Below, piece by piece: positions 1 to 60,012 of a DNA stretch of 60,012 nucleotides. The notes beneath the pieces are model-generated. The model worked only from the letters and a program-made list of their open reading frames with translations. It did no database searches and was not told the DNA's origin. Source of the DNA: Bacteroidota bacterium (GTDB lineage Bacteria; Bacteroidota; Ignavibacteria; Kapaibacteriales; UBA2268); assembly GCA_022707965.1 (NCBI GenBank), contig JAKIZO010000009.1, positions 1 through 60,012 of the forward strand, in the 5' to 3' direction. Made by a program: the position numbers and the translations under genes. How positions within the stretch are numbered: position 1 is the first letter of the stretch; every line of letters starts with the position of its first letter.

Positions 1-1205
1 CCTAAATAAACAGCAATACGAGCGTCGTCCCAAGCCATACGTTCACGGTCGAGCAGAGGTTCTGCTGCGGGGTCGTCAATATTATCAATCAATGGAATTT
101 GATATGCTGTATTGATTTCAGAAATATTGCCATCGCGATCAGTTACCTGTGGGTTTTTGCCAGCTGGATAGTAATCAGTTGGAGCCTTATAAACAGGATA
201 ACCTTCGGGAGCTTGCAAAATTTGCAAAGCACCGCCACGAACGCGAGCAATATTATCTTTGAATGTAACATTCAAAAGCCAGGTTCTTGATGAGAAAGTA
301 GTCAAAGCACCGCCAGAACCATTAGCAAGATGCTTAATTCTGTGCATCAAAGCGTTGAATTCAAAGTCGTTCAAACCTGGAAGGTCGCTTTGAGCATAGT
401 AAGGATGACGGTCAACAGTTGTATCTTTCTTGAAGTTTTCGAATACTACGTTACGGAAGAATGCAGCGCGAGCGCCTGGAAGCACAACAATATGTCCCCA
501 TTCACGTGAGAAATTGTTCACTAGCTGACCAATGAAGCGAATTCTTGATTGAGTGAAAGGAACAGCTGCGCCACCGAATCTCTTCCAAGGTGAAGTTTTG
601 AGGTTTGGATCGCTTTCGGGATTTAAGTATAAGCGTGCTGCCTGGAATGCGATTGCATATTCAAATGGAACAATCACATAACGTGGGTCAGTAGGTAAAT
701 TGTTAGGATCCAAATTTACGAGCTTGCGAGCAACTGTGTCCAATACAACATTGAAAATGTAGTTGTATTTGTCAGGATGGACAGTCGCATCGCGACGAGT
801 GTTATACGACAATGTTCTTTTTACGCCATCATCGTACAAGAAATAGCGCATATCAGCATAACCGAAGCCACCCTGGTCTGCTGGATATGTAGTTACAGGA
901 TCTGGAACTGCGGTTTGGTCGTAAGTGATACGAGCAAAACCGTCAGCAATGATACGACCGCCTGTTGAGTCGATTAAGCAGCCGTTGTCAAGGAATTTTA
1001 CTGTTGTCCCGGGTTCAATTATAAGAGTACCGCCGACAACAAGCTTTTTGTTGATTACGTAAATTGAGTCTCTTTGGAACACTCTTACTTCTCCGGGAGC
1101 GATGCTGCCGGAAGCGTAAGCAGTTGGCAACTGTGCATATCCTTCAACGCCAAGGAATATGCATAGTAACGCTGCCAAGAAACTCATACGAAAAAATCGT
1201 TGCAT
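1..1205 (-). CDS. Secreted beta-helix-like surface protein (N-terminal part; runs off the window)
   Basis: The reading frame is open from an ATG at 1205 to the window edge, giving about 401 residues with no stop, so the C-terminus lies outside. A perfect GGAGGT ribosome binding site precedes the start. The protein begins with a signal peptide (MQRFFRMSFLAALLCIFLG, likely cut after GYA). About 50 residues later come short beta-rich stretches (GGTLIIEPGTTVKF), and further on FKDNIARVRGGALQ, a pattern typical of right-handed parallel beta-helix proteins that display on the surface. A T9SS sorting tail is expected by analogy with the neighbouring secreted genes but cannot be seen. No enzymatic motif is recognised. 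The location is probably outer membrane or extracellular. Confidence 0.8.
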   Translation of the reverse strand, partial: MQRFFRMSFLAALLCIFLGVEGYAQLPTAYASGSIAPGEVRVFQRDSIYVINKKLVVGGTLIIEPGTTVKFLDNGCLIDSTGGRIIADGFARITYDQTAVPDPVTTYPADQGGFGYADMRYFLYDDGVKRTLSYNTRRDATVHPDKYNYIFNVVLDTVARKLVNLDPNNLPTDPRYVIVPFEYAIAFQAARLYLNPESDPNLKTSPWKRFGGAAVPFTQSRIRFIGQLVNNFSREWGHIVVLPGARAAFFRNVVFENFKKDTTVDRHPYYAQSDLPGLNDFEFNALMHRIKHLANGSGGALTTFSSRTWLLNVTFKDNIARVRGGALQILQAPEGYPVYKAPTDYYPAGKNPQVTDRDGNISEINTAYQIPLIDNIDDPAAEPLLDRERMAWDDARIAVYL

Positions 1206-1235
1206 GTTACCTCCAAAATGTGAAAATTTTGTTAT

Positions 1236-1265
1236 AAAATCTATGTTACTTAGAAAATCTATGTT
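1236..1265 (-). promoter_or_regulatory. Tandem direct repeat in the upstream region of the beta-helix gene
   Basis: AACATAGATTTT (minus-strand reading) occurs twice, at 1254-1265 and 1236-1247, with an exact 18-bp period, about 30 bp before the start codon of the secreted protein gene. It may be a regulator-binding direct repeat or a local duplication overlapping the promoter. No regulator is known. Confidence 0.25.
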
Positions 1266-1303
1266 CATTTTGCATAAAATAAATAATATTACATAAAAGC
1301 GTT

Positions 1304-2029
1304 TTACTCAATAATCGTGCCAAGTCGAGCAAGTTCAATTTTTGCTGCGTTAGCAAATTCTGCGAAATCGCGATTTTTTGCAACCATTGTAAGATGCTCG
1401 ATAGCGCGATCTTTTTCGTTCATACGAGCGTAGCAAATACCGGCGAAAAGCAAATAGCGTCCCTTAGAAGTTGGGTCGATAGCTAATTCAGCTGCTTTCT
1501 CGTAATTTTTAGCTGCATCGGATAAATTATCGTTCTTCTCGCTGCATACTGCAAGCCCGGCATAGCCACCTTTTGCTACTTCGTCTGAATTTGCTTTCGC
1601 AGCAATTTCGAAGTATTTGCGAGCTTCGGAAATATTGTCCAACGCAAGATATGCCTCTCCGGCAAGCAAGGCTGCAATTCTACCTGATGGGGTTGATGAA
1701 TATTCTTCAACAATTTGGATAAGCCCCAATACTTTCTCGCCTCTTACTGTTGGGACTGAATCCCCTCCAAACAAGGCGCGAGCGTATTCTTCCCTATCGA
1801 AATATGGTCTAATTCTCGAAAGCGCCAAAGCTGCTTCTTCTTTATTCTTATTGCTTGTATATGTAAAATAATAAGCAACAGCTACAATTGCCACTACTGC
1901 AACTGCTGCTATTGCTATCAATTTACCATACTTTTGAATAAAATTAACCTCGCCGCCTTCTCCCTGAACCTGATTTTCAAGTTCGTCGTCAAAACTCTGT
2001 TCGTTTTTGTTATTAATCTTGTCGCTCAT
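1304..2029 (-). CDS. Membrane-anchored tetratricopeptide-repeat protein
   Basis: This encodes 241 residues. A charged cytoplasmic N-terminus (about 1-32) is followed by one strong transmembrane helix (about 36-57, IAIAAVAVVAIVAVAYYF). The rest is alpha-helical TPR-like repeats (for example GEAYLALDNISEARKYFEIA and GICYARMNEKDRAIEHL). The architecture resembles YfgM/TPR_21-type periplasmic-facing chaperone-associated proteins, but the match is by layout, not by a diagnostic motif. An AAAGGA ribosome binding site lies 3 to 8 bp before the ATG. It sits between tRNA-Arg (upstream, same strand) and the secreted beta-helix gene (downstream, same strand). The function is likely protein-protein scaffolding at the inner membrane. 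Confidence 0.8.
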   Translation of the reverse strand: MSDKINNKNEQSFDDELENQVQGEGGEVNFIQKYGKLIAIAAVAVVAIVAVAYYFTYTSNKNKEEAALALSRIRPYFDREEYARALFGGDSVPTVRGEKVLGLIQIVEEYSSTPSGRIAALLAGEAYLALDNISEARKYFEIAAKANSDEVAKGGYAGLAVCSEKNDNLSDAAKNYEKAAELAIDPTSKGRYLLFAGICYARMNEKDRAIEHLTMVAKNRDFAEFANAAKIELARLGTIIE

Positions 2030-2066
2030 AAATCCTTTTATTTATTAATGATACTATTTTTCTTCG

Positions 2067-2140
2067 CACGCCCGAAGGGACTCGAACCCTTAGCCTTTGG
2101 AACCGGAATCCAACACTCTATCCAATTGAGCTACGGGCGC
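2067..2140 (-). tRNA. tRNA-Arg (anticodon CCG)
   Basis: Read on the minus strand this is a full cloverleaf. The acceptor GCGCCCG pairs with CGGGCGT, and the D-stem GCTC pairs with GAGT. The anticodon stem TTGGA/TCCAA encloses loop TTCCGGT, giving anticodon CCG (reads CGG). The T-arm is AAGGG-TTCGAGT-CCCTT. CCA is not encoded. Confidence 0.95.
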
Positions 2141-2331
2141 TCTCAATAGTGTTAAACTACTCGACCCTTTGGCATACAAATATATTATTATTGAAATTTT
2201 CTACCAAGTTTTAATAATTTTTTTTATTCCTAAATTTTATTTTTCTCGAAAATTTTCCACAATCATTTGACTATTTTTTTCACACTGTCAGAATTTTTTC
2301 ACACTTTTCTGACACTTTGCAAAACGAAAAG

Positions 2332-2364
2332 AAAAGGGAGCTATATTTTCTATAACTCCCTTTT
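2332..2364 (-). terminator. Bidirectional stem-loop terminator
   Basis: AAAAGGGAG and CTCCCTTTT form a stem of at least nine base pairs, extended by CTATA/TATA, with a short loop. A-tract and T-tract flanks on both sides make it usable in both directions. It lies directly after the stop codon of the 1.8-kilo-residue secreted protein gene on the minus strand. Confidence 0.75.
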
Positions 2365-2381
2365 CAATATTTCAATCTACG

Positions 2382-5300
2382 TTATTTCACAACTTTCAAA
2401 GTTGTAGTTGTTGAACGGTTGCCCGCATAAACTACAATGGTGTAGCTACCAGCAGTAAGGTTTCTGAGGTCTAATCTCAATTGGTTTTCACCTGCCGAAA
2501 TTGAACTAAACGATTCAGCAAATACTTTGCTTCCAGCAATGTTGTAGATTTCTACAACTGCGGAACCTTCCACAGGTGAATAGAACGAAATGTATGCAAA
2601 GTCTTTTGCTGGATTTGGCGAAATTGATGTTACTTCGAATGCACCATCACCATCAATTGTTACAACTCTTGTGTTGCTGTATGAGAATTCGCCGTTTTGG
2701 TCAATCATCTTTAATCTATATGCGTATGACTTGCCTGCGGAAACGCTTCTATCGATAACTGGACCGTATTCAGTAGCAACTGCAGAATTGCCTTTTGCCT
2801 TCACTTCATCAATTTTAGCAAATGCACCGATACCGAATTCGTTTACTTTTGCTTTTTCAATATCAAATCTTGATGAATTTACTTCTGATGCAGTTATCCA
2901 GTTAAGTTCAACTCGCTTGCCGACAGCATTAGCATCAAACGAGAAAAGTTCGATTGGAATAATTGTTCCGCCGTTGTTTTGAACGTAGTCCATCGCAGCA
3001 CGAATGAGAGCATCTGCCATTGGGAAGTGTCTCCAATCGAGCCCGAAGTAAATTACATTTGTAAACAGCGACGAGGAAGCAATACACATAATCTTCTGGT
3101 CGAACATAATTGTATCGGGGTCAATGTAGAACATACCAACGCGAGCAACACCTACACCGCTTTCAGTCATATTAACAACATCGCCGACAGGTGCAGGGTC
3201 GCCAAGGAAGCCCGTTGGAACTGCCACAAAATCAATATTGCGAGCAAGTGCGAAGCCACGAACTACCGACAAAGTGTCGAACGGACGAGTTTCTTTTGGA
3301 GTTGCTCTCAATATCTTTTCTGTAAAGTAGGTTCCGTCTAAGTATTGAGGAATACCATTCTGGCGGACTACATCCTGGCTTGCAATGATAAAGTTGCTCT
3401 TATCGTTGAGTTTTCCTTTGTTCAAGAATTTCAAAACATCGCCAATTACGTAGGTCGAATACATTTCATCGTGAGCATCGCCAAAGAAGAGCGAACGATA
3501 CATTGTATAGTTAACCGAGCGTTCTTCCCAACCGCGGCGGTCGAAAATATCGAAGTCGTGGTCTGCTTCTCCCTTCATCTGGAACCAGCCAATTCTCTGG
3601 AATGCAGTAATTAAGGTGTCTGCATTCAAGCGACCAGCGATTTGGTCCATCTGAACGGGTGTTGGGTCGGAAACAGTATCGATATCAACGAAGCTATTTT
3701 CGACTGAAAGAAGCAGGTCGAGCTTAGCACGTTTCAAGTAGAAGCGAACGATTTTATCTTCGAGCACGTTATTCGAAGTCATTTCATCAGGTTGAGCAAG
3801 GCTTACTTTAATTCTATAACGTGGAGTAACGTTCGGCAGCATTGTAGAGAAGTGCTGTGGCACATTGTATCCAACCACCTGCGAGTAAGTCAGCGGAATG
3901 AAGTCATCGTTGTCTTTGCCATCGCCCAAACCGAATACTACAACAGCGTCATCAGTTGGGCTAATCTGAGCAGTTACAATTTTAGGAGCAACTGCGGGAA
4001 TAGTGAAGTTGCCAAGTGTATCTTCGCGGAATATTTCGACTTTAATTTGTGCAGCTGATTGAAGCATATTGCCGTTGTTGCGAACTATTGCTTTTACTTC
4101 GACTGGTGCTTGTGTCATAATGTATTCTGCGTCATTGAAAAGAGATGTTGGACGCAAGTCTTGATAAGCACCAGGAGCAATAATAGAGTGAATTTCGATA
4201 TCATTATTGAGCAATCTGCCATTGAATTCGCAAGCACCGATATCATAACGTTGGTTTGCGAAGCCACGCAAATTGCCATCAATATCATTGCTTACTTCGT
4301 CATATCTTGCACCGCGGTTGTTAATCTTGGAGTTAATTGGTGTTGGATTCGATTTAATTCTCAAATTGCCAGGATTAGCCCCAATCATTTCATGGTCTTG
4401 CAAGAAGTTGTAATCAACAGAATAAATATCGCAACCAGTCCAATATCTCCATTGATTTAATGTTTTAAATTCGCCTGTAAAGCCAAGAGTTAATAAGTTA
4501 CGTTCTACATCCACTTCAATATAGCGGTAATAGTCAATCCCGTCTGCAAGCCAGAATGCATTGCGTTCAATATTAATTCCTTCTGCTTTTGGCTTTTCGT
4601 TGTAATAGAATACTGCTGCTTTTGACTCAACAGAGTTATCAATATCCTCATCCAAAATTGCAATTGCATTATTACCCAAAATTAAGTCTTTGTTCTGCAT
4701 TACAGCCAAACCAACAATATTACCCATGTTGGCAAACTCGTCGTCAGGAATAATAATCGTATTATTGATAATTCTATCTTCACGAGTAAAGAATCCAGGA
4801 GTTGCAGGCGATAGCATTCTATCGTTCAAGTTAGGCACATTCATATTTCGAGCAGTAGCAAGATAAATACCAGCAATATGAGCATCGGCATTATTAACCT
4901 TCAAATCATAAATCATATTATTTACAACAACAAATTTTTCTTTGTCTTTCGGGAAAAATTGAGTGCGGTTGACACCTTCCTGCAATGTGTAAGAAGCCTG
5001 ATCAATTTTCACACCGTAAGTAATGAACGATGATTTAATATTGCTGATTTCGTTACCATCTATTCTAATGTTGTTATTGTGATATCCCAAATATCCAGAT
5101 TTGTCTTCGCCACCGACAATAATACCCGCAGCATCGTTTGTAGTAGCATTAATATTATATATACGGTTCTGAGCAATTAATGTATTTTCTTCGTAACCAA
5201 CGAAAATACCTGCACGGCCAACATTATAAATCTTGTTCTTGATGAATTTATTATTGTTGTTCAAATACTTGGTAATTGTTACTTCTGGACCTCTAATTTT

Positions 5301-7868
5301 ATCCAGCACGCCCAAACCAAGCGAAACAATACCATAACCAAATTTTGTAATTTCGTTGTTTTCGATAATTATATTGCTTATGTTAATGGTGTCCAGTTGG
5401 TAATAGTTGCTTTGAGTACTTACAAAGAAAGGTGGTGTATTTCTCAAAACAAAGCCAGCGGAGTAAGTTCCAGTTGCACGAACATTTTCTTCGAACGTGT
5501 AAACGCTACGGTCTGCGATAAATTCAAATTTTACGTTTGGCAAATTCCAATCATAAGATGTTGTTGTGCTTTCGCCATCAACGATACAGTTTTTAACAGT
5601 AATATTGCGTGAACCAGTGCCGAAATAGAATGGAGCACGGAACATTACCGACGGAGGTGTGTGCATTTTGAAGACTAATGATTTTTGCGGACCACCATCA
5701 AACACAATATGACCATCGCTTGCGGCATAGTCGTTTTTATGCTCGTTCAATACTGAGTTTATTGGAGCAAAGGCTGATGTTTGATTATGATTCTGACCAA
5801 ACAAAATACCAATACCCGAAGCACTGTATAGATTAACCACAACACTTGCACGATTTGCCAGTTTCTGTTGTGATGGGCGAATTATAATTTTTGCATCTTC
5901 CGAAGCACCGATAATCTTGGTTCTCAAATCAAGTGCAGGATAAGGCAAATCAATATTACCCAAATCGTAAACGTCATCTTCTAATTCCAGAACAACCTCA
6001 CTGGTAACGCCTTTCTTGTAAATTTCATCAAACGCTTGCGTCAGACTTGTGAAAGTATTATTACCCGAGCAGGTCGAGCAAACCTTGTATGTGCCTGCTA
6101 ACCCAGATTTAACAACAAACGAAGTTGTGTATGTATTATCAACGGCGTTGCCTTCTTCGGGGTGGTCAATCATAATAGTTGCTGTATATGTGCCAGCAGC
6201 TGCTGGAACAAATTCATTCGGGAAACGAACAATTTTATATGGAGGGAAAGTAGATGGAATAATATCTATATCTGTTTGATCCTGGAAAACTACCTGACCC
6301 TGAGAATTTGTAATAGTAACAGTTGCAACGGCACCGAAAATATCTTCGAAACCATTGTTCTGCACTCTCACGACAACTGGTTGCGGACGCATTTTGTAGT
6401 TTTCGTCGGGTGTTGGAGAAAATAGTGTGTCGGGTTTAGCATCTACGCCATAAGTAACCTTGAAAATATGCGGTTCGCCACCAGTTGGTGGGAAGAAGTC
6501 GTTAGAAGGATTTAAATCCTGAGAATTGAGCAAATAAACTCTCACTCTTGCTTCATATTCGCCAACTTCTGTTGGAGCAAAATTCTGGAAGAACACAGTA
6601 GTATTTGTCCCAGGTTGAAGTGGAGCAATTTTGTTCACCCACACAACGTGTGGAGGTTCGTATACCAACACATTATCTTTGAAAATACGGCATTCAACGC
6701 GGAACGAATCGACGGGATTAATACCCGAATTCTGAACTGTTATTCCAAGTGGAATTGTTGTGCCGCTTAGAGGATATTTTGTAAATTCTTTTTTAAGCGG
6801 GAACGGAATACCAACGGCAACCAGGTCCCAGGGCAGAGCAATATAGAACTTTTGTTGGAAATCTTGCGTTAAATCAGGTCTGCCTTCCACTTCAAATCGA
6901 GAATATATTGTATATTCGCCACTTGAAATACCGGGGTTCGATAAATCAAGTCGACCAGTTGGACCTTCGAGAGGATCAACGTGAGCAGCAATACCTTTTG
7001 CGTGTGTGAAACGATAACGAATTGGGTTCGGGTCGCCAACAATAGTTAATGGAATTCTTGTTACGCTCAAATCGCCTTCAGCAGTAGCAACATAGATTGT
7101 ATCGGGGTTCGGACTTGTCGATGGACCCACGACCGCGTAACTAACATAAACCGTTGGTTGAATAGAAGCACGTTTGATATTAACCGAAGGATGGTTGTTG
7201 TGTTCAAATGGGATTATTGAACCAGCTGTCAGCACTGTTGAAGCTGGAGGATAAATTGCAGTCATTTGAGGGTTTGATAGAATTTCTATTCTTGCATTTG
7301 GGCGGGGAACTGTTCCCGCACTTGTCCCCGAAAATGTTATAGAGCAGCCATCGCCATCGCCATAACGCACGTGTGCGCGTCCGGAAATATTTGTCCCATA
7401 CACTTGAGTAATAGCACCATAGTTCGAATTATTATAGCAAATTTTTACTAATAAGTTCCCACCAGTATAGTTGAAGTAATTATCGGCTTGAAAATTAAAC
7501 TTATTCCAACCAGCAGAAGTTACAGTATATGATGGAGTTGTGTAAACAAGCTGCCATCCAGATGCTACAGGACCTGATATAGAGGTCAATGTCGTATTCT
7601 GCATATAAATTGAGAATCCTGCGTAAGAAGCATACGATGGGCTAATTACATTAATCGAAAACCCTCTAATTAATCCAGGATTGCCACCGGCGCCAATAAT
7701 TTCAGCAGCCGTGTATAAATAAAAGCAAGCTGCATCTGGATTATCATTGAACGGATGAAAACTTGTTACTGTTCCAGTCCCAATCTGAATTTCTTGAGAA
7801 CGAACAGTCCCTGCAAGCACTGAAAGCACTATTGCTACAATGCTAAACCATCTTAAAAATTTTCTCAT
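2382..7868 (-). CDS. Giant T9SS-sorted secreted protein with CARDB-like and beta-helix regions
   Basis: The start is placed at the ATG at 7868 (GAGAGG ribosome binding site 7 bp before it) rather than at the longer open frame. That gives 1828 residues starting MRKFLRWFSIVAIVLSVLAG, a clear signal peptide. After a beta-rich N-terminal third come two CARDB-like adhesion modules (roughly 360-470 and 475-590, for example IPLGITVQNSGINPVDSF). A long right-handed beta-helix follows (roughly 600-1200; NNKFIKNKIYNVGRAGIF and similar repeats). The end is a type A T9SS sorting domain (SISPNPAKDFAYISF ... LKVVK). It should therefore be exported by Sec and the type IX system and anchored or released at the outer surface. 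No catalytic site is recognised; it is most likely an adhesin or matrix protein. It is followed by a strong terminator. Confidence 0.88.
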   Translation of the reverse strand: MRKFLRWFSIVAIVLSVLAGTVRSQEIQIGTGTVTSFHPFNDNPDAACFYLYTAAEIIGAGGNPGLIRGFSINVISPSYASYAGFSIYMQNTTLTSISGPVASGWQLVYTTPSYTVTSAGWNKFNFQADNYFNYTGGNLLVKICYNNSNYGAITQVYGTNISGRAHVRYGDGDGCSITFSGTSAGTVPRPNARIEILSNPQMTAIYPPASTVLTAGSIIPFEHNNHPSVNIKRASIQPTVYVSYAVVGPSTSPNPDTIYVATAEGDLSVTRIPLTIVGDPNPIRYRFTHAKGIAAHVDPLEGPTGRLDLSNPGISSGEYTIYSRFEVEGRPDLTQDFQQKFYIALPWDLVAVGIPFPLKKEFTKYPLSGTTIPLGITVQNSGINPVDSFRVECRIFKDNVLVYEPPHVVWVNKIAPLQPGTNTTVFFQNFAPTEVGEYEARVRVYLLNSQDLNPSNDFFPPTGGEPHIFKVTYGVDAKPDTLFSPTPDENYKMRPQPVVVRVQNNGFEDIFGAVATVTITNSQGQVVFQDQTDIDIIPSTFPPYKIVRFPNEFVPAAAGTYTATIMIDHPEEGNAVDNTYTTSFVVKSGLAGTYKVCSTCSGNNTFTSLTQAFDEIYKKGVTSEVVLELEDDVYDLGNIDLPYPALDLRTKIIGASEDAKIIIRPSQQKLANRASVVVNLYSASGIGILFGQNHNQTSAFAPINSVLNEHKNDYAASDGHIVFDGGPQKSLVFKMHTPPSVMFRAPFYFGTGSRNITVKNCIVDGESTTTSYDWNLPNVKFEFIADRSVYTFEENVRATGTYSAGFVLRNTPPFFVSTQSNYYQLDTINISNIIIENNEITKFGYGIVSLGLGVLDKIRGPEVTITKYLNNNNKFIKNKIYNVGRAGIFVGYEENTLIAQNRIYNINATTNDAAGIIVGGEDKSGYLGYHNNNIRIDGNEISNIKSSFITYGVKIDQASYTLQEGVNRTQFFPKDKEKFVVVNNMIYDLKVNNADAHIAGIYLATARNMNVPNLNDRMLSPATPGFFTREDRIINNTIIIPDDEFANMGNIVGLAVMQNKDLILGNNAIAILDEDIDNSVESKAAVFYYNEKPKAEGINIERNAFWLADGIDYYRYIEVDVERNLLTLGFTGEFKTLNQWRYWTGCDIYSVDYNFLQDHEMIGANPGNLRIKSNPTPINSKINNRGARYDEVSNDIDGNLRGFANQRYDIGACEFNGRLLNNDIEIHSIIAPGAYQDLRPTSLFNDAEYIMTQAPVEVKAIVRNNGNMLQSAAQIKVEIFREDTLGNFTIPAVAPKIVTAQISPTDDAVVVFGLGDGKDNDDFIPLTYSQVVGYNVPQHFSTMLPNVTPRYRIKVSLAQPDEMTSNNVLEDKIVRFYLKRAKLDLLLSVENSFVDIDTVSDPTPVQMDQIAGRLNADTLITAFQRIGWFQMKGEADHDFDIFDRRGWEERSVNYTMYRSLFFGDAHDEMYSTYVIGDVLKFLNKGKLNDKSNFIIASQDVVRQNGIPQYLDGTYFTEKILRATPKETRPFDTLSVVRGFALARNIDFVAVPTGFLGDPAPVGDVVNMTESGVGVARVGMFYIDPDTIMFDQKIMCIASSSLFTNVIYFGLDWRHFPMADALIRAAMDYVQNNGGTIIPIELFSFDANAVGKRVELNWITASEVNSSRFDIEKAKVNEFGIGAFAKIDEVKAKGNSAVATEYGPVIDRSVSAGKSYAYRLKMIDQNGEFSYSNTRVVTIDGDGAFEVTSISPNPAKDFAYISFYSPVEGSAVVEIYNIAGSKVFAESFSSISAGENQLRLDLRNLTAGSYTIVVYAGNRSTTTTLKVVK

Positions 7869-8027
7869 TAATAACCTCTCAAATAGTAACAAAATATATT
7901 TTTATGCTCACTAAATAATTTCAAATAGCAAGTTACATTAAAATTAACAATTTTTATAGAAATAAATATAATGATAATATAACAAATTTATAATAAAATT
8001 GTTACAAATGAAAAATAAAAATAAAAA

Positions 8028-8137
8028 AACCGTTGCTCTGTAAAAAAATTTCAACAAGGGGATGACATTTTCGCTGATTTTTAATCGGCGGGATACAGAG
8101 CAACGGTTGCCGATTGCATCGCTTTTGCGATGTTTTT
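8028..8137 (+). ncRNA. Candidate structured RNA / long leader element upstream of mgtE
   Basis: A perfect 15-bp stem pairs 8028-8042 (AACCGTTGCTCTGTA) with 8094-8108. Inside it, CGCTGATT (8072-8079) and AATCGGCG (8083-8090) form an 8-bp hairpin that contains one U-G pair on this strand; the other strand would have a C-A mismatch. The same right arm (AATCGGC, 8083-8089) is also perfectly complementary to GCCGATT at 8109-8115, just outside the long stem, which would make a pseudoknot. A terminator hairpin follows (CATCGC-TTTT-GCGATG then TTTTT, 8117-8137). TATAAT-like boxes lie at 7967-7972 and 7989-7994. It does not match any riboswitch consensus I know, including the M-box. It could be an independent small RNA or a regulated mgtE leader. 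The strand is favoured but not proven. Confidence 0.5.
8116..8137 (+). terminator. Intrinsic terminator ending the structured RNA before mgtE
   Basis: CATCGC and GCGATG pair around a TTTT loop and are followed immediately by five T residues. It lies about 300 bp before the mgtE start, so it is either the end of a small RNA or an attenuator in the mgtE leader. Confidence 0.55.
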
Positions 8138-8386
8138 AAATACACATTTTTTCTTGATACAAAATAATTGATTTTATTTCTAAAAAAATATAGTCTAAAA
8201 TGTGATTTTATTGTAGTAAAGTTGTATTTCAATTTGTAGTGCTTACCACTACAAAAATTCACTTCAATTTTTTAATATTTTTTGATAATTTTGTTTGATT
8301 TATGTTTAACAAACATTTGAACGAAATGTCCAAATCTGATGATCCTGGCAGTTGGGTTATCTCTTTAATTAACGAAATTATGTAGT

Positions 8387-8416
8387 TGCGGGGATGGTTT
8401 TGCATCTATCTCCGCA
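8387..8416 (+). promoter_or_regulatory. mgtE: 11-bp stem-loop just before the mgtE ribosome binding site
   Basis: TGCGGGGATGG (8387-8397) pairs over 11 positions, two of them G-U, with CTATCTCCGCA (8406-8416) around an 8-nt loop. The mgtE GGAGGT site (8425-8430) begins 8 nt later. No T-tract follows, so it is not a terminator. It may influence translation initiation or mRNA stability. Confidence 0.4.
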
Positions 8417-8433
8417 AAAAGTGTGGAGGTAAT

Positions 8434-9813
8434 ATGCAAAACATCATCATTCTTCCCGAGCTTAAAGAACTTATCGAAGCTAAGGAATTCGATGTAATTA
8501 AAGAAATTTTCTACGATTCTCACTCCGCTGAAATTGCCGAACAAATTTCCGCCCTCGAACCCGAAGAAGCCTGGCAAATAATTGAACTATTCGACAAGCA
8601 CCGCCGTGCCGAAATTTTCAGCTTTTTAGACCTTCAAATGCAGGTCGATATCGCCGAAATTATCGAACGCAACAAACTTGTCGACCTGCTCACAGAAATG
8701 TCCTCGGACGACCGTGTCGACCTATTCAAGCGCTTCCCCGAAGAAAAGCAGGAGCTTATCCTTCCACTGCTCGCACAAGCCGAACGCGAGGATATTCGCC
8801 GTCTTGCGGAATACCCCGAAGGTAGCGCCGGCTCGGTTATGACCTCGGAATACGTTGCTATCCCTGATAATATCACAGTCGATGAAGCTATCCGTAGAAT
8901 TCGATTAGAAGCTTCTCAAAAGGAAACTATATTCTATATATATGTTATAAATGAAAAGCGACAGCTTATTGGATTTGTCTCTCTTACTGATTTGATAATG
9001 GCTCACCCATCCACCCGTATTAAAGACATTATGAAAAAAGACGTTATCTACGTTACAATCGACGAAGACCAAGAAAAAGTTGCTCGCAAAATCCAGAAAT
9101 ACGACTTAATCGCTATACCTGTTGTCAATGGCAACAATGTGTTGGTCGGTATCGTTACTCACGACGACGCTATCGACATCATCACGCAAGAACAAACAGA
9201 AGACCTTGAAAAGTTTATGGCTATCGCTGGTGCTCACGCTGCTGCCGCATACAGCAAAACCCCTGTTCTTACTCACTTCAAAAATCGTGCTGTGTGGGTT
9301 GTTTCGCTGGCTGCAATCGGATTGGTATCCGGAATGATTATTCATTCGTTCGAAAACACTCTGATGAACCTTATGATTCTGGCGCTTTATATGCCAATGG
9401 TTGCCGATACCGGCGGCAATGTCGGCAGTCAGTCTGCTACCGTTGTTTTGCGTGCTTTAGCTTTGGGCGAAGTTACCTTCCGTGATTTTTTCAAGGTTAT
9501 CTGGAAAGAATTTAGAATTTCTCTGTTGCTTGCTTTAGCTCTGGGCTTCCTATCCTGGATAAAGGTTGTATTACTTTCATCCAACTCAGAAATGCCGTTG
9601 AATTTTTCTTTGCAGCAGGTAGGTTTTGTTATTGCAATAGCTTTGTCTTTGCAGGTGGTTACAGCTACTTTAATTGGTGCTACTCTGCCGCTTATCGCAA
9701 CAAAATTCAAGCTCGACCCCGCCGTTGTTGCAAGCCCGGCGCTTACCACTATCGTTGATATTACAGGACTTCTGATTTACTTCACTACTGCTAAATTACT
9801 GTTGGGTATTTAG
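8434..9813 (+). CDS. mgtE: MgtE-family magnesium transporter
   Basis: The start is set at ATG 8434, which has GGAGGT three bases upstream, giving 459 residues, the usual size. The order is the N-terminal helical MgtE_N domain (about 1-130), two CBS domains (about 135-255, GYPEGSAG-like SAGSVMTSEY then a second MKKDVIYV), a connecting helix, and five transmembrane helices (about 285-459). The signature MPMVADTGGNVGSQS of the pore and the DPAVVASPALTTIVD helix are both intact. The family imports Mg2+ (and Co2+), with the cytoplasmic domains closing the channel at high Mg2+. It is monocistronic, divergent from the giant secreted gene, and has an unusually long structured leader that suggests RNA-level control. 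Confidence 0.96.
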   Translation: MQNIIILPELKELIEAKEFDVIKEIFYDSHSAEIAEQISALEPEEAWQIIELFDKHRRAEIFSFLDLQMQVDIAEIIERNKLVDLLTEMSSDDRVDLFKRFPEEKQELILPLLAQAEREDIRRLAEYPEGSAGSVMTSEYVAIPDNITVDEAIRRIRLEASQKETIFYIYVINEKRQLIGFVSLTDLIMAHPSTRIKDIMKKDVIYVTIDEDQEKVARKIQKYDLIAIPVVNGNNVLVGIVTHDDAIDIITQEQTEDLEKFMAIAGAHAAAAYSKTPVLTHFKNRAVWVVSLAAIGLVSGMIIHSFENTLMNLMILALYMPMVADTGGNVGSQSATVVLRALALGEVTFRDFFKVIWKEFRISLLLALALGFLSWIKVVLLSSNSEMPLNFSLQQVGFVIAIALSLQVVTATLIGATLPLIATKFKLDPAVVASPALTTIVDITGLLIYFTTAKLLLGI

Positions 9814-9857
9814 AGCACGAGCAGTGAAAATAAATAGCATAACCTTCGGAATACAAA

Positions 9858-9985
9858 AACCTTCCGAAGGTTTCAAACCTTCGGAAGGTTATGGCGATTT
9901 ATCGATAAGCACATTCCACAGACAGGAATGTCTATGCTACCGCCAATAATAAAACCTTCGGAAGGTTCCTAACCTTCCGAAGGTT
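9858..9985. repeat. Intergenic palindromic repeat cluster (B-A-B) at the mgtE / lipoprotein convergent junction
   Basis: Family B pairs sit at 9858-9890 and 9953-9985, each made of AACCTTCCGAAGGTT and AACCTTCGGAAGGTT that can fold into a 15-bp stem. A family A element (CACAGACAGGAATGTCTATG then CTACC) lies between them at 9917-9941. The cluster fills the space between two convergent 3' ends. Confidence 0.9.
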
Positions 9986-10042
9986 CCGAACGGGCAATTT
10001 TCAGCCCCATAACGTATATATCACCTAATAAATTTCGCTTTG

Positions 10043-10717
10043 TTATCTTGCCGCTAAAACTTCTTTTTTGCTGCCATCAGTAAATTCAATGCTGAGCGGC
10101 GACCAAATTGCTCTCAAATTCTTCGAGTTGCGGAAAATTTCGTCTCTCTGGTTTGTCTTATCGTGAATGAATGGCATAGCAAAGCGCTGTGTTTCTCCAA
10201 CTTTTACCGGGCGGTCGCTTGCTATATTATATGCTTTTAGCAGTGTGTTGTCTGGTGTGTAGAAATCAAGTTCGCCTTTAATAACGCGTATTTCTTTATC
10301 CGAGAGATTTGTTACTTCGAAAATTATTACATTAAGTTGCTGACCGTCCTTTTCGAGTGGCTGATAGCCAACATACAAAAACTTGTGATTTATTGCTAAA
10401 TCAACACGCTTTGCAGTTGTTTCGCAGAATGTTTTCGATTGTTGCATCACATACTCTTTTTGCGACTTGATAATATCAAGCACAGTTTTTCCAACAACTG
10501 AATCCTTGTAAGTCCCAAGTCGAACAAGCCCATTTGCGAATAATTCCACTTCTTCTTTTGTCAGAGCAGGTTCAGCTTTGACCTTTGCCGCAATTTCAGG
10601 TAAATTGTGCAGTGTGATTACCTCGCTCATTACATTTGCATTAGAAAATTCCTGCTTGGTGCAAGCACTCAACACAACACCAAAAATCGCCATTAATAAT
10701 AACACTTTTTTAAACAT
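10043..10717 (-). CDS. Predicted lipoprotein of unknown function
   Basis: This encodes 224 residues. The N-terminus MFKKVLLLMAIFGVVLSACT is a lipoprotein signal peptide with lipobox LSAC, so Cys19 should be lipidated. The mature part has an N-terminal helical segment and a C-terminal beta-rich domain (residues about 105-220; LNVIIFEVTNLSDKEIRVIKG) that resembles immunoglobulin-like domains found in small lipoproteins. No catalytic motif is visible. It stands alone, downstream of comF on the same strand, with a separate upstream region. Confidence 0.75.
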   Translation of the reverse strand: MFKKVLLLMAIFGVVLSACTKQEFSNANVMSEVITLHNLPEIAAKVKAEPALTKEEVELFANGLVRLGTYKDSVVGKTVLDIIKSQKEYVMQQSKTFCETTAKRVDLAINHKFLYVGYQPLEKDGQQLNVIIFEVTNLSDKEIRVIKGELDFYTPDNTLLKAYNIASDRPVKVGETQRFAMPFIHDKTNQRDEIFRNSKNLRAIWSPLSIEFTDGSKKEVLAAR

Positions 10718-10804
10718 ATAAACTCCAATTATTATATTATTACAAAATGCTCTTTTTACAGAAAACTAATTTAGGAAATAATTTTAACCTAAAGAAAACG
10801 TATT

Positions 10805-11524
10805 TTACGCTCTCATTAGCGTGGCAACATCTATACGCCGCGCACCTGCTTCAAGAAACGCACCTGCAAGCGAATTTACAGTCGAACCCGTCGTAAGCAC
10901 ATCATCAATTATCAGTATAGTTTTATTTTTTACTTTTTCCTGTTGAACAATTTCGAATATGTCTTTCACGTTGAAAATTCTATCGCGGGCACTTAATTTT
11001 GTTTGCGAAGTAGTATATTCTTTTCGTCGGGCTAACTCCAATTCAAGGCAGCTTCCGAGCACTTCGGCTACTGCTTTTGCAATATAGACAGATTGATTAT
11101 AGCCGCGCTCGCGTTTCTTTGCAGAATGTATCGCCACAGGCACAACATAATCGTATTTGACGTCGGAATTTTGCTTTACTGTCTCCCCAAGCATTTCACC
11201 AAACTTCTGCCCAATGTCTTTAACTCCTTTATATTTCAAAGCATAGATTAATTTATTGAATGGAAATTTCTCAGTCGACGAAAACAAGCAATAAACATTG
11301 ATAAAATTGAGATTGTCGAACCCGTGCAGCTCTGCAAGTTTGTTTATCGTTTGCTCGCTACTTTCGGGAATTGGAATAGACGTCCTGCACCGCAAGCAAA
11401 CATACTTCCAGGTGTCTCCCTCAATTTTCTCACCGCACACGATACAGTGCTCGGGAAATAATAATTTATCGCCCAATGGAATTATTTTTGACAACGCTCT
11501 GCGAATTTTATTAAGTATTTTCAT
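10805..11524 (-). CDS. comF: ComF family phosphoribosyltransferase-like protein
   Basis: This encodes 239 residues, the usual length. The N-terminal zinc-ribbon has two Cys pairs (CIVCGE and CLRCR, about 27-46). The middle motif YDYVVPVAIHSAKKRERGYNQ and the PRPP-binding loop TILIIDDVLTTGSTV (about 204-218) are characteristic of the ComF/GntX family, which is needed for DNA uptake during natural transformation in several bacteria and may act with the helicase PriA. No other competence gene is adjacent. It follows ridA on the same strand at a distance of about 95 bp. Confidence 0.9.
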   Translation of the reverse strand: MKILNKIRRALSKIIPLGDKLLFPEHCIVCGEKIEGDTWKYVCLRCRTSIPIPESSEQTINKLAELHGFDNLNFINVYCLFSSTEKFPFNKLIYALKYKGVKDIGQKFGEMLGETVKQNSDVKYDYVVPVAIHSAKKRERGYNQSVYIAKAVAEVLGSCLELELARRKEYTTSQTKLSARDRIFNVKDIFEIVQQEKVKNKTILIIDDVLTTGSTVNSLAGAFLEAGARRIDVATLMRA

Positions 11525-11563
11525 AATTCTTAGAGGAAATCCTGAACGGAATATACTTTTTGA

Positions 11564-11605
11564 AGAGAGGTTCGCCTACTTAAAAATTATTCGGGGAACC
11601 TCTCT
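11564..11605. repeat. Inverted repeat between ridA and comF
   Basis: AGAGAGGTTC (11564-11573) and GAACCTCTCT (11596-11605) form a perfect 10-bp stem with a 22-nt loop. No T-tract follows on either strand, so it is not an obvious terminator. It may be an mRNA processing or stability element, or a degenerate dispersed repeat. Confidence 0.45.
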
Positions 11606-11619
11606 ACAAAAGGACAAAA

Positions 11620-11997
11620 TTAAAATACGGCAATCGCTTCAATTTCTATCAAAACATCTTTTGGCAAACGAGCTACCTGAAAAGCCGCACGAGCTGGCTT
11701 GCTTTCGCCAAAATATTCGTTGTAAATTTCGTTCATAACTGCGAAATCGTTCATATCTTTGAGCAAAACTGTCGTTTTCACAACGTTATCAACTGTAAGC
11801 CCTGCCTCTTTCAGAATTGCAATAATGTTTTTGATAGCCTGGTGAGTTTGAGTTTTAATATCTTCGCCTGCCAAATTGCCTTCCGCAGTGAATGGAATTT
11901 GACCTGAGATGAACAAAAATTTCCCTTCTGCTTTGATTGCTTGCGAATAAGGACCAATTGGTGCAGGTGCTTCTTTCGAAAATACAACTTCTTTCAT
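11620..11997 (-). CDS. ridA: RidA family enamine/imine deaminase
   Basis: This encodes 125 residues, canonical for the family. It has the N-terminal [11 protein letters not shown] motif, the central SGQIP, and the C-terminal signature [21 protein letters not shown] carrying the substrate-binding Arg and the conserved Glu. RidA hydrolyses reactive 2-aminoacrylate and related enamines released by PLP enzymes such as threonine and serine dehydratases. It lies downstream of the ROK kinase gene on the same strand with a short gap. Confidence 0.95.
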
Positions 11998-12028
11998 TTT
12001 AACCTCATTATTTATATATTAGAAAATA

Positions 12029-12967
12029 TTAAAATTCTTGCTCAATTAAAGTTTTTCCCAGCAACGAAGCGCCACGCACACCGGTATCGCTCAAATGGCG
12101 CGCAGTTCGCAACTGGAAATGCTCCGCCAGCGGTGGAAGCAAGTGCGAACGGGCGACTTTTCTTGCGCTTTCGAATATCATTTCCCCGGCATTTGCAACA
12201 CCGCCGCCGACAATCACTGTGCTGATATCAAGCAAATTCATTGCGCTCGCGAGCCCATAACCTAACATTTCGCCTACTTTCCGGAGCACTTTTTTGCTTG
12301 ATGGGTCGCCCTGCAATGCATAGTTATATATATCGACTACGTCAAAATTTTCGTTTGCATTCAATTTTGAGCTTGCGTCCTTCGAAGCTTCTTGTTTTGC
12401 AATCGAGAGAATTGAATTTTTCCCGACGAACGCTTCGAGAGTGCCTTGCTGAAACTTAAATTGCGACTTGTTTCGGCAATTGTAATCAATTATCGTATGA
12501 CCAATTTCGCCCGCACCACTGCTTTCGCCACGGAATAATTCTCCGCGGTAGATTATCGCACCGCCAACGCCTGTTCCAAGTGTAACGTAGATGAACGAAT
12601 GGCAGTCCCTGCCCGCACCTTCAATCATTTCGGCAAGCGCAGCGGCGTTTGCGTCGTTTTCCACTGCAATTGGTGCATCGCAGTAATTTCGCAAAAATTT
12701 GAGCAGAGGTATATTCTTCCATCCCGGCAAATTCGGTGAAACAAGCACATTGCCCATTGTATCGACCACGCCGGGCACACCAACACCAACTGCTTTTATT
12801 TGTGGATATTCCTCGAAATATGTTCTAACTAACGTTCTCAATTTCGTCAATACAGAGGCAACCCCCTGATTTGCTTCCGTCGGAATAGCCCTGCGAGCAA
12901 TAAGACCGTCGCCATCTAAAATAGCCGACTTTATGCTTGTTCCGCCAATATCCACACCAAGATACAT
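12029..12967 (-). CDS. ROK family sugar kinase
   Basis: This encodes 312 residues. The N-terminal phosphate motif is LGVDIGGTSIKSA. The catalytic region has ENDANAAALAE (about 109-119) and TLGTGVGGAI (about 129-138), followed by GEIGHTIID. The usual ROK zinc cluster (CxCGxxGC after the GH motif) is mostly missing here: only one Cys (YNCRNK) remains before GTLEAF. Substrate is likely glucose or another hexose, but this cannot be read from sequence. The start overlaps the stop of the FtsB-like gene by one base (TAATG), indicating translational coupling. Confidence 0.88.
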   Translation of the reverse strand: MYLGVDIGGTSIKSAILDGDGLIARRAIPTEANQGVASVLTKLRTLVRTYFEEYPQIKAVGVGVPGVVDTMGNVLVSPNLPGWKNIPLLKFLRNYCDAPIAVENDANAAALAEMIEGAGRDCHSFIYVTLGTGVGGAIIYRGELFRGESSGAGEIGHTIIDYNCRNKSQFKFQQGTLEAFVGKNSILSIAKQEASKDASSKLNANENFDVVDIYNYALQGDPSSKKVLRKVGEMLGYGLASAMNLLDISTVIVGGGVANAGEMIFESARKVARSHLLPPLAEHFQLRTARHLSDTGVRGASLLGKTLIEQEF

Positions 12968-13278
12968 TATTTATTCTCTCTTTCGATAATAATCACTTCT
13001 TCGTTCGGTTTGGTCATTCCATATTTTTCGCGAGCAATTCGCTCAATTTCTGTTGTATCGTAAAGCAACTTTTTAATTCTTGTATTGAGCGAATCTTTTC
13101 GCTTCATTTCATTTTCGATTTTTTCATTGATTGTGCGTTTTTCCAATTCGAGCTGGAAACGCTTATATATGCCGGAATCAGAGAAAACAAAAAGCAGCAA
13201 CACCAAAAGCAAAACAAGCCAGAAAGTGTATTTTCGCTTTCTGGCGTTGCTTTTCGTTTGTTTTTCTTGTTCAGACAT
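12967..13278 (-). CDS. FtsB/DivIC-like septum formation protein
   Basis: This encodes 103 residues. A short basic cytoplasmic tail (1-16) is followed by one transmembrane helix (about 17-35, TFWLVLLLVLLLFVFSD) and a charged coiled coil (about 40-75), ending in a conserved YDTTEIERIAREKYGMTKPNEEVIII segment typical of FtsB/DivIC. Such proteins bridge early and late divisome components in the periplasm. It is placed between gcvPA (2-bp gap) and the ROK kinase (1-bp overlap), so the three genes probably form one transcript. Confidence 0.85.
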   Translation of the reverse strand: MSEQEKQTKSNARKRKYTFWLVLLLVLLLFVFSDSGIYKRFQLELEKRTINEKIENEMKRKDSLNTRIKKLLYDTTEIERIAREKYGMTKPNEEVIIIERENK

Positions 13279-13280
13279 TA

Positions 13281-14621
13281 TTATTTTGCAAATTTTTGCA
13301 AAAATCCGATAAATTTATTCATTTCGTCAATAGTCCGTTTTTCAGTTACGGCAACAAGCAAGCCCTGATTGCATTCAGGGAAACGGCTTGTATCGATACC
13401 GGGCATAATTGCAACTTTCGACGCTTCTTCTATGATTTGCGAAGCGGGCACAGGTGGAATAACCAGAAATTCATTGAAGAAAGGCTTATCGTTCAGCAGT
13501 TTGAAGCCTTTGATTTTCTTAATTTGTTCTGCTAAATAATGTGCTTTTTGCATTGATTGCTCGGCAACTTCTTTTATTCCTTGCTTGCCCATTGCTGCCA
13601 TATAAACAGTAGCAGCAAGCATAAACAAACCTTGATTTGAGCAAATATTCGAGGTTGCTTTTTCGCGTTTGATTTGCTGTTCGCGAGTTTGAAGAGTAAG
13701 CACAAATCCGCGTTTGCCTTCCAAATCTTCCGTTACGCCTGCAATTCTACCGGGCATTTTGCGGATAAATTCATTTTTGCAAGCGAAAATCCCAAGATAC
13801 GGTCCTCCAAAACTCAATGGAATACCAAGCGGTTGCCCTTCGCCGACGACAATATCTGCATTGTATTCGCCAGGGGCAGCAAGCACACCCAAAGAAATTG
13901 GATTTATCACAGTTATGAATAATGCTTTCTTTTCGTGTGCAATTTTTTCGATTTCGAAGACATCTTCCAGGTTACCATAAGCGTTTGGTTGCTGGACAAT
14001 CACAGCAGAAGTTTTGTCGCTAACAAGCGAGCGAAGACGTTCGAGGTCGCAAGTGCCGTCGTCTAATTTTGCCTGGTGGAAAGTGAAGTTCTTGCCTGCG
14101 GTAATTGTATCGACAACACGCCTGTAATTTGGGTTGACGGTGCCAGCGTAAACAAATTCAGTTTTGCGGTTGTGAGCGTTTGCCATCATACAAGCTTCGG
14201 CAAGAGCAGTAGAGCCATCATACATTGATGCATTCGCAACGTCCATTCCCGTAAGAGCGCAAATCATCGACTGATATTCATACATTGCTTGGAGTGTTCC
14301 TTGCGAGACTTCTGCCTGGTATGGTGTGTAGGCAGTTTTGAATTCGGGGCGCTCAATCACCGCACCGACGATGGACGGAATGAAATGGTCGTAGCTACCA
14401 CCACCCATAAAACAGGTGTGAGATGAAGTCGTAACGTTTTGATTAGCCAGTTCGCCCATCATTTTTACAACTTCGTATTCGGACATTGCCGTAGGAAGAT
14501 TGAGTTCTTTATTTAATCTAATTTCTTCTGGAATTGCTGCAATAAGTTCGTCAAAATTCTTTACACCAATACGTTCGAGCATTTCTTGACGCTCTTTATC
14601 AGTATTAGGAATGAAAGGCAT
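13281..14621 (-). CDS. gcvPA: Glycine dehydrogenase (decarboxylating) subunit 1
   Basis: This encodes 446 residues, the length of the N-terminal subunit of the split P-protein. It opens with FIPNTDKERQEMLERIGV, and contains SYDHFIPSIVG, TPYQAEVSQGTLQAMYEYQ and QPNAYGNLEDV, all family hallmarks. The P-protein decarboxylates glycine and passes the aminomethyl group to lipoylated GcvH. The PLP-lysine is on subunit 2 (gcvPB), which is not in this window. No glycine riboswitch is visible in the 116 bp upstream. It heads an apparent operon with the FtsB-like and ROK genes. Confidence 0.96.
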   Translation of the reverse strand: MPFIPNTDKERQEMLERIGVKNFDELIAAIPEEIRLNKELNLPTAMSEYEVVKMMGELANQNVTTSSHTCFMGGGSYDHFIPSIVGAVIERPEFKTAYTPYQAEVSQGTLQAMYEYQSMICALTGMDVANASMYDGSTALAEACMMANAHNRKTEFVYAGTVNPNYRRVVDTITAGKNFTFHQAKLDDGTCDLERLRSLVSDKTSAVIVQQPNAYGNLEDVFEIEKIAHEKKALFITVINPISLGVLAAPGEYNADIVVGEGQPLGIPLSFGGPYLGIFACKNEFIRKMPGRIAGVTEDLEGKRGFVLTLQTREQQIKREKATSNICSNQGLFMLAATVYMAAMGKQGIKEVAEQSMQKAHYLAEQIKKIKGFKLLNDKPFFNEFLVIPPVPASQIIEEASKVAIMPGIDTSRFPECNQGLLVAVTEKRTIDEMNKFIGFLQKFAK

Positions 14622-14737
14622 AATTTAACTCCAAATAATAATTATGTTTATACAAAACACAAAATTAGTTTAATTAATTGAGTTTTCAAAAAAATATTAC
14701 GAATGAAATTGGAAGAATAGGGGAATAGTTAAGTTCT

Positions 14738-15586
14738 TTAATAAATTATATCTTGAAATATTAGGTTATTGTCCTCAATTTCGTATTCAACAAATTTTAT
14801 CGGCATACATCGATTATTCTTATTGTTAAAGAACTTGAAACTATCTATTATTTGGGTGTAATTTTCTGTTGTCTTGCTTGCAATTTTTTTGGAAATCAAA
14901 ACAGGTTGAATGTCGCTTATTCTGTTAGGAATGTAATACTGCTCTAACCAATCAACATATCTTTGGATTTGAATGATAATATCAGGGCTTGCTTCAACTG
15001 CTTTCAGTTCAATTGGCATAACAATTCTTCGATTATCAGAAGCCAACGACAACATAACATCCATTTTTTGCATACCGACACCGCAAGCAACCTCGTTGCC
15101 TAACCATTCTATTGTTAGACCATTGAGCAAACTATTATCCAAACTCGCATTTTTTCCTGTTCCAATATTTTGAATTATATAAGCCTGCAAATGTGCTTCA
15201 AATGCTTTCTTGTTTTTACATTTTTCGATAAGCCTTGGTAGAATATTTATCACCTCTCTCCTACCTGTATAATTATATGAAACGCCATTATTTAACGTTA
15301 TTTTTTGTGCTTGAACATCAAAAGAAAATTTATGCCCTGAAAGAAATTGGCGTTGGTTTTTATCGCGAAGCAATTTCAAAAGCCTTTCACTCTCATAAAT
15401 TGTAATCATTGTATTGCCACGATTGCCTTTGAGCTTCCAATAAATTAAACTCCACAACATTTGATTAGGTGAGCTGATATACTTTATCTCGTCCAAAGCT
15501 TCCCATTCCGTAACTCCTTCTGCATACACTTCGTATGGTTCAAGTAGTGTTCTAAATGTTAGAGACTTTTTAAGAAGATTTTTCAA
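14738..15586 (-). CDS. PD-(D/E)XK nuclease, probable 3' part of a frameshifted restriction endonuclease
   Basis: This frame encodes 282 residues from a TTG codon and has no ATG start. A nuclease core is visible around residues 165-220: KMDVMLSL supplies the Asp, RIVMPIELKAVEA supplies the ExK, and DIIIQIQRYVDWL follows as the helical QxxxY motif. The N-terminal part (SLTFRTLLEPYEVYAEG then VTEWEALDEI) reads as the end of the EVE-like domain encoded just upstream in another frame. Reading this frame back past the TTG gives YDESQFLKN, continuing that domain. One lost base near 15604 explains the split. Partner of the adjacent methyltransferase; probably a Type II enzyme. Whether any active product is made is unclear. 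Confidence 0.65.
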   Translation of the reverse strand: MKNLLKKSLTFRTLLEPYEVYAEGVTEWEALDEIKYISSPNQMLWSLIYWKLKGNRGNTMITIYESERLLKLLRDKNQRQFLSGHKFSFDVQAQKITLNNGVSYNYTGRREVINILPRLIEKCKNKKAFEAHLQAYIIQNIGTGKNASLDNSLLNGLTIEWLGNEVACGVGMQKMDVMLSLASDNRRIVMPIELKAVEASPDIIIQIQRYVDWLEQYYIPNRISDIQPVLISKKIASKTTENYTQIIDSFKFFNNKNNRCMPIKFVEYEIEDNNLIFQDIIY

Positions 15587-15897
15587 AAATTGACTTTCAT
15601 CATATTATCTAAAAAAGAAAAATCTTCTTTTGCTTTAAAAATACCATAAAACTTACCTTCCCGCACATTTTCCGTGAAATTTTGTTGCAAGTAAAAAATT
15701 ATAAAATCACCTTTTCTTATTCTTTGCGCGTCAGCAATCATTCCAACTAAATTATTCTCAGTTGTATGGTTTAGCTTGGTGGTTGGTTTATTGTTGAAAT
15801 CTATATAACTATCTTTTGCACCCGTGCCCGCGAAAAGATACTCTAAATGATATTTGAATGTATTTGTATCAACTATAAAAACGTGCGTGGTGCTCAT
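15583..15897 (-). CDS. EVE/PUA-like domain, probable 5' part of the frameshifted restriction endonuclease
   Basis: This encodes 104 residues from an ATG at 15897 that overlaps the methyltransferase stop (ATGA). The order of elements (HVFIVDTNTFKYHLEYLF, then QRIRKGDFIIFYLQ, then EGKFYGIFKAKEDF) fits an EVE/PUA-like fold, a domain often used to sense modified bases. The frame ends soon after GIFKAKEDFSFLDN at a TGA, before the domain is complete. In the next frame the sequence continues sensibly into the nuclease. I infer that both are one gene with a single-base deletion. Confidence 0.6.
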   Translation of the reverse strand: MSTTHVFIVDTNTFKYHLEYLFAGTGAKDSYIDFNNKPTTKLNHTTENNLVGMIADAQRIRKGDFIIFYLQQNFTENVREGKFYGIFKAKEDFSFLDNMMKVNF

Positions 15898-17039
15898 TTT
15901 TTTACCTTTTTAAATAAGAAAATGTATTCGTGTTTGAAAATATAAAACCCACCGACTAATGCTCTGTATCTCCATAATTCCTTTTGGTTCATTTTCCCTT
16001 TAGTTTCCTCAAAATTTTTGATAATTGTGGATTTCAAAACATAGCCTCGCTTCAATATTTCATTCATAGTAAAAAAAGCCAGCGGTATCCACTCGCCTTG
16101 CGAGTATTTATCCCCGATGACAACTGCAAAGTATCTTCCATTATCCAATACTTCACAAGCGTTATCGACTACCTTCCCAAATAAATTCAAAAATTCTTGA
16201 ACACTTCTTGCATTAGATAAATCTCTTTTGTTTTCGCTAAACTTAATAATATCCCAATACGGCGGGTGCAAAATTAAAAATTGAACTGATTTGATGTTTA
16301 GTTTTTCTAATTCGAGTTTTAAATTTAATTCCGTGCTGTCTGCGTTAATAATTTCTGTTCGAACGTTATAGATATTCTCTTCTGCTGAAATGTTTTTATT
16401 AGCAATTTCAACAACTTCGGATTGCAACTCCACACCGACGCCGTTTCTGCCTAATCTTTTGCATTCAATTAGTGTTGTTCCGCTTCCTAAGAATGGGTCA
16501 AGCACCCATTCACCTTGTTTGGTGTATCGTCTCAAAAATTGATTTGGTATTTGCGGTATAAAATTTCCCCAATAACCTGCATTATGAGCACCTGACGAAT
16601 CTCTCTTATCTAAAATCCATAAACTATCTGTAATAATATCATCATACTCTTTCCATCGATTAAGATTAATGTCGTTTATTTTGCTGGTTTTTACTTCTGT
16701 GAGACTTTTTTTCAGTCGAGAAATGTAATATTTTGCTCTTTCAAGCGTTTGAGCCTCAAAAATTTGTGTTAAATCCTCTATCAGCAATTCTTTTCTTACT
16801 TTCAGAGTATCCCCGTTGAGCGAAATATTGAGTATTCCAAAATTATCTTTTCGTGGTTCTTTTATGATTTCTAATATTTTTTGAATTTCCTGCTTTATGC
16901 TGTTTTTCTCGTCCAATTCTTCTATTATAGACAAAACTTCAATAAACTTACATTTGTTGATAATTGAATCTTTCTTCCAATCAATCTTATTATCATAATC
17001 GTCAATGAAACCAAACAGTGTATTATTATCGCTTTTCAT
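15894..17039 (-). CDS. DNA amino-methyltransferase (N4-cytosine/N6-adenine type)
   Basis: This encodes 381 residues. The SAM-binding motif I, WVLDPFLGSGTTLIECKRLG (about 196-215), is followed by the acidic VGVE loop. The catalytic motif IV is LILHPPYWDI (about 265), a HPPY variant of the usual (D/N/S)PPY that marks amino-group methylation. The preceding NAGYWGNFIPQIPNQFLRRY resembles the DNA-proximal region of such enzymes. The N-terminal about 120 residues are helical and unassigned. It is the first gene of a minus-strand cluster and overlaps the EVE/nuclease gene by 4 bp, so it is the modification half of a restriction-modification system. Confidence 0.88.
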   Translation of the reverse strand: MKSDNNTLFGFIDDYDNKIDWKKDSIINKCKFIEVLSIIEELDEKNSIKQEIQKILEIIKEPRKDNFGILNISLNGDTLKVRKELLIEDLTQIFEAQTLERAKYYISRLKKSLTEVKTSKINDINLNRWKEYDDIITDSLWILDKRDSSGAHNAGYWGNFIPQIPNQFLRRYTKQGEWVLDPFLGSGTTLIECKRLGRNGVGVELQSEVVEIANKNISAEENIYNVRTEIINADSTELNLKLELEKLNIKSVQFLILHPPYWDIIKFSENKRDLSNARSVQEFLNLFGKVVDNACEVLDNGRYFAVVIGDKYSQGEWIPLAFFTMNEILKRGYVLKSTIIKNFEETKGKMNQKELWRYRALVGGFYIFKHEYIFLFKKVKK

Positions 17040-17201
17040 TTCTTATGCCTATTAAAATGCAAATATGCTAACATAAATATCACTTATCTGCTGCGAAATT
17101 AATATTTCTCACGCCTAAACAACTTCGCTCAATCAATAAATCCAGATTAACCCTTCACTTCGTTTGTTCGAATGGAATAATCTCAGCAACCACCCTCTTC
17201 C

Positions 17202-20147
17202 TTACAATATCCGTTCTAAATCTGCCTCGCTTTCCAATAGAACTGTTCGGGCTTTGCTTCCTTCGTTCGGACCGACAATTCCTGCATCTTCTAATTCATC
17301 TATAATTCGCCCCGCACGTGCATAACCTACCTTCAATCGCCGTTGTATGAGCGAAACCGAAGCTTGCTGCAACTGCACAACCAGCCGCGCCGCTTCCTCG
17401 AAAAGTGGGTCGCGGTCCTCGGCTGCGATGCTTCCCGACGACGATTTGTCTTCCAGCAGGCTCGGCAACATATACGGTTTGCTATATCCTGATTGCTTCC
17501 CAATAAAATTGCAAACATTTTCCACTTCGTCGGTGGAAATAAATGCGTTCTGTATTCTGATTGGCTTTGGCGAACCGCTCGGCAGAAACAGCATATCGCC
17601 GTTGCCAAGCAACTGCTCGGCACCCGAAATATCAAGGATTGTGCGGCTATCGATTTTCGAAGCAACAAGATAGGCAATTCGGGCAGGGAAATTTGCTTTA
17701 ATAATCCCCGTAATTACATCGACGGACGGTCTTTGCGTTGCAATTATCAGGTGGATACCAACAGCACGCGCCATCTGTGCCAGACGAATTATCGGTTCCT
17801 CCACTTCACGCGAAGCAGTTAACATCAAGTCCGCCAATTCATCGACAACCACAACAATATAAGGCATTGGTCTATGGTCAAAGTCTTTGATATGCTTATA
17901 CGCACCGGCACGAACTTTTGCGTTGTAGTCCGCAATGTTGCGTTGCCCGACCATTGCAAGAATATTGTATCTATTCTCCATCTCCAATACGGTCGATTTA
18001 AGAATTGCGACAGCATCTTGTGGATTTGTTACTATTGCATCTTGAATATCAGGCGACATCGCAAGAAAATGATAACGCAAACGGCTGTATTGCTGCAATT
18101 CCACCTTCTTCGGGTCTATGATTACAAATTTCAGGTCTTGCGGGTGCATACGGAATAGCAATGAATTAATTATCGTGTTTATACCAACAGATTTTCCCGA
18201 GCCGGTCGAACCAGCAATAAGCAAGTGCGGCGCTTTTGTTAGGTCGGCAACTACTACTTCGCCCGAAATCGTCTTGCCAAGAGCAATCGGCAACATCGCC
18301 TTCGATTCGTAAAATTTTGCGGTATTGACAACGTTACTGAAACGCACTATGGACGGATGCTGGTTCGGAATTTCCACTCCAATTGTGCCACGACCGGGGA
18401 TTGGTGCTATTATTCTTATGCCGCGTGCTTTTAGTGCCATTGCAAGGTCGTCGGCAAGGCTTTCGATGCGGCTGATTTTTATTCCCGCCGCCGGAACAAA
18501 TTCATATTGCGTTACAACCGGTCCAGGTGTTACAGTCAGATTTTCGATATATATCTTAAATGTTTCAAGTTTTTCCTGCAAAATTCGGGCATTCATCCGC
18601 AGTTCTTCATCGCTAACTCTGATTTCTTCCGAACTTGTATCAAGCAGATTGACACCTGGCGGCGTGTATTTAATATCCTCGTCGTGAATTGACACTCCGA
18701 GAGGCGTGTTAAGCACCGGTTCGTCCTCGGGGGCAGGTTCTTCCACCTCGATGATTAACGGCTTGGGTCCCGCCGGTGCGTTTGGCTTTATTTCAACGGG
18801 TTTCGGGCGAACAACCGCCTGGTCAATTTCCTCAACTATTGGTTTTGCTGGCTTTGGCTTAACAATTAATGCTTCGTCTATTTCGGGAAGTTCGGAATTA
18901 TCCTCGACGGGAAAATACTCATCGGATTTACTTTCTTTCTTTTCGCTTGTGTGAGTATCTAAATTTTCTTTTTCTTGTTCGCTTTCAGTTGCTAATTTCA
19001 GCGAAATAGCAAAATCATTCTGCTCTTGCTTTTCTGTTTCTCGAAATTCTTCATTCTGCTGAAATATCTCGGGTTTCAGATTATTTTCGTTTTTTTCATC
19101 GCCCAAATTAATCTTGCGTTCCTCATTTTGCTTGATTTTCGAAATAGATTTATCGACAAACTGGCTTTCCAGGTCAATTTTCCTCAAACCAAGCGGTGCG
19201 ACGGGCGGTGCTTGCTCTTTGAAAGGATTTTTTATGTTTATTTTAAGTTCGGGTTGTCGGGGTTGCTCTTGCTTGCTTTCGGTTGCGGCAGAATCCTCTT
19301 TTAATTCGTTTTCTTCTGCTTGCTCAGTGCTAACGGCGAAAGTTTCAGCGGCAGGTTCCTCCGTTTGGCTGTCTTTTGGCAATTCTTCCGAAAGCAATTC
19401 TTTATTGATTTTTTCAAAATCTTTTACTTTAACAAATAGAAATTTGAAAAGTGCAATGCTTTTTTGGTAAATAATAAGCGATATTTCACCGATTTTAGCG
19501 AAAATTGGCTTCCAGTTTATATTTGTCCCGAAATACACAAGCAAGAACAAGGCAATCAGGAAAAACAAAGTCGCACCGAACGGACTGAGCAATTTCGACA
19601 TCACCGAACCCGCAAACAAACCAATTGCCCCCATCCATTCTTTATCAATTGTGCTGAAAGTCTGGAAATTTCTCAATGAGCCAAGCAAGGAAGAGAGCGT
19701 TACACCAAAGAGCAAGTAAATAATTGTGTTGCGGATAAGTCGGTCGGGTATCTCGAATGATTTGTAGATATTCAGTCCCCACAAAAACAGAAAAGCAGGC
19801 AGAAACACAATTACATAGCCGATAGTGCCATTTATCATCAGGTCGGAAAGCACTGCCCCCGTCAGCCCAAGCCAATTTTGCGTCGTTTCTGCTTTTATGC
19901 GTATCATCGAATCAGACGAAAAAATCGTCAGCAACTCGGAAAGCGTAATTTTAGCATTCAATTCATCTTTCTGTGTGTATGAAATAATCGAAAGGAACAA
20001 CAAAACAGAGAAAATCATCAGCAGCACAGCAAAAATTCGAGAATAGAGCGAAAAATTCATTTCCTTTGGTGATTTGTCGGGTTTGCTTTTGGGCTGCTCT
20101 TTTCTGCTGCTGCGTTTAATCACTATTTCGTCGTTACTTTCAGCCAT
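17202..20147 (-). CDS. ftsK: DNA translocase FtsK
   Basis: This encodes 981 residues. It has a basic N-terminal tail, four or so transmembrane helices (about 30-210), then a long low-complexity Glu/Lys/Pro-rich linker (about 225-460). The C-terminal motor follows: HLLIAGSTGSGKSVGINT (Walker A), YIVVVVDELADLM (Walker B) and IIATQRPSVDVITG. It ends in a winged-helix gamma domain (from about 910, LIQRRLKVGYARAGRIIDEL) that reads polar KOPS-type sites. It pumps chromosomal DNA at the closing septum and activates XerCD. The start overlaps the end of comB by 8 bp. Confidence 0.97.
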   Translation of the reverse strand: MAESNDEIVIKRSSRKEQPKSKPDKSPKEMNFSLYSRIFAVLLMIFSVLLFLSIISYTQKDELNAKITLSELLTIFSSDSMIRIKAETTQNWLGLTGAVLSDLMINGTIGYVIVFLPAFLFLWGLNIYKSFEIPDRLIRNTIIYLLFGVTLSSLLGSLRNFQTFSTIDKEWMGAIGLFAGSVMSKLLSPFGATLFFLIALFLLVYFGTNINWKPIFAKIGEISLIIYQKSIALFKFLFVKVKDFEKINKELLSEELPKDSQTEEPAAETFAVSTEQAEENELKEDSAATESKQEQPRQPELKINIKNPFKEQAPPVAPLGLRKIDLESQFVDKSISKIKQNEERKINLGDEKNENNLKPEIFQQNEEFRETEKQEQNDFAISLKLATESEQEKENLDTHTSEKKESKSDEYFPVEDNSELPEIDEALIVKPKPAKPIVEEIDQAVVRPKPVEIKPNAPAGPKPLIIEVEEPAPEDEPVLNTPLGVSIHDEDIKYTPPGVNLLDTSSEEIRVSDEELRMNARILQEKLETFKIYIENLTVTPGPVVTQYEFVPAAGIKISRIESLADDLAMALKARGIRIIAPIPGRGTIGVEIPNQHPSIVRFSNVVNTAKFYESKAMLPIALGKTISGEVVVADLTKAPHLLIAGSTGSGKSVGINTIINSLLFRMHPQDLKFVIIDPKKVELQQYSRLRYHFLAMSPDIQDAIVTNPQDAVAILKSTVLEMENRYNILAMVGQRNIADYNAKVRAGAYKHIKDFDHRPMPYIVVVVDELADLMLTASREVEEPIIRLAQMARAVGIHLIIATQRPSVDVITGIIKANFPARIAYLVASKIDSRTILDISGAEQLLGNGDMLFLPSGSPKPIRIQNAFISTDEVENVCNFIGKQSGYSKPYMLPSLLEDKSSSGSIAAEDRDPLFEEAARLVVQLQQASVSLIQRRLKVGYARAGRIIDELEDAGIVGPNEGSKARTVLLESEADLERIL

Positions 20148-20901
20148 TTTTTACCTCAGTTGATTTGAGAATTTTGATACTATTGCCCTCGATAAACGGA
20201 ATAATTGGATAAAGGTCGATTGTCGAGGCAATTTCAATATCTTGTTCAAATCCTAAATTTTGAAGCAATTTTGCGTGTTCGGTAGTTTTGATGAAGTCTT
20301 TGATATTGCCCTTGTGCATCTCGTAGATAGATTTCGCTAAGTGAGCGGCGTCTGTGAGTTTGCAGTTAAGTTCGTTGTGGAAATGGTTCACAAAAGCCCC
20401 CGCTGCAAGAGTATCCTCGTAGGAAATTCTGCCTTTGTTGCCCGCAGCGAACAGAATTATCGAATGCACCGACGGGTCGTTCTGAACACAGTTCAGCACA
20501 TATTCACTCACAGCAGAAAGGTTCACAAACGAAGCAACAATTCGGCAGGGCGCTTCTTTCGCACGGGTAAATATTTGCGTTCCGTTCGTTGTTGTAAGTA
20601 TAACAATTTTATTTTCGACTTTTTCTTTTGTGAATTCGGTGGGTGAATTGCCCGCACCGAAGCCATCGGGTTTCATTCCGTTGCGTTCGCCTGCAAGAAT
20701 TGCGTTTTGCTTGTCTATTGTGTTGTAGAGTTTCACTGCTTTCTCGGTTGTATCGGTGATAATGATTTCGCGAGCGTTGTTGCTGAGCGCTGTTACAATT
20801 GTTGTGCTTGCACGCAGAACGTCAATCATAATCACAACAGAATTCGAAAAATAGGTGTTTTCATTAATTGCCGAAGGCACCAAAAATGCATCGATAATCA
20901 T
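20140..20901 (-). CDS. comB: 2-phosphosulfolactate phosphatase family protein (ComB)
   Basis: This encodes 253 residues, the usual size. Family motifs are VIMIDVLRASTTIVTAL (near residue 25), LAGERNGMKPDGFGAGNSP (about 70-88), IVILTTTNGTQIF and the acidic SYEDTLAAGAFV. In methanogens ComB dephosphorylates 2-phosphosulfolactate in coenzyme M synthesis; in bacteria the actual substrate is usually unknown, and no other CoM or sulfolactate gene is nearby. It is transcribed ahead of ftsK with an 8-bp overlap. Confidence 0.88.
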   Translation of the reverse strand: MIIDAFLVPSAINENTYFSNSVVIMIDVLRASTTIVTALSNNAREIIITDTTEKAVKLYNTIDKQNAILAGERNGMKPDGFGAGNSPTEFTKEKVENKIVILTTTNGTQIFTRAKEAPCRIVASFVNLSAVSEYVLNCVQNDPSVHSIILFAAGNKGRISYEDTLAAGAFVNHFHNELNCKLTDAAHLAKSIYEMHKGNIKDFIKTTEHAKLLQNLGFEQDIEIASTIDLYPIIPFIEGNSIKILKSTEVKNG

Positions 20902-21005
20902 AAATTCTTCGAGCCGTTATATTTTACACATTATTTAAATTTAAGTAATTTTTCTGAATTATGTAAATTTTGAAAAATTATATTTTATTAATTGTTAGTC
21001 CATTG

Positions 21006-21175
21006 CACAGACAGGAATGTCTGTGCTACCGTTGAATAGGAAAACCTTCGGAAGGTTCAAAACCTTCCGAAGGTTATAAACCTCGAAATATTCGACCAAC
21101 CTTGAATAAAATAAACCAATTTCTCGCCATTGGAAATCACAGACAGGAATGTCTATGCTACCGTTGAAAGGAAAA
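21006..21175. repeat. Composite repeat (A-B-D-A) upstream of the hemerythrin gene
   Basis: Family A elements are at 21006-21030 and 21138-21162, a B pair at 21043-21075, and the family D spacer at about 21078-21137. The same composite recurs, in the same orientation, at 21732-21875 on the other side of the hemerythrin gene. Confidence 0.9.
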
Positions 21176-21298
21176 TCTTTCTCATAACTGCGTTTCGAGA
21201 TTGCTGAAATCAATTAATTTCTTTTAATTATTTTGTGTTTTTAAATTCACGATAAAACTTATATTTTTACATTGTAGTTATTTCAAAAAGGGGAAAAA

Positions 21299-21706
21299 AT
21301 GGCATTTATCAATTGGAACGATAGTCTGAAAGTAAACGTTGATGCTATCGACATTCAGCATCAAAAACTTGTCGATATTGTTAATAATTTATTTGATGCA
21401 ATGAGCGAAGGCAAAGGCAACGATGTGCTCAACGACGTTTTCAACGGTTTGCTTAATTACACTGTTGAGCATTTTGCAACCGAAGAAAAATTAATGGAAC
21501 AGCACAATTATCCAAAAGCAGAATTTCACAAAGTAGAGCATTCAGACCTTACTCGCCAGGCAAAAGAACTTTACGAAAAGTTCAAATCGGGACAGGCTAC
21601 AATCAGTGTGCCTACTTTGAACTTCCTTCGTTCGTGGCTAAATAACCACATTCTATCGTCAGATAAACAATTCGGCGAATTTTTAAATAGTGTTGGTGTA
21701 AAATAA
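21299..21706 (+). CDS. Bacteriohemerythrin
   Basis: This encodes 135 residues, the standard single-domain size. All seven di-iron ligands are visible: His21 (DIQHQ), His58 and Glu62 (EHFATEE), His77 and His81 (FHKVEH), His117 (NNHI) and Asp122 (SSD). It should bind O2 reversibly in the cytoplasm, acting as an oxygen store, sensor or carrier. A GGGG ribosome binding site lies 5 to 9 bases before the ATG. It is monocistronic and bracketed by near-identical direct repeats. Confidence 0.96.
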   Translation: MAFINWNDSLKVNVDAIDIQHQKLVDIVNNLFDAMSEGKGNDVLNDVFNGLLNYTVEHFATEEKLMEQHNYPKAEFHKVEHSDLTRQAKELYEKFKSGQATISVPTLNFLRSWLNNHILSSDKQFGEFLNSVGVK

Positions 21707-21731
21707 TATCAATTTCATTGATTGTGAATTG

Positions 21732-22076
21732 CACAGACAGGAATAGGAAAACCTTCCGAAGGTTTCAAACCTTCGGAAGGTTGTAAACCTCGAAATATTC
21801 GACCAACCTTGAATAAAATAAACCTATTTCTCGTCATTGGAAATCACAGACAAGAATGTCTGTGCTACCGTTGATAGGAAAAACCTTCGGAAGGTTCAAA
21901 ACCTTCCGAAGGTTCTAAACCTGCTGTTTAGAGAAAACTTGAACAAAAGATAATGTCTATTTCTTAAATAGTAGTTCAGACATTCCTGTCTGAAAAATCA
22001 TATTATTTTTTTGTGGTTCGTTTCACAGACAGGAATGTCTGTGCTACCGATAATTTTGGAAAACCTTCGGAAGGTT
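21732..22076. repeat. Large composite repeat cluster at the hemerythrin / lnt convergent junction
   Basis: In order: a shortened A element fused to a B pair (21732-21782), D spacer (about 21785-21844), A (21845-21869), B pair (21882-21914), an A' variant with GTAGTT flank (21971-21994), A (22024-22048) and a single B unit (22062-22076). No gene is visible in this stretch. Confidence 0.9.
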
Positions 22077-22090
22077 CTATTTGCGATATC

Positions 22091-22891
22091 TTAACTTTTT
22101 TGCTGTCTTTTAAAAATCGCTGAAATAAGCAAAATCAAGGCAAACGCAAGTGCTGCAATAGGCAAGAAATCGGGCAACTGCACATAGAGCGTTTTTTCGT
22201 TCATTAGCGGCACCGAAGCCGCAATTGCTGTTGCGGTGTATTGGGGCGCTTCGAGAATAGATTTGCCCACCGGACTAATGAAACCTGTTACGCCGGAATT
22301 TGCGCATCTCGCAATATATCGGCGCGTTTCGATTGCTCGCGCTGCCGCCATAAGATAATGCTGACGCGGTCCGTAGGTGAAATCATACCAGGCGTCGTTC
22401 GTAATCACCGATAGCAGGTGCGCACCATCCCGAACAAACCGAGTAACAAATTCGGGATAAATCGATTCAATGCAAATTATCGTCCCAATCCGTGCAAATT
22501 TATCCTTGTTCTGCACCTTCAATGAATATTGCTTACGACCAATTCCCCACGACGAAATTCCCACACCCCAACGCAACCAGTTTTGTGCAAAAGGAATTAG
22601 GTCTACATACGGGAAACGCTCGCCAAATGGTGTTAGCCGTGATTTTCTATAAATTTGCGGATTATCTGCTTCGAACGGCTTTGGATTAAGCAACAAAGCA
22701 GTATTGAACGGTTCGAAACGTTCGTTTGTATCCAGAAACCACTGACGTGCGGTTACTGGCGCCTTGCTTGCATCGGGATAAAGGTAATATTCAGTAAATC
22801 CCGTCAGAAGCGAAATTTGCTTGTAATGTACGGATAGAAATGCCCCCAATTGACTGCCAGACTTACCGTTGGTATTGCTGTTTCGCTCCAC
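22091..22891 (-). pseudogene. lnt: Apolipoprotein N-acyltransferase, C-terminal part (frameshifted)
   Basis: The open frame carries the second half of Lnt. It contains the catalytic Lys region (RKSRLTPFGERFP) and the catalytic Cys in IGTIICIESIYPEF, then the conserved NDAWYDFTYGPRQH and a C-terminal transmembrane helix. The catalytic Glu is in the upstream frame. The first 20 or so residues of this frame are not Lnt-like; the real protein crosses from the upstream frame at a G5 run (22843-22847), where one extra G restores NWGAFLSVHYKQI. It lacks a plausible independent start. Confidence 0.85.
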
Positions 22892-23727
22892 ACAGCAAGG
22901 TCAATTTTGCCGTTGTGCGCTTCGAAGACAGAATCCTGCAACTTCAAATGATAATATATCTGGTCAATTGGGTTGCCATCCCATTTTCGCCAGGGATTAA
23001 TGTTCGGCTGAATTAGAGCAACGTTAATTTTCGGACTTTTTTCGAGTAGTTTCGTGTGATTATATTCATTATATGCGAAGGCACCATAGACATAAGGCAG
23101 CAGCAATATCGCAAGAAACGAAACAGTATATTTTCTTTGCGGAATTCCCCAAAAATTGCGAAGGCGAAATCGCTTTGGTATCTTTTGCAAATGCTCCACA
23201 AGTTTCAAACACAACACGTTTGCATAAAGAACAAGCAACGATGCACCCCAAATTCCCGTTATGTCGATAAATTGAACCCACATTGTGTTTAGCATTTGCG
23301 TATATCCAAGCGTTAACCACGGATACGAGGCTTCGCCGAGCGAATGCAAATACTCGAACGCTAAAAATCCCACAGGAAAAGTCCATAACGCCGCATTTTT
23401 GCCAAATTTTTTCTGAATTTTGAAATAAAACCAGAACGGAACTAAAAAAAACAGCGGGTGAATAAAACATAAGGCAATCCCACTGCCAAGCAAAAACGGG
23501 TCAGTTTCCTGCTGAAAACTTGCTATCCACCAATTTGCAATCGTATGATAGAAAAAGAAAGTTATATATACGTAGAAATATTTGTGCTTTATCTGGTCGC
23601 TTTCTCCGAGCATCCATAGCAAAGGAACAAATGCTACAAACGCAAGCAAAAACAAAGGCATAGGCGGAAAAGCAAGCCCCAGCATAACCCCCGAAAGGGT
23701 TGCAAAATACGCTTTTCGTTTATCCAT
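22804..23727 (-). pseudogene. lnt: Apolipoprotein N-acyltransferase, N-terminal part (frameshifted)
   Basis: The start is the ATG at 23727, overlapping the exonuclease gene by 8 bp. It holds the multi-helix membrane domain of Lnt (about six helices) and the first part of the nitrilase-like domain up to the catalytic Glu (IDLAVWSETAIP). After SLAVNWG the frame runs into a stop at 22804. Lnt adds the third acyl chain to outer-membrane lipoproteins in the periplasm and is usually essential in bacteria with LolCDE-type sorting, so loss would be notable. A homopolymer sequencing error is a fair alternative explanation. Confidence 0.85.
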
Positions 23728-24505
23728 TTTTACCAAAATTTAAATATTTGTTCCAGATTTTGAATAGTTCGAAAGTAGCGGCGACATCTCGCATACAATA
23801 TTTCGCAATCGAATAGATTTTTCCGCTATGGAAATATTCGGAAACTTTCGAGCCGTCTATTCCTTCTGCTTTCGGCGAGGTAAGCCCGAAGGCACGAGCA
23901 TAGAAATCGAAGTTAAATCGGCGGGTTGCTCCGTAGGACGAACCATTGTAGAAGGTGAGTTCGTCGAGCAAATCCACGTGCCGAGAGTAATTGAAGCGGG
24001 TTCCCTCCATCAGGTTGCGGCTGGGACGCACTCCAAGCAATGCCGACCGCAACATCAAAAACGGGGCGTCGAAATTCCTACCGTTAAATGAAATTAATGT
24101 AGCATCTGGGTATTTTGCTAACTTACTCCAAAATTCGTTTATTACCCATTTTTCGTCGGAAAGATAATAATTAGTGTTTTCTTGTTTGTACACTTTGTAT
24201 TTGCGACCTTTCGATTTTTCAAACAAGTTCATTTCATCGCTTTGGATAGTTTCTTCATCAGTAGGCGACGAACACAGAACAATTTTGCTCTCAGATTTGT
24301 ATTTTCCCGAAGAATTATCCCAAGAAATTCGTGCCATTCCAATGCAGACGACCTGAGCAGTAAGCGGCGAAAGACCCATTTCTGCTTTTTTTCGTTCCAC
24401 TTCCTCGTCGTCTTTTGCATAGCGAAGAAGGTACTCCTGCTGGCTCTCTGAAAAACTATCGAACGGAAGTGGCGAAGTCTCAATATCGAAAACAATATAT
24501 TGCAT
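23720..24505 (-). CDS. Predicted 3'-5' exonuclease related to the PolB exonuclease domain
   Basis: This encodes 261 residues from the ATG at 24505; a longer frame exists upstream but is not supported by a ribosome binding site and would overlap the divergent alkD start. Exonuclease motif I is VFDIETSPLP (residues 5-14). Motif II is LISFNGRNFDAPFLMLRS, and motif III is IAKYCMRDVAATFELFKIW. The DEDDy-type ligands are therefore present. The family is a stand-alone version of the PolB proofreading fold; its cellular role is undefined. It overlaps lnt downstream by 8 bp and diverges from the AlkD-like gene by about 80 bp. Confidence 0.88.
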   Translation of the reverse strand: MQYIVFDIETSPLPFDSFSESQQEYLLRYAKDDEEVERKKAEMGLSPLTAQVVCIGMARISWDNSSGKYKSESKIVLCSSPTDEETIQSDEMNLFEKSKGRKYKVYKQENTNYYLSDEKWVINEFWSKLAKYPDATLISFNGRNFDAPFLMLRSALLGVRPSRNLMEGTRFNYSRHVDLLDELTFYNGSSYGATRRFNFDFYARAFGLTSPKAEGIDGSKVSEYFHSGKIYSIAKYCMRDVAATFELFKIWNKYLNFGKNG

Positions 24506-24585
24506 AATACACCAAAAATAATCTATCCAAAAATACGAAAAGTTGTATATTAAAATAATCATTTTTACACAATTATAATTTTTGT

Positions 24586-25278
24586 ATGAACGCACAAGAA
24601 ATTATCGAACTTCTTCGTTCGCTTGAAAATCCTGAAAACAAAGCAGGAATGGCACGCTTCGGTATCAACACCGATAGAGCTTTCGGAATTTCTATGAAAA
24701 CGCTCGAACCAATTGCCCGCAAAATCAAGAAAAACTACGAGCTTGCTCTCGAATTATGGGAAACGGGATATAATGAATCTCGAATTCTGGCAATATTAAT
24801 TGCCGACCCGAAGAAAATCACACCCGAAGTGATGGACAAATGGACGCGCGATTTTAATTCTTGGGACATTTGCGACCAGGCTGCATTGAAACTATATTGC
24901 AAGACCCCGTATGCCTGGCAAAAAGTATTCGAATGGGCAGACTACGAGCAAGAGTTTGTTCGGCGTGCAGCGTTTGCAACCATTGCTGCATTGTGCTTGC
25001 ACTACAAAGAGAAAAACAACGAACCATTCGAAAAATCGCTGGAATTAATAGTACGTTATTCCACTGATGAACGCAATTTTGTCAAAAAGGCGGTAAATTG
25101 GGCTTTGCGTCAAATCGGCAAACGCAACCTCGAACTAAACAGCAAAGCTCAAGCAGCAGCAGAAAGGATTTTGCTATTTCACCCGAATTCACCATCTGCT
25201 CGGTGGATTGCCCGCGACGCCCTACGCGAACTTCGCAACGAAAAAACATTAGAAAGGGTGAGAAAAAAGGAAAAGTAA
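24586..25278 (+). CDS. AlkD-like DNA alkylation repair protein
   Basis: This encodes 230 residues made of HEAT-like helical repeats, as in AlkC/AlkD glycosylases that excise N3- and N7-alkylpurines without base flipping. The conserved segment FNSWDICDQ supplies the Trp and Asp, and VKKAVNWALRQIGKRN supplies the second Trp and Arg that cradle the lesion. RFGINTDRAFGISMKTLEPIA near the N-terminus is typical. It is monocistronic and followed by intergenic repeats. Confidence 0.92.
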   Translation: MNAQEIIELLRSLENPENKAGMARFGINTDRAFGISMKTLEPIARKIKKNYELALELWETGYNESRILAILIADPKKITPEVMDKWTRDFNSWDICDQAALKLYCKTPYAWQKVFEWADYEQEFVRRAAFATIAALCLHYKEKNNEPFEKSLELIVRYSTDERNFVKKAVNWALRQIGKRNLELNSKAQAAAERILLFHPNSPSARWIARDALRELRNEKTLERVRKKEK

Positions 25279-25313
25279 AGCTGAATTTATATTAAACCTA
25301 CGAAAATATATTT

Positions 25314-25525
25314 AACCTTCCGAAGGTTCTAAACGTGGTAATTTCGATAAAAGCCGATTAAAAATTAAATTGTAGTTCAGACTTTCCTGTATCAAAATTT
25401 TCGTGTTGTGCATTCACAGACAATAATAAGAAAACCTTCCGAAGGTTCCTCGTAGGGGCGTGGCATGCCGTGCCCCTACAACTGTGGTTTATAGACAATT
25501 TTTTAGGAAAACCTTCGGAAGGCTA
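25314..25525. repeat. Repeat cluster at the alkD / PNGase-like convergent junction
   Basis: A B unit at 25314-25328 is followed by a degenerate A' element near 25375-25395, a shortened A fused to B (about 25418-25447), a family C palindrome (GTAGGGGCGTGGCATGCCGT then GCCCCTAC, 25452-25479) and a partial B unit near 25508. Confidence 0.85.
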
Positions 25526-25554
25526 TTTGGTAAGCACGAAAAAGTGCGAATTTT

Positions 25555-28104
25555 TTATCTTGATACTACGATGACCGGTTTCGCAATTATCCCTTCTTTG
25601 CTTGTAATCTTAACTATATAGACGCCGTTCGCTATATTAATTCCGCATCTCAATAATTCAACTTTGTTATCGGCTAATATTTCGCCTGAATAATGCAACA
25701 AGTCGCCCAATAGAGAGTAAATTTCAACACTTTGGATATGAAAAAATCCATTCCTGATATTAAGCAGAATTGAGTTTGAGGATTTATCGAAATAGATATC
25801 AAAATCATTTTGTTCAAGTGATGAACTAACATCGTCAGGATTAACACCATAGCCTAATATTGGAATGCTGATGGTGCCTTTTTTCCTGTCGTTTGTACTG
25901 AAGGTAAGCGAACTTGACACTTTCCCAGCTTTATTTGGAGTGAACGAAATATCTATTATCAGCGAATCACCTTCGTTCAGAACTGCTTCACCATTTTGAT
26001 TGAGTTCAGGAGTTATTTTTTCAATTTTCAGCCCCTTGGTTGCCCCCATTAATATTTGAGGATTTGCTAAAGCAATTCCTTTATTGTTTGCAGGCTTTAC
26101 AATCATCGAAAAAGTTTTACTATTTCCAACCAATACATTTCCAAAGTGCAATGAATCTGGTGCAAATAGTGCAGTAGGTTGGTAATCAACGATAAAGCTA
26201 TGACGAATTTCGCTACCAAAATCCACTGGAAATTGATACAACAAAATATCATCGCTTTTAATATTTAAATTCCCATTATTCAGTTGATAATAGTATTGAT
26301 AATACCAGAAGCCCAGACCACAATTGAGAGAATTTTCAAATATTAGTTCATATCCTCCATTTTCTAAATTAATAGTATCGCTATACTGTGTGCTTGGCTG
26401 ATAATCATTTCTCGAAAATACTTCTTTCCCATCAGCACTTAATAGTCGTAACTTATAAGGTTTATAACCATTGTAATTAGAAAACAAAACATTGAAGTTG
26501 TTAGTCAATAAATTGATAGATAAATTTTGATAATACGATGATGGAAGATTGTATTCGGAAACAGAAATATTATTGTAAGTATATTCATCAACTACATCAT
26601 TAACTTTCATAATTTTAGCTACAAATTTTTTGGATGACGATGCCCAATCTGTATAATCAACGGGTGGTAAAGCAATTTCAGCAGATTCAAGTGAATTAAT
26701 GCTCCCTTCCCAGGTGTAAGTATAAACCTTTGAGCCTTCAATACCATATTCAAATTCTATTTTGCTAATTGTTTCAGACCCACGATTGCGAACTATTATT
26801 ATTGGACTTGTTGCAGATGGATTATATCTCAAATATATGTCTTTTTTACTTGGACGAACAATATCAGCAATTTCAGCATCAAGTTTGAAGTTCAAACTAT
26901 CGTAAACAACCAGATATGAAGTAATTACCCAATATCCGACTGTATTGCTACCGCTTTGATACGGCTTGTTGTAAAATTCCATATCATAATCTAATTTAAA
27001 AGTGCTGTTCGAAATATGTGGTGTAATTTCAAAATCGAATGGATACACAACAGCGCCCGGACACCAGTTAGTTCTGTCAAGCAGCCAGGTGCCACCTTGT
27101 GGGAATAGTGCATTATTTGAACATTCTCTCCAAACTTCACGAGTATATTTAACCTCATCATTTACTTTGACAAAAGCATTCTTGCGGCAGAATTCACAAC
27201 AATTATCTTCGTTGCCACCAAATCCGTGTCCGGTCTGTATAACTTTTAGCCTGACCATTTTTTCTTCGGGCATAAGAGAAATTTCACGAGCAGAAAGCTT
27301 TTCTTCTGTATCCTTATTATAAACCAAATATGGATATACCCAAATTCTTTCTAATCTTTTGATATTTCGCTCGGGGACGCCTTTGATGAAATCAAATGTA
27401 ATATTTATTTCTTGCTGTTGATTTGGTGCATCAATGTAAACTTTGCCTGTAAGTAGTGGAAGAAAATCGCTTGCGTCAATTACCCAAGAGAAACCATCTT
27501 CACCTACATTTAATCCTATCCCGTAGGGTGTGATAAATCGCATTATCTCGAATGTTTCTGCTAATGTAATTTCGTCCTTGTAAAATACTCGCTGCTTCTG
27601 CAAATATATTGTATCATCGCCTCCAACAAAAACTGAATCAATATTACCATTAACGTTTACAAAGTATCTGTAATATGGCAACCAAACATATTTAGTTTGC
27701 TTGATAATTGTGCTTTCACCGTCAGTTTCATAATACTTTATTTCAAGTGGTTTAATCGGTATGGAATCAATCGTGTAATTTCCCTCCTCGCCTGTTACAA
27801 GGTAGCTCCAAGAAGTATCATTCCTGAATACCAAACTATCTACTACTAATCCATCAACTCTAAAGCTTGGCAAATAGAATTGTTTTACATATACGTTAGC
27901 GATATAATCCCATTCCCCGCAAGGACATTTTATTGTATAGTTCATCAATATCTTTTCAAATGTTTCGTTTGCATCGGGAAATTCGAACCAACCATATTTT
28001 GGTTTGTTGTAATCGATTGTCCGAACAACAATTGTATCGGAAGCAAACAAACTGTAAGTTGAAACCAATAATATCTATAATTGCGTAAAACTGAATTTTT
28101 TCAT
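25555..28104 (-). CDS. PNGase F-like T9SS secreted protein; in-frame TAG within the signal peptide
   Basis: The intact frame from 28068 (TTG) encodes 837 residues; the natural start is the ATG at 28104, from which MKKFSFTQL is followed by a TAG at 28075-28077 and then ILLVSTYSLFAS. The first half looks like the two-domain peptide-N-glycosidase F superfamily: YTIKCPCGEWDYIANVYVK near the N-terminus, then TGHGFGGNEDNCCEFC and QGGTWLLDRTNWCPGAVVYP. The second half is beta-rich and ends in a T9SS sorting domain (GVYIVKITSKEG ... PVIVVSR). Such proteins would act at the cell surface on glycoproteins. The stop would prevent export unless bypassed. A frame starting at TTG 28068 would lack a complete signal peptide. 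Confidence 0.75.
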
Positions 28105-28200
28105 ATTAATCCTAATTCAATTGTTAATTAATAATTAATAATAATTAACAAATTATCATTATATTTTCATTTATGCAATATTATTATTTTTTTTCATTAT

Positions 28201-28229
28201 AAAATAAAAAAGGGGCAAAATATGCCCCT
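28201..28229 (-). terminator. mdh: Intrinsic terminator after mdh
   Basis: Read on the minus strand, AGGGGCA and TGCCCCT form a 7-bp stem (28211-28229) with a 5-nt loop, followed by TTTTTTATTTT. It lies about 25 bp after the mdh stop codon. Confidence 0.9.
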
Positions 28230-28251
28230 ATCAATATTATTATCTTTCTTT

Positions 28252-29220
<969 letters not shown>

Positions 29221-29288
29221 TTATGACACTATTTTTAGATTAAAATTGCATTATGGGAACTATTTATCGGTAAATTCGGAAATAATCA

Positions 29289-30023
29289 TTACACCATCGA
29301 ATTACTCAAATTGTAAAATTGGCATTCTTCGTGCTTGCAAGTGCGATTGCGTAGCGAGAAAGTGCATTTAGCCTCGGCGTAAGGCAATTCTACTGCAAAG
29401 TGTTCTTTCAAGAACTCAATTGCTGATTGTATCGAAAGATAAGTGTCGCGTTTGCAGCAGCGAGGCGCGCCTGCTTCGGCAATTTTTTTCAGAGCCTGGG
29501 CGGTAATTTGGTTGGAAAGCGTCCATTCGTCCTCGTCGACAAGTTCACGGTTAAGATAAGTGCTCAGAAACACACCCAGCCCGATAGCCGCACCGCAAGT
29601 GTTTATATCGAACGAGCAGACGCGCGGCGTTTCTTCCTTCGCACGACGCTCGATAGCATTTAGCTTTGCGTTCAGGCTTTCTTCCGATTTATGGTAATTA
29701 TGCAGGCAAGTTGTAAGCACCGCTGGCACTATCAGATGGTGTTCGGCACCGTGCATACGAATAACGGGCGAATTCATAATTTCCACCGCAAGTTCAATAG
29801 GGCTAATCCCTTTATATTTCAGGCATCTATCAATTACGAATTCTTCGGGCGTTTTCTCCATACACTCCGAGCAAATGCAATGAGAATTATCGCAAACAAC
29901 GGGTATCGTTTTCACCTGCCCGCAAAAATCGCAAATTCGGTCTTCTAATTTATCTATCTGGTGCAATTCTTCACCGCAAAGTATGCAAGTTGTGCGTTCT
30001 GAATGTTGATTTAGTTCTATCAT
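29289..30023 (-). CDS. DUF5714-like cysteine-rich protein
   Basis: This encodes 244 residues. The N-terminus has several CxxC pairs (CILCGEE, CDFCGQ, CDNSHCICSEC), probably zinc-binding. The remainder matches my memory of the DUF5714 domain: MHGAEHHLIVPAVL, INTCGAAIGLGVFLS, EWTLSNQITAQAL and GAPRCCKRDTYL, then a final Cys cluster (CTFSLRNRTCKHEEC). In some archaea this domain is attached to SAM-dependent methyltransferases, but no biochemical function is known. Roughly 18 Cys residues suggest a metal or redox role. It diverges from the OsmC gene. Confidence 0.75.
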   Translation of the reverse strand: MIELNQHSERTTCILCGEELHQIDKLEDRICDFCGQVKTIPVVCDNSHCICSECMEKTPEEFVIDRCLKYKGISPIELAVEIMNSPVIRMHGAEHHLIVPAVLTTCLHNYHKSEESLNAKLNAIERRAKEETPRVCSFDINTCGAAIGLGVFLSTYLNRELVDEDEWTLSNQITAQALKKIAEAGAPRCCKRDTYLSIQSAIEFLKEHFAVELPYAEAKCTFSLRNRTCKHEECQFYNLSNSMV

Positions 30024-30179
30024 AATATGCTCACAAGAATTTTTTGAAATAATACATTAAGAGTTTTTTGCATTAAAATTATTGTAAATTACTCAATTGT
30101 AATTTATGATAAAATATATTTTCATAACAAACGACTATATGAACGAGATGGAATATTGTTTTTAAAAAGAGGTTTTAAA

Positions 30180-30569
30180 ATGAGAATTTATTTTGCAGGA
30201 AACAAGAAAGTTTATGCAGAATTCAACGGTTTCACTGTTCAGACAGACCAGCCAATCGAAGGTGGTGGCGATGGAAGCGCACCCGCACCATACGATTTAT
30301 TCCTTGCGTCGCTCGGGACTTGTGCGGGAATTTATGTTAAAGGATTTTGCGATAGTCGTGGGCTATCTGCCGAAGGAATAGAGATTATTCAGGATATCGA
30401 ATACGATTTCGTCAATCGCAAGGTTGGGAAAATCACACTCGACATACGCGTGCCGTCATCTTTTCCCGATAAATACCTGCCCGCTCTAATTGCAGCCGCA
30501 AACCATTGCGCCGTGAAAAAAACCATCCAGGACCCACCCGAATTCGACGTCCGAACAACCGTAGTTTAA
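30180..30569 (+). CDS. OsmC family peroxiredoxin-like protein
   Basis: The start is ATG 30180, preceded by AGAGGT, giving 129 residues. The fold's two reactive cysteines are present (LASLGTCAGI and NHCAVKKTI), together with the Arg/Asp-rich strand region. OsmC/Ohr proteins reduce organic peroxides using a Cys pair. The short length and spacing fit the OsmC/YhfA subgroup rather than Ohr. It is followed by a large repeat cluster. Confidence 0.9.
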   Translation: MRIYFAGNKKVYAEFNGFTVQTDQPIEGGGDGSAPAPYDLFLASLGTCAGIYVKGFCDSRGLSAEGIEIIQDIEYDFVNRKVGKITLDIRVPSSFPDKYLPALIAAANHCAVKKTIQDPPEFDVRTTVV

Positions 30570-30579
30570 GTATGAATTA

Positions 30580-30955
30580 CACAGACAAGAATAGGAAAAC
30601 CTTCCGAAGGTTTGAAACCTTCGGAAGGTTCTGGCAATTTATGGCGATGCGTTTTCCACAGACAAGAACGTCTGTGCTACCAATATGGTAATGTCCAAAG
30701 GTTCTATGTAGGGGCAATTCATGAATTGCCCCTACGATATTCCCCGAATGTGGATTATTGGCAATGTTTTTGTGAAAAGCTACGGAAGGTGTTATGGTGT
30801 TATGTAGGGGCACGGCATGCCGTGCCCCTACAACATGATTAAAAATACATTCCACGCCGGTGCATCGCACAGACAAGAATGTCTGTGCTACCGCTGATTA
30901 ATATAAACCTTCGGAAGGTTCCAAAACCTTCCGAAGGTTCTAAACGTGGTAATTT
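30580..30955. repeat. Large mosaic repeat cluster at the osmC / deiminase convergent junction
   Basis: In order: shortened A fused to a B pair (30580-30630), A (30657-30681), C palindrome with ATTC core (30708-30735), a roughly 70-bp unique spacer, C palindrome with CACGGCATGCCGTG core (30804-30831), A (30868-30892) and a B pair (30906-30940). No gene is present in this 399-bp gap; short open frames here simply translate the repeats. Confidence 0.92.
30731..30836 (+). repeat. Dispersed duplication, copy 1 (inverted relative to copy at 59902-60012)
   Basis: This stretch, from ATTGCCCCTACGATATTCCC through the second C palindrome, is almost identical to the reverse complement of 59902-60012, differing at only a few positions. 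It shows that the C-spacer-C block is a unit that has moved or been copied as a whole. Confidence 0.9.
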
Positions 30956-30968
30956 CGTGACGACCGAA

Positions 30969-32528
30969 CTACCTTACTACGCTCATTTTTCGCATAATTG
31001 AGCTGCCTTCGTCGAACGAAATGTTCACATAATACAGTCCGACGGGCAATTTTGATGTGTTGATTGTAATTACATCATACTGCGAAAGCAAATCAACCGT
31101 ATTTGAATATACTTGAATACCTGTTGAATTGATTATGCTAATCTTTGCTTTGCCTGATTTTACGTTTCTGAACTCGATAGAAGCAAATTCACTTGCGGGA
31201 TTAGGGAACACCTCGCTTATTTCATCATTGCTAACAAAATTATCACGTACCGAAACGTAATTTACGACGAATTTATAATTGCCTTCGGGGGCAACAATAG
31301 GCTTGGTTATGGTCTTGCCGTTGTTCGCTTCGGCATAGATGTAGTATTCAACAGTGTCGCCTTCGTTCAGTGCCGAATTTGGAATAAAACCTGCGAATTT
31401 GTTGTCATCGCCCTTCTGCAAAGAAACTACGTTCCAGTTTTCGTCATAAGTGCGTTTCCAATAGACGCTTGCGTTTTTAATTCCGCTTCTGTTGGTAATT
31501 TCGGCATCTACCCGGAAGCCGTCCTCAAACAGGTCTGCTGCGGAGACGGGATAGTGGAAAATTCGTAATGGATTTTCAGCGGGAATTTGCTTTGTTATGC
31601 AGTGAATAGCACCGCCCGAACCATCAAACGAACGAACGTCAATTGGAACAATATTATATCCTGGGTAAGCGTTTTTCAGTGCTGTCATTGCTTCTTCGTA
31701 GTCAGTTTTGCTGCCGCCAGCACCTTCGGTATAGAACACGGGTTGAATAATCGTCTTGTTTACAAACAGATGGTTAGAATAAGTCCTGGTGTAATTTTCG
31801 TATTCTTTTGAACTTTTGTACCAGGTGCCATCATCTTTTCGTGGAAGAGGAATGTAGCGGCTCAAATATTTCTTCCCATTTCTCGAAGAAAGCGAAAGCA
31901 AAGTGTCAACGTTTTTCGATGACAGCTTTGCATCGAAGAACGAGGAAAGTTCATTCGGATATTTTGTGAAGACAAAAGTATTTTCGTCGTAGAAATCGGC
32001 ATATAAATCAATATGCCCCGTTCCGCCGTCATATTGAAGTCTATTGAGAATTTTAATTTTTTTCAGGTACATCAAATAAACTAAGCTATCACGCACCTGC
32101 GAAAGAGTAAGCACAGGTTTTTCCTCAACATTAAACCCGAGCGGACTTGTTTCGTCAAGGTAAAGACGTCCCTCGCCGTCAGCGTTTGCATCGGCTATTG
32201 CGTTGGTTGTGAACAAAGTGCCGTCGCCATCTACCAGGATATTACCGCCTTCGAATTCAATTGTAGTGGAATAAACAGGTATTCCGAACTCTTTGCCAAT
32301 TTTCACAGGAATTTCGTCATCGAGCGGACGCCCGCCATAATATTCGAAATCTAAAAATGCAATGCTATCCTGGTCGCCATAATAGAACGCTACTGGTCCG
32401 CAATCACGATACCAGAAGGAATTCCCTTGATTTACAAAAAATCGGTAATTGTAAAGCGGTTTGCCTACTTTTGCTGTGTATTCGAGTATGTCGGTGGTGT
32501 CCTCTGCATCCCAAACGTTTATCCACAC
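30969..32528 (-). pseudogene. Peptidyl-arginine/agmatine deiminase-like T9SS protein, main part after an in-frame stop
   Basis: This part continues the same frame as 32634-33035 after a TAA; its apparent first codon is a GTG inside the conserved domain, so it is not a separate gene. It has the PAD_porph/agmatine deiminase landmarks WYRDCGPVAFYYG, IEFEGGNILVDGDGT, GGTGHIDLYADF and the Cys region GGAIHCITKQIP. After about residue 330 come a beta domain and a C-terminal T9SS sorting domain (VFPNPASEFASIEF ... KMSVVR). The family deiminates peptidyl-arginine or agmatine. Export would need the upstream signal peptide. Confidence 0.85.
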
Positions 32529-32633
32529 CTGCGCTTCTTTCTGAATTGCATCGGCAAGCGTTGCGTATACAAACGCATATTCGCTATCATCGAAAACATC
32601 GGGAATATTTATAACATCTATTAGTTTATACTC

Positions 32634-33035
32634 TTACTTTAAGTAGTCGTAATATAGAGCCTTGCCTTCGAAAAGTTGTTCGAGCGGATACTGTATTTTC
32701 ATCTCTTTGTCGAATGAGTAGTAAGGCCAGCCAATCAAAATTGCCTGCACTTCCTCGAACTCAGCCGGGAAATATCGCTCGGCAGGCAAATCCATCTGAA
32801 CGCTTTTCTGTGTTGTTATGTTGTCCTTCGAACTGCTGAATTGTTGGCTTTTGCGAACAATAGATTTAACGCCTTCGTCCAATACCTTATATTTTTTGTG
32901 AGCTGAGAAAAAATTGCGAAAATCTTCTTTGCTCAAATGTTTCAGGTTCTCTTTTATTTGAGATTTGTCCGCCGAAAACGCATTGCCTTGCAGAAAGAAC
33001 AGTCCAATTAAAACAGTAATTAAAAATTTCCTCAT
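32634..33035 (-). pseudogene. Peptidyl-arginine/agmatine deiminase-like protein, N-terminal part before an in-frame TAA
   Basis: This encodes 133 residues: signal peptide (MRKFLITVLIGLFFLQGNAFS), a propeptide-like helical stretch, then the start of the deiminase domain (FEEVQAILIGWPYYS). It stops at TAA (32634-32636), but the same frame continues with EYKLIDVINIPDVFDDSEYA and on into the rest of the enzyme, so a single CAA-to-TAA type change would explain it. Sequencing error or strain-level inactivation are both possible. Confidence 0.85.
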
Positions 33036-33212
33036 AAAACACCAAAAATTTTTAAAATATAATCATTCAGTAATGTATATACACATAAAAAAACACTTTT
33101 GTTACTTATAATTTCTAATAAATTTTAAATATTTGATTGGAATATGAAAATTGCTGTTCAATAACGCTTTTCAATTTTAAAAAAAATCGAAAAACCTTCA
33201 TTTGGCGTCGTT

Positions 33213-33340
33213 GGTAGTTCAGACATTCCTGTCTGAATAATTTGGTTTTTTCCTATCTGCATTTCACAGACAAGAATGTCTGTGCTACCGCTGATTAATA
33301 CAAACCTTCGGAAGGTTCCAAACCTTCCGAAGGTTCTAAG
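33213..33340. repeat. Repeat cluster (A'-A-B) between the deiminase and S9 peptidase genes
   Basis: An A' variant (GTAGTTCAGACATTCCTGTC, then TGAA) near 33219-33238 is followed by A (33265-33289) and a B pair (33303-33335). The junction is tandem on the minus strand. The remaining bases of the 313-bp gap are AT-rich and should hold the promoter of the deiminase gene. Confidence 0.88.
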
Positions 33341-33348
33341 CGTGGTAA

Positions 33349-35289
33349 TTAATGCAAGCGAAACACATCTTTCAAGAATAGTGCAATTGCTGAGTTGTAA
33401 TAATCACGGTTCGATTTTTTGCGGAAGCCGTGCCCTTCGTCTCTGGCAAGCAAATACCAAACGTTACCGCCGTTCTGGCGAACTTTCTCAACAATCTGCT
33501 CGGCTTCGGAGGTGGGCACTCGTGGGTCGTTCAATCCTTGAATTACAAATAAGGGTTTCGAGATTTTGTGAGCATTGTTGAGCGGCGAAATCATTTGAAG
33601 GAACTGCCTCATTTCGGGGTCACGCTCGTCGCCATATTCCACACGGCGAAGGTCGCGGCGGTATTCGCTTGTGTTTTCCAGAAAAGTTACAAAATTAGAA
33701 ATACCAACAACATCAATACCTGCGGCAAGTCGGTCGTTGTAGTGCGTCATCATTGCAAGCACCATATAGCCACCGTACGAACCACCATAGACGCAAATAC
33801 GCTTTGCGTCGAGCTCGGGCTGTTTTGCAATCCAATCAAGCAAAGCACCGCCGTCCTTTACGGAATTTTCACGCAAAAATCCATTATCCAAATCAAGAAA
33901 CGTTTTGCCGTAGCCATCGCTTCCTCGCACATTCGGGGCAATTATTGCAACCCCAAGTTCGTTCAGCAGAAACTGGAAGTAGGAGGCAAAGCCCGGACGG
34001 AACTGCCCCTCGGGTCCGCCGTGAAAATTAATGACAACCGGGAACGGACCATTGCCCCTGGGTTTGTAGTAATACGCAGGTATCATTCGCGGCTTGCCGT
34101 TCACCGTATCGAACGTTGGATATTGAATTAGCACCGGCTCGATGAATTTAGACGTGTTCAGTCCGCCAACTTCGCTGAATGTCCACTGCTCTGCTTTTTG
34201 CTCTTTCAGCGAATAAACAAACACATCGCCCGGCGAAAACGACGAATTCATTGTAAATGCAAACTTTTTGCTATCCGGCGAGAAGGCGAACCCGCCAATT
34301 TCGCCTTTTGGCAAATTTTTCGGTTCGGAATATTTAAAAGTCTTGGTGTTCATTATATAAACTTTGCTCGAACCGTTTTCATTCACCGAAAAAGCAAGGT
34401 TTGCCCCATCTTTCGAAATCGTTATTCCTTCCACATCCCAATCTATTGCACCCGTTATTGGCATGATTTTCTTCGTCTTCAAATCGACGTAAAATAGTTT
34501 CTTGAACTCACTTCCATAGTTTGAAAGGAAGAAAACGCCTTTGCCGTCTTTGGAAAATTCGGCATCGCCCATTGCAACTTTTTCGCTGTATTCAACCAGC
34601 TTTTCGTATTTTTTCGTTGTCAAATCGAGCAAGAAAACAGTGCTTTCGTTTATCGAAATGTAATTATAAATCAATGCTTGCTTGCCATCAGGCGAAAAAT
34701 CGAGGAAACTCCATTGTCCTTTTGCTTCGAACACCATTTCTGTTTTGCCTGAATTGAAGTCGTAGATGTAAATATCGAAGTCGCGGTTGTTGCGTTCGTT
34801 CGATGTATAGGCAAATTTACTGCCATCGGGCGACCAGCGGAAGCTGCCGTAGCGCGACTTTCCGTTGCTCAGCATCCGAATGCTGCCATTTTCCTCATCA
34901 AAGTAATAAATCTGATATTGTTCGTTGCCTCCAATATCTTTGCTGAAAAGGAAGCCGCGTTCTTTCGTTGGGCGAACTGCAATGCCCGCGATTGGCTCTT
35001 TGTAGAATGTGAGCTGGCGGCGTGCTCCACCTGGCTGCGAAACAAAATGCACCTGTGCTGTTTCCGAAAATCGTGTGATAATATAAACACCTTTGCTATC
35101 GCTTGCCCAGCCGGCAAGTGCGGCGGAACGCACATTCTGGTATTGCTCCAATCGCTCCTGCAAACTCGCAGGTATTTCGGGTATGTTCTCAATCACAAGA
35201 TTACCTATTTCTTTGCGTTGCACCTCCGAAGACGCAATGGCAACCGATAAAAGAAGCACTATTATTGCTAATAAACTCAATCTTTTCAT
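33349..35289 (-). CDS. S9 family serine peptidase (prolyl oligopeptidase-like), exported
   Basis: This encodes 646 residues from the ATG at 35289, which has GGAGGG upstream. A signal peptide (MKRLSLLAIIVLLLSVAIAS) suggests a periplasmic location. Residues about 60-370 form a WD40/TolB-like beta-propeller with repeated (F/W)SPDGxK(F/Q)A motifs. The alpha/beta-hydrolase domain has the nucleophile Ser504 in GGSYGGYM, the Asp in QGLNDPRVP and the His in DEGHGF. This is the acylaminoacyl-peptidase/dipeptidyl-peptidase type, cleaving short peptides. Monocistronic. Confidence 0.94.
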   Translation of the reverse strand: MKRLSLLAIIVLLLSVAIASSEVQRKEIGNLVIENIPEIPASLQERLEQYQNVRSAALAGWASDSKGVYIITRFSETAQVHFVSQPGGARRQLTFYKEPIAGIAVRPTKERGFLFSKDIGGNEQYQIYYFDEENGSIRMLSNGKSRYGSFRWSPDGSKFAYTSNERNNRDFDIYIYDFNSGKTEMVFEAKGQWSFLDFSPDGKQALIYNYISINESTVFLLDLTTKKYEKLVEYSEKVAMGDAEFSKDGKGVFFLSNYGSEFKKLFYVDLKTKKIMPITGAIDWDVEGITISKDGANLAFSVNENGSSKVYIMNTKTFKYSEPKNLPKGEIGGFAFSPDSKKFAFTMNSSFSPGDVFVYSLKEQKAEQWTFSEVGGLNTSKFIEPVLIQYPTFDTVNGKPRMIPAYYYKPRGNGPFPVVINFHGGPEGQFRPGFASYFQFLLNELGVAIIAPNVRGSDGYGKTFLDLDNGFLRENSVKDGGALLDWIAKQPELDAKRICVYGGSYGGYMVLAMMTHYNDRLAAGIDVVGISNFVTFLENTSEYRRDLRRVEYGDERDPEMRQFLQMISPLNNAHKISKPLFVIQGLNDPRVPTSEAEQIVEKVRQNGGNVWYLLARDEGHGFRKKSNRDYYNSAIALFLKDVFRLH

Positions 35290-35382
35290 TAATCCCTCCA
35301 AATATTATTGAACGATGATTATCCAGATAATAGCAATATAAACAAATTTTTATCGTTTCTAAATATTTAATTGTGGTGAGAA

Positions 35383-35949
35383 ATGGCGGTTGTCCCTGTA
35401 TATAATTGCTTCCACCCTGTGATGAAACAAAAAACACAGGATGTAGTTGAATTCAATGATGAAATTAAAACGATTGCCGAAAATTTAATCGACACAATGA
35501 TAAATACGGGCAATGGGGTTGGCCTTGCGGCAAATCAAATTGGCGAGACCAAATCCATTTTCGTTATCGATACTAACTTGAATAAAGAAGAAAAGCCAAA
35601 CCCGATTGTCGTTATTAACCCAAAAATTATCGCTGTTTCGGACGAAACAGAAATCCAGACGGAAGGTTGCCTGAGCGTCCCCGAATTGTGGGAAGATGTC
35701 GAACGCCCGCTCGAAATCGAAGTCCAGTATAACGATTTGAATATGAAGGAATATAAAACGACGTTCAGTGGTTTTCTTGCTCGCGTTTTCCAGCACGAAT
35801 ACGACCACCTGCAAGGCATACTTTTCTTTGAACGCATAGCACCGCTTCGCCGGGTGCTAATCAAAAACAAACTGAAAAAAATCGAGAAAGGGCAAATCCT
35901 GCCCGACTACCCAATGGTGCTTCCAAACGGTCAGGTAGTTGATAGATAA
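35383..35949 (+). CDS. def: Peptide deformylase
   Basis: This encodes 188 residues. All three metal-site motifs are intact: GVGLAANQIG (about 47-56), EGCLSVPE (about 93-100) and QHEYDHLQGILF (about 134-145). It removes the formyl group from nascent N-terminal methionine. It stands alone, divergent from the S9 peptidase; fmt is not adjacent as it often is. Confidence 0.97.
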   Translation: MAVVPVYNCFHPVMKQKTQDVVEFNDEIKTIAENLIDTMINTGNGVGLAANQIGETKSIFVIDTNLNKEEKPNPIVVINPKIIAVSDETEIQTEGCLSVPELWEDVERPLEIEVQYNDLNMKEYKTTFSGFLARVFQHEYDHLQGILFFERIAPLRRVLIKNKLKKIEKGQILPDYPMVLPNGQVVDR

Positions 35950-36042
35950 TTGGTAGAGCGTTTTTTTCAAAAACGAATATTTTGCACCATAGGAAGGTTC
36001 TACGAAGGGGCATATCACGATACGCCCATGATTGAATTATAC

Positions 36043-36173
36043 AACCTTCCGAAGGTTCCAAACCTTCGGAAGGTTATGGCGATTTATGGCGATACGTTTT
36101 CCACAGACAAGAATGTCTGTGCTACCGCTGATTAATATAAACCTTCGGAAGGGCGAGAACCTTCCGAAGGTTC
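36043..36173. repeat. Repeat cluster (B-A-B) at the def / nrdJ convergent junction
   Basis: B pairs at 36043-36075 and 36141-36173 flank an A element at 36102-36126. A degenerate C-like block (AAGGGGCATATCACGATACG then CCC) lies just before, at about 36005-36028. Confidence 0.88.
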
Positions 36174-36185
36174 TAAGCTTCGTAA

Positions 36186-39100
36186 TTACGAGCAGCCACT
36201 TGTAGAACCGCAATCTTCGCAGACGGTGCAGCTGCCGTTTCGTTTCACTTTCATAGAACCGCAATTGACGCAATATTCGCCAGTGTATCCCATAGAACGT
36301 GCTTCGGCAGAAGTTTTCAATGCACTTGCAGTTGCAGCCCCATTTGTTTTCGGATTTGCAGCAACTTCCTCAGGAACAAGTTCGCCATCTTCGTTTGTCT
36401 TAATATTGCTGATGGTTTCGTCGGGCGTTGAGTTGTTTATTTCGTTTGCTTTATCTTTTTCCTCTAATCTCTCGTCGGTTGCGGGTTCGTCGGTTGTGTG
36501 TCCGTTACCGTTTTTGCCGTTACCATTGCCGGGCACTTCGTCGACAGCCTTGACGTGAACAAAGTCCGTGCGGTTGAGATAATCATAGCCGAGCGAGCGG
36601 AACACAAAATCAAGGACTGATGTAGCAAATTTAATTGCTTCGTGTCCCTCGACCGGACCAGACGGCTCGAAACGAGTGAAAGTAAAGGTCTCGACAAGGT
36701 CTTCGAGCGGAACGCCATATTGCAATGCTTTGGAAGTTAGAATAGCGAAACTATTCATCAATGCACGGAAAGACGCACCTTCCTTATACATATCGATAAA
36801 GATTTCGCCAAGCGAACCGTCCTCGTATTCGCCTGTGCGAAGGAACACTTTGTGTCCGCCGATAAGCGCTTCGCGTATGTGTCCGCGACGTTTTTTCGGA
36901 AGCTTGTGGCGAACAAGTTTGTAGTGAATTCTATCGGCAATGATTTCTTGCACTTCGCGTGGTCCTTTGGTCTCGTCGAGAGTGTTCTCGTCGCCAAGAG
37001 TAACCACTTCATCAATGTTGGCAAAATTAGCAGAATTCAGTGGCTGTGATAGTTTCGAGCCGTCGCGATATAGGGCAATTGCTTTTAGCATATACTTCCA
37101 CGAAGTCAGGTAAATATCGCCAATATCCGCAACAGTTGAGTTCGACGGCAAATTTACCGTTTTCGAAATTGCACCCGAGATGAACGGTTGCGCCGCTGCC
37201 ATAATCCTGATGTGCCCCATCGGGCTGATGAAGCGTTGCCCACGTTTGCCGCACTTGTTTGCAGTATCAAATATTGGTAAATCCTCTTCTTTCAGGTGTG
37301 GAGCACCCTCTATCATCATTGTTCCGCAAACATAATCGTTTGCTTGCTCGATTTCTTCATCTTTGTAGCCAAGTCGTTTCAGCAAATCGAAATTCGGCGA
37401 ATTCATTTCCTCTTGCGAAATTCCAAGTTTCAGCAAGAAATCTTCGCCAAGTGTCCATTTATTGAAAGCAAAGCGAATATCGAACACGTTCGCGAGTTCC
37501 TTTTCGACGATGTCGATTTTCTCTTGCGTAAATCCTTTTGCTTTGAGCGATTGCTTGTTGATATGCGGGCAACCGGAAAGAGTGCCGTGCCCGATAGTGT
37601 ATTTTTCAATCTCGTCAATTTGCTTTTTGCTGTATCCGAGCTTTGTCAGCGCTTTTCTGATAGATTGATTTATAATTTTGAAATAGCCGCCGCCCGCAAG
37701 TTTCTTGTATTTGACGACAGCGAAATCGGGTTCGATTCCGGTTGTATCGCAATCCATAAGCAAACCGATAGTGCCCGTTGGTGCAATAACGGAAACCTGA
37801 GCGTTGCGATAACCGTATTTTTCACCTCTTTGCAAAGCAACGTCCCATACTTCGCGAGCAGAATTGAGCAAATATTCGGGGCAATAGCGAGGATTAATTC
37901 CCATCGGCTTGATAGTAAGATTTTCATATTCTGCGCTCATTGCGTTGTATGCGGCGCGGCGATGATTGCGAATTACACGCAGCATATCTTCGCGATTTGC
38001 TTCGAAAGCAGGAAAAGCACCTAATTCGCTTGCCATTTCGGCAGAGGTTGCATAGGCTTCCCCTGTCATAATTGCCGAAATTGCACCCGTCCAGGCAAGT
38101 GCTTCGGGCGAATCGTAAGGTATGCCGTGCACCATCAGCAAAGCACCAAGATTTGCGTAACCCAAGCCCAGAGTTCGAAAATCGTAGCTCAATTTTGCAA
38201 TTCGGCGCGAGGGGAATTGAGCCATCAGAACCGATATTTCCAGGACAACCGTCCAAATCCTTACCGCGTGGCGAAATTCATCTACTTTAAAAATATGGTC
38301 GTGTTCATCATAAAATTTCAGCAAGTTCAAACTTGCAAGATTGCAAGCAGTGTCGTCCAAAAACATATATTCGCTACAAGGGTTCGACGCATTAATTCTG
38401 CCCGAGGCGGGGCAGGTGTGCCATTCGTTGATTGTAGTGTCGAATTGCAATCCTGGGTCAGCAGATTTCCACGCAGCAAGATTAATTCTATTCCATAAAT
38501 CGCGAGCGCGAACGGTTTTCTTCACTGTTTTAGTTGTTCGCCATTTGAGTTCCCACATTTCGTCATTTTCGACTGCACGCATAAACTCATTTGTTACGCG
38601 AACGCTATTGTTTGAGTTCTGCCCGCTTACGGTAATGTATGCCTCGCCTTCGTAGTGAGTATCCATCACAGGGAATTCGAGCGAGGTAAAGCCCTGGTCG
38701 ACAAGTTCGAGTACGCGGTTTATGTGGTTTAGCGGTATTCCACGGTTAACTGCCTTCTGAACAAGCACACGCAAAGCTTTGTTCTTGTTTATATCTGTTC
38801 CGTTATGAACTGCTTCTTCCAGAATAGCATTGAGGAACACATTAGCAACGCGCGAACCTGCAACAAGAGCGGCAACTTTTTCTTCTTCGCGTGCTTTCCA
38901 ATCGATAAATTCTTCAATATCGGGGTGGTCTATATCCACAATAACCATTTTTGCGGCGCGGCGAGTAGTCCCGCCGGATTTAATAGCACCCGCGGCGCGG
39001 TCGAAAATTTTGAGGAAGCTCATAAGCCCCGATGAATAGCCACCGCCGGAAAGTTGTTCGCGTTCGCCACGAAGCGAGGAAAAGTTTGTGCCCGTGCCGC

Positions 39101-39737
39101 TACCGAATTTGAAAATACGAGCCTCGCGCATAGCAAGGTCGAATATTCCACCTTCGTTGAGCAGGTCGTCTTCTACCGATTGAATAAAGCAAGCGTGCGG
39201 CTGCGGGCGAGTGTATGCGTCCTGCGATTTTGTGATTTCGCCTGTTTCGGGGTCGACGTAGTAGTGCCCCTGCGGTGTCCCTTTAATGCCGTAAGCATAA
39301 GCAAGGCCGGTATTGAACCATTGAGGTGAGTTCGGGGCACACATTTGATTGAGCAGCATATAAACTAATTCATCGTAGAAAATGTTTGCATCTTCGGGCG
39401 TATCGAAATAATTATATTGCTCGCCCCAATGCTTCCAGGTTGCCGCCAGGCGATGCACCACCTGCTTGACTGAATTTTCGCTGCCAAGCACTTGATTGCC
39501 GTGCTCGTCCAGAACCGGACTTCCGTCGCTATTGTATTGTGGAACACCCGTTTTGCGGAAATATTTTTGTGCTAATATGTCTGTTGCAAGTTGAGACCAA
39601 TGGGTAGGCACTTCTACATTCTCCATTTCGAAGACCACCGAACCATCGGGATTGCGTAGAATGGACTTCCGAAGTGTGTAGCTGAACATCTCGTAGGGAC
39701 TGCCACCCCCACGAGTAAAAACTCTTGAAAACTTCAT
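36186..39737 (-). CDS. nrdJ: Vitamin B12-dependent ribonucleoside-diphosphate reductase
   Basis: This encodes 1183 residues, typical of the long class II enzyme. The catalytic region shows ASNPCSEYMFLDDTACNLAS and the conserved CPHINKQS, and the allosteric/active segments GSGTGTNFSSLRGE and APTGTIGLLMDCD. The C-terminus carries CVNCGSMKVKRNGSC and CEDCGSTSGCS, a zinc-ribbon and redox Cys tail used for re-reduction. It makes deoxyribonucleotides using adenosylcobalamin, without oxygen. No cobalamin riboswitch is seen: only 33 bp separate it from the SIMPL gene upstream on the same strand. Confidence 0.97.
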   Translation of the reverse strand: MKFSRVFTRGGGSPYEMFSYTLRKSILRNPDGSVVFEMENVEVPTHWSQLATDILAQKYFRKTGVPQYNSDGSPVLDEHGNQVLGSENSVKQVVHRLAATWKHWGEQYNYFDTPEDANIFYDELVYMLLNQMCAPNSPQWFNTGLAYAYGIKGTPQGHYYVDPETGEITKSQDAYTRPQPHACFIQSVEDDLLNEGGIFDLAMREARIFKFGSGTGTNFSSLRGEREQLSGGGYSSGLMSFLKIFDRAAGAIKSGGTTRRAAKMVIVDIDHPDIEEFIDWKAREEEKVAALVAGSRVANVFLNAILEEAVHNGTDINKNKALRVLVQKAVNRGIPLNHINRVLELVDQGFTSLEFPVMDTHYEGEAYITVSGQNSNNSVRVTNEFMRAVENDEMWELKWRTTKTVKKTVRARDLWNRINLAAWKSADPGLQFDTTINEWHTCPASGRINASNPCSEYMFLDDTACNLASLNLLKFYDEHDHIFKVDEFRHAVRIWTVVLEISVLMAQFPSRRIAKLSYDFRTLGLGYANLGALLMVHGIPYDSPEALAWTGAISAIMTGEAYATSAEMASELGAFPAFEANREDMLRVIRNHRRAAYNAMSAEYENLTIKPMGINPRYCPEYLLNSAREVWDVALQRGEKYGYRNAQVSVIAPTGTIGLLMDCDTTGIEPDFAVVKYKKLAGGGYFKIINQSIRKALTKLGYSKKQIDEIEKYTIGHGTLSGCPHINKQSLKAKGFTQEKIDIVEKELANVFDIRFAFNKWTLGEDFLLKLGISQEEMNSPNFDLLKRLGYKDEEIEQANDYVCGTMMIEGAPHLKEEDLPIFDTANKCGKRGQRFISPMGHIRIMAAAQPFISGAISKTVNLPSNSTVADIGDIYLTSWKYMLKAIALYRDGSKLSQPLNSANFANIDEVVTLGDENTLDETKGPREVQEIIADRIHYKLVRHKLPKKRRGHIREALIGGHKVFLRTGEYEDGSLGEIFIDMYKEGASFRALMNSFAILTSKALQYGVPLEDLVETFTFTRFEPSGPVEGHEAIKFATSVLDFVFRSLGYDYLNRTDFVHVKAVDEVPGNGNGKNGNGHTTDEPATDERLEEKDKANEINNSTPDETISNIKTNEDGELVPEEVAANPKTNGAATASALKTSAEARSMGYTGEYCVNCGSMKVKRNGSCTVCEDCGSTSGCS

Positions 39738-39770
39738 TTTGTAACCAAAAATTATATAAACATATCTATT

Positions 39771-40508
39771 TTATTTTGTATAAAATTCAACGCTAACGAC
39801 GCTCTTAATTGTTTTTTCAATTGATTTAGTGTCGAAGAGCCCCCAGTCGGACACTTCCATCGAATGCTTGTTTGTAACCTGAAATACACCCTGCGAAGCA
39901 CTTTTCAACCCCGAAACTTTCGTCCCGGCAACTTTTGCAAGTTCTTCGGCACGGCGAAGAGCATCTTTGGTAGCAAGACCAATTAGTTCAATTTTCTCTT
40001 TTTCTAATTCAGTATAGTAATAATCAGGTGTGCTGGAAATTAGTTCAATGCCCATACTAAATACTTCCGATGCTTCTTGCGATATGCGAGAAATTTTTTG
40101 CACATCTTTCGATTCTATACGGAACGACTGCACAAGCTGATAGCCTGTTCTGCGAGCAAAGTTGTCCTCGAAACCTTGCTTTTCATAAGTAATGGTATTA
40201 TCGAGACCAGCAAACGATATTTCGTCTTTTGAAATTCCCTTAGAAATCAAGAATTCGTAGAATTTATCCGAATTTTGCTTTATTTTTGCGTATGCATCGC
40301 TTAAATTTGGCGACCAAGCTTGTACTTGCGGTTCCCAAACTGCTAAATTCGAAACTATTGTCTTTTCTGCCAATCCTTTCACATATATCCCATTATAGTT
40401 TCTTGATTTTAATGCTTCACCAAGAATATAAGCAGAAATAATAAAACCAATTGCAAGCGCAATTCCCAATATTATGTAGCTATTGCGATGATTTTTTAGC
40501 TCGGACAT
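39771..40508 (-). CDS. SIMPL domain (DUF541) protein
   Basis: This encodes 245 residues with one N-terminal transmembrane helix (about 10-30). The body matches the SIMPL/DUF541 pattern: KGLAEKTIVSNLAVWEPQV, LISKGISKDEISFAGL, YQLVQSFRIESKDVQKI and the AKVAGTKVSGLKSASQGVF segment near residue 200. Members are periplasmic or membrane-anchored beta/alpha proteins of unclear function, linked to stress tolerance. It is placed 33 bp upstream of nrdJ, so the pair may be cotranscribed. Confidence 0.88.
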   Translation of the reverse strand: MSELKNHRNSYIILGIALAIGFIISAYILGEALKSRNYNGIYVKGLAEKTIVSNLAVWEPQVQAWSPNLSDAYAKIKQNSDKFYEFLISKGISKDEISFAGLDNTITYEKQGFEDNFARRTGYQLVQSFRIESKDVQKISRISQEASEVFSMGIELISSTPDYYYTELEKEKIELIGLATKDALRRAEELAKVAGTKVSGLKSASQGVFQVTNKHSMEVSDWGLFDTKSIEKTIKSVVSVEFYTK

Positions 40509-40616
40509 TTTTGCACCAAAATATTGTTAATTAGATTAATTAGTAATCTAAAACTAAATTTTTCTTTTCTAATAATCAAAATATATAATATAAAGTTTTC
40601 AACATTCAAATCTAAT

Positions 40617-41147
40617 TCATTGATTGATTTCTTGTAATATTAGGTTCCTCAAATCAAATAGAGCATCTTTAATTTTTTCGTTTTCAAAAACATTTTCGAT
40701 TAAATCGATTTCCTGGCTATCATTTTCTTGCAAAAATTCTTTGATTTTTAAAAAATCCTGCAAGTTTTTCAAAATTAATGAGATTTGTTTGGAAAAAGCG
40801 TCCAAATCAATTTCAGTATTTCTACTTATTGTATTTGATAGTTTGCTGCTAATCAAATGAAGAGCATCGGCAAAAATCCAAGAAAAATTTTTAAGTTCAA
40901 CCATCAACTTGTTATTAATTGCGTCGAGCGAAATTTCTTGCTCTGCATCAGTAATATCTCGTTGTTTGCCATCGAACGCCTTTGTGCGTTCTTCCCACTG
41001 CCATTTTTCGCAATATCGGCGAAGTTGTTGCAAATGCTTATCGTCGCTTGCGAGCAATTCCAAATTGCGTGGCTGTGGCAATTGCAAGTATTTTTGGAAC
41101 TCGTCGAATGCTTTTTTAGGTTCGCCTTTTAATCTTTCAATTTCCAT
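40617..41147 (-). CDS. Hypothetical protein with a phage terminase small subunit-like N-terminus
   Basis: This encodes 176 residues. The first about 60 (GEPKKAFDEFQKYLQLPQPR, then LRRYCEKWQWEERTKAFD) resemble the helix-turn-helix region of phage terminase small subunits and related DNA-binding proteins, where a WQERxxAYD motif is common. The rest is helical and rich in Leu, Lys, Glu. No large terminase or capsid gene is near, so it may be a phage-derived remnant or a domesticated DNA-binding protein. It is preceded by a long AT-rich upstream region. Confidence 0.65.
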   Translation of the reverse strand: MEIERLKGEPKKAFDEFQKYLQLPQPRNLELLASDDKHLQQLRRYCEKWQWEERTKAFDGKQRDITDAEQEISLDAINNKLMVELKNFSWIFADALHLISSKLSNTISRNTEIDLDAFSKQISLILKNLQDFLKIKEFLQENDSQEIDLIENVFENEKIKDALFDLRNLILQEINQ

Positions 41148-41231
41148 AATTTCACCTATTTATGTGTTGTATGCACACATAAATAGAGAATATTTGCGTT
41201 CAATCAAAAAAAACGAGTTATAAAATAGTGC

Positions 41232-42353
41232 TTACAAAGCGAAGGCAATTCCCGTAAGGGTTTGGTTTGTGTGCATACCCATAAATTGTTCGCCGTAGGT
41301 ATGAAATCCAACGACATTTTGAAGTCTGAATAAATTATTGACCTCGTTATCAATTTTATCTTGTTCGGCAAGATAGCGTCGGTGAATGCAATCGAAAGCA
41401 ATTAAAAAGTAATTTTCGCCAAGTTCATTTTTTAAATTATCGAATAATTTGCTGTAATCTTGCACTATGTCGGTTGGTTCGGCAACTCTGAGCACAAGCC
41501 CAACATCGATAGCACTAAAAAATGATAGACTATAATCATTATTCATTTTTTCAATAGAGCGAACGTAGAGATTATTGCCAATTTGCAGGACAAATGGGTG
41601 CTTGGCAAAGGTGTATGGGTTTAGTTCTTCGACGGGAATATTAAGAATGTTGGCATATTCGATAGCGGCACGCTCGCCGTTGATTTCATAGACAATTCTC
41701 TGGCGTGGGCTTGCGTCGGTGATGACAATTTTATCGCTCATCGGCTTGAAAAACTGAGTTTTGAACACGCGGAAAGGCGTCTCGCTTCGCAGCAGTACTA
41801 ACGAAGCCGCATTAGAACGCAACTCGCCATCGTTGAAAACGTTTGTTTCAACAAAGTGCAAATCGTCGCCCGCCGAACCACCGACGATTTTCAACGGCAT
41901 AAATACTTTGTAAAGCAATGCTATTACTTTATCTTCGAGCATAGATTTGCCATCAATCAGCAAAATCCCCGCGTATTTATCCACATCGTTTATGTTAAAA
42001 TTGAACTCCTCATCAAAATCTCGACGAATTTCAAACGCATCGTTAATGTTGAATTTAGTCAGGTCGTTTATTTCGTATTTTTTAAATTTTACAATTTTGC
42101 TGCTGATTGATGCACCAACTGTTGAGTATTTCGTAAATCCTTTGGGTGAAATTTCGCCTGCGGTCGAGCAAGCCATAACGTTCCGCCCAAACTTGCTTTT
42201 TAGGGCGTTCTGCATACGAAATTTGTTGTAATTCGAGCTGAAAAAGATAAATTTCAGTGCATCATCAGAAGTATCAATAGATGCAGCAATTTCGTTTATT
42301 GCATCTTCCGAAATCAACTCCTTTGAGTGTGCTATTTTAAAATCTTCCGACAT
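41232..42353 (-). CDS. FIST domain signalling protein
   Basis: The start is ATG 42353 (AGGAG upstream), giving 373 residues. FIST_N (about 20-205; FIFFSSNYNKFRMQNALKSK, then NVMACSTAGEISPKGF) is followed by FIST_C (about 210-350; NGERAAIEYANIL and LVLRVAEPTDIVQDY). FIST is a sensory input domain thought to bind small ligands such as amino acids and usually feeds a signalling protein. It is divergently arranged with the PAS histidine kinase / NtrC pair, which suggests a functional link. Confidence 0.9.
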   Translation of the reverse strand: MSEDFKIAHSKELISEDAINEIAASIDTSDDALKFIFFSSNYNKFRMQNALKSKFGRNVMACSTAGEISPKGFTKYSTVGASISSKIVKFKKYEINDLTKFNINDAFEIRRDFDEEFNFNINDVDKYAGILLIDGKSMLEDKVIALLYKVFMPLKIVGGSAGDDLHFVETNVFNDGELRSNAASLVLLRSETPFRVFKTQFFKPMSDKIVITDASPRQRIVYEINGERAAIEYANILNIPVEELNPYTFAKHPFVLQIGNNLYVRSIEKMNNDYSLSFFSAIDVGLVLRVAEPTDIVQDYSKLFDNLKNELGENYFLIAFDCIHRRYLAEQDKIDNEVNNLFRLQNVVGFHTYGEQFMGMHTNQTLTGIAFAL

Positions 42354-42671
42354 TTTCAAACTCCTACTTACTTAATTATTTACGAAAAACGAAGATATTT
42401 GTTTTATTGTAAGACAAAATGAACGGGAAGTTTTAGCATCGGTTGGATTAAAATTTCCCAAGGACAGAGAAAAGATGCAACCGCCAAAAGGTCATTCGTG
42501 GTATAGCTGGTAGCACAGACATTCCTGTCTGTGCAATGCATATTAATTTTAAATTAACAATGAAAATATTATTAATAAATATTTATTTATTAATTTTCTT
42601 AAATTTTTCCTATGTTATTAATTTTCTATTCATTATATTTTAATCAAAAGGTTATTATGAAGACTTAAACT
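42354..42671. other. FIST / histidine kinase divergent intergenic region with a coding-like remnant
   Basis: On the plus strand, a stop-free stretch (42373-42513) reads with protein-like composition, including NEREVLASVGLKFPKD and PPKGHSWYSW, but has no start codon at its 5' end; it ends at the border of an A element. It may be a gene fragment. The remainder is AT-rich promoter DNA for the two divergent genes. No small gene is supported. Confidence 0.3.
42509..42533 (-). repeat. Single family A element
   Basis: GGTAGCACAGACATTCCTGT, then CTGTG, is the family A sequence in reverse orientation, alone and without B or C neighbours. It is one of the few copies at a divergent junction. Confidence 0.85.
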
Positions 42672-45020
42672 ATGGATACAAGCGACCAACTTACAGCTCT
42701 TATAGAGGAACTTAAAGTCGAGACGTCCGAAATTGACAATCTTCTAAACCGAATTCCAGTGGGGATTTATCGTTCGCGTTTGGATGGTTCGATTGTATAT
42801 GCGAATAAGTACTTTAGAGATTTATTCGAAATAAGAGGTAATATTATTGCTGCAAAAGAACTTTCCTACAATCGGAAAGATTTCTTTGAATTGGTCTCTA
42901 AATGTGGATTAATAGATGATTTCACTGCAACTGTTATTCTTCCGAGCGGCAAAACCCTTCATACAATTGAATCCGCCCGCGCAATATACAACGTCAAAGG
43001 TGAAATCGAGTTCGTCGAAGGTATTCTTACTGACATTACAAAATTCAAGACTGTTCAAGATGCGCTCGCTGAAAGCGAGGAAAAATACCGCTTGCTTTTC
43101 GAACGCTCGGACGACCCAATCTTGCTAATCGATGGCGATAGATGGGTTGATTGCAACGATGCAGCCCTGAAAATACTTGGTTTGAGAGATAAAAGCGAGA
43201 TAATCGGACGCAGACTTTATGATATTTCACCTGAAACGCAACCCGATAATCGAAGCTCGAAGGACAAGGCTATGGAATACATTAGAGAGGCATATCACAA
43301 CGGCTACAAAAGGTTCGATTGGGTGCATACTACCGGTGACGGAAGAAATATTTTTGTCGACGTCTCGCTAACGGCAATTCCTTATCGCAAGCGGATTCTG
43401 CTATTTACATATTTTCGAGATATTTCTGCAAGAATTGAAAGCGAAAGGAAATTACGCGAAAATGAAGAAAAATTTCGCCTTGTCTTTCATAATATTAGCG
43501 ACGGAATTTTTCTTATTGACCAGTCGGGGACCGTACTTGATGTAAATCGAGCAGTTGAGAATATTACGGGATATAATTCCAGCGAAATAGTGGGCGAAAA
43601 AATATGGGATTTTTCTAACAAAATTGTGCTTAATGAGAATTTCAAAAATAATGATGATAAATTCAATCTGAATTTGCTTGAACTCAAAGCAAACCCCTCC
43701 CATCAACAAAAAGAAGGTGAATTGATTATTCGCAAAAAGGACGGTAAAATTTCCTATGTGAATTTAACAAGGTTATTAATCAATAGTTCGCAAGGTGTAT
43801 TAATTTGTAGCATTATACGAGACATAACTGAAATAAAAAACACTACAAGCGAACTAATATTACAGAAGGAACTTTATCAAGGTCTTGTGCAAACACTTCC
43901 TATTTCGGTTTATGTGCTCGATTTAAATGGGAATATCTTGTATGCAAACGATGATGCCTACAAGTATTTTTCTGAACTTGATTTTGATTTTAGCACCATC
44001 AAAAGTGTTTTCGACTTGATAAATGAAAGCGATTATGAAAGATTGAAAGACGCCTTGAAACTAACAATCAAGCAAGGTTATATAAGACATTTTGAGATTG
44101 AATCGAGACCGATTAACGGCAAAATAATTGAAGTTGAAATAAATGCATCGGTAATATACGATACAATGGGAAATCCGCAATCTATTATTACAAGTATTGT
44201 TGATATTGGCGCTCGCAAGCAAACTGAACGTATCCGCGAGCAAGCACTTCTTGCTACAATAGAGGCGGCAAAAGCACGCAGCGAAGCACTCGAAATAATT
44301 CACAATTCTGCACGCCTTGCTTCGATTGGCGTGGTCGCCGGTGGTATTGTTCACGAAATTTCCCAGCCACTCAATGCCATCAGAATTGGTGCGGAAAGCA
44401 TTCTCACCTGGGATAAAGCAAACAAGAACCCGCTCCCCAGTCCTATAATTAATATGATACAGGGTATTTCTAAAGCAACCCTTCGCATCGACGACATCAT
44501 TCAGCATATGCGTTCGCTCTGGCTTAATTCAAACACCGAAACTCTCGAAATTGTTGATTTGAACGATTGCATAAAGTCCGCAATTAACCTTTCAAAAATG
44601 AGGGTGCAATCCCACGAAATTATCTTCGAAACATCTTTCACCAAAGAACGATTGCCAATTAAAGCTAACAAAATTCATATCGAACTTATTGTGAATAATT
44701 TAATCACTAATTCGGTTAATGCTCTGGACAGTTGCGAAAAGCCCAACAAAACCATTCGAATTGCGACAAAATCAACGGGTGGATACGCTTATATGATAGT
44801 TTACGATAACGGTATCGGGCTGCCTGATGTAAAGGAAGAGAAGCTTTTCGACCCCTTCTTTTCAACGCGACAGAGTGCGGACGGGACCGGGGTGGGGCTT
44901 GCCATTGTTAAAATGTTCGTCGATAAATACAAAGGCAGCATTCAGCCAATGAACAACGAAGACGGAGGCGCCACTTTTATTATAAACTTCCCGATATGCA
45001 AAGGTGACCAATATGAGTAG
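42672..45020 (+). CDS. PAS-domain sensor histidine kinase
   Basis: This encodes 782 residues with no transmembrane helix, so it is cytoplasmic. Four PAS-type modules span about 15-525 (for example RIPVGIYRSRLDGSIVYANK and FHNISDGIFLIDQSGTVLDV). The HisKA box is GGIVHEISQPLNAI with phospho-acceptor His561. The HATPase domain has N-box NLITNSVNAL, G1 VYDNGIGLP and G2 GTGVGLAIVK, in an NtrB-like order. It overlaps the NtrC-type regulator by 8 bp, so the two form a two-component system. Confidence 0.94.
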   Translation: MDTSDQLTALIEELKVETSEIDNLLNRIPVGIYRSRLDGSIVYANKYFRDLFEIRGNIIAAKELSYNRKDFFELVSKCGLIDDFTATVILPSGKTLHTIESARAIYNVKGEIEFVEGILTDITKFKTVQDALAESEEKYRLLFERSDDPILLIDGDRWVDCNDAALKILGLRDKSEIIGRRLYDISPETQPDNRSSKDKAMEYIREAYHNGYKRFDWVHTTGDGRNIFVDVSLTAIPYRKRILLFTYFRDISARIESERKLRENEEKFRLVFHNISDGIFLIDQSGTVLDVNRAVENITGYNSSEIVGEKIWDFSNKIVLNENFKNNDDKFNLNLLELKANPSHQQKEGELIIRKKDGKISYVNLTRLLINSSQGVLICSIIRDITEIKNTTSELILQKELYQGLVQTLPISVYVLDLNGNILYANDDAYKYFSELDFDFSTIKSVFDLINESDYERLKDALKLTIKQGYIRHFEIESRPINGKIIEVEINASVIYDTMGNPQSIITSIVDIGARKQTERIREQALLATIEAAKARSEALEIIHNSARLASIGVVAGGIVHEISQPLNAIRIGAESILTWDKANKNPLPSPIINMIQGISKATLRIDDIIQHMRSLWLNSNTETLEIVDLNDCIKSAINLSKMRVQSHEIIFETSFTKERLPIKANKIHIELIVNNLITNSVNALDSCEKPNKTIRIATKSTGGYAYMIVYDNGIGLPDVKEEKLFDPFFSTRQSADGTGVGLAIVKMFVDKYKGSIQPMNNEDGGATFIINFPICKGDQYE

Positions 45021-46410
45021 CGTTGTAATAGTAGATGATGATGACACCAGTCGCGAGATGCTTGCCGCTTATGTTAGAGATTTTATGTCAATTCCTGTCT
45101 CTGAATTCTCTTCGGGCTTCGATGCTCTCGAATATTTGGAGCAACACAGCGTTCCAATTGTCATAACCGACATTCGTATGCCGGGAATGAACGGAATGCA
45201 ACTGCTTCGCGAAATTAAATCGTCGAAAAATATCAAAAACACTAAGGTTATTCTTGTTACAGGATTTGCAAATTTAGATACCTGTATCGAAGCAATTCGG
45301 CAGGGTGCATATGATTACCTGGTGAAACCTATCGAAATTAGCTACGTTGCCGATATTATCAACAAAATACTTGCTGAAAATGAACAAACGAAAAACGTAT
45401 CGCCGGATAAACAAGAGAAAAATCTATCGCTTCACTATTCTTGCTACGAGCATCCCATAATTGGCAAAATCGGTGTCTTTTCCTCTCAAATGCAGAAAAT
45501 TGTCGAAACCGCTCTGAAACTTAGCCAGGACGATTTGCCCGTGCTAATCGAAGGCGAAAGCGGAACAGGCAAAGAAATTATCGCTTCTTTAATTCACTAT
45601 GGCGAAAAAGGCAACAAAAAACCGTTCGTAACGATTAATTGTGCTGCTATCACTCCAAGTTTGTTCGAAAGCGAACTTTTCGGCTACGACGAAGGTGCCT
45701 TTACGGGCGGCAAAAGCGGTGGCAAACGCGGGAAACTCGACATTGCCCAGGGCGGCACTCTTCTGCTCGATGAAATTGGCGAAATTCCGAACGAACTGCA
45801 AGCAAAATTGCTTCGCGTTCTCGAAGAAAAGGCGTTCTACCGCGTCGGTGGCGTCGAGAAAATTCCGCTCAATGTAAGGATTATCGCTTCGACTAATAAA
45901 AATCTGAAAGATATGGTCGATAGCAACCGATTTAGAATTGATTTGTATTACCGACTTTGTGCTGCTCATCTGGTGCTACCTGCGCTGCGTCAACAAAAAG
46001 AGGCAATCGCTCCGATGGCTCAAATGTTCCTGACAAATTTCGCAATTGAACGCAACAAAAAATTCAGGCTTATCGATAAGCATTCCGCTAAGATTTTGCA
46101 GGAACACCCCTGGTATGGAAACGTAAGAGAACTGAAAAATGCTATCGAACGGGTTGTCCTGCTCTATGATGATTACGAACTGCGTCCGCATCATATTTCG
46201 TTTCTTGAAGAATACAGCCAGCTGGGCGACACCGATAAATTCGTCCTGCGACCTGGCAGCTTTGTGCTTCCCGACGAAGATATCAATCTCGAAGAACTTA
46301 ATTACGAAATAGTCCAAAAGGCACTTGCAAAATTCAACGGCAACAAAACCCAAACCGCTCGCTATCTTGGGCTTACTCCGAGCGCACTCCGCAGCCGACT
46401 GAAAAAGTAA
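45013..46410 (+). CDS. Sigma-54 dependent response regulator, NtrC type
   Basis: The start is ATG 45013, giving 465 residues. The receiver domain (1-120) has Asp8-11 and phospho-acceptor Asp53 (TDIRMPG). The AAA+ domain has Walker A GESGTGKE (181-188), a GAFTGG loop and Walker B GGTLLLDEIGE. The Fis-like HTH at the C-terminus ends NGNKTQTARYLGLTPSALRS. The sigma-54 contact loop is GAFTGG rather than GAFTGA. It should remodel sigma-54 polymerase at genes that are not obvious in this window. Confidence 0.94.
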   Translation: MSSVVIVDDDDTSREMLAAYVRDFMSIPVSEFSSGFDALEYLEQHSVPIVITDIRMPGMNGMQLLREIKSSKNIKNTKVILVTGFANLDTCIEAIRQGAYDYLVKPIEISYVADIINKILAENEQTKNVSPDKQEKNLSLHYSCYEHPIIGKIGVFSSQMQKIVETALKLSQDDLPVLIEGESGTGKEIIASLIHYGEKGNKKPFVTINCAAITPSLFESELFGYDEGAFTGGKSGGKRGKLDIAQGGTLLLDEIGEIPNELQAKLLRVLEEKAFYRVGGVEKIPLNVRIIASTNKNLKDMVDSNRFRIDLYYRLCAAHLVLPALRQQKEAIAPMAQMFLTNFAIERNKKFRLIDKHSAKILQEHPWYGNVRELKNAIERVVLLYDDYELRPHHISFLEEYSQLGDTDKFVLRPGSFVLPDEDINLEELNYEIVQKALAKFNGNKTQTARYLGLTPSALRSRLKK

Positions 46411-46466
46411 GCGTTTCCTCCCGCTGCTACAATTTTTTTCAAGACTACCTTCGGTTGGTGTCTTTG

Positions 46467-46648
46467 GTAGTTCAGACATTCCTGTCTGAAAATTCTTATT
46501 ATTTTTATGTGGAATATTGCACAGATAGGAATAAGAAAACCTTCCGAAGGTTTCAAACCTTCGGAAGGTTATAAGCCTTATGATTATGAGAAAATCTAAG
46601 TAAAATAATCTATGTCTCGTATTTTTAAAAACAGACAAGAATGTCTGT
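46467..46648. repeat. Repeat cluster at the NtrC / tRNA-Lys convergent junction
   Basis: An A' element (46467-46490) is followed by a shortened A fused to a B pair (about 46519-46570) and a final A element (about 46629-46648). The last A runs directly into the 3' end of tRNA-Lys: the tRNA's GGGAGCA is continued by CAGACATTCTTGTCTGT, as if the element used the tRNA end as its border. Confidence 0.88.
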
Positions 46649-46722
46649 GCTCCCTGCGGGACTCGAACCCGCGACCCACTGATTAAGAGTCAGTTGCTCT
46701 GGCCAAACTGAGCTAAGGGAGC
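46648..46722 (-). tRNA. tRNA-Lys (anticodon CTT)
   Basis: On the minus strand the acceptor GCTCCCT pairs with AGGGAGC. The anticodon stem ACTGA/TCAGT encloses CTCTTAA, giving CTT (reads AAG). The T-arm is GCGGG-TTCGAGT-CCCGC. CCA is not encoded. Its 3' end abuts a family A repeat. Confidence 0.95.
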
Positions 46723-46805
46723 GTTGCAAAACTATGAAAAAATAATTACATTTAAAAATCTTTTTTATATTGAGTTATTTTTATTATTTTTGTAATCTTA
46801 TTTTT

Positions 46806-46892
46806 GGAAAGGTGCAGGAGTGGCTTAACTGGCACGCCTGGAAAGCGTGTGTACCGGAAACGGTACCGAGGGTTCGAATCCCTCCCTTTCCG
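46806..46892 (+). tRNA. tRNA-Ser (anticodon GGA)
   Basis: This is a long class II tRNA. The acceptor GGAAAGG pairs with CCTTTCC. The anticodon stem CACGC/GCGTG encloses CTGGAAA, giving GGA (reads TCC). The long variable arm is TACCGG-AAA-CGGTA, and the T-arm is GAGGG-TTCGAAT-CCCTC. Discriminator G, no encoded CCA. It is divergent from tRNA-Lys. Confidence 0.95.
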
Positions 46893-46898
46893 CAACGA

Positions 46899-47082
46899 CC
46901 TTCCGAAGGTATTATCACCGGTAGCACAGACATTCTTGTCTGTGCAATTCACTACAAAAATCTTTGCAGTGCGCTACATAAAAACTATAAGAAATTTTCA
47001 GACAGGAATGTCTGAACTACTATAAACATTTTTTTTATCAGGTTGTCTCTTTATTTCCAAGCTTATAACCTTCCGAAGGTTT
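46899..47082. repeat. Repeat cluster at the tRNA-Ser / GDP-mannose pyrophosphorylase convergent junction
   Basis: A partial B unit (about 46899-46913), A (about 46919-46943, reverse orientation), an A' variant (about 47000-47022) and a single B unit near 47068-47082. Nothing else is visible in this stretch. Confidence 0.85.
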
Positions 47083-47115
47083 TTTCTACACCCGTCTGTA
47101 CAATGCACATTGCCA

Positions 47116-48222
47116 TCAAATATATTCTTCGCCGAACTTGTTTTTTACGTCCTCGACGCTCTTGCGCACCTGCTGCACCTTCTCCACCGGGCAAACAAGC
47201 ACTGCGTCGTCTGTTACCACCACAGCAACGCCGTCCATTCCCAGAACGGATACAACCGCCCTTTCGCTTTCGTTGATAACAATTGAATTTTTTGTGTCAG
47301 GAAGCGACGCCCGACCTACGGCAATATTTCCGCTTGCATCAGCCGAACGCGTCCGCCGCAACGCATCTATTGCCCCAACATCGTCCCAGTTGAACAAAGC
47401 ACGCGCAACAGCAACATTTGGCGTTTTTTCCATAAGTCCGTAGTCAATCGAAATATTCGGGAATTTCTCAAAAATTTCGCCAATTTCGTTTGAAAATGAG
47501 ATTGCCGTCTTGCTTATTGAGCCCGCCAATCTCTCAGCCATAATATCGATTTTGTCCCCAACTTCGGGCAAGTATTGCTTCATTTCACCAACAAAAGTAG
47601 AAAGTTTGTAAAAAAACATTCCACTATTCCAGAGAAAGTTCCCCGACGAAAGATAATGAGTTGCCGCCTCAATAGTCGGCTTTTCGCGAAAACTCAATAC
47701 GTCGAAAATCAACTGCCAGCCGCCGACTTTTTCCCCGAGTTCAATATAGCCATAGCCCGTTTCAGGACGAGTTGGCGGAATGCCGATTGTGAGTATTTTC
47801 CCTTCGCTTTCGGCATATTTCATTGCTTCGTCCACTGTGGCAACGAATGCATCCGATGGATAAATATGCTGGTCGGCGGTAAGCACAGCAACCGATAAAT
47901 CCTGTTCTTCTCTATATTTTGCACGCAGAACGGCTGCACCAAGCGCAAGGCATGGCGCAGTATTGCGTTTGTATGGCTCGGGAATAACGTTTTCAGGCGG
48001 AAAATCTCTGAGCATATCTCGCATAATCGGTGCCAGCAGTTCGCTTGTGATGACATACACATCTTGCTTATCGATAAGCGGCGAAATTCGCTCGACCGAT
48101 TCTTCGAGCATAGTTTTGTCTGTCGAGACTAATTTGAGCAATTGCTTCGGTTTTTTGCGTCGGCTAAGTGGCCAGAAGCGTTCGCCCGCGCCACCTGCCA
48201 TAATCAATGCAACTCTTTTCAT
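47116..48222 (-). CDS. manC: Mannose-1-phosphate guanylyltransferase
   Basis: This encodes 368 residues, the single-domain nucleotidyltransferase size. The nucleotide loop is IMAGGAGERFWPLSRRKKPKQ, the metal Asp sits in VAVLTADQHI, and FREKPTIEAATHYL and LWNSGMFFYKL are typical of GMP/GDP-mannose pyrophosphorylases; the isomerase half of bifunctional ManC is absent. It makes GDP-mannose for glycans. It starts inside the stop of the M50 peptidase gene (4-bp ATGA overlap), and a flippase lies further upstream, which suggests a cell-surface glycan operon. Confidence 0.93.
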   Translation of the reverse strand: MKRVALIMAGGAGERFWPLSRRKKPKQLLKLVSTDKTMLEESVERISPLIDKQDVYVITSELLAPIMRDMLRDFPPENVIPEPYKRNTAPCLALGAAVLRAKYREEQDLSVAVLTADQHIYPSDAFVATVDEAMKYAESEGKILTIGIPPTRPETGYGYIELGEKVGGWQLIFDVLSFREKPTIEAATHYLSSGNFLWNSGMFFYKLSTFVGEMKQYLPEVGDKIDIMAERLAGSISKTAISFSNEIGEIFEKFPNISIDYGLMEKTPNVAVARALFNWDDVGAIDALRRTRSADASGNIAVGRASLPDTKNSIVINESERAVVSVLGMDGVAVVVTDDAVLVCPVEKVQQVRKSVEDVKNKFGEEYI

Positions 48223-48959
48223 TGCTGTTCCTTATTTTTTTTGTATAAATATGCGAAACTTTTATAAAATGCAAACAAAGATATCCCAAGAATAATAATT
48301 GCCCACATCCAGTATGGCAGAAATAAATATTCCTGCAAATAACCCGTATCGGAATACATTATTTTCCCGTCTATTTCAACTTTATCGATGAAAAAATAAC
48401 CAATATTCTGGTATAAACTGAGCATTGAAGAAACACCCAGCAATTGAAGCACAAGTTGCTTCGCCCGTTCGGACGATTTTATCCCTATATACATAAGCAA
48501 AGCACCCACCGCAATCAAGAACAGCACCCCAAAAACAGAGCGAACCCAAATTAGAACAGTAATAATAATCAACGCACCGATAACGACAAGCAACCGTTGA
48601 GTTGCTTTGACTGAGGCAGAAGCATAAATAAAGAGCATACCTGCAAATGTAGGTCCGAGCGGTCCGCCAATGGCAACAATCGCTTGCCCGATTGAGCCAA
48701 GAAATTGCACACCTGAATGCACCGCCACGCCCGAACCATCAGGATGCACCAGCAGGTAATGAAAGCTGCCGCCAAGCAGCAATGCCGCCAGTCCGTGCCC
48801 CATCTCGTGGAAATACGTTGCAAGAATTGTCAGCGGGTAAAGGTAATAGAAGCCGTCGGGAATATTCCACACAATAATAATCATAAGGGAAAAGCCCGAA
48901 AAATACCAAGGCGAGTATTTATTGAAATGCTTCTGTGTGATTTTCTCAGGGACAGTCAT
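48219..48959 (-). CDS. M50 family intramembrane-type metallopeptidase homologue
   Basis: This encodes 246 residues and is very hydrophobic, with about six helices. The zinc motif is in TYFHEMGHGLAALLLGG (HEMGH, near residue 52). The family is M50B-like, comparable to small membrane proteins whose substrate is unknown rather than RseP, because no PDZ domain is present. It lies 3 bp after the flippase stop and overlaps the pyrophosphorylase start by 4 bp. Confidence 0.85.
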   Translation of the reverse strand: MTVPEKITQKHFNKYSPWYFSGFSLMIIIVWNIPDGFYYLYPLTILATYFHEMGHGLAALLLGGSFHYLLVHPDGSGVAVHSGVQFLGSIGQAIVAIGGPLGPTFAGMLFIYASASVKATQRLLVVIGALIIITVLIWVRSVFGVLFLIAVGALLMYIGIKSSERAKQLVLQLLGVSSMLSLYQNIGYFFIDKVEIDGKIMYSDTGYLQEYLFLPYWMWAIIILGISLFAFYKSFAYLYKKNKEQQ

Positions 48960-48962
48960 ATT

Positions 48963-50435
48963 TTATGCCTTTTTGTTCAACTTCAAAAGATTGCGAATGT
49001 GGTTCAATTCCGATGGTGTGAAGAATTTTAGCAAGTATAGAATTACAGCAAACGAAGCAAGAAAGAGAGTTCGCACAACAATTGCCCATTTCATTTCGAG
49101 GAACAAAGTTGCTACCTTTGCAACGAAATAGACGATAGCAGTCGAAAAAATAATTATCCACACACGCCGCCATTCGTAAGCAATCGGGTAAATTTTACGC
49201 TGGTAAATGTATAAATTGCATGCCCCTACAAGATAGCCCGCAACAATTGCGATAGCCGAACCCCAGTAGGAAATATACGGAATGAGAATTAAATTAAGTA
49301 TTAAACTAACAGCCGCACCAAGTCCGACGGAAATTCCCACGTAACGAGTGTTTTTGGTAATTAAAAACCCCGCTGCAAAATGCGATTGGCTACCATTTAT
49401 GAAAAATGCGAGCAGAATTACAGGCACAATCGCAAGCCCCGTCCAGTAGGACGGTTCGATAAAGCGACCGCCAATGAATGGCAATTGCACAAGGTATTCT
49501 ATATATAGCGAAGTCGCAAGGAAAACACCCGAGCAAAACAGCACGTAGTAAGTAAACACACGGGCAAAAAGTTCCTTTGCACCTTCTTCGTTGTAGCGGC
49601 TCAGATAAAATGGCTTCCACGCATAATCGAAAACAGTAACTACAATCATCATCGGAATAGCAAGGCGGAAATTGACAGCATAAATCGCCAAATCGTTCGT
49701 CGAAGCAAGCGCTTTGAGAAATGGGCGGTCTGCCACTTGCAGTATCATTGCCGATAAATTCGCAGGAAGAGTGGGAAGCCCGAATTTGAACATATCTTTG
49801 ATAAGCGTCCAATCAAAATACTTGACTAAATTTGCCCTAACTTCTTTGAAAACAATCGCTATTCCAAGCGAGGACGCAATAAGCTGCGAAATCACCACGC
49901 CCATCGCACCCCAGCCTAACGAAACAACCAAAATCAGATTATTCGCGACTGCGATAATTATCAATAGCAATCTTGTTTGGGCGAATTTCCTTGCTTGACG
50001 CGTCATTCGCAAGTAAGCATACGGTATTAGGATTAAGCTATCGAATAGTGGGATTAGTATGGAGATTCTCACAATTGTTGCAGCTCGGGGCAAATCTATC
50101 AAATCATAAGCAAAATAGTCAGCTGTTAGTATCACTATCAAAGCAAACGAAGCGGCAATGCTCGAAATTACAAACATAGCGTTCGAAAATACCTTGCGGC
50201 ACAGCTCGGGATTGTCCTTCTGATAGAAACGAAAGTAGGACGATTCCAACCCGAACGAGAAAATGATGTTCAGAAACGCAAGAATAGAATAAATAAAGGT
50301 GATTTCCGCAAGTTCAGTTTTTGTAAGATAATTAGTATACAGCGGTGTAAGCAGAAATGAAAGAAACCGTCCGATTACCTGAAACACACCATATATCACT
50401 GTATCGCTCGCAAGCGACTTGATTTTATCACGCAT
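48963..50435 (-). CDS. Polysaccharide biosynthesis protein / lipid-linked oligosaccharide flippase (MATE/Wzx-like)
   Basis: This encodes 490 residues with about 12-14 transmembrane helices. It starts LASDTVIYGVFQVIGRFLSF and contains TPLYTNYLTKTELAEITFIY and LESSYFRFYQKDNPE, which are typical of the polysaccharide_synt/Wzx superfamily. It should flip undecaprenyl-linked sugar units across the inner membrane. It is the first gene of the operon with the M50 and mannose-1-phosphate guanylyltransferase genes. Confidence 0.92.
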   Translation of the reverse strand: MRDKIKSLASDTVIYGVFQVIGRFLSFLLTPLYTNYLTKTELAEITFIYSILAFLNIIFSFGLESSYFRFYQKDNPELCRKVFSNAMFVISSIAASFALIVILTADYFAYDLIDLPRAATIVRISILIPLFDSLILIPYAYLRMTRQARKFAQTRLLLIIIAVANNLILVVSLGWGAMGVVISQLIASSLGIAIVFKEVRANLVKYFDWTLIKDMFKFGLPTLPANLSAMILQVADRPFLKALASTNDLAIYAVNFRLAIPMMIVVTVFDYAWKPFYLSRYNEEGAKELFARVFTYYVLFCSGVFLATSLYIEYLVQLPFIGGRFIEPSYWTGLAIVPVILLAFFINGSQSHFAAGFLITKNTRYVGISVGLGAAVSLILNLILIPYISYWGSAIAIVAGYLVGACNLYIYQRKIYPIAYEWRRVWIIIFSTAIVYFVAKVATLFLEMKWAIVVRTLFLASFAVILYLLKFFTPSELNHIRNLLKLNKKA

Positions 50436-50566
50436 AAGCCGACGGCAAAAATTAAAATGTAAAATTAAATAAATGTTAACATAAAAAGTAAGTTTTTTTT
50501 CTCAATAAAATTATAAATTAAACTTCATAGAGATTGAATATTTGTAAAATTATAAAAAATTCATTT

Positions 50567-50905
50567 ATGAAAACAAAACTTGAAAAATTTGATAATTATT
50601 GTCTGATGAAGCTGGACGGACAATTTGTGGGTGGGGACGAAACAGATGAATTTTTCAATCTTGCAATGAGTACACTTTCGGACGGATGCAAAAATCTTGT
50701 GATGGATTTCAAAGATGTGCTGTATTTTAGTTCGATAAGCATCGGGAAGCTGATAAAGCTGAATTACGAATACAACTTAAAGGATTCGCGTTTGATACTG
50801 ACGAATGTGAATAAGACGCTCCAAGAGGTGTTCAAAATCACAAAGGTATCCTCGATTTTGCGAATTACATTGACAATGGAAGAAGCAATGCAGCAGATGA
50901 AATAA
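50567..50905 (+). CDS. STAS domain anti-sigma factor antagonist-like protein
   Basis: The start is ATG 50567, giving 112 residues. The STAS core is present: YCLMKLDGQFVGG, then NLVMDFKDVLYFSSISIGKL, where the Ser in the SSIS segment aligns with the phosphorylation site of SpoIIAA-type antagonists. No ribosome binding site is clear before the ATG. No partner anti-sigma kinase or phosphatase is in the window. It may act in partner-switching stress signalling. Confidence 0.85.
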   Translation: MKTKLEKFDNYCLMKLDGQFVGGDETDEFFNLAMSTLSDGCKNLVMDFKDVLYFSSISIGKLIKLNYEYNLKDSRLILTNVNKTLQEVFKITKVSSILRITLTMEEAMQQMK

Positions 50906-51256
50906 AAAGACTATCCCTGATTGTGGACAGTCCGAAATTTTACGCTAAGTTTGTCATAGGAGGCATTCTTAATTCTAAATACGCTTTATTTTCAAAAGTG
51001 TTTCAATTATTTTAGAATTCCTTTATAAACATAAATAGACTTCTGAAAAGCTGTCACGAAATATCAAGGATTTAAATATTCGGAAGAGCGGGAACCTTCC
51101 GAAGGTTTTCCTATATCGGTAGCATAGACATTCCTGTATGTGTAAGAACATTGCAAAATATATATTTGATTAATTTTTTCAGACAAGAATGTCTGAATTA
51201 CCAACGATGCTTTCCGAAAGTTTGAAATAGCCGCTTTCGAAACAATACCTAAAACA
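50906..51256. other. STAS / yidC convergent intergenic region: AT-rich spacer and repeat elements
   Basis: A spacer of about 180 bp follows the STAS gene, with a weak 9-bp AATTCTAAA/TTTAGAATT inverted repeat (about 50970-51018) that looks incidental. Then come a B unit (51093-51107), a degenerate A in reverse orientation (about 51118-51142) and an A' variant (51180-51202). No gene or transposase is supported. Confidence 0.6.
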
Positions 51257-51281
51257 AAGGCTGTCCTTGCGGGACAGCCTT
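51257..51281 (-). terminator. yidC: Strong intrinsic terminator after yidC
   Basis: AAGGCTGTCC and GGACAGCCTT form a 10-bp GC-rich stem with a 5-nt loop, followed on the minus strand by TTGTTTT. It lies about 18 bp after the yidC stop codon. Confidence 0.85.
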
Positions 51282-51298
51282 CGTTTGCAAAATCTCAT

Positions 51299-53158
51299 CT
51301 ACTTTTTCTTTCTTGGTCGGTTTTGATTTGGGCGGTTGCCTTGCTGTGGCTTTGCACCTGGGAACGAGCGCCCCTGTGCTTCGGCTAATTCCTGAGCTTC
51401 ACGCATTTTGCGTTGCAACCAGCCTTCTTTCTTCGGCATTTTCTTCAAATCTTCGAGCGTTAAGCGTTTCTTTGAGAACTTGTTTATATAAATTTGTTGA
51501 GCGATTGAGAGCAAATTAAAGAAGAAATAGTATAAATTAAGTCCTGATGGGAAGTTTGAGAACAAGAAAACGAACATTATCGGCATCATATACACCATTG
51601 CTTTCTGGCGTGGATCTGTGATGGTCATTTTCTGCTGAATGAACATAGTTGCACCCATTAGCAATGCCAAGCCCGATAGATGGCTCATTCCAAGGAATGA
51701 AAAACCAAAACTCAAAATTTTGTCGGGCATAGATAAATCTGTAATCCACCAGATAAATGGTTCCTGACGAAGCTCTATTGCCGAACGCAGCACCGCCCAA
51801 AGTGCGAACAAAATTGGCATTTGCAGCAGCAGCGGCAAGCACCCGCTCGCAGGATTTATCCCATATTCCGAATAAAGCTTCATTATTTCTTTCTGTTGAG
51901 CTTGCTGGTCGTCTTTGTATTTTGTGCGGATTTTTTCCATTTCGGGCGAAAGCAGCTGCATCTTCTGAGCTGAACGCATTTGAGTAATCGAAAGCGGATG
52001 CAACAAAATCTTAATTATCAACGAGAAAATTAATATCGCAATTCCGTAGTTCGGAACAAATTTGTGCACAAACTGGAAGATTGGCAGCATAAAGTATTCA
52101 CCAATCGGGCGAATTAAGAAACGCCAACCGAAATTTATTAACGCATTCATTCCATACGAACGAACAATATTATATTCGAGCGGACCGATGAACACTTTGA
52201 AATTGTTCACCTGCTCACCGCCTTTATATGGAATGCGGAAATTTATCGAATATGTTTCGGTAATGCCGTTATTTGCGTGGTGGCGTGCATAACCTGAAAT
52301 ATCGACTGTGCCATCGAAACTTTGCCACGGCTGCGGCATAATCGAGGTTGCAAAATACTTTGTTTTAATTGCTGCGTAATCGATTATCCCGGTAAAGCTT
52401 TTTTCAATTGGTTTGGTGTCGGTTGCGTTGACTTCCTCGACTTCGCCGTTCATTTGAACTATTGCCATAGCGTCGCTTGCTTCGTCGACGCTATTGTATT
52501 CTTGTGGTGGCAACCCCTTTTCCCAAAGCAGGTTATAGCCACGTGTCGGAAGCACATCTTCTAAATTTGCAACAGTAATGTTTTGCTCAATATGATATTT
52601 GTCGCCGAAGAATTTGATGACTTTCTTGATTTTGCTATTATTCCCCAAATCAAGTTCAAAAACAAGATTTGCTGATTGGTCGCCCTGGATTTTGATATTA
52701 GTTTCTTTTTGGTTGGCAAGCGAGAAATTCAGGTCGCGGGTGTCGATTTTTTTAGCATCAAGAGTAACGAAATTCATAAATAATTCGCCATTGCCGCGGC
52801 GGATAAGCTGCACGGGCGTTTTGTCCCATTTTTTGTATTTTTTTAGTTTCCAGGATTTTAAAGCAGCACCACGTGAGGAAATTTCAGCAACAAAAAGGTC
52901 GTTCTCAACGGTGTAAATAGTTTCATCCTTCGAAACAAATTTCGAGAAAATGCCGTAGCGTTGCTGGTTTTGCAAAGTATCGGCAATAGGTTTCACGGGT
53001 GCAAGGCTATCCCGAGCTTTTTCGGGCAATTGTTGTGCGGTTGTGTCTGCTGTTGTGTCTTTTGGCGGTGGGGGCACTTCCGTAATCGACATATAGAAGA
53101 GCCAGCCAAAAAGCAGCAGCATAATCAAGGTCATTCCGATAAATGAATTTCTATCCAT
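51299..53158 (-). CDS. yidC: Membrane protein insertase YidC
   Basis: This encodes 619 residues, the Gram-negative-type long form. The first transmembrane helix (about 7-26) is followed by the periplasmic P1 domain (about 60-360), then five conserved helices (from about 365). The insertase core includes LIIKILLHPLSITQMRSAQK with the conserved Arg, and GCLPLLLQMPILFALW. The C-terminal tail is basic and Gln/Pro-rich, which can bind the ribosome. It inserts and folds inner-membrane proteins with or without SecYEG. Last gene of the rpmH-rnpA-yidD-yidC run. Confidence 0.97.
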   Translation of the reverse strand: MDRNSFIGMTLIMLLLFGWLFYMSITEVPPPPKDTTADTTAQQLPEKARDSLAPVKPIADTLQNQQRYGIFSKFVSKDETIYTVENDLFVAEISSRGAALKSWKLKKYKKWDKTPVQLIRRGNGELFMNFVTLDAKKIDTRDLNFSLANQKETNIKIQGDQSANLVFELDLGNNSKIKKVIKFFGDKYHIEQNITVANLEDVLPTRGYNLLWEKGLPPQEYNSVDEASDAMAIVQMNGEVEEVNATDTKPIEKSFTGIIDYAAIKTKYFATSIMPQPWQSFDGTVDISGYARHHANNGITETYSINFRIPYKGGEQVNNFKVFIGPLEYNIVRSYGMNALINFGWRFLIRPIGEYFMLPIFQFVHKFVPNYGIAILIFSLIIKILLHPLSITQMRSAQKMQLLSPEMEKIRTKYKDDQQAQQKEIMKLYSEYGINPASGCLPLLLQMPILFALWAVLRSAIELRQEPFIWWITDLSMPDKILSFGFSFLGMSHLSGLALLMGATMFIQQKMTITDPRQKAMVYMMPIMFVFLFSNFPSGLNLYYFFFNLLSIAQQIYINKFSKKRLTLEDLKKMPKKEGWLQRKMREAQELAEAQGRSFPGAKPQQGNRPNQNRPRKKK

Positions 53159-53170
53159 ATTCTACTTCAA

Positions 53171-53410
53171 TTAATTAATAATTTTCTTTTTAAATAATAC
53201 ATCGGGAACGGGGTCGAACCCGCCTTTCGAAAATGGGTTGCACCGAAGGATGCGTTTTATTGCAAGAAAAGTTCCGAAAATAGAGCCGTGCTTTTCGATT
53301 GCATCGATTGCGTATTGAGAGCAAGTTGGGTAGAAACGGCAGGACGGCGGGAAAATCGGCGATATAGCAAACTTGTAGAACTTAATCAATATTATCAGGA
53401 TTTTCTTCAT
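53171..53410 (-). CDS. yidD: Membrane protein insertion efficiency factor YidD
   Basis: This encodes 79 residues from the ATG at 53410. The signature [17 protein letters not shown] and [15 protein letters not shown] are intact, including the conserved Cys pair. The amphipathic N-terminus ([14 protein letters not shown]) fits a membrane-associated small protein. Start overlaps the rnpA coding end by 29 bp. It is followed 12 bp later by yidC. Confidence 0.94.
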
Positions 53411-53795
53411 CAACTTGCCTTTTGATACAAGAGTTACGGAATTTTTCGACAATTATCATAAATTCAGCGAAAACATCGGTCAGTCGAATTAGCGACGGCT
53501 TTGCAACGGGTGTCCGCCAGAAAAGTATTATTGCCGATACGGGCGCGCTTCCCACAAGCAGCAAATGAACATATTGACGAAGAACTTCTCTCAGCAAACG
53601 CTTTACACGGTTTCGGACAACTGCCCGTTTCGAAACTTTTTTGCTTGCAACGACTGCGTATTCAATCGTGGCTGTCGCTGCTTCGTTGCATTCGATTACT
53701 ACAAATAAATTAGAAGTCGAAAATTTTTTGCCATTTGCGAAAACCTCCTGGAAACGCTTTTGTTTTTTGATTGTGGCAAGCCGACTGCACGGCAT
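53382..53795 (-). CDS. rnpA: Ribonuclease P protein component
   Basis: The start is ATG 53795 (AGAGGT upstream), giving 137 residues. The RNR motif [15 protein letters not shown] (about 65-80) is clear, with the opening [14 protein letters not shown]. RnpA helps the catalytic RNA bind pre-tRNA. The C-terminal 40 residues are less conserved. The gene lies in its standard place between rpmH and yidD. Confidence 0.95.
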
Positions 53796-53866
53796 TTTCG
53801 ACCTCTTAATTTTATTTGCATAACAGTGAGCCCGTTCGCCCAATGTCTATGCTTGTTGTCAATGTA

Positions 53867-54013
53867 CTATCTTTCGTCGCTAACAGTTAAGCGATAACGA
53901 CCTTTGGCACGACGGCGAGCAAGCACCTTGCGACCATTTTTCGTTGCCATACGAGCGCGAAATCCGTGCTTGTTAACTCTTTTACGACGACTTGGCTGAT
54001 ACGTTCTTTTCAT
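53867..54013 (-). CDS. rpmH: 50S ribosomal protein L34
   Basis: This encodes 48 residues: [20 protein letters not shown] at the start, then [20 protein letters not shown] and RLTVSDER. The composition (about one third Arg/Lys) and the sequence are canonical L34. The gene is too short to be called by simple length cut-offs. It heads the rnpA-yidD-yidC run. The 160 bp upstream contain no DnaA boxes, so no origin is suggested here. Confidence 0.97.
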
Positions 54014-54172
54014 AAATCACCTAAACTCGATAATTTATTATAAATTATAGTTTTACGAAAAAATGAACTACAAATATAAGAATTTTTTTAGATTTATAAA
54101 ATTATTTATCTGAAAAATATGAAGATTATAGAAATTAGCGAAAATGGGGAAAGCAGCAAAATCGTTACATAT

Positions 54173-54727
54173 TCATTGCTCTTGCCGCTCTATCATTTGG
54201 TTCAATTTGCGAGCGAAGCTCTTAGGTTCGGCGTTTTTGTAGCGTGAATGCTCGGAAAATACAGCATAAAATTTGTTTGAGCAGTCGGGATAAATTATCT
54301 CCTCGTTCTTATAATTTGAAATATCGAAATACGCACCTAATAGGTATCCCAGCGCAACCGAAAGCGGCAAAATGAGCCAATCGGTTGCTGTAATTTGCTC
54401 GTATCGAGCGGCAAGCAGTCCGCCGCCAATGAGAGCGCCAAATGTAGAAAATTTAATGCGTTGCGAAAAGCTTGCAGGTCGTTCAAGTATTTTTGCGTAG
54501 TCAATTTCGTTGCAGCGAACAATAATCAGGCTATCGAGTTGCCTGTAAATTTGTCTATCCTCGGCAAATGGTGTGCTTGATAGCACAATCACGCTATCGC
54601 GTGCAGCGATAATTTCGCCATAGTAGAGGCTATCGCTTGTAGTTCTTATGAACGCAAGCCGACCAAAATCAGCAAAAATCAATTGCGGTAGAAACAGTAA
54701 AATTAAGGAAAGAACGAATTTCCCCAT
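54173..54727 (-). CDS. Hypothetical exported protein
   Basis: The start is ATG 54727, 1 bp after the rlmN stop, giving 184 residues. A signal peptide (MGKFVLSLILLFLPQLIFA) is followed by a short beta-domain (SLYYGEIIAARDSVIVLS), then a Gly-rich helical hairpin (FGALIGGGLLAARYEQ, LILPLSVALGYLLGAYFDI) reminiscent of glycine-zipper membrane proteins. I do not recognise the family. It appears to be co-transcribed with rlmN. Confidence 0.75.
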   Translation of the reverse strand: MGKFVLSLILLFLPQLIFADFGRLAFIRTTSDSLYYGEIIAARDSVIVLSSTPFAEDRQIYRQLDSLIIVRCNEIDYAKILERPASFSQRIKFSTFGALIGGGLLAARYEQITATDWLILPLSVALGYLLGAYFDISNYKNEEIIYPDCSNKFYAVFSEHSRYKNAEPKSFARKLNQMIERQEQ

Positions 54728-54728
54728 C

Positions 54729-55835
54729 TTATTGTTCTCGCGAAAGTGCAAGCTGACCGCAAGCGGCTTCGATATCGCGCCCGAATGAATCGCGCACTAT
54801 TACAGCAATTTTGTGCGAACGAAGGTATTCTGCAATTTGGGCAACACGCTGTGGTGGCGATGGCTTCAATTCGAGCGAAATTCCCTGCGGTTTGGTGAAA
54901 GAAATATCGTTGAATGGAATAAAATTAACTCGCGATGGCACTCTTTGAGCGATTTTGCGAAGTCGTTCGGCATCTTCAAGTGTGTCGTTTATTCCATCGA
55001 ACGGTATATATTCATACGTGATTTTCATTTTCGTTTGTCGGTAATAATATTCAACCGCATCCATAAGCGAGGACAAATCGAATGATTGGGCGATTGGCAT
55101 AATTTTGTTTCGTGTGCCGTTGGTTGTTGCGTGGAGCGAAATTGCAAGCTTCGGCGGATACGGGCTGTGGGCAAGCTGACGAATGCGAGGGGCAATTCCT
55201 GAGGTCGATAAAGTGATTTTTCTGCGGCTTATAACCTTCGTTTTTTCGTCGGCAAGCAAAGATATAGCTCGCACAACGTTATCGTAATTAAGCAGCGGTT
55301 CGCCCATTCCCATTAGCACTACGTTGTTGATTTTGGTGCCTAATTCACGTTCGACTATGAAAATCTGGTCTATTATTTCAGATGGTGTCAGATTTTTCTT
55401 AAATCCAAGCGTTCCCGTCGCACAAAATGCGCACCCGACGGGGCAACCCGACATAGTGGAAATGCACAAGGTAGAGCGTTCCACTTCGCCATCGTCATTT
55501 GCCCAGGGCATATAAACCGCCTCGATAAATTGACGGTCTGCAAGCGAAAAGAGAAATTTAATTGAACCGTCTGCGGAAACTCTCTTTTCTTCCAACTCGA
55601 TTGATGTTATTTCGAAAACATCGGAAAGCATATTTCGCAAATGCTTCGGCAGTTGCGTCATTTGCTTGAAATCGGTTGCCCGATTGATAAATATCTCGTG
55701 AAGAATTTGGTCGGCACGATATTTTTCTTCGCCCGCACTGCGCAAATAATCCAGTAGCTCATCGTAAGATGTGCTTTTTATTTGTTTTTTTGTCGATGGC
55801 TTAATTTGAAATCTATTATCAGAATATTCAAACAT
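54729..55835 (-). CDS. rlmN: Dual-specificity 23S rRNA/tRNA adenine-C2 methyltransferase RlmN
   Basis: This encodes 368 residues, the usual length. The radical-SAM CxxxCxxC is CPVGCAFCATG (cluster Cys near residue 130). The second-site catalytic Cys is in the C-terminal DIEAACGQLA. Other hallmarks are VVLMGMGEPLLNY and KLAISLHATTNGTRNKIMPI. It methylates A2503 of 23S rRNA and A37 of some tRNAs. The following 184-residue gene is almost contiguous. Confidence 0.97.
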   Translation of the reverse strand: MFEYSDNRFQIKPSTKKQIKSTSYDELLDYLRSAGEEKYRADQILHEIFINRATDFKQMTQLPKHLRNMLSDVFEITSIELEEKRVSADGSIKFLFSLADRQFIEAVYMPWANDDGEVERSTLCISTMSGCPVGCAFCATGTLGFKKNLTPSEIIDQIFIVERELGTKINNVVLMGMGEPLLNYDNVVRAISLLADEKTKVISRRKITLSTSGIAPRIRQLAHSPYPPKLAISLHATTNGTRNKIMPIAQSFDLSSLMDAVEYYYRQTKMKITYEYIPFDGINDTLEDAERLRKIAQRVPSRVNFIPFNDISFTKPQGISLELKPSPPQRVAQIAEYLRSHKIAVIVRDSFGRDIEAACGQLALSREQ

Positions 55836-55927
55836 ATTGTTCCCATTTTTATTTTTGATAACGAATAAGTTAAGAAATTATTAATAGTTATATAATTTTC
55901 GGTCGGGAAATTACAAGAGAAATTATA

Positions 55928-56210
55928 TCACAGATAGGAAAGTCTGTGCTACCAAATATGAAAACCTTCCTAAGGCTCCAAACCTTCGGAAGGTTATGGC
56001 GATTTATTGTAATGCAAATTGCACAGACAGGAATGTCTATGCTACCGTTAATATTAAAAAACCTTCGGAAGGTTCCAAACCTTCCGAAGGTTCTAAGCGT
56101 GGGAATATTCAACCAACCTTGAATGAAATATATCTATTTCTCAACATTTGAATTCACAGACAGGAATGTCTGTGCTACCTTCATAGGAAAACCTTCCGAA
56201 GGTTCTAAGC
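55928..56210. repeat. Large repeat cluster upstream of the Mor-like gene
   Basis: In order: A variant (about 55928-55953), degenerate B pair (about 55962-55995), A (about 56021-56045), B pair (about 56060-56092), a divergent D spacer (about 56098-56153) and A followed by a B unit (about 56154-56210). The rest of the 498-bp gap between rlmN and the Mor-like gene is AT-rich promoter DNA. Confidence 0.88.
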
Positions 56211-56333
56211 CTTGCCATTACAAGACAAACCAAAAATAATTTACATCTTTTAAAAATTATGTAAAATTTACTTGTTAATTATGTAAATATTACTTATTTT
56301 TGATTGCGAACTTTGTTCTTTTCGGAGGTGTGT

Positions 56334-56639
56334 ATGAAAGAAGAAGTTGTCCGACAAATTCGGTTAGATGAACTACCAGAAAACTTATGCTTGCTGGCAG
56401 AGTACTGCGGGCTCGATGCTGTGCAAAAAATGCTGCTTAATCTCAATGGTGGTGTGTTCTATGTGCCACGCATTTCCCATCTTGACAAGTTTGTTGAGCG
56501 ATATATCAAGGAAAACTGGGACAAATCCACAAGCGAACTCGCAAAAGATTTGAACGTTTCGCTTGTGCACGTTCGTCGAATGCGGAAAAGAATCATCGAA
56601 GAGCGCCGCGCAGAAAAGAAATTGTCCAAATGTGTATAA
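56334..56639 (+). CDS. Mor/C-type transcriptional activator-like protein
   Basis: The start is ATG 56334 with GGAGGT 6 bases before it, giving 101 residues. The layout matches phage Mu Mor: a dimerisation region (LAEYCGLDAVQKMLLNLNGG), the VFYVPRI linker strand, then a C-terminal helix-turn-helix (STSELAKDLNVSLVHVRRMRK). In Mu, Mor activates the middle promoter. No other Mu-type gene is present, so this is either a remnant or a host regulator. It is followed 17 bp later by an XRE regulator. Confidence 0.75.
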   Translation: MKEEVVRQIRLDELPENLCLLAEYCGLDAVQKMLLNLNGGVFYVPRISHLDKFVERYIKENWDKSTSELAKDLNVSLVHVRRMRKRIIEERRAEKKLSKCV

Positions 56640-56656
56640 TTTAGTATTTTTCCCAG

Positions 56657-57049
56657 ATGGAAAACGATTACTTAAAACATATCGGACGCCGCCTTCGGAT
56701 TGTGCGAAGCATATTCAACGAAGGAAAAAAGCTTAGCACCGAGCAATTTGCACACCTGCTTGGCGAAACTCGCGATAATATTGCAAATTATGAACACGCC
56801 CGCGCCTCGGTGCCGGCAAGAGTGCTAATCGAACTATACAAGCGAGGGATAAATCCAACCTGGGTGCTTACCGGCGACGGCGATATTTTTGCTAATAATT
56901 CGCAAGGCAAACAAAGACGCAAGCTTCTGAAAGAACGCAATATAGACATAAGCGAAATCAAACAAATGGCAGCGGTTGAATTCGATGAACAAAGGGAAGT
57001 GAAGGTGCTTAAAGTTGCAGCAGGAAAAATCAAAAATAGAGGCACTTAG
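56657..57049 (+). CDS. XRE-family HTH regulator
   Basis: This encodes 130 residues. The HTH is clear in the first 70 (LRIVRSIFNEGKKLSTEQFA, then LLGETRDNIANYEHARASVP), typical of cI-like repressor DNA-binding domains with the NPTWVLTGDGDIF motif that often precedes the linker. The C-terminal half (about 85-130) is charged and would be the linker to a peptidase domain. Instead it stops, and the S24 domain is encoded in the next frame with a 35-bp overlap. It may be a free repressor or half of a split one. Confidence 0.85.
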   Translation: MENDYLKHIGRRLRIVRSIFNEGKKLSTEQFAHLLGETRDNIANYEHARASVPARVLIELYKRGINPTWVLTGDGDIFANNSQGKQRRKLLKERNIDISEIKQMAAVEFDEQREVKVLKVAAGKIKNRGT

Positions 57050-57656
57050 CAACTACGAACTTTATTTGCTTGTTCGTAAATGCACTGTTTATGAATATTT
57101 CAAAAAGAAGCCTTACAGAAACCGCGACCTGATTTTCGATACAGCTTCTTTGCGAGACAAACGTATTGTCTCGTTTGCTTTGAAAGACGCTCTTTTGACA
57201 ATTAATTCAGTGAGATATGGTATGAGAGAACTATTCGTTGCAGACATCAAACGGATTGATTTGATGACAAAGGACGAAATTAACGAGCTAATTCAGAAAA
57301 TTGGCGCCGCTCGCAAGCAACCTGTGGTTTCCGACGAACTTGTCGAAAAGCGAACACTTCTTGATATTGTTGGGATTTCCAGCGAGAACCTGATTATCTG
57401 CTCGGTCGATGGTGCTTCGATGACGGGCGTAATCGAACCCGGCGACATTATTTTTGTCGATACCGCAGAAAAACCGACAAACAACAAAATTGTTGTTGTA
57501 AATATCGACGGGAACTTGCTTGTGAAGCGTTTTGTGCAAGAAAATGGCACGGTGTGGCTGCATTCGGACAATCCTGCTTTCGAGCCAATAAAAGTAAGCG
57601 AAGACTACTCGTTCGAAATTTTTGGGGTTGTCAAAAGAATTATGCGTTCAATTTAA
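57015..57656 (+). CDS. S24/LexA-like peptidase domain protein
   Basis: This encodes 213 residues from a TTG at 57015, with AAGGTG about 9 bases upstream; there is no early ATG. The N-terminal half (about 1-100) is helical and unassigned. The C-terminal S24 fold has the nucleophile Ser in SVDGASMTGVIEPGDIIFVD and the Lys in GNLLVKRFVQEN. It should self-cleave on RecA or similar stress. Together with the upstream XRE gene it is a two-piece cI-like repressor. Confidence 0.85.
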   Translation: MQQEKSKIEALSNYELYLLVRKCTVYEYFKKKPYRNRDLIFDTASLRDKRIVSFALKDALLTINSVRYGMRELFVADIKRIDLMTKDEINELIQKIGAARKQPVVSDELVEKRTLLDIVGISSENLIICSVDGASMTGVIEPGDIIFVDTAEKPTNNKIVVVNIDGNLLVKRFVQENGTVWLHSDNPAFEPIKVSEDYSFEIFGVVKRIMRSI

Positions 57657-57703
57657 ATTTTGCTTGCAAGTTCGAGAATTAATTATTAGTTTTGTAATGA
57701 AAT

Positions 57704-57776
57704 TGCCCTGTGGTGTAATTGGCAACACGTCTGACTCTGGATCAGAAAAGTCCAGGTTCGAGCCCTGGCGGGGCAG
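57704..57776 (+). tRNA. tRNA-Gln (anticodon CTG)
   Basis: The acceptor TGCCCTG pairs with CGGGGCA. The anticodon stem TCTGA/TCAGA encloses CTCTGGA, giving CTG (reads CAG). The T-arm is CCAGG-TTCGAGC-CCTGG. CCA is not encoded. Its last base is directly adjacent to the end of rsgA (57777), with no spacer. Confidence 0.93.
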
Positions 57777-58799
57777 CTACTCATCCAAAGTATCGTAAAT
57801 ATTCAAGTAGCTTTGATATCTTTCAAAGCTAATTTTATTTTTGTCGACAGCCAATTTCACACTGCAACCGGGTTCGTGAGTGTGAGTGCAAGCAGCAAAT
57901 TTGCAATCATTAATATATTGCCGAAAGTCCGGGAAAAGCAAGCAAAGCTCATCTTTCGAAACGTCCCATAACGCAAATTCACGAAGCCCGGGCGTGTCCG
58001 TCAAATACCCACCGAAAGGCACTTCGAATCGCCGCACAATGCTTGTAGTGTGGCGACCTTTGCCGCTCCATTCGCTCACATCAGCAATTCGCTGCACTTC
58101 GCAACCGAAAATATTATTGATTAGAGATGATTTTCCAACACCGCTCATTCCAACAATTACAGTGTCCTTGTCTTTGATGAATGAATAAAGCTCTGCAAGA
58201 CCAATTTCTTCGGCTACAGAAATAGGGAAAAACGGGATTTTCAATTCTCTATAAGCATCGAACATATCAGAAATTTCGTCGAAATCGACTAAATCAATTT
58301 TGTTTATGCAAATTATGGGTTCCAATTTTCCGAGTTCGGCAGCAACAAGAATTCTATCAATAAGACGCAGATTAATCAAAGGTTCGTCAATCGACATAAA
58401 GATTAGCAAATGCGAATTATTTGCGGAAATTACGTGCTCGCGGTTCGGATTGGCGGGGTCGCGGCGGGATAGTTTTGTCCGGCGTTCCTCCACCTGAAAA
58501 ATCAGACCACTTTGCTCGGTAGCGGAACTTTCGTCAAGTGTGAAGCGGACGTAATCGCCGCAAGCAATGAGATTAGAGAATTTGTGCGGCGAAGAAATTC
58601 GTCCCGCAGCAAAACACGAAAAAAGCGTTTTTGTTTCGAGTTGCTCGACGATGTAATATTTGGGTTTTACTTCAATCACGCGTCCTTGCAAGAAATTATC
58701 AACGTTTTTTGGTGCATCTTTGAGAAGTGTTTTTCTGAAAGTTTTGCTTTTTCTGATGTATTCTTTTTTCGGTTCGTCGAAATTCTGCTTATTTTTCAT
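57777..58799 (-). CDS. rsgA: Ribosome small subunit-dependent GTPase A
   Basis: This encodes 340 residues. An OB-fold N-terminus (about 35-110) is followed by the circularly permuted GTPase: G4 NKIDLVD comes before G1 GMSGVGKSSLIN and G3 DTPGLREF. The C-terminal zinc knuckle is CKFAACTHTHEPGC. It matures the 30S subunit and releases late assembly factors. The first about 30 residues are Lys-rich and poorly conserved. Monocistronic, converging on tRNA-Gln. Confidence 0.97.
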   Translation of the reverse strand: MKNKQNFDEPKKEYIRKSKTFRKTLLKDAPKNVDNFLQGRVIEVKPKYYIVEQLETKTLFSCFAAGRISSPHKFSNLIACGDYVRFTLDESSATEQSGLIFQVEERRTKLSRRDPANPNREHVISANNSHLLIFMSIDEPLINLRLIDRILVAAELGKLEPIICINKIDLVDFDEISDMFDAYRELKIPFFPISVAEEIGLAELYSFIKDKDTVIVGMSGVGKSSLINNIFGCEVQRIADVSEWSGKGRHTTSIVRRFEVPFGGYLTDTPGLREFALWDVSKDELCLLFPDFRQYINDCKFAACTHTHEPGCSVKLAVDKNKISFERYQSYLNIYDTLDE

Positions 58800-58914
58800 A
58801 AAAAATGCTTTTTATTTTCAAAATTTATGTTTTATTTTGCAAAAGTCAAAGCATTATTAATAATTACAAGTTAGCAAATAATTAAACAACCTGCAAATAA
58901 ATAAAGGAAAGTGT

Positions 58915-59808
58915 ATGGAAAAAAATTTCCTACTTGGCACAACAACGGCAATAGTAACTCCATTCAAAAGCGATTTAACGATTGATTTCGACAGGTTCAA
59001 GCGGTTGCTCGATTTTCAGCTGGAAAATGGAGTGAAAAATATTTGCGTATGCGGTTCCACAGGCGAATCCGCTACTATGACAGCAAAAGAAAAGGTGTCT
59101 TTGATTGTTGCAGCAGTCGAGCACGTTGGCAAAGACGCAACAATAATTGCGGGAACAGGCAGCAACGATACTCGTGCAACAATTGATTTGACCATACTGG
59201 CAAAAGAAGTAGGAGCCGATGCAGCCTTGCTTGTTGCTCCATACTACAACAAACCAAGCCAGGAAGGGCTCTTCCAGCATTATGCTGCAATTGCTGAAAA
59301 AGTCGATTTGCCGCTAATTATCTACAATGTGCCGTCGCGTGCAGGTGTCAATATTTCTGCCGAAACTCAAATCAAACTCGCAAAAAGCTACAAAAATATT
59401 GTCGCTACCAAAGAAGCATCGGGCGATTTAGACCAGATTTCCGAGATAATTAAGTATTCGCCAGGCAAATTTATCGTGCTCGCAGGCGACGACTCGCTTG
59501 CAGTGCCAACAATTTTGTTCGGTGGGAAAGGTGTGGTTTCGGTTATTTCGAACTATGCCCCTAAAATTTTCTCGCAAATGGTTAATCTGGCTCTTGATGG
59601 CGACTACGAAAGTGCTATGAATATTCACTATGATTTGCTCGATTTGTTCGCTTTGAACTTTATCGAAACTAATCCTATTCCCGTCAAAGCTGCACTTGTG
59701 CTTATGGGTATGATTGAAGAAAATTACAGACTGCCGCTTATCCGGATGCGTCCCGAAAACAAAAAACTGCTGCAAAAAGCACTGAAAAAACACAAGCTGG
59801 TGAAGTAA
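58915..59808 (+). CDS. dapA: 4-hydroxy-tetrahydrodipicolinate synthase
   Basis: This encodes 297 residues, the standard size. The GSTGESATM loop, Tyr137 (IIYNVPSRAG) and the Schiff-base Lys166 (VATKEASGDL) are all in place. It condenses pyruvate with aspartate semialdehyde in lysine and diaminopimelate synthesis. An AAAGGAAAG ribosome binding site lies a few bases upstream. No other dap gene is in the window. Confidence 0.97.
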   Translation: MEKNFLLGTTTAIVTPFKSDLTIDFDRFKRLLDFQLENGVKNICVCGSTGESATMTAKEKVSLIVAAVEHVGKDATIIAGTGSNDTRATIDLTILAKEVGADAALLVAPYYNKPSQEGLFQHYAAIAEKVDLPLIIYNVPSRAGVNISAETQIKLAKSYKNIVATKEASGDLDQISEIIKYSPGKFIVLAGDDSLAVPTILFGGKGVVSVISNYAPKIFSQMVNLALDGDYESAMNIHYDLLDLFALNFIETNPIPVKAALVLMGMIEENYRLPLIRMRPENKKLLQKALKKHKLVK

Positions 59809-59862
59809 GATACACTCGTAAATATATTCAAGCAAAAACTGTCTCAATATTCCAACGCTTTG

Positions 59863-59900
59863 AACCTTCCGAAGGTTTTGAACCTTCGGAAGTTTTTTTA
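59863..59900 (+). terminator. dapA: Family B pair acting as the dapA terminator
   Basis: The B pair (AACCTTCCGAAGGTT, TTG, AACCTTCGGAAG) folds into a strong stem and is followed immediately by TTTTTTTA. It lies 55 bp after the dapA stop. This is the clearest sign that B pairs can act as intrinsic terminators. Confidence 0.8.
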
Positions 59901-59901
59901 T

Positions 59902-60012
59902 AGTTGTAGGGGCACGGCTTGCCGTGCCCCTACATAACACCAAGACACCTTCCGTAGCTTTTCACAAAAACATTGCCAATAATCCACATTCGGGGAATAT
60001 CGTAGGGGCAAT
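59902..60012 (-). repeat. Dispersed duplication, copy 2 (C palindrome plus spacer, inverted, cut by the window edge)
   Basis: A C palindrome (GTAGGGGCACGGCTTGCCGT, then GCCCCTAC, 59906-59933) is followed by a roughly 75-bp spacer that is nearly identical to the reverse complement of 30731-30803. The next C palindrome begins at the window edge. Confidence 0.9.

Follow-up and report, generated by a model that had tools for sequence, protein, structure and literature searches.

The mgtE gene of a Bacteroidota bacterium (UBA2268, Kapaibacteriales) is preceded by a conserved short open reading frame (ORF) that resembles the mgtQ/MgtL type, with acidic residues near its start and an Mg2+ transporter gene downstream. 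The window, as we call the whole stretch of DNA analyzed, comprises 60,012 nucleotides (assembly GCA_022707965.1, contig JAKIZO010000009.1, positions 1 to 60,012 of the forward strand). The first-pass annotation had pointed to a structured RNA at 8028-8137 in front of mgtE, laid out like a riboswitch or a folded small RNA. In the explanation of the whole that we find best, and in which our confidence is slightly better than even, two adjacent features had been merged: a separate small noncoding RNA gene (8008-8160), shared by the genus and a single sister genus and lying outside the mgtE mRNA, and a leader-peptide switch for mgtE (8302-8433), some 150 to 400 bases beyond the element. The earlier guess of RNA control for mgtE seems correct, with the leader peptide, rather than the element, as the probable device. 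We give an even chance to the broader proposal, drawn from sequence comparison, that a family of acidic ribosome-destabilizing leaders controls translation of one mgtE subfamily in several phyla outside the enterobacteria. If true, ribosome drop-off would serve as an Mg2+ sensor for the control of Mg2+ uptake in many bacteria and not as an enterobacterial speciality. Of the two results, the leader-peptide family is the weightier; the element contributes a single new candidate for a lineage-specific RNA.

The mgtE leader ORF and its possible alternative helices

The mgtE gene (plus strand, 8434-9813) encodes MgtE_N, CBS, and MgtE domains as identified with Pfam. Its probable promoter element, TAATTTTG (plus strand, 8286-8293), is invariant in four genomes and of the same type as sites found before tRNA genes in the window. 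Those sites (46722, 46806, 57704, and 2140), 5′ of the four tRNA genes, resemble the Bacteroidota-type promoter TAnnTTTG, several of them with an upstream TTG. Just 5′ of the mgtE promoter-like site there is also a palindrome, TTTGTAGTGCTTACCACTACAAA (8236-8258), partly kept in the genus, with a second copy of TTGTAGT nearby at ∼8213; this may be a repressor or activator site.

The leader ORF (plus strand, 8302-8385) has 27 codons, or 19 when read from the ATG at 8326, and encodes MFNKHLNE-MSKSDDPGSWVISLINEIM. In the short form, DDPG occupies residues 5 to 8, early in the peptide. Across four genomes, the 19 codons and the stop show a single amino acid change against three silent ones, TAG to TAA among them, and the later part, MSKSDDPGSWVISLIN[EV]IM, is kept in all four. 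Four pairing regions can be recognized, all on the plus strand. Region 1 (8342-8354) lies inside the DDPGSW codons and pairs, in the minimum-energy fold, with region 2 (GCGGGGATGG, 8388-8397), which comes right after the leader stop codon; region 3 (CTATCTCCGCA, 8406-8416) forms the strand opposite the Shine-Dalgarno (SD) sequence, and region 4 (8422-8433) holds the mgtE SD, GGAGG. Three mutually exclusive helices are possible in the window, namely, 1:2, 2:3, and 3:4. Helix 3:4 hides the SD and belongs to the minimum-energy fold (−34.8), while helix 2:3, of 12 bp, leaves the SD free with a total of −28.5.

Pairing of the SD strand with an anti-SD strand 3′ of the leader stop recurs among the subfamily loci, with a mean z of −2.4 and 28 of 34 loci below −1. 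When 17 sequences were aligned, 89.7% of the cells in the SD hairpin could pair, compared to 44 to 62% in slid controls, and four pairs were changed on both sides. The alternative helix 2:3 is strong in the window and weak to modest in loci outside the genus (mean z of −1.0). Both the leader ORF family and the SD hairpin are evident at the level of the compared sequences.

From the parallel with mgtQ of Salmonella and mgtL of E. coli, we infer that the mgtE leader aborts translation at low Mg2+; its transcription and translation, the ribosome drop-off, the Mg2+ dependence, and the direction of control are to be read as predictions. By default, the SD of mgtE would be hidden in hairpin 3:4, and a ribosome completing the leader ORF would cover region 2 and so keep 3:4 in place. 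When Mg2+ is low, a ribosome would be expected to pause or drop off early, at the acidic DDPG codons, and to occupy region 1, whereupon helix 2:3 would form and the SD would be freed. A simple accessibility model with a ribosome at the stop codon gave no difference, and with region 1 alone blocked, the fold still hid the SD. The switch would therefore need both steps or be kinetic.

Acidic leaders across one mgtE subfamily

Leaders with comparable acidic stretches precede mgtE in other members of the subfamily. We described them by two motifs, [DE][DE]PG[SP] or M-x-[DN]-[SENG]-[DE]-[GS], which were written after seeing the first 34 loci and which occur in 21 of these 34 (four of them from the genus itself), in none of 64 other mgtE loci, and at ∼0 in shuffled sequences. 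With the motifs fixed beforehand, a hold-out search of 31 new Spirochaetota and Poribacteria loci found them in 4, against 0.005 in shuffles, and turned up the additional variants MDDSGSS, MEESGSS, MDIEGST, and MSSSDGGS. An earlier test that counted acidic residues was weaker, with 9/34 loci against 0.4 in shuffles but also 3/64 controls. Several subfamily loci are without the motifs, and compared to strong destabilizing sequences, most loci have fewer or more widely spaced acidic residues.

The leaders include MNDGEDPGSWKK (L129), MEDPGSTSRK (L121, Poribacteria), EESEDPGSQQ (L122, Desulfobacteraceae), MDDPGSRTQ (L134), MSDSDGSHSC (L124 and L138), MNDSEGGSQP (Desulfoluna), and MEIEGSTGRY (L117, Spirochaeta), and the acidic leader ORFs stop 43 to 71 nt 5′ of mgtE. 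They are found in Kapabacteria/Ignavibacteria, Desulfobacterota, Spirochaetota, and Poribacteria, a distribution of the same layout that would extend the role of the ribosome as an Mg2+ sensor. At three loci (L130, L138, and L132), longer leaders contain two acidic motifs, one initial (MSDSDGSHSC) and one internal (EEPEDPGPR), and the DDPGSW of the window resembles the internal one.

The MgtE protein of the window is 94 to 96% identical within the genus and ∼50 to 62% identical to proteins from Desulfobacterota, Spirochaetota, Poribacteria, and others, while the other MgtE proteins of its family and order reach only 30 to 36% identity with it. The higher identity to distant phyla suggests that mgtE was acquired horizontally, perhaps along with its leader.

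A leader ORF followed by exclusive helices is also the general layout of an attenuator, and the long C-terminal parts of the leaders vary and could carry other signals. The ORF might thus be a classical stalling or amino acid attenuator, or its acidic signature might serve a role other than Mg2+ sensing, for example, in general translation stress. Against this, conservation falls on the acidic beginning of the leader, and the gene behind it encodes an Mg2+ transporter, as with mgtQ and mgtL; we consider these readings possible, though doubtful, and prefer the Mg2+-responsive leader.

Searches of an open-access library brought up no description of acidic leader peptides preceding mgtE. The acidic, translation-aborting leaders of Mg2+ transporter genes, mgtL and mgtQ, have been placed in E. 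coli, Salmonella, and their relatives (PMC8092293, PMC11282234).

The RNA element at 8028-8137

The element lies between two divergent genes, as had been described, and precedes mgtE by position only, since the promoter-like TAATTTTG at 8286-8293 intervenes. On the minus strand, the window also encodes a protein of 1,836 amino acids (2382-7892) that contains Por_Secre_tail and CARDB domains and is probably a substrate of type IX export. The core of the element (8028-8108, drawn here in its plus-strand fold, strand unassigned) contains a perfect 15-bp outer stem (8028-8042 with 8094-8108), an inner hairpin (8069-8079 with 8083-8093), and a small hairpin (8048-8052 with 8059-8063). The first-pass annotation had recognized the outer stem correctly and the inner hairpin as well, although the latter, given as 8 bp, can reach 11 pairs, several of them G-U. 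We also recovered the plus-strand segment GCCGATT at 8109-8115, the exact complement of AATCGGC at 8083-8089, whose pairing and the inner hairpin are mutually exclusive. As had also been noted, it is followed directly by a 7-bp hairpin with a T run (8116-8137), terminator-like on the plus strand and a 5′ hairpin if the RNA is on the minus strand. The plus-strand fold has an energy of −46.3 kcal/mol compared to −23.9 ± 3.3 for shuffled sequences (z = −6.9; 0 of 200 shuffles as low), and z is about −7 whichever strand is folded. With an energy so far beyond the shuffles, the 15-bp stem and the inner hairpin are not due to chance; the 7-nt complementarity by itself is not rare, with ∼0.4 expected in 110 nt as a rough estimate.

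An Rfam search of 8028-8137, which the first-pass annotation had proposed, matched no family at gathering score and gave only chance-level matches at E ≤ 10. The 6S RNA model (RF00013) was unmatched in five genomes, a result to be read with the fact that several control genomes are missed by it too. The element could also be read as coding (ATGACATTTTCG..., 25 codons), but two members of the genus carry a 2-nt deletion that breaks this frame, and we dropped the idea.

When 60 relatives were searched at the DNA level, the element turned up in the genome of the window and in three others of the genus (94 to 97% identity), 5′ of mgtE in all four. A covariance model built from these four copies added one more, in the sister-genus genome G004 (30 bits, E = 6.8e-4), and each genome has a single copy. 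The refined model, R2, returned these copies again; outside the genus, G004 alone was convincing, G013 and G034 giving weak matches. A gapped-pattern scan of the order found nothing convincing beyond the genus and G004, its matches in G105 and G115 looking like chance by eye, and a scan of viral contigs with the conserved core gave 0 matches. BLAST matches to the flank in G005, G016, G024, and G031 were discarded, as sequence and fold, inspected by eye, revealed no such element there.

G004, the sole sequence outside the genus that bears on the element, retains CCGUUGC/GCAACGG, UUCGC, and the inter-stem segment CAACAAGGGGA (8052-8062; UCCCCUUGUUG on the minus strand), which is identical in G004 and has one change in genus member G003. 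Five other outer-stem pairs are replaced in G004 by different standard pairs. Over the whole structure, 6 pairs are changed on both sides, compared to 1.4 in shuffles (0 of 500 as high), a count biased upward by an alignment fitted to the structure; the five stem changes are also visible in the raw sequence. The element, its stem, and its unlinked homologue are thus apparent from sequence comparison.

The GCCGATT segment and the hairpin at 8116-8133 are not conserved in G004. Within the genus, G002 has GCCGAAA with TTTCGGC, a covarying version of the pairing, and G001 retains it partly. Covariation is found in the outer stem across genera and, for the GCCGATT pairing, within the genus only. 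The copy in G004 sits between acylphosphatase-like and aminotransferase-like genes (named from reading their translations), and no close mgtE is listed for this genome, a MAG that is 82% complete. The intergenic region beside this copy also holds tandem repeats with TACGGCTCCGTAGGAGTCGCATT (L070, ∼1270-1400).

The clues to the transcribed strand are divided. The flank at 8134-8217 is conserved in G004 (z = 7.9; BLAST E = 5.2e-6) while the opposite one shows no such conservation (z = 1.4). On the minus strand, the conserved flank is AT rich and promoter-like, with a box that is TTATTTTG in the genus (8167-8160) or TAATTTTG in G004 and resembles the TAnnTTTG-type sites that precede tRNA genes of the window. 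On the same strand, the stem is followed by TTTTTTTATTTTTATTTTT; the T-rich, terminator-like tail there (8027-8008) has a similar counterpart, TTTTTATTTT, in G004. The earlier argument that G-U pairs favor the plus strand is suggestive, several such pairs being retained, and the inner part folds better on the plus strand in all five sequences (z of −2.2 to −2.9 against −0.4 to −2.2), but the conserved flank and the T tail point to the minus strand, which we consider slightly likelier. Just past the promoter-like box, at minus 8134-8146, the genus and G004 have the same AUGUGUAUUUAA, which reads Met-Cys-Ile-stop, possibly by coincidence.

We conclude that the element is probably a lineage-specific small RNA gene and not an mgtE riboswitch, because it is unlinked to mgtE in G004, has lost the switching segment and terminator there, and has a promoter-like site for mgtE downstream. 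It may be transcribed as a minus-strand small RNA, with a promoter-like flank at 8217-8134, the stem at 8108-8028, and the T tail at 8027-8008, and would probably act in trans through its conserved unpaired segment, UCCCCUUGUUG when read on the minus strand and CAACAAGGGGA on the plus strand; its transcription, strand, and trans action are all predicted features. The element (8058-8064) and leader region 2 (8390-8396) share the 7-mer GGGGATG, with an estimated chance of ∼0.08; an RNA made from the minus strand could therefore pair with the mgtE leader (CAUCCCC with GGGGAUG of region 2). The overall duplex of the two, at −41.0, is no better than that of shuffles (−40.2 ± 4.7).

Of the two possibilities raised by the first-pass annotation, a riboswitch or a folded small RNA, a conserved folded RNA with compensatory changes in its outer stem is what stands. 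As a plus-strand riboswitch (8028-8137), exchange between GCCGATT and the inner hairpin would govern the terminator at 8116-8137 and hence mgtE. The exclusive pairings and terminator are present in the sequence, GCCGATT and its partner covary in G002, and G-U pairs and inner fold favor that strand; with the G004 copy away from mgtE and devoid of switching segment and terminator, a promoter-like site and a leader standing between element and gene, and no Rfam match, we judge this very improbable. A plus-strand small RNA that ends at the 8116-8137 terminator and is independent of mgtE is a tentative alternative: it agrees with the better inner folding and the G-U pairs of that strand and with the presence of the terminator in the genus, yet the flank that would lie upstream is not conserved, the conserved one lies downstream, and G004 is without the terminator hairpin. 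The perfect terminal inverted repeat and the different genomic place in the sister genus would also suit a small MITE-like mobile element rather than an RNA gene. This we hold to be extremely improbable given a single copy per genome, conservation that reaches into one flank, and changes that are compensatory rather than decaying. A structure with compensatory changes that is kept among different neighbors, in one divergent sequence, is what a small RNA gene would leave.

Comparison with known Mg2+ transporter leaders

RNA-level control of Mg2+ transporter genes is known from the M-box (ykoK) riboswitch. In agreement with the earlier remark that no M-box consensus is visible, this family was unmatched at gathering score in the window and at E ≤ 10 near mgtE. 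The nearest case in the open-access library is the mgtE motif SRC-65-1, a riboswitch candidate reported in Thioalkalivibrio only (PMC11109978). Like the leader described here, it lies upstream of mgtE, and the foot of a stem takes up the SD and start codon; its published description includes no leader ORF.

The closest parallels in mechanism would be enterobacterial. In Salmonella, early Asp and Glu codons of mgtQ abort translation, upon which helix 2:3 can form and the Mg2+ transporter gene has its hidden SD set free (PMC8092293). The leader of mgtE shares with the mgtQ-mgtB leader a short ORF with early Asp/Glu codons and, in its predicted folds, would share a hidden ribosome binding site of an Mg2+ transporter gene and helices 1:2 and 3:4 opposed to 2:3. 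In contrast, mgtQ has 8 codons and lies between mgtC and mgtB in enterobacteria (PMC8092293), whereas the leaders found here have 19 to 27 or more codons, lie 5′ of mgtE in other phyla, and are predicted from sequence. In E. coli, the EPDP motif of MgtL causes ribosome drop-off when Mg2+ is low, and the mgtE leader resembles this leader of mgtA in E. coli and Salmonella in its acidic, proline-containing start before an Mg2+ transporter gene (PMC11282234 and references therein). While mgtL works through Rho-dependent transcription termination (PMC11282234), the anatomy of the mgtE leader points to control at translation initiation.
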